IMG/VR virus record: IMGVR_UViG_3300037493_004315
Coordinates: 1 to 23,621 of that record
Strand: one strand, 5' to 3'
Length of the DNA: 23,621 nt
Source of the DNA: a virus
The position numbers were made by a program, and so were the translations under genes. Shown here piece after piece: positions 1 through 23,621 of the stretch (positions are counted from its first letter, which is position 1; every line of letters begins with the position of its first letter). A model generated the notes under the pieces. That model did not search any database and had not been told where the DNA came from. It was given only the letters and a program-made list of their open reading frames with translations.

Positions 1-440
1 CGGATAAATAAACGTTCTCACCATCTTTTTTTACGATAATACCGTCATCTTCACCCATAGCTTTGAATACTTTTAAAATTTCTTCGTCAGAAGCGTCAGT
101 TAAATCTATTGGACTTTCATCTGAATCTATATCCATGTCCATATCCTCTTCATCAGAGTACATGTCTTCTTCGTCATCATACATATCCTCTTCATCAGAG
201 TCAATGTCTTCTACATCAGAGTCCATATCAATATCATCATTATCAACATCAGCATTCGCGTCAGTATCTAAATCAATCTCATCTTCTTCTTCTTGTTCAG
301 AAAGAGATTCTTTTACTAATTGGTTGATTTCTTTCTTCATGGTTGAAGCAAGTATTCCTTTTGCGTTTTCGGCTATAGCTTCTTCAACTTGTTTCATTTG
401 AATAAGAGCCTCTTGAACTAAAGATTTGTTTTCTTTCATT
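1..440 (-). CDS. Acidic prohead scaffold-like protein (partial, C-terminus outside window)
   Basis: The reading frame starts at the ATG complementary to 438-440 and runs off the left edge without a stop, giving about 146 visible residues. Residues 1-50 look helical and charged (MKENKSLVQEALIQMK...). Residues 50-105 are a very acidic Asp/Glu/Met tract (repeated EDMY/EDMD blocks), followed by a more ordered segment (EEILKVFKAMGEDDG). It lies downstream of the prohead protease. In T4 that place is held by the core scaffold gp22, followed by the major capsid gene, so a scaffold or core role is inferred from position and acidity rather than from sequence identity. A separate promoter-like octamer and an upstream terminator suggest its own transcription unit. 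A Ser-rich open frame on the opposite strand (63-401) is its antisense shadow. Confidence 0.75.
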
Positions 441-461
441 TAAATCTGTTATTTTTACAAT

Positions 462-469
462 ATAAATAG
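462..469 (-). promoter_or_regulatory. TATTTATA octamer, candidate phage promoter of the scaffold-like gene
   Basis: On the minus strand the sequence reads TATTTATA, 21 nt upstream of the start codon at 440. It belongs to a set of about twelve such octamers found before transcription units in this window. Its function is inferred from recurrence only. Confidence 0.45.
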
Positions 470-540
470 TGTCAAATCATAAAAAATTCAATTTTATGGT
501 ATTACATTTTTTTTTATTTTATATAAAACTTTTGAAGCAT

Positions 541-572
541 AAAAAAAAGCGGTCGATAAACCACTTTTTTTT
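541..572 (-). terminator. Rho-independent terminator after the protease/DUF4494 unit
   Basis: On the minus strand the stem AGTGGT / ACCGCT (one G-U pair) closes a 6-nt loop and is followed by a run of eight or more T. On the plus strand the same stem has a C-A mismatch, so it is better suited to minus-strand transcripts. It separates the DUF4494-like gene from the scaffold-like gene. Confidence 0.65.
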
Positions 573-592
573 GTTAAATTTTTATTGAGATA

Positions 593-802
593 TTATTCAA
601 TTACCTCATCAATTTTACTTTCCGATACTGAAGTAATTCTCCAATCATTTGTAAACCCTTGATACTTTTCTGTAACTTTAGCTTCCACATCGGTTACTGA
701 GAATCCTTTAACAAGTTTCTCTTCTCTAATTTTTTTAATTTTTCCAGTATTATCATCAAGTAAATCGTACTGAATTTTTGCTACAAAATATTTTTCGTCC
801 AT
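593..802 (-). CDS. DUF4494-like small protein
   Basis: This 69-residue protein begins MDEKYFVAKIQYDLLDDN and contains a basic lysine-rich stretch (KIKKIREEKLVKGF) and then DVEAKVTEKY. The layout of a K-rich beta strand, 'LV.g.S.TdvEAkvtE' and a final strand agrees with my memory of DUF4494 proteins, which are mostly known from Bacteroidota. No function is known for that family. It starts 6 nt after the stop of the prohead protease gene, so the two are almost certainly co-transcribed, and a terminator follows. A role in head assembly is possible from context only. Confidence 0.7.
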   Translation of the reverse strand: MDEKYFVAKIQYDLLDDNTGKIKKIREEKLVKGFSVTDVEAKVTEKYQGFTNDWRITSVSESKIDEVIE

Positions 803-808
803 AATTTA

Positions 809-1531
809 TTATTTTCCCAAATAATCGGTTAATTTTCTCATTAAGTCAACTCCTTTGGTTTGAAATTCTGAATTTTCAGCCGATTTATATTTTTTTTCTT
901 CTTCTAAATTCTCTTCATATTTATTTCTATCGTTTGGATTAGTAAATAAATACGCTCCTGGAGTTGACGGAGATGATACCAAGTCAAAACAAATTAACTC
1001 AAAATCATCTTGAACTTCATTTCTTTCTCCAACTTTTTTTAACGAACCAACCCCTCTTGAAGAAACTCCCATTGTCACACCTTGTCTCATTAAATTAGCC
1101 GCTTGGTCTCCTTTAGTTGAAACAATACCTCTTTCATGAAATCCTGGCGATGTTAACAATTTAAGTTTACCCATTAAGATGTTTTTATCCCACCATACTT
1201 CTGTGATAATATGGGACACTCTATCCAAGTCAATTAAAGAAGATTCGGGATGGTTAAGTTCTGAGGTAGATAGACCTTTATCAATCGCCTTTTTATAATT
1301 TTCCGCTTCTCTTTTTAATATTTTTTCAGGATAAAATCTTCCGTTTCTATTTGGAGTATCATACTTTTGTAATACCGCATAAAATTCAAATGGATTTCTA
1401 TAATCCATTTCAGATGCTTCTTTTAAGATTTTGGCATTTCTAATATCTTTTGGTGATATCCAACCCGCGTCTGTTTCAACCAATATTCCATGGCCCACTT
1501 CACTTGCTTCTAAAATTCTTAATTGTTTCAT
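809..1531 (-). CDS. Prohead maturation protease (T4 gp21-like)
   Basis: This 240-residue protein would cleave the scaffold and head proteins during capsid maturation. It shows the pattern of the T4 gp21/U9 serine protease family: NRNGRFYP near residues 61-68 (common at the substrate-binding strand), a candidate catalytic His94 in ELNHPES, a candidate catalytic Ser at 157/158 in GVTMGVSSRG, and an acidic residue Asp183 in CFDLVSSPSTPGA. The length is slightly above T4 gp21, with a charged C-terminal tail (residues 205-240) that may be self-cleaved. The order portal, two small genes, protease and scaffold-like gene matches the T4 head cluster. The start ATG at 1531 is preceded by a TATTTATC octamer and no Shine-Dalgarno sequence. 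Assignment is by motif and synteny and is quite secure. Confidence 0.88.
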   Translation of the reverse strand: MKQLRILEASEVGHGILVETDAGWISPKDIRNAKILKEASEMDYRNPFEFYAVLQKYDTPNRNGRFYPEKILKREAENYKKAIDKGLSTSELNHPESSLIDLDRVSHIITEVWWDKNILMGKLKLLTSPGFHERGIVSTKGDQAANLMRQGVTMGVSSRGVGSLKKVGERNEVQDDFELICFDLVSSPSTPGAYLFTNPNDRNKYEENLEEEKKYKSAENSEFQTKGVDLMRKLTDYLGK

Positions 1532-1544
1532 TAATTCTTTTTAT

Positions 1545-1552
1545 GATAAATA
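1545..1552 (-). promoter_or_regulatory. TATTTATC octamer, candidate phage promoter of the protease gene
   Basis: The minus strand reads TATTTATC 13 nt upstream of the protease start codon. It is a one-base variant of the recurring TATTTAT[A/T] element. Confidence 0.4.
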
Positions 1553-1576
1553 TATCATACAAGTATCTTTTTAATG

Positions 1577-2008
1577 TTATTCGTTTTTTGATGGTGAAAA
1601 TTCAAAATATTTATTCTGAATTATATTTTCTTTAACAATATTTTTAATAATTGTTTTAACCGATTCTTTAATTTCAGAACATTTAAAATCCATCTCATTA
1701 TTGGTATATAAATTAACTTCTAAATTTAAAAAAGATTTTTTACCGTGTAAAATACCACTTGTTCTTAAGTCTAAATCAACAATACTTTGTTCTTTAAAAA
1801 GTTTATGATTTATGGAATTAAATACCGAATGTTTAATATCTCGACTTAGATTACAAACAACTCTATTCCAATTGTTGTGCTCAAATTTGGGAGTAACCCA
1901 TGATTGCATGTTTATATATAATGATTTTAAATTTTTTGAATCTACCGTTCCATATACAGTTTTAATTGGGGTATATAAATTTATCTTTACACTTTTTCCT
2001 TTTTTCAT
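1577..2008 (-). CDS. Conserved-looking hypothetical phage protein
   Basis: This 143-residue protein is not recognised. It begins MKKGKSVKINLYTPIKTVYG and has alternating beta-rich segments (INLYTPIKTVYGTVD, SFLNLEVNLYTNNE) and a helical, basic C-terminal part (SVKTIIKNIVKENIIQNKYFE). No metal-binding or catalytic motif is visible. It sits between the portal-proximal gene and the prohead protease, where T4 has the small core genes 67 and 68, so a small structural or core role is possible but unproven. It lies back to back with the bS21 gene across a 97-bp region. Confidence 0.7.
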   Translation of the reverse strand: MKKGKSVKINLYTPIKTVYGTVDSKNLKSLYINMQSWVTPKFEHNNWNRVVCNLSRDIKHSVFNSINHKLFKEQSIVDLDLRTSGILHGKKSFLNLEVNLYTNNEMDFKCSEIKESVKTIIKNIVKENIIQNKYFEFSPSKNE

Positions 2009-2041
2009 TAAGTTTCATATTGTCAATGTTTATTTGTTTAA

Positions 2042-2074
2042 CAAAATATAGGTAAAATAACCCCAATTGTCAAA
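2042..2074 (-). promoter_or_regulatory. Weak host-type promoter for the 143-aa gene
   Basis: On the minus strand TTTG (2074-2071) is followed 20 nt later by TATATTTTG (2050-2042). This resembles the Bacteroidota TTTG/TAnnTTTG promoter but has one extra T in the -7 box. It overlaps the divergent bS21 promoter region. Confidence 0.3.
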
Positions 2075-2099
2075 AACTTTAAAAAAATTGATATATTTG
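2067..2099 (+). promoter_or_regulatory. Bacteroidota-type promoter of the bS21 gene
   Basis: A perfect -7 box TATATTTG lies at 2092-2099, with TTG at 2067-2069 (22-nt spacer, inside the 17-23 range described for flavobacteria). The bS21 ATG at 2106 begins only 6 nt after the box, so transcription probably starts at or next to the start codon. Confidence 0.55.
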
Positions 2100-2105
2100 T
2101 ATTAT

Positions 2106-2294
2106 ATGATAAAAATAGATGTAAAAAAAAATGGGATAGAAAAGTCCCTAAAGATGTTAAAGTCAAAGGTGATTAAAACTAAACAAAATCAAATATTGTT
2201 TGGTAAAAAAGAATTTGTTAAAAAATCAATAAGGTTAAGACAACAAAAATTAAAATCTTGTTATATTCAAAAAATAAAATCTAAATTAGATTGA
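2106..2294 (+). CDS. rpsU: Ribosomal protein bS21 (phage-encoded)
   Basis: This 62-residue, strongly basic protein would bind the 30S platform near the 16S rRNA 3' end. The layout matches bacterial S21: a short beta strand (MIKIDVKKNG), then IEKSLKMLKSKVIKTK matching the family's 'ieraLkrfKrk.eKtG', then KKEFVKKSIRLRQQK matching 'RR.fekPS..RrkK', and a helix SCYIQKIKSK. The length equals that of Bacteroidota S21. The ATG at 2106 is chosen because the family starts here and because an upstream in-frame ATG at 2067 lies inside the promoter. bS21 is known in other phages and virus contigs. In Flavobacterium, bS21 is known to help sequester the anti-Shine-Dalgarno sequence, so a phage copy could alter which mRNAs start translation. 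It overlaps the end of the opposing 233-aa gene by 9 nt. Confidence 0.87.
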   Translation: MIKIDVKKNGIEKSLKMLKSKVIKTKQNQILFGKKEFVKKSIRLRQQKLKSCYIQKIKSKLD

Positions 2295-2987
2295 TTCGTC
2301 TAAGTTTTTTAATTTAAAAAAATTAAGTTGGTCAAATTTTTCTACTTTTAATTTGTCGATTGTTTCAGACAATTTTGTTTTAATTTCAGACTCTTTTTCA
2401 TTTTCTAAAAGATTTGTTAATTTAACAATTGTATTTTTTTGTAAGGTTTTAAATTTTCTTTTAAGTAATGTAGTGTCTTCAGACATTAATTGAATAAATT
2501 CTTTTTTTGCGGATTCATCAAGATTTTCAATATAACCATTCATTGTTTGGTTGGCGATGTTAATCATAGATTTTAATGGAAGATTAATTGACTCTTTTAT
2601 AGGTTCAGGTTTACTTGAAACTAATATTTTAATTAAATTTTTCTTTGATTGAACTCTCTCCATTAAATCCAATTTATTTACATAAACCAAAGAATCAATA
2701 TTAATATATTGGTTTGACACATTTTTAGATGATATTCTTGTTGTTTTAATTGTTGGAGTCAATTTTTGTATTAAATTAATACCCTCTTCCAAAAAATCTT
2801 TTGCCTCTGTTTCAGTTAATCCTTGAGGTGTTGTTAATTGGTCATATAATGAATATAGACGTGACATGTTTTTATTGTTCAACACATCTTGCTTGAACTC
2901 TTTTAATGATTTCTTAAATTCCTGTTTATTATTATAGGATTTTAATAAATTATTTTCAATAATAGATTTAATTTCTCCAAAAGTCAT
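2286..2987 (-). CDS. Hypothetical helical phage protein next to the portal
   Basis: This 233-residue protein is not recognised. It is almost entirely predicted helix with many Lys/Glu/Leu heptad-like stretches (for example KEFIQLMSEDTTLLKRKFK and the C-terminal KLSETIDKLKVEKFDQLNFF), so coiled-coil or core-protein behaviour is plausible. No catalytic motif is visible. It follows the portal gene after 23 nt and has its own upstream octamer. In T4 the genes after portal gene 20 encode prohead core proteins, so a core or scaffold role is a position-based guess. Its 3' end converges with the bS21 gene. Confidence 0.7.
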   Translation of the reverse strand: MTFGEIKSIIENNLLKSYNNKQEFKKSLKEFKQDVLNNKNMSRLYSLYDQLTTPQGLTETEAKDFLEEGINLIQKLTPTIKTTRISSKNVSNQYINIDSLVYVNKLDLMERVQSKKNLIKILVSSKPEPIKESINLPLKSMINIANQTMNGYIENLDESAKKEFIQLMSEDTTLLKRKFKTLQKNTIVKLTNLLENEKESEIKTKLSETIDKLKVEKFDQLNFFKLKNLDESI

Positions 2988-3002
2988 TTTGTTTGTTTTG
3001 AA

Positions 3003-3010
3003 TATAAATA
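3003..3010 (-). promoter_or_regulatory. TATTTATA octamer before the 233-aa gene
   Basis: The minus strand reads TATTTATA 15 nt upstream of the start codon at 2987. It overlaps the last codons/stop area of the portal gene. Confidence 0.45.
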
Positions 3011-4825
3011 TTACGAGTTTAACAACTTATCCAATTCTTTTGATATTTCTCCTAAAGAATCTTGTCCTTGACTTAAATTTAAAAATCTTGAATGTTTATC
3101 AAAATTTTGTTCCAATAAAATATTCATGTTAGCTTTTTTAGATTCAGGAGTTATTTCAGCTGCGGGAGGTTCGGCAGGAGGGGGTGCAACATCACCTGCT
3201 GGTGGAGCGGCATCAAAACCACCTTCTGATGGTGCTCCTTCAGCTCCTGTAGTTGATGCATTTCCTGTACTACCTGAGGATTCCCCATATAATTTATCAA
3301 TATTATCAAAAATTCCGGTTTTACTAATAACCGTAGGAGTTGCTTTAAGTTCTTCTCCAACCGCTCTTTCAAGTCTTTGTTGTTGTAAATCCAATTTAAT
3401 TTCTTCATCAGACCATCCAAAAATATGTTCTTTTGCCCATGTAGATGATGTAGCTTGAATACCGTTTCCTGGGTCAGAAACCAAATCTTTATATAATAAC
3501 ACTTTTTCTTTCCAAACATCAATTTTTAATAAATCTGCTTGAGTTGACGGATTAGTTAATCCTAATGTAAAATTTTGTAACTCATCTTCAAACCCTAATA
3601 AAAATAAATGTACAATTGCAATTTTATTTAACTCGGAAATCATACTTTTTTGAATTCTGTTTATTGTACGAGCAAATCTAATATCTTGTAACGCCAAATT
3701 TTTTCCATCTCCAACAACTTCTTCAAACCCTAAAAATGCTTTAGGAACACGAAGAGCCGTTAATAATTTCTTTTGAATATATTCAATATCGGCAATTTCT
3801 GATAGGTTTGTTGCTCCAGGTAAGGTTGTAATTGGGTCTGGTGCTGAAGGGTCACGGACAGGAATAAAATAATCTTGGTCAACCGCCATTTGGTTAAACC
3901 TCATATCCACGTTTCCTGTTTTAGAATCTACAATTTGTTCTCTTTTGAACTTGTTGGCTACACGGTTTACGTATGCCTCAACGTCATCGTCATTCATATT
4001 ACCAACAAATACTTTAAACATTCTTCTTTCAGGGGCTCTTGATGTACGATAGATTAACATCGCATCTTCTGATAATAATAATTGTTTCCAAATACGTCTT
4101 GCTTTTTCTAACATAGATGTACCATAAGGAAGTTTTCGGTCGTCACCCAATAATCTAAAGTGGGCTATCTCCCATGATTGGAATTCCATGTTTTTATTTT
4201 TCCAAGTAAAATGAAGTGGTTTTTTATCAGTATCTTTAGTAATATCTATAGTAATATTGCCGGCAACACCAGATTCTCTACGTTCAATTTCAATTGTTGG
4301 TAATTGTTGACAACCAACAATTCCTTTTTCAGGGTCTAACTTTAAATAAACAAAATTATCACCGTATTTACAGGTATTTCTTGTCCACATTGATAAGTTA
4401 GTGTTAATATCCAAACTATTATTAAATAAATCGGCTAAGACAGTTTTAATTCTTTTTGATTCAGAATAAATTTGTAAAATAAAACCATCTTCATTTGTTG
4501 TTGTAGATTCTTCAGAATATATGTCTAATGCTGCCGAAATTTCAGGTGTATATTCCATACTTTCGTAATCATATTGTGCTGATAATCTTGATGGCTCATA
4601 ATAAACTGCTTGAGTATATAAATTGTTTTCAACTTTTGCCCATTGATTTGTTAAATAAAATGTTTGTTGAGCTTGAAGTTTTTCTTTCTCGTAATCATCT
4701 CGATTTGGCGTACGTAAAAGTTCTTTTTTATCAAACTTAAAGGTTGGATAATCTTGATTCAATAGTGAATTTGGACCGAATGTTTTTGATAGTCTCTGCC
4801 AGACCGTTAGATTTTCTTGACTCAT
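3011..4825 (-). CDS. Portal vertex protein (T4 gp20-like)
   Basis: This 604-residue protein forms the dodecameric channel through which DNA is packaged and to which the neck attaches. The features fit the T4 gp20 family: an N-terminal Tyr-rich segment (YDYESMEYTPEISAALDIYSEE, beginning near residue 83) typical of T4-type portals, KYGDNFVYLKLD near 152-163, the conserved YGTSMLEKARRIWKQLLLSEDAMLIYR region near residues 234-260 with a following APERRMFKVFVGNM, and KNLALQDIRFARTINRIQK near 375-393. The last 100 residues are an unusual Gly/Pro/Ala/Glu-rich low-complexity tail followed by a short helix. It lies 39 nt downstream of the terminase gene on the same strand. The start ATG at 4825 has the family N-terminus and an octamer upstream. 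Confidence 0.9.
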   Translation of the reverse strand: MSQENLTVWQRLSKTFGPNSLLNQDYPTFKFDKKELLRTPNRDDYEKEKLQAQQTFYLTNQWAKVENNLYTQAVYYEPSRLSAQYDYESMEYTPEISAALDIYSEESTTTNEDGFILQIYSESKRIKTVLADLFNNSLDINTNLSMWTRNTCKYGDNFVYLKLDPEKGIVGCQQLPTIEIERRESGVAGNITIDITKDTDKKPLHFTWKNKNMEFQSWEIAHFRLLGDDRKLPYGTSMLEKARRIWKQLLLSEDAMLIYRTSRAPERRMFKVFVGNMNDDDVEAYVNRVANKFKREQIVDSKTGNVDMRFNQMAVDQDYFIPVRDPSAPDPITTLPGATNLSEIADIEYIQKKLLTALRVPKAFLGFEEVVGDGKNLALQDIRFARTINRIQKSMISELNKIAIVHLFLLGFEDELQNFTLGLTNPSTQADLLKIDVWKEKVLLYKDLVSDPGNGIQATSSTWAKEHIFGWSDEEIKLDLQQQRLERAVGEELKATPTVISKTGIFDNIDKLYGESSGSTGNASTTGAEGAPSEGGFDAAPPAGDVAPPPAEPPAAEITPESKKANMNILLEQNFDKHSRFLNLSQGQDSLGEISKELDKLLNS

Positions 4826-4852
4826 ATTATAATTTACTAATTAGTTTGATAA

Positions 4853-4860
4853 AATAAATA
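4853..4860 (-). promoter_or_regulatory. TATTTATT octamer before the portal gene
   Basis: The minus strand reads TATTTATT 27 nt upstream of the portal start, in the short gap after the terminase stop. This is the longest spacing in the set. Confidence 0.4.
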
Positions 4861-4864
4861 CTTA

Positions 4865-6625
4865 TTAAGAACCAAATAACCATCCGTATTTTTGATAATC
4901 AGCCTTTGTTGCTTGTCCAACATTATTTAAACCGTTATCTCTACCCATTTGAGGAATCATAGGATTAAAGAATTCTGACGAATTTTTGTTTTCGGTTACA
5001 TTTGTTGCCCACGAGTTAATCATTGCTTTGGTATGGTTTGTAACTTTTTCTAATGATTGGAATGATTTTTCTGCAACATATAGTGCCATAGATACTCCCA
5101 TAATACAGTCATCATGATGTCCTTTTTGGTGGTCAGGTCTTCCATTAATATAAATAAACGTATTCATTTCATTGTATAAACGATTTGAATATACTTTAAA
5201 CCCGTGTCTTACTCCTTCTTCAAATGCTGATATAATTTGAACCCTTTTTGAGTTAAAGTTAATTCCTGGAATTCTTTCATTAATCTTTGGGTCCCATTTC
5301 CATTTATTTGTGGTATCAACATTGTCGACATATAACCCCCCCTGATAACTTAATTCTTGTAATTTTCTTGACGTGGAAATACCCATACCACCTGTAATAT
5401 CAATAACACAGTAAGCATTATACATTGTACCCCATTTATATGCAATTTCCGCAACAACATCTGGTGGAACTTTGGCAACATATTCTAACACCTGTTCCCT
5501 TTCGTCAAAATCGATGATTTGGATACATGAGAAGTCCTCAGAGTCACCTCTTGATACATCGACACCCATCACATACTTGTGTCCGTTTACAGGTTCTTTA
5601 AATATCCATAGGGACCCACCCATTAGTTTGGCTTGTGGTTCACGTAAAGTATTCTTGGATATTTCTTGCATCAATTCAGATTCGAATACATTATCACCCG
5701 AACCTAAAAAGTCACATTCTAATTCCTGAGCAACTTTTCTTCTATCAAATTTCAATTTCTTAACCATACCCTCAAACCATGCGGAACATGGTTTGTATCC
5801 TTGTTTAATATAATCAGTTACAACAGAGTGGTCTCTTTCATATGGATTTTCCATTGATAATTTAATAATATCTTTTTCAGAATATTCTTCTCTATTTAAT
5901 AGAAAATGTACTAAATCATGAGTTTTAACCATATACAAATCTTTTGTATATCTTGGGTCACGATACCAAAACATCTCAGATATTTTGAAATCATTCATAT
6001 TCCTTAATGATTGGTCATAGATTTCATAGTAAATTTGGTCATATCCGTTTGGGGTGGATACAACAATAACTTTACCCCCTGTAGATAAGGACGCCATACA
6101 AGCTGACCAGAAATCTGAGTCTGCTTCGATAAACGCCGCCTCATCAAAGACAAGAATTGTAGGTGTATAACCCCTCAAGGCATCTTTTGATGTTGCAACG
6201 GCTTTAACTTCACAATTATTATTAAGTTTAAAATGTCTTTGTGAGTTTTTTTCTTTTGAGAATGAAATACCGACCCAATCTGGCCATTGTTCAGTAAAAC
6301 CTCTAACTTTGTTAGCCATCTCCATTGATGTATCTAACTTGTTGGCAATAATAAGAATTTTTTCAGGTTTGTTTTTTTGGGCAAACGCCAATTTTTTTGA
6401 TATCCAAGCGGCGGTTACGGTTGTTACACCCGCCTGACGATACTTTAATGCAATGTTTTCATTGTATTTGTCGTAATCATCTATTAAACTAACTTGGTCG
6501 GGAAATAAATCTAATGGAACATACTTTGATACGGTATTATCGTATGTTTGTAAATAAGTTCTAAGTGCGTAGGGAGTACTCCTTATACACTTTGTTAACT
6601 CGATAATTAATTGTTCTTTGTTCAC
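4865..6625 (-). CDS. Terminase large subunit (T4 gp17-like ATPase/nuclease)
   Basis: This 586-residue DNA-packaging motor would hydrolyse ATP to pump DNA through the portal and cut it at headful. The ATPase half has a deviant Walker A, LKYRQAGVTT (Lys61 and Arg63 before the loop, with Val where a classic P-loop has Lys; this upstream-Lys form is common in terminases). Walker B is ILVFDEAAF (Asp161, Glu162) and the coupling motif is VVSTPNG (about 189-194). The RNase H-like nuclease half has three acidic sites: Asp356 in VMGVDVSRGDS, Asp409 in CVIDITGG and Asp505/506 in HHDDCIMG. The length is close to T4 gp17. The start appears to be GTG, 6 nt after the preceding gene; the nearby ATG is out of frame. 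The preceding gene is probably co-transcribed. Confidence 0.95.
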   Translation of the reverse strand: MNKEQLIIELTKCIRSTPYALRTYLQTYDNTVSKYVPLDLFPDQVSLIDDYDKYNENIALKYRQAGVTTVTAAWISKKLAFAQKNKPEKILIIANKLDTSMEMANKVRGFTEQWPDWVGISFSKEKNSQRHFKLNNNCEVKAVATSKDALRGYTPTILVFDEAAFIEADSDFWSACMASLSTGGKVIVVSTPNGYDQIYYEIYDQSLRNMNDFKISEMFWYRDPRYTKDLYMVKTHDLVHFLLNREEYSEKDIIKLSMENPYERDHSVVTDYIKQGYKPCSAWFEGMVKKLKFDRRKVAQELECDFLGSGDNVFESELMQEISKNTLREPQAKLMGGSLWIFKEPVNGHKYVMGVDVSRGDSEDFSCIQIIDFDEREQVLEYVAKVPPDVVAEIAYKWGTMYNAYCVIDITGGMGISTSRKLQELSYQGGLYVDNVDTTNKWKWDPKINERIPGINFNSKRVQIISAFEEGVRHGFKVYSNRLYNEMNTFIYINGRPDHQKGHHDDCIMGVSMALYVAEKSFQSLEKVTNHTKAMINSWATNVTENKNSSEFFNPMIPQMGRDNGLNNVGQATKADYQKYGWLFGS

Positions 6626-6631
6626 ACATTG

Positions 6632-7915
6632 TTATTTAGGTCTTGTTATTCCTAAACTATTTAAGAAATCATCTAAATCATCATCATCATTACTGTCAGG
6701 GTCAATATCTTCATCTTCTTTATAATCTTCAAATTCCTCTTGCATTTGTTTTGCTTCTTCGACAATTTCTTCAAATCGTTTTTTGGCTTTACTAATCTTA
6801 GAAGAATCCTCAGAAATTGCATTTCCTATAACTTCTAAAAATTCTTTTGCCTCTATTTGATATAATAAAACATGGAAAAAATTTATTAATCCTTTATATT
6901 CAGGATTAAAAATATCGTCAGGTAATGCAAACCGTAATTTTTCAACAATTTCAGGTCCAATACGTAATTGCATTGGTTCGTTTGATAATACATCAGTTTG
7001 ACCTAATACTTTCGCCCTAAGATTAGAGTCTGATGGTAAACCAGCTCTACCTTTAGCTTCTTCTAATCCTTTAATAATTTCATGACAAAGAATTGGAAAA
7101 AATATTCCAGTTGCAATAATTTTAGTGTCAGGTTGTTCTTCACCTTCTTCACCTTCTTCTTCATCTGCGTCATCTAATTCAACTTTACCTGCAATACCTT
7201 GAGCTGTTTGAGCCATATGTTCAATCGCATCTTCAAAATTAAAATACAAAAAATCGGTGATTGCCATTATACCTAAATAATCTCTATATAAAGATGGGTC
7301 AATAGCGTCTAATCTTGATTTAACTTCAGGTTTTTGAAAAAGGTAATGTCCTTTTTTTGCTGCTCCTTGAATAAGAGCGTTAATAATATTTCTTTTGTGT
7401 TTTTCTAATTCTAAAATTTCCTCATCAGTTAATTCGTCAAGGTCAAAAGATGGGAATTTTAATTTTTCTTCTTTATCTTCTTCTTCATCTTCTTCATCTT
7501 CAGGTTCCATTCTAAAATTTCCAGTATCTGGCATTCCTAAATTAGCCTCAATTTGATATCTTCCTTCAGGAACTTCACCTTCATCTAATGACGATTGTAT
7601 CGCTAATTCAATTAATTCGTCTTTATGAGCAGCCTCAATCCTCATGATATCAGGAAATTTTCTCATCATGTCTTTGTAAAGCATTTTTTGAACTTGTTTA
7701 GAACTTAAATCTTGGATACCAGTAACCTGTCTTAACTTATCTGTGACTTTTTGAAACCTATTACTAACTAATCTTTGAACATCGGCAGCACCTTTTTTCA
7801 TTGCAGGATTTGTTGCATAAAGACTATCAGGACTCGCCAATTTTCTTTCTAAATTTGGGTCCATCCTTTCAGGTGTGTTCCCGTAATCAATCTGTTCTTT
7901 TAATTTTCGTCTCAT
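6632..7915 (-). CDS. Conserved hypothetical phage protein upstream of terminase
   Basis: This 427-residue protein has no recognised function. The N-terminus (MRRKLKEQIDYGNTPERMDP) is distinctive. The body is helical and interrupted by two acidic linkers (about 137-150 and 248-262), and the C-terminus is a long charged helix (SKAKKRFEEIVEEAKQMQEE) ending in a poly-Asp stretch. No signal peptide or membrane segment stands out. It sits directly upstream of the terminase (gap 6 nt) and directly downstream of the 269-residue gene (gap 3 nt), so it belongs to the packaging/virion operon. A virion or packaging-accessory role is an inference from location. Confidence 0.8.
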   Translation of the reverse strand: MRRKLKEQIDYGNTPERMDPNLERKLASPDSLYATNPAMKKGAADVQRLVSNRFQKVTDKLRQVTGIQDLSSKQVQKMLYKDMMRKFPDIMRIEAAHKDELIELAIQSSLDEGEVPEGRYQIEANLGMPDTGNFRMEPEDEEDEEEDKEEKLKFPSFDLDELTDEEILELEKHKRNIINALIQGAAKKGHYLFQKPEVKSRLDAIDPSLYRDYLGIMAITDFLYFNFEDAIEHMAQTAQGIAGKVELDDADEEEGEEGEEQPDTKIIATGIFFPILCHEIIKGLEEAKGRAGLPSDSNLRAKVLGQTDVLSNEPMQLRIGPEIVEKLRFALPDDIFNPEYKGLINFFHVLLYQIEAKEFLEVIGNAISEDSSKISKAKKRFEEIVEEAKQMQEEFEDYKEDEDIDPDSNDDDDLDDFLNSLGITRPK

Positions 7916-7918
7916 AAA

Positions 7919-8728
7919 TTATTTTTCTAATAGTTGCATTATTACATCAATCACTTTTTCTTTGGCGTCTTCAGGAGAAACTTTCTTTGCCTTTGGTGCC
8001 GGATTTTCTCCAGGATTTGGATTTTTAAAAGGGTTCGGTTTTGTACCAGGTTTTGTACCAGGTTTTGTTCCGGGTTTTGTAGTTGGTTTTGTTGTTGGTG
8101 AAGGTGATGTTTCGTTTTCATAAATGTATCTAACTAAATCACCTTTAGTAATTTTGGGCGGCATATGTTTTTCCACGATTTTTTGTATTTGAGATTCTAA
8201 AAACAAAGATACAGGATTTTTTCCTTCTTTCAACTGTTTTTTTACAGACATTACACATCTTTCAAATTTTCGGGTTCGTTTTGGTCCAACTTGTGCATGA
8301 CAAATAGCCCAAGCGTTTGGTTTATCTTTTTTTTCTTCAAAAATTCCCATACCATCAGCGTCACTATTATCCATTTTTTTATCTTTATCAGGATTGTTTC
8401 CATATTCACCAGGACCGTCGTCATTTCCATCACTATCACCAGCGTAAGGGTTATAACCACTTTCTTTTTCTGCAGAATCATCTAAATAGGCGTCTTCATC
8501 AATTTCTTTTTCAGCTAAACCCAACTTTGTCATTTTAGCTTCAAGACCTGTTAATTTTTGGTCTAACGCCTCAATATTTTTAATTTGTCCAGCAACATTA
8601 GGATTAGTGACTTGTTCACCCAATAATTTTGAATATAATACATTAATTTGTGATTCAGTTAATTTACTAACTGTATTGGATGATAATCCTTTTTCAACCA
8701 AGTTTAGCGCTTTTATATTAGTTTTCAT
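7919..8728 (-). CDS. Hypothetical phage protein with Cys-pair motif and TKPG repeats
   Basis: This 269-residue protein is not assigned to a named family. In order it has an N-terminal helical part (1-75), an acidic Gly/Asn/Asp-rich linker (80-125), a compact segment NAWAICHAQVGPKRTRKFER followed by CVMSVKKQLKEGK with two Cys, a helix, a TKPGTKPG repeat tract around 212-228, a Pro-rich linker, and a C-terminal helix (AKEKVIDVIMQLLEK). The AWAIC...ERCV segment resembles one I associate with other aquatic phage virion proteins, but I cannot name it. The start overlaps the end of the 131-residue gene by 11 nt, which indicates translational coupling. Confidence 0.75.
   Translation of the reverse strand: MKTNIKALNLVEKGLSSNTVSKLTESQINVLYSKLLGEQVTNPNVAGQIKNIEALDQKLTGLEAKMTKLGLAEKEIDEDAYLDDSAEKESGYNPYAGDSDGNDDGPGEYGNNPDKDKKMDNSDADGMGIFEEKKDKPNAWAICHAQVGPKRTRKFERCVMSVKKQLKEGKNPVSLFLESQIQKIVEKHMPPKITKGDLVRYIYENETSPSPTTKPTTKPGTKPGTKPGTKPNPFKNPNPGENPAPKAKKVSPEDAKEKVIDVIMQLLEK
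8037..8096. repeat. 12-nt tandem repeat encoding TKPG units
   Basis: About four to five imperfect copies of a 12-nt unit (ggttttgtacca type on the plus strand) encode Thr-Lys-Pro-Gly repeats in the 269-residue protein. The repeat stays in frame. Confidence 0.8.
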
Positions 8729-9113
8729 AGACTACTTTTTGTTCAAATTCTAAAACCAAATCTCTTTCATAGAGTTTGTCCTTTATTTCTTTTTCAGGAG
8801 TTCCGAATCGAAATACTAATCTTTTTTGTGATTCTAATTCTTCATCTTCCCATGATAATGCAACAATATCATCCATTGCATCTGTCATACAAAAAAAATC
8901 AGAGTTCTGAATCAATTCTAATTTCAAATCAGTATTTCTTAAAACCCCTACTTTCTTAATATATTTTAATTCAGGTGGTGTTGGGTATCCATTAGAAGGT
9001 TTATTTTCCCAAGATTCTCCCCAAACATCCAATTCATCTGAAAAAATAAACTCATATAAATTATCACCCTTATAGTTTGGACCTAATCCATTAACATAAG
9101 TTAAATAACTCAT
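8718..9113 (-). CDS. Hypothetical small phage structural-operon protein
   Basis: This 131-residue protein is not recognised. It is Trp/Tyr-rich near the N-terminus (YEFIFSDELDVWGESWENKP), then beta-strand-like with VGVLRNTDLKLELIQNS and LVFRFGTPEKEIKDKLYERD. There is no signal peptide and there are no metal motifs. Its ATG overlaps the TGA of the upstream 435-residue gene (ATGA at 9110-9113), and its 3' end overlaps the next gene by 11 nt, so it is tightly coupled within a five-gene operon ending with the terminase. A virion-associated or assembly role is inferred from context. Confidence 0.75.
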   Translation of the reverse strand: MSYLTYVNGLGPNYKGDNLYEFIFSDELDVWGESWENKPSNGYPTPPELKYIKKVGVLRNTDLKLELIQNSDFFCMTDAMDDIVALSWEDEELESQKRLVFRFGTPEKEIKDKLYERDLVLEFEQKVVYEN

Positions 9114-10417
9114 AATACTCTTCCGTTTGGCGTAATTTTAAATTGTCTACCATTAGTCTCAAATACCAAATTTTTCTTATTTGTAATACCAACAAATTTA
9201 GAATTTAAATTTTTAGTTACAAATTTTTCAGCCTCTAATTCTTGTTCTATAGTTTCAGTCATTTGTTTAACTGATTCCATAATCTTTTTAACAATAGATT
9301 TTTTATATAAAGTTTTTTGAACTTGTTTTTCTTTGTGTTCTCTAATTTCTGATTTAGAAACTTCAAAATATTTTGAAATAACTTTATCTACTTGAGATTC
9401 TCCAAAAATACTATCAAAAATTTTTCCGTGACCTCCGTAACCTCCATCTTCTTCCTCTTCTTCTATTTCTCTATCACCGAACGAACCATACATACCTTCT
9501 CCCATTTCAGCATCAACAGGAACATCCATATCAGCTTGGATGTCTTCAACTTCACTATCATCAGTTAAGTCTTCACCATCCATATCGTCTTCTTGACCAT
9601 AATCCTCATCTTCGTATTCTTCAAATTTACTAATAATATCTTCTTTATCTTCTTCAGATAACTCTCCTAAATTAATAGATGATAAAACCATATTAATAAC
9701 ATATTTAATATCTTCAGAAGTCATTCCTTCGCTATTATCTAAAACTCTAATTTTTTGAGTTAATTTTCCAGTTAATTTTTGGATTGTTTTAAATGTTACT
9801 TGGTCTTCACCTTCCATGTCATCCGTAGGCATTTCATCATCTTCCATATCATCCATAGGCATTTCTTCTCCACCCATGTCATCCGTAGGCATTTCTTCAC
9901 CGCCCATGTCATCCGTAGGCATTTCTTCACCACCCATGTCCTCCATTGGTGATGGTGGTAATTCAGGACTTGGAACTGCTGGAGGAGCCGCAGGTAATTC
10001 TGCTGGTGGTCCTGCAGGCATTTCAGGTGCCGCTGGTTTTGGAGTTTTTAAAGTAAATCTTTTTTGTTCACCGTATAATGATACACCTTCCTCATTTTCA
10101 TTAAGTCTATTTAACTCACCTGCAACAAGATTTAATCTTTTAAACGCTTGAGAATATGAAGAATAGTATTTTCTATTTCTCATAGGTTCAATATAATCCG
10201 TTTCAGATTCTGAAATGGTTTTCTTAATTATATATCCTTGTCTTTCTCTAACAATTTGATAATTATTTCCATCTGCAAGAGAAATTGAATACTCTGATGT
10301 CTCATTTTCATTTATAGTCTTAGGTGCCGATTCGTTAAAACGAGCAATTTCCATAATTCTATTTATCTTGTTTTGGCCAGTAAGTTTTTCACTTCCAATT
10401 GGTTTTAAGTTTGACAT
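9110..10417 (-). CDS. Acidic repeat-containing phage protein
   Basis: This 435-residue protein has no recognised function. Residues 1-120 look globular and basic/acidic mixed. Residues 125-155 are Pro/Ala-rich (PAAPEMPAGPPAELPAAPPA). Residues about 158-205 contain four copies of a ten-residue repeat, DDMGGEEMPT with variants. Residues about 205-320 include a helical segment and further Asp/Glu-rich stretches. The C-terminal 100 residues are basic and helical and end in a beta-like part (NKKNLVFETNGRQFKITPNG). The strongly acidic, multi-domain layout recalls internal head or scaffolding proteins, but this is only suggestive. It starts 18 nt after the stop of the Thr/Pro-repeat gene and is coupled to the next gene by an ATGA overlap. 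Confidence 0.75.
   Translation of the reverse strand: MSNLKPIGSEKLTGQNKINRIMEIARFNESAPKTINENETSEYSISLADGNNYQIVRERQGYIIKKTISESETDYIEPMRNRKYYSSYSQAFKRLNLVAGELNRLNENEEGVSLYGEQKRFTLKTPKPAAPEMPAGPPAELPAAPPAVPSPELPPSPMEDMGGEEMPTDDMGGEEMPTDDMGGEEMPMDDMEDDEMPTDDMEGEDQVTFKTIQKLTGKLTQKIRVLDNSEGMTSEDIKYVINMVLSSINLGELSEEDKEDIISKFEEYEDEDYGQEDDMDGEDLTDDSEVEDIQADMDVPVDAEMGEGMYGSFGDREIEEEEEDGGYGGHGKIFDSIFGESQVDKVISKYFEVSKSEIREHKEKQVQKTLYKKSIVKKIMESVKQMTETIEQELEAEKFVTKNLNSKFVGITNKKNLVFETNGRQFKITPNGRVL
9815..9934. repeat. 30-nt tandem repeat (4 copies) encoding DMGGEEMPTD units
   Basis: Four adjacent 30-nt units begin at 9815, 9845, 9875 and 9905. Each starts with catgtcatcc or catatcatcc on the plus strand. 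The second-to-last and last copies are nearly identical, which suggests recent slippage or duplication. Confidence 0.85.
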
Positions 10418-10435
10418 GTTTGTTTTTATTTATTT

Positions 10436-11815
10436 TTAGTTATTTAATCCACCAAATCCTCCAATGCGAATAGAATTTAATTGTTGGACAGCTTTTCCTT
10501 CGTTATTTATGTATACTGGATGAGGGGCTACTCCATCTGCGGGTCCACCCTCGCTAATTGAGCCACCACTAAAGTTACCTAATATTTCAATAGTGTATGC
10601 GTATTGTTGGTCAGCCGATAATCCTGTAAATCCTGGTGTATTACTTGGTGTTGGTGTTGCTCCTGGTGTACCTGTTTGTGTTGGTGTTTTTGTTACAGTT
10701 GGAGTATTTGTTACGGTTGGAGTATTTGTTGGTGTTTTAGTTGGTGTTACTGTATTAGTTGGTGTTACTGTTGGTGTTACAGTATTAGTTGGTGTATTTG
10801 TTGGAGTTGTAGTATTTGTTGGTGTATTGGTTGGTGTTTTAGTCGGTGTTGTAGTATTTGTTGGTGTTTGAGTTTGAGTAGGTGTCTGAGTATTTGTCTG
10901 AGTATTTGTTTGTGTATTAGTAGGTGTCTGAGTATTTGTTTGTGTTGGTGTTTGAGTTTGAGTGTTTGTTTGTGTTGGTGTTTGAGTTTGAGTCGGTGTT
11001 TTGGTTGTAGTTACTGATGGTGTTGGTGTATTACTTGCGGTATTTGTTGGAGTTACGGTAGGTGTTGGCGTTGGTAATGGACATGAACCTAGTGAAACAA
11101 AAGTACCACTACCTTGAATTATAATAACTTCTGTTGCACATTTTATAAGTGTTTGATATGGTTGTAACGTAAATTGAAAAGTAAATCCATCACAATCTCT
11201 ACCCACAAATGCTGTACCAGTTGTTCCACCATCTAACTCATATGTTTTACACACATTAGGTGTATTACTTGGAGTTACTGATATAGTTGGTGTATTAGTT
11301 GGAGTACTAGTTTGAGTTGCGGTATTAGTTGGAGTTTTAGTTACTGTTGGTGTTTGTGTTTTTGTTACTGTTGGTGTATTGGTTTGAGTACTAGTTACTG
11401 TTGGTGTATTGGTTTGAGTACTAGTTACTGTTGGTGTATTAGTTTGAGTGCTAGTTACTGTTGGTGTTGTAGTATTTGTTGGTGTATTAGTTGGAGTTTT
11501 AGTTACTGTTGGTGTATTAGTTGGAGTACTTGTTACTGTTGGTGTATTAGTTTGAGTACTTGTTACTGTTGGTGTAGGTGTTACAACCGCCTGACAAGTA
11601 ATACAATCAACATAATCTATTGACATGTATAATACTGCGTCAATAGCTGTTGCAGGTTCCACATTGTCAATAATATCATAACATCCTGGAGTTGTTCCAC
11701 CAGTAAATGTTAAATAATAATTACCATTTACTGCCGGTAATGATGAACTATCAAAATCGACTAATATTGATGCTCCTCCAGAACAAGGACCTATAAGATA
11801 TGTAATTAACGCCAT
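10436..11815 (-). CDS. Thr/Pro-repeat virion-type protein (possible fibre or decoration)
   Basis: This 459-residue protein has three globular blocks joined by two mucin-like linkers. Residues 1-75 are Cys-containing and beta-rich (CSGGASILVDFDSS; VDCITCQ). About residues 76-185 are repeats such as TPTVTSTQTN. About residues 186-250 form a middle beta domain with several Cys (NVCKTYELDGGTTG, SLGSCPLP). About residues 250-393 are a second repeat tract (TPTNTPTNTTTPT). The C-terminal domain (FTGLSADQQYAYTIEILGNF) is Gly-rich. There is no signal peptide. The extended Thr/Pro linkers suit a surface-exposed virion protein such as a fibre or head decoration, but the role is inferred. It is the first gene of the minus-strand virion operon, with an octamer 12 nt upstream. 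Confidence 0.75.
   Translation of the reverse strand: MALITYLIGPCSGGASILVDFDSSSLPAVNGNYYLTFTGGTTPGCYDIIDNVEPATAIDAVLYMSIDYVDCITCQAVVTPTPTVTSTQTNTPTVTSTPTNTPTVTKTPTNTPTNTTTPTVTSTQTNTPTVTSTQTNTPTVTSTQTNTPTVTKTQTPTVTKTPTNTATQTSTPTNTPTISVTPSNTPNVCKTYELDGGTTGTAFVGRDCDGFTFQFTLQPYQTLIKCATEVIIIQGSGTFVSLGSCPLPTPTPTVTPTNTASNTPTPSVTTTKTPTQTQTPTQTNTQTQTPTQTNTQTPTNTQTNTQTNTQTPTQTQTPTNTTTPTKTPTNTPTNTTTPTNTPTNTVTPTVTPTNTVTPTKTPTNTPTVTNTPTVTKTPTQTGTPGATPTPSNTPGFTGLSADQQYAYTIEILGNFSGGSISEGGPADGVAPHPVYINNEGKAVQQLNSIRIGGFGGLNN
10640..11062. repeat. Low-complexity tandem repeat coding for TPT/TNT/TQT units (block 1)
   Basis: This is a degenerate 6-to-18-nt repeat of ggtgtttgagtt/ggtgtattagtt type (plus strand) encoding Thr-Pro, Asn-Thr and Gln-Thr units. 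It is in frame with the minus-strand 459-residue protein. Open frames on the plus strand across it are artefacts of the repeat. Confidence 0.85.
11265..11585. repeat. Low-complexity tandem repeat coding for TPT/TVT units (block 2)
   Basis: This is a second block of the same kind, including near-identical repeats of agttactgttggtgtatt (plus strand). It encodes the N-terminal Thr/Pro linker of the 459-residue protein. Confidence 0.85.
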
Positions 11816-11827
11816 TTAATTTTTCTT

Positions 11828-11835
11828 AATAAATA
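11828..11835 (-). promoter_or_regulatory. TATTTATT octamer before the Thr/Pro-repeat gene
   Basis: The minus strand reads TATTTATT 12 nt upstream of the start at 11815. It is a candidate promoter for the whole virion operon down to the terminase. Confidence 0.45.
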
Positions 11836-11891
11836 TACGATTAATGTTAATTATTTGAATATTCTTGAATTGTTATTTAAACTAACAATAT

Positions 11892-12713
11892 TTAATTTTT
11901 TTTTGATGAGAATGATTTAGCTAATTGTATTAAATCTTTTTCTGATAATTTACCGTCTGGCGTTAAATCAGTTTTAAAACTTCCACCAATATTTGTGGTA
12001 GATTCTTTAATTGATAATTCTTTATTTGTTGTTTTGTTTAACATATTAAATAATTTTTCAATATGTCCTGACCTTCTTAAGAATTTAAAAACAAGGTTTT
12101 CATAAGAAAATTCTCCTTCTTTTTCTAATCCCGATTTTCTATAATTTTTTAATTTTTCTTTGATTTTTTCCAAATCTTTACCTTCATCAATTGCAGTATC
12201 AATTTTTTCTGTCCAACATTTAATTTTTTTTGTTAAAACTTCTTTATCAATATTATTTTTAAATTTTTTTGGTTCATGTATCCATTCATTATTCATAATT
12301 GAGTAAACACCTGAACTATAATAAGGTTCTTCAAAATCTTGAGCATAAACTTCAACATCATATCCAAATATTTGAAGATTATATTTATCGTTAAATACTT
12401 TTTTCTTTAACTCAAATAATTCTTTATATAGTTCCGATTGGTTTTCATATTGATGAAAATCAATAATAACATGTAAATCAAAGTCAGAAAATTCTGACCA
12501 ATTATAGTTTGCTAATGAACCCATAAGATAAACATCTTCAACAAAAACCTCATCACCCAAATATTCAATAAATTTTTCGGCAATACGCGAAAGAGTCTTT
12601 CTAACCTTTGGTATCATAACCGATTGGTCAGTATTTTTTGGATTTTCCCAAACTTTAGGATTTAAAGATTCTTTAACTGAAAAACTATTAAGGATTTTTT
12701 GAAAATTATTCAT
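11892..12713 (-). CDS. Pol-beta-type nucleotidyltransferase
   Basis: This 273-residue protein has a nucleotidyltransferase core: the GS signature at Gly65-Ser66 (YLMGSLANYNW), the metal-binding pair in SDFDLHVIIDF (Asp77, Asp79), and a third acidic site in GYDVEVYAQD (Asp119 or Glu121). Such enzymes transfer a nucleotide from NTP to an RNA, protein or small molecule; the substrate cannot be told here. The fold is followed by a helical region (about 155-235) and a C-terminal tail ending GKLSEKDLIQLAKSF. It is a stand-alone gene with an octamer 4 nt before the ATG, so the mRNA may be leaderless. All three acidic sites are present, so the enzyme is probably active. Confidence 0.8.
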   Translation of the reverse strand: MNNFQKILNSFSVKESLNPKVWENPKNTDQSVMIPKVRKTLSRIAEKFIEYLGDEVFVEDVYLMGSLANYNWSEFSDFDLHVIIDFHQYENQSELYKELFELKKKVFNDKYNLQIFGYDVEVYAQDFEEPYYSSGVYSIMNNEWIHEPKKFKNNIDKEVLTKKIKCWTEKIDTAIDEGKDLEKIKEKLKNYRKSGLEKEGEFSYENLVFKFLRRSGHIEKLFNMLNKTTNKELSIKESTTNIGGSFKTDLTPDGKLSEKDLIQLAKSFSSKKN

Positions 12714-12717
12714 CTTT

Positions 12718-12725
12718 AATAAATA
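12718..12725 (-). promoter_or_regulatory. TATTTATT octamer before the nucleotidyltransferase gene
   Basis: The minus strand reads TATTTATT only 4 nt before the ATG at 12713. Confidence 0.45.
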
Positions 12726-12734
12726 GTCTGTTAA

Positions 12735-12977
12735 TTAAACTTTTTTATATGAATATTGAGTTGCAATGTCGGTAGTGAAAAATTTACCTTGAGATTCTGC
12801 CAATCTGAATTTTGTGTAGACTTGGTGAGGTACTTTGTCGTACTTGTATTTGGCTCCGTTATTGAATTCTACGACCAACTCTTTAGATTCTGTGTCGTAT
12901 TCACTTGATTTAATATTTGAAGATTTAATTTGGTTTTTAATCTTCGTCCCATCAATTACTTCTTTAATTATTCCCAT
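12735..12977 (-). CDS. KTSC-domain protein
   Basis: This 80-residue protein is almost entirely a KTSC domain. The family pattern 'SSNI.s..Yd.esk.L.V.F.nG..Y.Y..VP..vy..l..A.S.Gkff...i...y.y.kv' is seen in SSNIKSSEYDTESKELVVEF, NGAKYKYDKVPHQVYTKF and ESQGKFFTTDI. KTSC domains occur alone in phages and fused to lysyl-tRNA synthetase in some bacteria, and are thought to bind nucleic acid; the exact role is unknown. Its start overlaps the end of the 101-residue gene by 14 nt, which suggests coupled translation of a two-gene unit. Confidence 0.88.
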   Translation of the reverse strand: MGIIKEVIDGTKIKNQIKSSNIKSSEYDTESKELVVEFNNGAKYKYDKVPHQVYTKFRLAESQGKFFTTDIATQYSYKKV

Positions 12978-13269
12978 TTTTTTTAAGTGGTGTTAGTTCA
13001 TTTATTTTTTCTAATAATGGTGTTAGATAAGTACTTAACTCATTAAAATTCATATCAAAACCATAAGATTTAACGTCATTAAGTAAAGAGTTTCTATCAT
13101 TATCAAATTTGTGAAATAAATTCATCATTTTTCTAGTATAATGTGGTGGTTTTTCTAGTTGGTCTTCACTAAACCCCAACTCTTGGAAATGTTGTCTTAA
13201 TTCAAGGTATGTATCAAGTAGTTGTCTTAACGTAAATGAGTCTTCCAAGAACTTTTCATATAGTTTCAT
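12964..13269 (-). CDS. Hypothetical small helical protein
   Basis: This 101-residue protein is not recognised. It is helical throughout, with LRQLLDTYLELRQHFQELGF near the N-terminus and YLTPLLEKINELTPLKK near the end. The Leu spacing would permit a coiled coil. Its 3' end overlaps the KTSC gene by 14 nt, so the two products may act together. The TATTTATA octamer lies 3 nt before its ATG, directly behind a terminator that ends the UVR-protein gene, so this is the first gene of a new unit. Confidence 0.65.
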   Translation of the reverse strand: MKLYEKFLEDSFTLRQLLDTYLELRQHFQELGFSEDQLEKPPHYTRKMMNLFHKFDNDRNSLLNDVKSYGFDMNFNELSTYLTPLLEKINELTPLKKNGNN

Positions 13270-13272
13270 GAA

Positions 13273-13280
13273 TATAAATA
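13273..13280 (-). promoter_or_regulatory. TATTTATA octamer before the 101-aa gene
   Basis: The minus strand reads TATTTATA 3 nt before the ATG at 13269 and abuts the terminator of the upstream gene. Confidence 0.5.
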
Positions 13281-13308
13281 TAAAACCCCCACCATTTGGT
13301 GAGGGTTA
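13281..13308 (-). terminator. Rho-independent terminator of the UVR-protein gene
   Basis: On the minus strand CCCTCACC and GGTGGGGG pair over 8 bp (one U-G pair) around a 4-nt AAAT loop, followed by GTTTTAT. The stem lies just after the stop codon at 13314. The T-run is short, so strength is uncertain. Confidence 0.55.
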
Positions 13309-13313
13309 TTATA

Positions 13314-13718
13314 TTAGGATTTTAATTTTCTTAATTGGTCTCTAATCTCGATGGACTTTTCAAAGTTTTGTTCTTTGATTGATTCCTTTAATTCCAATTC
13401 AAGATTTTCAATCATCTCTTTATTGGTTCCCAAGTTTTTAATTTGGTCTCTCAACTTAACCGCTTCTTCAAAATCTTCCATTTCAATCGCTCTTTCAAGT
13501 TTAATGTTAAGGTATTCTTCCTTACTCATTTCTTTTGGATTATCATTATCTAAATCCGATAAATCAAATACTTTTACATAACGGGTATATTTGTAATCCC
13601 CATCAGGAGATTCAAAAGTATTGGTCGTCCAATCTTGTTTATTGAACTCTTCCATGATTTTGTCGTAACGAGCCATTAGGTCGTCAATGTTAAAATTAAA
13701 TTTTCTTCTGTGAAACAT
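13314..13718 (-). CDS. UVR-motif protein, McsA-like candidate ClpC partner
   Basis: This 134-residue protein has two UVR motifs: about residues 72-95 (LERAIEMEDFEEAVKLRDQI) and 106-131 (KESIKEQNFEKSIEIRDQL), each with the family's 'A...E.FE.A..LRDqI' spacing. UVR motifs occur in UvrB/UvrC, in the middle domain of ClpC and in McsA, the ClpC activator of Firmicutes. The N-terminal part (MFHRRKFNFNIDDLMARYDK) lacks the Cys zinc fingers of McsA. It stands divergent from a ClpC-type gene that also carries a UVR-like segment, so it may be an adaptor or activator of that unfoldase. That partnership is an inference from adjacency and the shared motif. No octamer or clear host promoter was found upstream. 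Confidence 0.8.
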   Translation of the reverse strand: MFHRRKFNFNIDDLMARYDKIMEEFNKQDWTTNTFESPDGDYKYTRYVKVFDLSDLDNDNPKEMSKEEYLNIKLERAIEMEDFEEAVKLRDQIKNLGTNKEMIENLELELKESIKEQNFEKSIEIRDQLRKLKS

Positions 13719-13723
13719 ATTTT

Positions 13724-13754
13724 TTTGTTTTTTTAAATTTATTTATTATCTTTG
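13724..13754 (+). promoter_or_regulatory. Bacteroidota-type promoter of the clp gene
   Basis: TTTG at 13724-13727 is followed after exactly 19 nt by TATCTTTG at 13747-13754, a perfect match to the TTTG-N19-TAnnTTTG consensus. Transcription would start near 13761 and leave an unusually long leader of about 145 nt before the ATG at 13907. Confidence 0.75.
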
Positions 13755-13765
13755 TTCTTGTCAAG

Positions 13766-13781
13766 TATCATACCGATGATA
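13766..13781. promoter_or_regulatory. Inverted repeat near the clp transcription start
   Basis: TATCAT and ATGATA form a perfect 6-bp inverted repeat around a 4-nt centre (ACCG), just downstream of the predicted transcription start. It could be a repressor site or a small mRNA hairpin. Confidence 0.35.
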
Positions 13782-13809
13782 AATATAAGATATTATTTTA
13801 TATAATCCA

Positions 13810-13852
13810 TGACATTATGTCAGGTTAATAAAATTATTATGACAATTTGTCA
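13810..13852. promoter_or_regulatory. Two perfect 13-bp palindromes, candidate operators
   Basis: TGACATTATGTCA (13810-13822) and TGACAATTTGTCA (13840-13852) are each perfect 6+1+6 palindromes sharing the arms TGACA/TGTCA. Their centres are exactly 30 bp apart, close to three helical turns, as expected for two dimers binding the same DNA face. A third imperfect site (TGACAGTAATTTGTA) starts near 13877. They lie in the clp leader. Confidence 0.5.
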
Positions 13853-13906
13853 AAATATTTGGATATGTATGAAATTTGACAGTAATTTGTAAAACAATTA
13901 AAAAAT

Positions 13907-15922
13907 ATGAACGACTTAATGGACGACGACGACAAAATGATGAACAAAAAAACTAAATCATCTGGAGAATCTAACACACCTGTGTTAGATAATTTTAGTA
14001 GAGACTTAATGAAACTAGCGGAAGCTGGAAAACTTGACCCCGTTATTGGTCGTGATAGAGAAATCTTAAGGATTGCTCAAATTCTTTCTCGTAGAAAGAA
14101 AAATAACCCAATTATCCTTGGAGAACCTGGTTGTGGTAAAACCGCACTTGTTGAAGGATTAGCAATCAAGATTGTAAATGGTGATTGTCCCCGTAACTTG
14201 GTAGATAAACGTATTGTTAATCTTGACCTTACATCAGTTGTTGCCGGTACAAAGTATCGTGGACAATTTGAAGAAAGAATGAAAGTGATTATCGAAGAAC
14301 TTCAATCAAACCCAAATATCATTGTATTCATTGATGAGATTCACACATTGGTTGGTTCAGGAAATTCTTCAGGTTCAATGGATGGTTCAAATATCTTTAA
14401 ACCCGCATTGGCACGTGGGGAAGTTCAATGTATCGGAGCAACCACATTAGATGAGTTCCGTAAAAACATTGAAAAAGATGGAGCATTGGAACGTAGATTC
14501 CAAAAGGTAATCGTTGAACCATCATCAATTGATGAAACAATCCAAATCCTTAAGAATGTTCGTGACAAATACGAAGATTTCCACAAGGTGAATTACAGCG
14601 ATGAGGTAATTGAGACTTGTGTTAAGTTGGCAGACCGTTATATTACAGACCGTGAGTTCCCTGATAAAGCGTTTGACATATTGGATGAGGTTGGAGCAAG
14701 AATGCAGACCGAGTTGAAGATACCTGAAGCAATTGAAGATTTAAAAAGACAAGCGGCAGAAATTAAAATTCAAAAAATGGAAGTGGTTAAAAAACAAAAC
14801 TACGAACAAGCTGCAGAGCTTCGTGACAAAGAAAAAAAATTGTTACTGAAGTTGGACCAAGAGAAAATTAAGTTTGATGAAAAGTTGTCCAAAGAAAAAC
14901 AACTCATCTTATTGGAACATGTTTATGATGTTGTATCAAACATGACAAAAATCCCTGTAAATAAAATGAGTGTGGATGATACCAAAGCTTTGTTGGACTT
15001 GGACAAAACTTTGATTGACAAAGTTATCGGTCAAAACAATGCGGTAGTTAAGATTGCAAAAGCAATCAAAAGAAATCGTTTGGGTATCAAAGACCCTAAT
15101 CGTCCAATTGGGTCATTTGTGTTTTTAGGTTCGACAGGTGTTGGTAAGACATACCTGGCAAAACAATTGGCAAAAGAAATGTTCGGTTCCGAAGATGCTC
15201 TCATTCGTGTCGACATGTCTGAATACCAAGAGAAACACACAATATCCAAATTAATTGGAGCACCTCCAGGATACGTAGGTTATGAAGAAGGCGGATTGTT
15301 AACTGAGAAAGTTAAAAACAAACCTTACTCTGTAATCTTATTTGATGAGATTGAAAAAGCTCACAAAGATGTATTCACCATCCTACTTCAGGTTTTAGAT
15401 GATGGTCACGTTACCGACAGTTTGGGACGTAAGATTAACTTCAAGAATACCTTGATTATCTTGACATCAAACTTGGGGGTTAAAAAACTACAAGACTTTG
15501 GAGCTGGTATTGGTTTCTCAAGTAATTCATATAGTAATGAAGAGGCTAAGAAACAACTGTTAATGAAGGAAATGAAAAACTTCTTCTCACCTGAGTTTAT
15601 TAATCGTATTGATGATACGGTTGTATTTAACTCGTTGACTAAAGAAGACATCAAAAAGATTACAGACATTGAATTGAAGAAGTTGGTGACTCGTCTTGTA
15701 GATATGAAGTACAAAATCACATATGATGAATCTTTGGTTGAATACTTATCAAAGATTGGATACGATGAATTGTACGGAGCTCGTCCATTGAAGAGAGCTA
15801 TTCAGGATAAGGTTGAAGACCTATTGTCAGAAGAAGTTCTAACGGGTAAAATGATTGAAGGTAAGACCTATCACATCAAAGTAGTGGGGGAAAACGTGGT
15901 GGTCCAAAAAAAAGGACGATAA
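13907..15922 (+). CDS. ClpC-type AAA+ unfoldase lacking the N-domain
   Basis: This 671-residue protein is a two-ring-domain Hsp100 ATPase that would unfold proteins and feed them to ClpP. Domain 1 has Walker A GEPGCGKT (72-79), the pore-loop region KYRGQFEER, Walker B FIDEIH (Asp143, Glu144) and an ERRF arginine finger. A short middle region (about 285-330) contains a UVR-like segment (KKQNYEQAAELRDKEKKL), as in ClpC. Domain 2 has Walker A GSTGVGKT (408-415), pore loop GYVGYEEGG, Walker B ILFDEIEKAH (Asp480, Glu481), a ClpP-docking loop AGIGFSS (about 533-539) and sensor-2 GARPLKR. ClpC normally has about 810-850 residues; the roughly 150-residue N-domain that binds adaptors is missing and replaced by about 25 polar residues. 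No clpP is in the window, so host ClpP is the likely partner. The gene is visibly less AT-rich than its neighbours. Confidence 0.93.
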   Translation: MNDLMDDDDKMMNKKTKSSGESNTPVLDNFSRDLMKLAEAGKLDPVIGRDREILRIAQILSRRKKNNPIILGEPGCGKTALVEGLAIKIVNGDCPRNLVDKRIVNLDLTSVVAGTKYRGQFEERMKVIIEELQSNPNIIVFIDEIHTLVGSGNSSGSMDGSNIFKPALARGEVQCIGATTLDEFRKNIEKDGALERRFQKVIVEPSSIDETIQILKNVRDKYEDFHKVNYSDEVIETCVKLADRYITDREFPDKAFDILDEVGARMQTELKIPEAIEDLKRQAAEIKIQKMEVVKKQNYEQAAELRDKEKKLLLKLDQEKIKFDEKLSKEKQLILLEHVYDVVSNMTKIPVNKMSVDDTKALLDLDKTLIDKVIGQNNAVVKIAKAIKRNRLGIKDPNRPIGSFVFLGSTGVGKTYLAKQLAKEMFGSEDALIRVDMSEYQEKHTISKLIGAPPGYVGYEEGGLLTEKVKNKPYSVILFDEIEKAHKDVFTILLQVLDDGHVTDSLGRKINFKNTLIILTSNLGVKKLQDFGAGIGFSSNSYSNEEAKKQLLMKEMKNFFSPEFINRIDDTVVFNSLTKEDIKKITDIELKKLVTRLVDMKYKITYDESLVEYLSKIGYDELYGARPLKRAIQDKVEDLLSEEVLTGKMIEGKTYHIKVVGENVVVQKKGR

Positions 15923-15927
15923 TTAAG

Positions 15928-15957
15928 AAAGGGAGATGAAAATCTCCCTTTTTTTTA
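15928..15957 (+). terminator. Rho-independent terminator after clp
   Basis: GGGAGAT (15931-15937) pairs with ATCTCCC (15942-15948) around a GAAA tetraloop, extended by A-T pairs, and is followed by about eight T. It starts 5 nt after the clp stop codon. Confidence 0.92.
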
Positions 15958-15965
15958 TATTTATA
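15958..15965 (+). promoter_or_regulatory. TATTTATA octamer before the zinc metalloprotein gene
   Basis: The plus strand reads TATTTATA 4 nt before the ATG at 15970 and immediately after the clp terminator, so the next gene needs its own start of transcription here. Confidence 0.5.
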
Positions 15966-15969
15966 TTTG

Positions 15970-16725
15970 ATGAGGGATTTAATCAGAAAGATTATTATAG
16001 AAACTGTAACGGACACAGAGATAATTTGTAATAAATGTGGATGGTCGTGGGATATTGTTGATGGTGGTGATGACTTATATATCTGTCATGAATGTGGTCA
16101 TGATAATGAACCAAAATCACAATCTAATTTAAACAAACTATTAGAAAACTTCAAAGATAATTTTCCTGAAGAATTAAAACCAAAGGTTGATGCAATTGAA
16201 AAGTTTATTGTTAACTACATTCAAGAACACAATTTTACCGTTAAATTTCTTAACTCATGTTCCACAGGTTTTGGTGGTGTTAGAACCAAAGACCAAATCA
16301 TTATTTGTTCGCCAAATGCAATGGCAACTCTTGGTGATTTTATTTACACCGTATTCCACGAAATAAGACATGAAGAACAAATCGTCATGGGATTAGACAA
16401 TCCTTTAACAGATTATGATTTAGAAGATTTTGAAAAATTATCTAAAAAATATTGGGAATTAGAAATGGATGCCGATAAGTTTGCCAAAGAAATGGTCGCA
16501 AAACTTATTATTAAACTTAGAGTACCAATTGATGTTGCAAAACAAAATTTAGGTTTGTCAGGATATATTAAAAATTATCCCTTATACTCTAACATGGTTT
16601 CGTCTCAATTAAAAATGATTATAGATAGCATTAAACAAATAAAAAAATCGGGTGAAGAATATACTGATATTCAAGACCACCCGATGATTAAAAAATATTT
16701 AGATAAATTAGAAAACTTTATTTAA
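15970..16725 (+). CDS. Zinc-ribbon plus HExxH metallopeptidase-like protein
   Basis: This 251-residue protein (from ATG 15970; a TTG one codon earlier is also open) has two zinc sites. A ribbon near residues 20-42 uses CNKCGWSW and CHECGH. A zincin-type motif HEIRHEEQ lies near residue 130 and is followed about 30 residues later by ELEMDADKFAKEM, which resembles the third-ligand helix 'E.eAD.FA' of HExxH peptidases such as ImmA/M48-like families. It therefore probably is a Zn-dependent protease, perhaps clearing a specific host or phage protein; the substrate is unknown. The region between (about 50-120) looks helical. It follows clp and overlaps the 3' end of the opposing M20 gene by 4 nt. 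An inactive or structural role cannot be excluded. Confidence 0.75.
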   Translation: MRDLIRKIIIETVTDTEIICNKCGWSWDIVDGGDDLYICHECGHDNEPKSQSNLNKLLENFKDNFPEELKPKVDAIEKFIVNYIQEHNFTVKFLNSCSTGFGGVRTKDQIIICSPNAMATLGDFIYTVFHEIRHEEQIVMGLDNPLTDYDLEDFEKLSKKYWELEMDADKFAKEMVAKLIIKLRVPIDVAKQNLGLSGYIKNYPLYSNMVSSQLKMIIDSIKQIKKSGEEYTDIQDHPMIKKYLDKLENFI

Positions 16726-17561
16726 AAGACTGACCTATTTCTCCAACCATGTTCAACCATTTCTTTATAGTGTAATTTATGACCAAGTTTATCAATCATT
16801 TTCTTACCCATGTCGATACCGTTAATTACGTCTTCAACAACGACGTATTCATGGGTTGTGTGATATTGGTAGTATCCAATTGAGAAGTTAATACAAGAGA
16901 AGTCAAACTTACCTCTTAACGCATATACATCAGTATAAGGGTGAACCATGTATCTCATTCTATCTCCCATACCTTCTGTTAATACATCATTACAAGCATC
17001 AAAAAATTCCGTCTCTCTGTCAAATAAAACTTGACCAAAACATTTTTCAGTAATCATCCAGTTTTCAGGTGCGTCAAATTGAATACCATATCCAACATTA
17101 TCAAAAAATGATGAATCCGCCATCATTGAACCTTTACAACCTGTTTCTTCAGATACAAAAAACGCGGCTTTTACATACGGTAATTCTTTCAATAATCTAA
17201 GACATGCAAATACGCCACATTTATCATCACCACCAATACCTGTTGGTTCTCCATCATTGTCATATGCCTTATATGATAATTTAATTTCTTTTTGAGCATT
17301 TGGTAACATTTCCTCTCGAATATTAATATCGTTAAGTCCATGTACCGTATCCGTATGTGAAATTACACATGGGAAATAAAATCCTTCAGGAAGTTCTTTG
17401 GATTCTTGTTTTGTTGCGTAGACGTTATTATATTCGTCCACATAGTGTTCAATATTATTTTCAGTTAACCAGTTAACCAAAAACTCAACCATTCTGTCCT
17501 CGCGATACGTTGCCGTAGGTACGCTCAAAACGGCTTTAAGTAATTCTAAATTTTGTTCCAT
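16722..17561 (-). CDS. M20-family metallopeptidase (peptidase T-like)
   Basis: This 279-residue protein keeps the di-zinc set of the M20 family: SHTDTVHG (His69, Asp71), GIGGDDKCG (Asp112 or Asp113 bridging), SEETGCKGS (Glu138 catalytic, Glu139 ligand), QFDAP (Asp163) and YHTTHEYV (His234 or His237). Known members remove amino acids from short peptides or di/tripeptides. It is short: M20 enzymes with a dimerisation/lid domain have about 370-410 residues, and here the segment between Asp163 and the last His is only about 70 residues, so the lid is reduced or missing. This recalls the lid-less exopeptidase layout, but substrate choice cannot be read. A host-type promoter lies directly before the ATG. 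In the context of ClpC and tmRNA it could recycle the peptides made by Clp. Confidence 0.85.
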   Translation of the reverse strand: MEQNLELLKAVLSVPTATYREDRMVEFLVNWLTENNIEHYVDEYNNVYATKQESKELPEGFYFPCVISHTDTVHGLNDINIREEMLPNAQKEIKLSYKAYDNDGEPTGIGGDDKCGVFACLRLLKELPYVKAAFFVSEETGCKGSMMADSSFFDNVGYGIQFDAPENWMITEKCFGQVLFDRETEFFDACNDVLTEGMGDRMRYMVHPYTDVYALRGKFDFSCINFSIGYYQYHTTHEYVVVEDVINGIDMGKKMIDKLGHKLHYKEMVEHGWRNRSVF

Positions 17562-17565
17562 AGAG

Positions 17566-17596
17566 CAAATATAGAAAATTATTTACACTTCACCAA
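17566..17596 (-). promoter_or_regulatory. Bacteroidota-type promoter of the M20 peptidase gene
   Basis: On the minus strand TTTG (17597-17594 region) is followed after 20 nt by a perfect TATATTTG (17573-17566). Only 4 nt separate the box from the ATG at 17561, so the mRNA is probably leaderless. The -35 part lies inside the end of the neighbouring 600-residue gene. Confidence 0.6.
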
Positions 17597-19385
17597 ATTT
17601 AAATAACTCTGGTTGATATAATAAATGATTAAATTGTTCTTCATTAAGTTTACGGGTAATAAATCCTGTAGGTAGTTGTAATTCAACAACAATTTGCATA
17701 TCGTCTCTATCAAAAGTTTTAACTTTGAAATTTATTGATTCATCTTTTGGTAATTTATACCATTTACCTATCTCGTATCTAGATAATATTTTTTGTCTAA
17801 GTTCCAAAAATTTTACTATTGGGGTTCCATCTTCTTCAATCTTTTCTAAGATACTATCAAATTGTCTTCCAACCTCTCTGTTGAATGACTCGGTATCAAA
17901 ATTATCAGAATCTTGATATTCATATGTGTCGTCATACCAACCACCCATACTACCACCACTTTGTTCAACAATCTGATTAAATAATGAAATAACATCAGTT
18001 TTATTGATTTCAAGTCTTGTTGACCACATTAATAAATTTGCCGGTGTTGTTGTAATCTCATCATATCTTCTTTTAAGGGCAAATCCTGTAGATTCTAAAA
18101 CGTCATTAATTTCTTTTGTGATAGATTCTGTGGCAGTAATGCTCATTTCTCTATTTTTTTCTACAAAATAATCATTTATGATATTATCGGTTTCTGTTTC
18201 AAATAAATCTAATAATACCGCAGCTAACTCTTGTTGATATGCATTTAACAAACTAAATGATTTTGATGGCAATAAAACGTCTGAGATTTGTTTTATTTTT
18301 TCTGTGTTCTCATCATTTAAGTCAGCAAATATAAGATACCCTTCTTTAAAATCGTCATAAATAGTATATTCATCCATAAATTCATAATCACTATAACTTG
18401 AAGATACCGCATTCATAAACCACACGTCATCGTCACTTACATCAAAATTTTCAAAAAAATTCTTATCGTCACCAAAATCAATAACAATTTTACTTTGTCC
18501 CAATGGGTCCTTAATTATAACATCAATAATCGATGGGTCAGAATCTATTAATTCTTCAACAGTTGCAAGCCCCCTTGTAAATTCTCTTAATTTTTTAATG
18601 AATTCACCAACACCCGTTAAATCGTCAATAAGGTCACTTTGATTTGGAAAATATTCTTTAAGGTATTCAATAGTTTTTGCGAAATCTTGAGCATCAAATA
18701 CTTCAATTTTTTTTTCACTTTCATTTTGATATAAAGCAATTTTATTGTTAGTTTTTTTATTTAAAAAATAATATAAATTACCAGTTCTTGTATATTTGTC
18801 AAAATACGATGTTGACCCTTTTTGAGTTGTACACCATTTGGTGTTGGTACCATAATAACAAGACGCTGAATGTGATTTTGGTCTAACCACCAACACTTCA
18901 TCATCTTCATAAATTTTATCAACTTGAGATTTAATCTCCAGTTCAATTTGTTTTTGAGTTTTTCTACTATCAATAATGGACATTAATTTCTTAATGAATT
19001 GAGGATTTTCATATTGATTAATATCCTTTGGTGAACGAGCAATCCCCTCAATATTTGGCACTACATAACTATTATTTGTGTCGGCAATAAATTCAGTTTC
19101 CGCTTTCCAAATATCATCTTCAGTTATTCTATTAACATTTACATGGAACCAAGGAATTATTATTCCAAATAAATCTTGTAGTGATTCTGACTGCCGAACA
19201 TTTAATCCACCTTTTTCACCTGATAATTCAGGAATAATTTTTTCAAGTTTTTTTGCAATATACTCAACATATTTGTAGTTTGTTGGGTCAACACTTAATA
19301 TCCTGTCAATGAATGGGCCATCATACTCAAACCGTTGTTTAAGTTGTTTTGCAACATCTTCCTTTTTACCTTCAATTATAATCAC
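17583..19385 (-). CDS. Phage protein with CxYGxxTxWCTT motif (paralogue A)
   Basis: This 600-residue protein of unknown function has an N-terminus IIIEGKKEDVAKQLKQRF followed by DPTNYKYVEYI, a layout shared with its paralogue across the tmRNA gene. Its clearest signature is around residues 158-190: YEDDEVLVVRPKSHSASC followed by YYGTNTKWCTT (Cys176, Trp184, Cys185), then YFDKYTRTGNLYYFLNKK. The rest (about 220-600) is rich in acidic residues, with beta-like segments near the C-terminus (MQIVVELQLPTGFITRKL). The start is most likely GTG at 19385, because it matches the paralogue's LIVEGRKED region. Proteins with this WCTT signature are, to my memory, found in many large phages but without assigned function. 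The invariant Cys/Trp/Cys suggest an enzymatic or redox site, which is unproven. Confidence 0.8.
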   Translation of the reverse strand: MIIIEGKKEDVAKQLKQRFEYDGPFIDRILSVDPTNYKYVEYIAKKLEKIIPELSGEKGGLNVRQSESLQDLFGIIIPWFHVNVNRITEDDIWKAETEFIADTNNSYVVPNIEGIARSPKDINQYENPQFIKKLMSIIDSRKTQKQIELEIKSQVDKIYEDDEVLVVRPKSHSASCYYGTNTKWCTTQKGSTSYFDKYTRTGNLYYFLNKKTNNKIALYQNESEKKIEVFDAQDFAKTIEYLKEYFPNQSDLIDDLTGVGEFIKKLREFTRGLATVEELIDSDPSIIDVIIKDPLGQSKIVIDFGDDKNFFENFDVSDDDVWFMNAVSSSYSDYEFMDEYTIYDDFKEGYLIFADLNDENTEKIKQISDVLLPSKSFSLLNAYQQELAAVLLDLFETETDNIINDYFVEKNREMSITATESITKEINDVLESTGFALKRRYDEITTTPANLLMWSTRLEINKTDVISLFNQIVEQSGGSMGGWYDDTYEYQDSDNFDTESFNREVGRQFDSILEKIEEDGTPIVKFLELRQKILSRYEIGKWYKLPKDESINFKVKTFDRDDMQIVVELQLPTGFITRKLNEEQFNHLLYQPELFKFGEV

Positions 19386-19398
19386 AGGATATTTTTAC

Positions 19399-19406
19399 AA
19401 TAAATA
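19399..19406 (-). promoter_or_regulatory. TATTTATT octamer before paralogue A
   Basis: The minus strand reads TATTTATT 13 nt upstream of the GTG at 19385. It lies back to back with the tmRNA promoter. Confidence 0.45.
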
Positions 19407-19415
19407 CCAATTTTG

Positions 19416-19446
19416 TTTGTAATATTTATTTTTTGTCCTATCTTTG
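19416..19446 (+). promoter_or_regulatory. Bacteroidota-type promoter of the tmRNA gene
   Basis: TTTG at 19416-19419 is followed after exactly 19 nt by TATCTTTG at 19439-19446, a perfect consensus. Transcription would start near 19453, leaving a leader of about 25 nt to be removed by RNase P before the mature 5' end at 19478. Confidence 0.8.
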
Positions 19447-19477
19447 TATTTATAATATTACAAGTTATTTGACATAT

Positions 19478-19896
19478 GGGGGTGTTTTTGGATTTGACAG
19501 GTATTGGCTGAAGACAAAGGGCACGTGGAGACTGAATTAATCTCCTTAAAAACTGATTCACAAAAACAATCGGCGACGTTTTATCGAAAATGGAAACTCT
19601 TGGTTTACTAAGAGGTTCTGAAGTTACTGTATCCTAAGAGGTTTACGGAAACGGGGGGTCGGTCAGACAGATAACCTAGCAACAGAAGTCGTTGATGAGT
19701 TGGTTTTCACTCTAAAAGAAAACAACGGTCTCGTTCAGAGGACTACCGTAATAAAAGTGAACTCGACACAGTTATTGGTAACGATGTTAAAATAGGAACC
19801 AAATATTTCGGAAGGTATGACAAACCTTGACCTAAACGTGTAGTCCTTATCTGACAGGATATTATGGACGAGGCTTCGATGCCTCCACCTCCACCA
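19478..19896 (+). ncRNA. ssrA: Transfer-messenger RNA (tmRNA), phage-encoded
   Basis: This RNA of about 419 nt rescues stalled ribosomes and tags the nascent protein. The 5' end GGGGGTG (19478-19484) pairs with the 3' CACCTCC (19886-19892) to form the acceptor stem (one G-U), followed by ACCA, so CCA is encoded. The D-arm analogue TTTTTGGATTTGACAGG follows the acceptor as in bacterial tmRNA, and the T-arm is GAGGC-TTCGAT-GCCTC. The best resume codon is GGC at 19572 (preceded by CAAT, like the GGC-GAA context of flavobacterial tmRNA). It gives a tag beginning GDVLSKME and ending SEVTVS before TAA at 19635. An alternative frame from 19573 gives ATFYRKWKLLVY. Neither ends in the usual ALAA. The T-loop has 6 nt rather than 7. 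Host promoter and terminator flank it. Confidence 0.92.
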
Positions 19897-19899
19897 TAG

Positions 19900-19931
19900 A
19901 CCTCAATAGAAATATTGAGGTTTTTTTTTTA
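19900..19931 (+). terminator. Rho-independent terminator after tmRNA
   Basis: CCTCAATA (19901-19908) pairs with TATTGAGG (19913-19920) around a GAAA loop, followed by at least ten T. It begins 4 nt after the encoded CCA. Confidence 0.95.
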
Positions 19932-19985
19932 TTACTTTTTTACGTAGTAATTAATCATTAAATAACTCATAATCACAAAATCGCA

Positions 19986-19993
19986 TATTTATA
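19986..19993 (+). promoter_or_regulatory. TATTTATA octamer before paralogue B
   Basis: The plus strand reads TATTTATA 3 nt before the ATG at 19997. Confidence 0.5.
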
Positions 19994-19996
19994 ATT

Positions 19997-21520
19997 ATGA
20001 GATTAACTCCAATCCTTATTGTTGAAGGTCGTAAAGAAGATTTACGTAAAAAATACACTGAAAAATTTAAGGAGTATCCCGAAAATTTAGATTTTATTTT
20101 GGGTATTTCAGATTTAGCAGATACCAACTTCAAATATGCCGATTTTGTGTTAAAGAATACAAATCCAAACGCGTCTTCTCAAGAAGTTGAACATATTGTA
20201 GACCTTGTTAAAGATTTTGATAGATTTCAACCATCATTAGAGATTAAAGATATTAACAAATATGATGTTTATAAATTAGTAACCGCAATTGACAAACATA
20301 GAGAAACTTCAAAAACTCAACAAAAAAAATCAATTGACCCCTCAGACGCCAAAAAATTATATGAAGACGATAACCTATTAATTGTTAAACCTTTAACTTA
20401 CGAATCGTCTTGTAAATATGGTTCAGGTACAAGATGGTGTACTACCAGTACACAATCTCATTTTAAAAATTATACTGAAGATGGCCAATCCTTATATTAC
20501 GTCATTCTTAAGAAATTTGACATAAGTAATAAGTTTTATAAAATTGCAATTCATATGAAACCAAATTTGGAAACATGGTATGACGCGACTGATGAAAGAA
20601 TGTCAGACAGAGAAAAAGAAGTTTTTAATCTTGGAGCTCCAAAAGTAATTCAAACAATTAGAAAAAATTATGAGGAAAGTTTAAATAAAAAATACGATTT
20701 ATTTTTTAAAAATTTGTTTGATTTTAATAATTACAAATTCACTAATGTATCATCATTATTTAAAACAACACACAAAATAGGGATTGAATTTCAAAAACCA
20801 GAACTTATTTCGGATATGCCAAATCATGCAACAATTGAGTTAAATATTTCAGTTGATGAGGATAATATCGACCAATATTTGGTTATGATTACTTATGATG
20901 TTAGAAAAATGGAAAATATTTACAATGGTAATGATATTCTTTTTACTATTGGGTACTCAGGCGATGATTTTGAAATTAAACCTGAATTTGATTTTGGTCT
21001 TGAAAATGTGACAAACAAAGTTCAAATCTATATACCTAATTTTCATTATTCTGATACCAACATCAACAATACTTTCAATGAAATTTGTTGGAGGATTGAG
21101 TCGCAAGTTATTAATATAATGAAACTAAATGACGAGTTTATGTTAAGTATAACTGATGGAAAAGGAAAAACCGTTTGGGCACCAAACAGAAGTTCTTATG
21201 GTTTTACATTTAAAAGAAATGCCGGATTAATTAAAAAACTTACAGATTATTTGGATTCAGGAAAGGAAGGAACAAAATTAGATTTTTTAGTTGATGTTGG
21301 TTCGTTAGATAAAATGAATATTAATGGTAAACCACAATATTCACATAAAAACAAAAATGATTGGAAAATATCATCAGAATTTAGGGGTCAATTAAGTGGA
21401 TTCTTTAATTCTGCGAAATTAGCCGGAATATTAGATTACGATAAAAAAGGTAATCAATTTATTTTGAAAAAGGGGAAAAACTTTGATAAGTTTAAAGAAG
21501 GACAACTTGAAGCTATTTAA
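19997..21520 (+). CDS. Phage protein with CxYGxxTxWCTT motif (paralogue B)
   Basis: This 507-residue protein is a paralogue of the 600-residue protein on the other side of the tmRNA gene. The N-terminus has LIVEGRKEDLRKKYTEKF, then FILGISDLADTNFKYADF. Around residues 121-160 it shows LYEDDNLLIVKPLTYESSC, YGSGTRWCTT (Cys139, Trp147, Cys148) and a following SLYYVILKK. The spacing between the two Cys is nine residues in both paralogues. The remainder is mixed alpha/beta, with acidic stretches and a basic C-terminus (KKGNQFILKKGKNFDKFKEG). No function is known to me. The pair points in opposite directions around the tmRNA, so they arose by duplication with inversion or by separate acquisition. 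Confidence 0.8.
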   Translation: MRLTPILIVEGRKEDLRKKYTEKFKEYPENLDFILGISDLADTNFKYADFVLKNTNPNASSQEVEHIVDLVKDFDRFQPSLEIKDINKYDVYKLVTAIDKHRETSKTQQKKSIDPSDAKKLYEDDNLLIVKPLTYESSCKYGSGTRWCTTSTQSHFKNYTEDGQSLYYVILKKFDISNKFYKIAIHMKPNLETWYDATDERMSDREKEVFNLGAPKVIQTIRKNYEESLNKKYDLFFKNLFDFNNYKFTNVSSLFKTTHKIGIEFQKPELISDMPNHATIELNISVDEDNIDQYLVMITYDVRKMENIYNGNDILFTIGYSGDDFEIKPEFDFGLENVTNKVQIYIPNFHYSDTNINNTFNEICWRIESQVINIMKLNDEFMLSITDGKGKTVWAPNRSSYGFTFKRNAGLIKKLTDYLDSGKEGTKLDFLVDVGSLDKMNINGKPQYSHKNKNDWKISSEFRGQLSGFFNSAKLAGILDYDKKGNQFILKKGKNFDKFKEGQLEAI

Positions 21521-21741
21521 GGTTTTTTAGACAATCTTCTCAAGTATAAATAAACTCCAAAAAATAATGCCGCAACGCAATACAAAATAGCATTGGCTTT
21601 CCATAAACTTCCTGTCCAAGATATTAGCCCATACTGAATAACGTCGAATCCAAATGGATTCAGGAATAGCGCAATCATTAAAGCTAGTTGTGATAGATTT
21701 TCCTGAAATGTTTTTCTCCAAGTTTTTATTTTTATTATCAT
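21517..21741 (-). CDS. Small two-helix membrane protein (possible frameshift at the start)
   Basis: The frame from ATG 21741 gives 74 residues with a basic N-terminus (TWRKTFQENLSQ), a hydrophobic segment about residues 19-40 (LALMIALFLNPFGFDVIQYG), a short loop and a second about 48-67 (ANAILYCVAALFFGVYLYL), ending RRLSKKP. It is therefore likely an inner-membrane protein with both ends in the cytoplasm. A competing ATG at 21748, which sits right behind a promoter-like octamer, opens another frame (MDNDNKNKNLEKN...) that does not give the membrane helices. A single +1 shift (or a base-calling error) near the CTTGG after the A-rich start would join the good start to the good body. It shares its stop area with the opposing paralogue B. 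Confidence 0.6.
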   Translation of the reverse strand: MIIKIKTWRKTFQENLSQLALMIALFLNPFGFDVIQYGLISWTGSLWKANAILYCVAALFFGVYLYLRRLSKKP

Positions 21742-21751
21742 TATCCATGAA

Positions 21752-21759
21752 TATAAATT
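21752..21759 (-). promoter_or_regulatory. AATTTATA variant octamer before the small membrane gene
   Basis: The minus strand reads AATTTATA, then TTC and the ATG at 21748. It is one base off the recurring TATTTATA and shares the 3-nt spacing seen before four other genes. Confidence 0.35.
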
Positions 21760-21780
21760 AAAAATTTATGCCTATTGTGC

Positions 21781-21811
21781 TTTGTATTTTAATATAAATA
21801 TATTATATTTG
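21781..21811 (+). promoter_or_regulatory. Bacteroidota-type promoter upstream of pspC
   Basis: TTTG at 21781-21784 is followed after exactly 19 nt by TATATTTG at 21804-21811. It would drive the 22-codon ORF, the PspC gene and the small overlapping ORF up to the terminator at 22207. Confidence 0.7.
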
Positions 21812-21815
21812 TGTA

Positions 21816-21884
21816 ATGAAAACAATAATAATACTAATTATAATATATGCGATAACACTTACGTATATGCTTACCAAAATTTAA
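21816..21884 (+). CDS. Possible 22-residue hydrophobic peptide
   Basis: The ORF MKTIIILIIIYAITLTYMLT plus two residues is almost wholly hydrophobic, enough for one membrane helix. Its ATG lies 4 nt after the -7 box, so it would be translated from a leaderless mRNA, as proposed for bS21 and the M20 peptidase. It ends 7 nt before the pspC start. At this length it could be chance. Confidence 0.3.
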   Translation: MKTIIILIIIYAITLTYMLTKI

Positions 21885-21891
21885 TTAAACT

Positions 21892-22107
21892 ATGAAAAAA
21901 TTATTTAGAGCAAAACCAAGTAAAATTGCCGGAATATGTAAAGGACTTTCCCGTTATTTTAATATTGACGAATCAGTTATCAGAACAGTATTTGTTGTTC
22001 TAATTTTTTTACCATTTCCAATAATAACAATATATTTATTGATGTGGTTGATAATACCAAAAGAAAATAATGAAAACAATAAAAATATTCCTACAAACTT
22101 TTATTAA
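21892..22107 (+). CDS. PspC-domain membrane protein
   Basis: This 71-residue protein matches the PspC domain: RAKPSKIAGICKGLSRYFNI, then DESVIRTVFVV, and a single transmembrane stretch (about 34-56, LIFLPFPIITIYLLMWLIIP), ending PKENNENN. In bacteria PspC is a membrane partner in the phage-shock stress response, sensing or stabilising the inner membrane. A phage copy could protect the membrane during infection or interfere with host signalling; this is inference. It is short, being only the core domain. It belongs to a small transcription unit with the host-type promoter upstream, and a +1-frame ORF overlaps its end. Confidence 0.85.
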   Translation: MKKLFRAKPSKIAGICKGLSRYFNIDESVIRTVFVVLIFLPFPIITIYLLMWLIIPKENNENNKNIPTNFY

Positions 22108-22216
22108 TTTTTTTAAACGTTTTCATAACCAAAAAAAAGATAATATTGAAATTAAAATAGAAAAAAACGATAAACCAAAAATAAAAAAATTAATTTACAC
22201 TAAGAGAACCGACTAA
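22070..22216 (+). CDS. Small basic ORF overlapping the end of pspC
   Basis: The 48-codon ORF starts at ATG 22070 inside the pspC 3' end in the +1 frame. It reads MKTIKIFLQTFINFFKRF followed by a Lys-rich tail ending KKLIYTKRTD. An N-terminal amphipathic or hydrophobic helix with a strongly basic C-terminus is visible. The stop codon lies inside the terminator stem, which fits a real last gene of the unit. Coding status is uncertain. Confidence 0.45.
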   Translation: MKTIKIFLQTFINFFKRFHNQKKDNIEIKIEKNDKPKIKKLIYTKRTD

Positions 22217-22232
22217 TAGTCGGTTTTTTTTG
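22207..22232 (+). terminator. Rho-independent terminator of the pspC unit
   Basis: AACCGAC (22207-22213) pairs with GTCGGTT (22219-22225) around a TAATA loop, followed by seven or more T. The stop codon of the 48-codon ORF overlaps the stem/loop. Confidence 0.9.
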
Positions 22233-22241
22233 TAAATAACA

Positions 22242-22249
22242 TATTTATA
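22242..22249 (+). promoter_or_regulatory. TATTTATA octamer before the M15-like gene
   Basis: The plus strand reads TATTTATA 3 nt before the ATG at 22253 and 10 nt after the preceding terminator. Confidence 0.5.
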
Positions 22250-22252
22250 TGT

Positions 22253-23621
22253 ATGAGTAGTCAAAAAAAATTAACTGAAGACATATTATTTTCTTACGAT
22301 ATAATTTTAGAAAATAAAAATTTAATTCGGGAAGCGTTAAATATCGTTCCTCTTGCTAAGACTAATTATTCTCATGTTAAGTATGATTATGATAATACTA
22401 AAAATGACTCAGTTAATAAACCTTTATTAGATGATATGCAAGCTGCCGGACAATCTGTTGGTGTTGTTCTAACAATTACAACGGCTAAATCAGGTCATGG
22501 AGCAAAAACCAAATCAGGTAATGTAAGTCGACATACAAAACAGACTGCGGTTGATATTTCTAAATTAAATGGTGTTGGTTCTAACGGAGCAACAAATGGT
22601 ACTAATGGTAACTCAGAATTTAGAACTCTTGGTACTAAAGTTAAAAACGCATTGGTTTCAATGGGGTATAAATTTAATCAAGAACGTGGTAATGATAAAG
22701 CTGTTTTGTGGCAAACAAACATGGGTGGTAATCACTTTAACCATTTACATATTTCAAATCAAAGCGAGTCAGGTTCAGGAGCTCCTATAGCTTCAACAGA
22801 CGTTGAAAAACCCACATCAGCGGGAGATACCACATCAACGGGAGATACCGCATCATCAACCACGTCCGCGTCAACGGAAACTAACACGACCGCAACAACG
22901 GAAGTGCCAGACTTAGGAGGTGCAGACTCAGGAGGAGCAGAAACTTTTGCCAAAAATATTGGAGGTAAAATTTTAAAATCAATAATGGGAATTACGGAAT
23001 CTTTTAATCTATCATCATTTGGTAATAACAGTCAATCTTTAGGTGGTAAAATATTTATACCAAAAAATGATAATGTAAAAATTAAAAGCCCAGTTTCTGG
23101 AACCGCTGTTGACATTATTTCTAATAGTTCATGTGTTAATCAAATTGTTATTGAATTTAACCATGAAGGCCAACCTCATTATTTAGAATATTGTGGAATT
23201 AAAAGACCATCAGTTCAAGTCGGAGAAAAAATATTTATTGACAAAGTATTAGGTCATACAGATTCTAATGTAACCGTAAAATTATATTCTGAAGAAAAAA
23301 AAGTTAAGAATATTGATGTTAATCCATCTGACAATATTGCTCCAGTTGGTAATATTTTTAGAAAAAAGGATGACGACGATAAAAAAAATAATCGTGATGA
23401 TAAAAATGATAAGGATAATAAAATTAATCGTTACAAGATAAAAAACGATTATGACGATAAAAACAATGATAATGATTACGATAAAAACAATGATAATGAT
23501 TACGATTTGAATAATAAAAATGAATATTCAAAACTATTCCTTAAAGGTTATCGTAATTTAAAAAAATCTTTTTACCCCAAACAAAAAAAGGTTGATGAGG
23601 AGATTGAGCGAATTAAATCGC
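22253..23621 (+). CDS. M15-type peptidoglycan peptidase-like protein (partial, 3' end outside window)
   Basis: The frame is open from ATG 22253 to the window end (456 codons). About residues 60-170 carry a zinc-peptidase pattern of the M15 (D-Ala-D-Ala carboxypeptidase/VanY) type: SRHTKQTAVDIS (His94, Asp101) and HFNHLHIS (His164/His166). A Thr/Ser/Gly-rich linker (about 172-235) follows. Around residues 275-345 a beta-rich region (KIKSPVSGTAVDII ... EKIFIDKVLGHT) resembles an M23/LytM or lipoyl-like fold without its usual zinc-binding His residues. The visible end is a low-complexity Asp/Asn/Lys region, then a basic stretch. Such proteins cut peptidoglycan peptides, either as endolysins or as part of the virion for entry. 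The linker and odd tail favour a virion-associated role, but this is uncertain. The N-terminus has no signal peptide. Confidence 0.75.
   Translation, partial: MSSQKKLTEDILFSYDIILENKNLIREALNIVPLAKTNYSHVKYDYDNTKNDSVNKPLLDDMQAAGQSVGVVLTITTAKSGHGAKTKSGNVSRHTKQTAVDISKLNGVGSNGATNGTNGNSEFRTLGTKVKNALVSMGYKFNQERGNDKAVLWQTNMGGNHFNHLHISNQSESGSGAPIASTDVEKPTSAGDTTSTGDTASSTTSASTETNTTATTEVPDLGGADSGGAETFAKNIGGKILKSIMGITESFNLSSFGNNSQSLGGKIFIPKNDNVKIKSPVSGTAVDIISNSSCVNQIVIEFNHEGQPHYLEYCGIKRPSVQVGEKIFIDKVLGHTDSNVTVKLYSEEKKVKNIDVNPSDNIAPVGNIFRKKDDDDKKNNRDDKNDKDNKINRYKIKNDYDDKNNDNDYDKNNDNDYDLNNKNEYSKLFLKGYRNLKKSFYPKQKKVDEEIERIKS
23456..23503 (+). repeat. 24-nt tandem repeat (2 copies) encoding an Asp/Asn/Tyr/Lys tract
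   Basis: Two adjacent identical 24-nt units beginning gataaaaacaatgataatg start at 23456 and 23480. They lie in a longer Asp/Asn/Lys-rich stretch of the M15-like protein. Confidence 0.8.

Follow-up and report, generated by a model that had tools for sequence, protein, structure and literature searches.

Genes at the locus and their source phage

We analyzed a stretch of 23,621 nucleotides (IMGVR_UViG_3300037493_004315, hereafter the window), which represents part of the genome of a T4-like phage resembling the bS21 phages and the moraphages. Its phage origin is evident from the terminase, portal and head protease genes that it carries as well as from the virus record. A homologue of ribosomal protein bS21 (2067-2294, plus strand; PF01165, E 2.5e-5, 24.3 bits, just under the cut-off of 27) lies antisense within the terL-portal-protease head block and marks the phage type; bS21 is found in 30 of 36 relatives searched (E ≤ 0.001), above the cut-off in 28. 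Kinship with the bS21 phages and moraphages is suggested by common genes rather than by a tree. According to the accessible parts of the papers describing them, both the bS21 phages (PMC9723584) and the moraphages (PMC12619734) have Bacteroidota as predicted hosts. The same parts report that the bS21 phages, from freshwater Bacteroidetes, also combine a head-gene block containing an antisense bS21 gene with Clp genes, and that the moraphage core also has a ClpA-like gene and a "putative peptidase" (24 genomes each); the term tmRNA is absent from the main text of both.

An island of five elements had been proposed at positions 13314-19896: a ClpC without N domain, a McsA-like UVR protein, a zincin, an M20 peptidase and a tmRNA. 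Profile, motif and covariance matches confirm each of them in its place, and the E-values, along with the fact that over 100 distinct relatives conserve them, rule out chance.

The ClpC-type AAA+ unfoldase (13907-15922, plus strand) matches AAA_2 (E 5e-70) and ClpB_D2-small (E 5e-23). It aligns with S. aureus ClpC (6em8) across the middle domain, where a Pfam UVR match (E 5e-4, 20.2 bits) falls just below the cut-off of 21.5. The original prediction was right about the N domain: Clp_N is absent from the best 25 Pfam families for the window ClpC, the alignment begins at residue 145 of 6em8, and at most 49 residues stand before residue 24 in 81 of 81 phage ClpCs. Both AAA+ modules have intact ATPase motifs and pore loops in all 81, and a pattern search finds the ClpP-docking loop (I/V)GF in every one of them (GAGIGF in the window); the phage ClpC presumably docks on ClpP. 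Among 77 relatives, ClpP is encoded in 23 (16/40 and 7/37) and SmpB in three (3/40 and 0/37); ClpP was not found in 54 and SmpB in 74 of these records, many of which are fragments.

The UVR protein (13314-13718, minus strand; Pfam UVR, E 4e-14) contains two UVR motifs, and its profile matches McsA, UvrB and the middle domains of ClpC and ClpE in the PDB. Its proposed likeness to McsA extends to the UVR segment and goes no further: it scores 33.7 bits with the McsA equivalog model, which needs 210, and has no cysteine, hence none of the cysteine zinc sites of McsA. It is possible that the protein, whose AlphaFold model is of low confidence (pLDDT 62), acts as an adaptor on the ClpC middle domain.

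The zincin-like HExxH protein (15967-16725, plus strand) has an N-terminal leader, a zinc ribbon and the motif HEIRH, which is invariant across 14 aligned sequences. Its Pfam matches are all sub-threshold, for example DUF6782 "putative metallopeptidase" (E 0.015), and it begins with residues resembling a capsid-targeting leader. The M20 peptidase (16722-17561, minus strand; PHROG "peptidase", E 4e-32) is short, with 279 aa compared with 373-420 for peptidase T chains, a difference that bears on whether it keeps a lid/dimerisation domain. It lies just under the gathering score of the Pfam M20 family (E 3e-4, 21.1 vs 24.6); the profile of its relatives matches peptidase T (E 7e-8), and among solved structures peptidase T and Xaa-His dipeptidase come closest. 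Peptidase T and dipeptidases complete peptide breakdown. Residues H69, D71, D112, E138, E139, D163 and H234 are invariant in 34 aligned sequences and are, we assume from the M20 motifs, the metal and catalytic sites.

Between the M20 gene and the tmRNA lies a 601-codon ORF (17583-19385, minus strand) with an optional N-terminal region that carries a C-YG--T-WC motif. This motif recurs in a 507-aa accessory protein (19997-21520, plus strand; 17/80 loci). The C-terminal domain of the ORF (about 17586-18614) is a core neighbour (57/58) with a confident predicted model (pLDDT 93). Foldseek gave no match with E ≤ 0.001 for this domain in the PDB or BFVD; its best VIA Z is 4.4, which is no proof of a new fold, and a match to FeoA is one weak hit among many (Z 3.2, rank 40). 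Both this further core neighbour and the unusual conserved tag of the tmRNA had been missed in the original prediction.

A tmRNA with a long, conserved tag

The tmRNA gene (ssrA; 19478-19896, plus strand) has an alanine-type acceptor stem with G3.U70 and an encoded CCA, and scores 93.5 bits (E 1.5e-35) with the covariance model RF00023, whose curated score is 47. In 53 of 53 tmRNAs of the group all seven acceptor-stem pairs and G3.U70 are kept, and the stem covaries: 13 different stems occur, with both sides varying at positions 4-7. ARAGORN, a standard tmRNA finder, does not report the window tmRNA at default settings and overlooks most of these genes (9/53 detected); in six of the nine it independently calls the same tag start. 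That start lies at position 90-97 in the phage tmRNAs, about the same place as in Bacteroidota tmRNAs (90-103 by ARAGORN).

Following the resume codon, the tag reading frame of the window (19572-19637, plus strand) encodes GDVLSKMETLGLLRGSEVTVS and ends in the stop TAA. The frame is open in all 53 tmRNAs. Across 118 tag loci, picked by their first 35 bases only, the tag is 21 residues long in 105 and 22 in 12, and in one it leaves the contig end. The consensus is approximately GN(V/T)(L/F)xK(M/L)xx(L/I/V)GL(I/V/L/T)RxEExVVVA, with an invariant G-L in the middle. Its pN/pS is 0.60, compared with a column-shuffle mean of 0.91, and one of 200 shuffles was equally low. Terminal alanine, usual in degradation tags, is found in 60 of 63 distinct tags (VA in 46, AA in five, TA in three). 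The window tag ends in VTVS, that is, in serine, and is shared only with two close kin (L388 and L430; ClpC 99% identical); in one class the penultimate residue is free (G, K, E, A, T), and two tags end in I. Weak similarity to part of the FeoA SH3-like domain, a helix-loop-strand, is seen in two of seven tags (E 0.07-0.09), and because of it a folded protein could be a binding partner of the tag; as a speculation, the tag may dock on the core neighbour's C-terminal domain, with its weak FeoA match.

The phage tags differ from the tags compared from the predicted host phylum. Thirty Bacteroidota tags, a non-random set from the genomes that scored best (30 out of 118) together with Algibacter, are 9-10 aa long with LAA or MAA ends, and all differ from the phage tags with their 21-22 aa and conserved G-L core. 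A search of 84,980 species with the exact pattern, which spans one tag class and may pass over bacterial cousins with other letters, found no bacterial tmRNA. Within that scope we rejected a bacterial origin of the tag: the sole match of the exact pattern in genome_contigs is a sulfatase-like gene on an Algibacter contig. Tags aside, no tag-like end with E < 1 was found on other proteins in the open frames of 80 loci.

Linkage of the tmRNA, ClpC and M20 genes

Co-occurrence in relatives had been set beforehand as the check on the proposed island, and it holds for ClpC, M20 and tmRNA. Among 172 distinct ClpC loci, counting as testable those whose contig is long enough, the tmRNA accompanies ClpC in 104 of 104 (Rfam hits included) and M20 does so in 154 of 154; conversely, records picked by the tag alone contain a ClpC match in 37 of 37. 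The UVR gene is accessory (101/163 testable loci), and the HExxH protein is likewise outside the core, its motif being present in 19 of 80 loci (25 matches in all, six without the motif). With these two optional, and all elements together in just 11 of the first 80 loci, the five genes do not stand as a unit.

In loci with 7 kb past ClpC, the tag pattern was found in 26 of 37 in one set and in 49 of 50 in another. Rfam applied to 12 loci without the pattern and to the shorter L376 gave a tmRNA above the cut-off in 12 of 13 records; the remaining one, L380, is a short contig whose ClpC DNA is identical to that of L381 and L383, with which it was merged. In this lineage (L381, L383) about 20 kb separate the tmRNA from ClpC. 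At four of the 12 loci (L364, L365, L366 and L368) the tag is 1.2 kb from ClpC, beyond the limits initially set, and across loci the distance runs from 1.2 to 6.6 kb, through insertions. The module genes occupy both strands, and of 227 loci, counted without deduplication, 153 have M20 opposite to ClpC and 74 have both on one strand. In the stretches examined of LR756502 and MT837238, whose ClpCs are 57-58% identical, no tmRNA scores above the cut-off. The group carrying the module is one of large, uncultured phages of bacteria. Because all co-occurrence falls within this one related group, common descent or a conserved head-gene neighbourhood could explain the linkage.

Distances between tags correlate weakly with those between ClpCs (Spearman 0.30), and the values for the NTase gene (0.25), KTSC (0.10) and M20 (0.09) are of use for comparison. 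Of two phages whose ClpCs are 68% and 96% identical to that of the window, it is the first whose tmRNA is nearer to the window tmRNA. With this case, and with correlations that are weak and carry no significance test, no fine tuning of the tag to ClpC is visible, and we dropped coevolution of the two. In 33 records, tag positions 3-5 were associated with whether ClpP is present (lowest p 2e-4, uncorrected for multiple tests or kinship); this was also set aside.

A proposed tag-and-shred pathway

We propose that the phage has a trans-translation and proteolysis line of its own, in which a private tag leads to the phage ClpC and the remaining work is mostly done with host SmpB and ClpP; we regard the case for this reading as evenly balanced. 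The line would start from the tmRNA, which sequence and covariation show to be a full gene with its alanine identity pair. As is established for tmRNAs, it would work with SmpB, from the host or, in a few relatives, from the phage, and during infection it would free ribosomes that stall on broken mRNA and add the 21-22 aa tag. This peptide, conserved and unlike the host-phylum tags compared, would be a private degron for the N-domain-less ClpC, recognized directly or with the UVR protein or the product of the conserved neighbour gene as intermediary; we infer that the tagged product is delivered to ClpC and would in this way be routed to a phage-controlled unfoldase instead of the host system. 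Bound through its docking loop to ClpP, the phage's own if encoded and otherwise the host's, ClpC would have the substrate shredded, and the M20 peptidase would trim the peptides for reuse. A further idea, to which we give somewhat less than an even chance, is an orthogonal degradation code: the tag would go unread by host adaptors and ClpX and be read only by the phage ClpC system, perhaps with the UVR protein or the core neighbour as receptor, and the phage would take stalled-translation quality control from the host.

Two readings without such a pathway have to be weighed, both of which we find unlikely, the first a shade more so. The tmRNA might serve rescue only, with ClpC otherwise employed and a long tag that is no degron and instead shields the product from proteases of the host or aids its folding or transport. 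A tag of such length, with an invariant G-L in its middle and not merely a conserved end, would fit this role, as would the variable ends (the free penultimate residue in one class, the two I ends and the serine of the window) and the FeoA SH3-like resemblance; yet rescue alone leaves unexplained why a ClpC with a ClpP loop intact in all 81 cases stands beside a tmRNA at every testable locus, and why so many tags retain terminal alanine. Alternatively, the genes might be neighbours without joint function, with ClpC helping to assemble virions or to dissolve aggregates, the peptidase and tmRNA acting separately, and the head genes keeping them all in place. ClpC does have terL, NTase and KTSC, among other conserved genes, next to it, a role in virion assembly has been suggested for jumbo-phage AAA+ chaperones in the accessible portion of one report (PMC7824862), and relatives of M20 occur in many other phages, the family being found elsewhere in the absence of ClpC (among Klebsiella phage records, M20 is matched by 209 and ClpC by 11). 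Against this, the module stays joined despite M20 inversion, tmRNA allele exchange and insertions, and the ClpP loop would presumably be superfluous for assembly or disaggregation alone.

Far less probable, in our judgment, is a role in defence or counter-defence, in which host proteins, such as defence proteins, would be tagged and destroyed or recycled for amino acids, the entry point being rescue after host or phage RNases cut mRNA. Amino-acid recycling by a phage tmRNA has already been proposed for Melnitz, as the available part of that study states (PMC9004378), and the M20 protein resembles peptidase T and dipeptidases; this would nonetheless be a variant of the private-tag pathway, with putative substrates and no separate mechanism.

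If the private-tag pathway is right, the host may contain a tag-and-shred line run by the virus, which would have seized ribosome quality control both where products are tagged and where they are shredded, and a private degron would make this a natural orthogonal degradation system. Phage tmRNAs have long been known, and in the portions of the literature examined their purpose is only guessed at. The tag described here offers a handle on this question, being long and conserved, unseen in the compared bacteria, and fixed beside ClpC and a peptidase, and the purpose of a phage tmRNA therefore becomes directly testable. The tmRNAs of Melnitz, pelagimyophages, mycobacteriophages, phage G and huge phages with SmpB are likewise phage-encoded (PMC9004378, PMC4131195, PMC7162821); a conserved private tag or Clp linkage is not described in the accessible parts of these papers, two of which relied on ARAGORN. 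The open-licence literature searched, as far as its available text goes, yielded no description of such a tag or of phage tmRNA-ClpC linkage.

Among known systems, bacterial trans-translation (tmRNA-SmpB with ClpXP or ClpAP) has the tmRNA fold and alanine acceptor stem in common with the phage genes, but in the phage the tmRNA sits beside the phage's own ClpC. SsrA-tagged protein is unfolded by ClpC1 of M. tuberculosis, an activity that the ClpS adaptor inhibits via the middle domain, with no need for the N domain, according to the part of the study available (PMC6274998). ClpC with its MecA and McsA adaptors offers a likeness in the middle-domain ClpC and in a UVR protein similar to the UVR segment of McsA, and differs in that the phage supplies its own ClpC, without N domain. 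In phage SPO1 (PMC6873191), an adaptor-like protein reportedly acts on the host ClpC.

Linkage of ClpC, M20 and tmRNA

The original prediction held that this phage appears to encode five elements, a UVR protein, an N-domain-less ClpC, an HExxH protein, an M20 peptidase and a tmRNA, which could form a chain, with co-occurrence in related phages as the check. All five were found in the right half of the window (a virus record of 23,621 bases), the tmRNA scoring 93.5 bits where the cut-off is 47. We took the best 80 of 598 confirmed ClpC relatives as a first set of loci. The M20 gene is present in 77 of these, and the three others stop at most 59 bases beyond the ClpC frame. The tmRNA is above the Rfam cut-off in 52/80 records (27/40 and 25/40), its tag reading frame lies at the same position in four further records, and the remaining 24 all stop within 5,552 bases past ClpC. 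These loci were pooled with those of two further scans, one with a distant ClpC as query (best 80 of 333) and one with the M20 alignment (best 80 of 541), and merged on identical ClpC DNA stretches into 172 distinct loci. The M20 gene occurs in 154/154 distinct loci extending at least 1.2 kb past ClpC and the tmRNA in 104/104 extending at least 5.6 kb, 97 of them identified through the tag pattern, which has a false-hit rate of 2 per 3.76 Mb, and seven through Rfam on the record. The UVR gene is optional (101 of the 163 distinct loci with 2 kb upstream) and the HExxH motif is not core (19/80 loci); the complete set of five is found in 11 of the 80 first-set loci.

In a reverse search, a DNA pattern covering the opening 35 bases of a single tag class matched at least 120 stretches in viral contigs. 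Among 80 of those matches listed, we selected the 37 new records that were 40 kb or longer (the tag set). A ClpC match is present in 37/37, although partial at the contig end in G107 (47 residues) and G109 (315) and in two pieces in G098. We conclude that the linkage of ClpC, M20 and tmRNA is fixed. The chief weakness of the degradation-line account set out below is that this linkage is drawn from a single group of related phages. This is countered in part by the two orientations of M20 (opposite to ClpC in 153 cases, same strand in 74), by a tag-to-ClpC distance varying from 1.2 to 6.6 kb and reaching about 20 kb in one lineage, and by tmRNA exchange between phages. The window tmRNA is 85% identical to that of relative G063, whose ClpC is 68% identical, and 69% identical to that of relative G001, whose ClpC is 96% identical. 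Despite this exchange, tmRNA loss was seen in 0 testable loci.

In one lineage (loci L383 and L381; tag GNVYNEMAMFGLVADEAIVNA), about 20 kb separate the tmRNA from ClpC, and tRNA genes are closer to ClpC in L383. Near a ClpC relative of the 642-kb uncultured phage LR756502, a GOLLD RNA (275 bits; L304:6013-6419) adjoins a tRNA, and no tmRNA is above cut-off within the stretch read.

Constraint on the tmRNA and its tag

All seven acceptor pairs form in 53/53 phage tmRNA sequences. G3.U70 is kept in every one, and pairs 4-7 vary on both sides, with 13 distinct stems. ACCA follows the acceptor stem in 30/53, and a strict T-loop pattern is found in 39/53. The tmRNA is under structural constraint, and its anatomy predicts that it works as a tmRNA. 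ARAGORN did not report the tmRNA in the window; it detects 9 of the 53, giving the full tag in six.

The tag frame (19572..19637, + strand, in the window) starts at tmRNA position 90-97 and encodes 21 residues in 45/53 and 22 in 8/53. Because an amino-acid pattern served to choose the frame, its openness alone is partly circular; this is offset by 118 new loci chosen by the first 35 bases only, where 105 tags are 21 residues long, 12 have 22 and one is truncated where its contig stops. In a set of 38 distinct 21-codon sequences, tag positions 11 and 12 (G, L) are invariant and codon position 3 is the most variable. Their pN/pS is 0.60 in the tag frame versus 0.84 and 1.13 in the other two, which are interrupted by stops in 36/38 and 37/38 sequences, and 1 of 200 column shuffles reached a value as low as 0.60. 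The tag is under coding constraint.

Alanine is the last residue of 60 of the 63 distinct tags and isoleucine that of two; the window's tag is the single one with a final serine (codon 19632-19634). The same tag recurs in the close-kin contigs L388 and L430, so the serine is no slip of one assembly. The phage tags, at 21-22 residues, contrast with those of Bacteroidota: from 31 tmRNAs, taken from Algibacter and the 30 best-scoring of 118 genomes, ARAGORN gave 30 tags, each 9-10 residues long with LAA or MAA at its end. A search with the exact pattern of one tag class across 84,980 species found no tmRNA. One genome of the Bacteroidota sample, G221, carries a second tmRNA match (49.3 bits; C1:772761-773172), possibly of phage or integrated-element origin.

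A proposed rescue and degradation line

The ClpC Walker A/B motifs, arginine finger, both pore loops and (I/V)GF loop are kept in 81/81 sequences, and room for an N-domain is absent from all 81. ClpC has the parts required for ClpP docking. Of the 40 longer first-set records, 16 carry a ClpP gene and three an SmpB gene; for the 37 tag-set records the counts are seven and none. The window's two nearest records among the matches listed (ClpC 96 and 95% identical) both encode ClpP, and one 309-kb relative (G010) holds ClpC, ClpP, SmpB, M20 and tmRNA together. Neither ClpP nor SmpB was found in G095, G108 and G117 (272-304 kb), so the host would have to supply both. The closest matches of the M20 profile are peptidase T and Xaa-His dipeptidases, and the catalytic residues do not vary across 34 sequences. 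The UVR profile finds matches in UvrB, in the McsA UVR segment and in the ClpC and ClpE middle domains.

The simplest account using all core parts, and the most likely one, is that the phage runs its own line of rescue and degradation by means of a private tag. The phage's own ClpC would read this tag, tagged products would be degraded, and the M20 peptidase would trim what results. This private-tag reading is bold but testable. Phage tmRNAs (PMC4131195, PMC9004378, PMC7162821) and SmpB in huge phages are already known, and Clp genes of bS21 phages have been taken to point to control of proteostasis (PMC9723584); in the literature searched, we noticed no description of this tag or of tmRNA-ClpC linkage in phages. 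We regard the tmRNA-tag-ClpC set as a new variant of trans-translation.

Neighbouring proteins and genomic setting

Between M20 and tmRNA lies a core neighbour, the C-terminal domain (about 17586-18614, - strand) of a 601-codon ORF, present in 57/58 testable loci. Its AlphaFold model is confident (pLDDT 93), and neither PDB nor BFVD gave a convincing match to it. The proteins on either side of the tmRNA (17583-19385, -; 19997-21520, +) have a common C-YG--T-WC motif and an N-terminal leader, xxEG(R/K)KED. T4 capsid-targeting leaders are cleaved by the head protease, and the leader here, with (I/L)xE, is in our view reminiscent of them. By this analogy, both flanking proteins may be packaged in the virion and injected. 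The HExxH protein (15967-16725, +) begins with MRDLIRKIIIE-T, a start that also resembles a capsid-targeting leader. A zinc ribbon comes next, and at other loci this ribbon is fused to different C-terminal parts.

Genes for head protease, portal and large terminase form a T4-like head block that leads into the right half of the window with the five elements. Antisense to the head genes is a bS21 homologue (2067-2294, +; PF01165, E 2.5e-5, slightly below cut-off), with counterparts at E <= 0.001 in 30 of 36 longer relatives, above cut-off in 28. In gene layout, the antisense bS21 is placed as in freshwater bS21 phages, whose predicted hosts are Bacteroidetes (PMC9723584). The core gene list of moraphages is close to the window's layout; among its entries are a putative peptidase and a ClpA-like gene, either of them present in 24 genomes (PMC12619734). 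The window also encodes a protein mostly of Thr-Pro repeats (TPTPTVT..., TNTPT...; 10436-11815, -) and, downstream of the module, a PspC-domain protein (21892-22107, +; Pfam E 4.5e-19) that tblastn detects in 7/80 loci.
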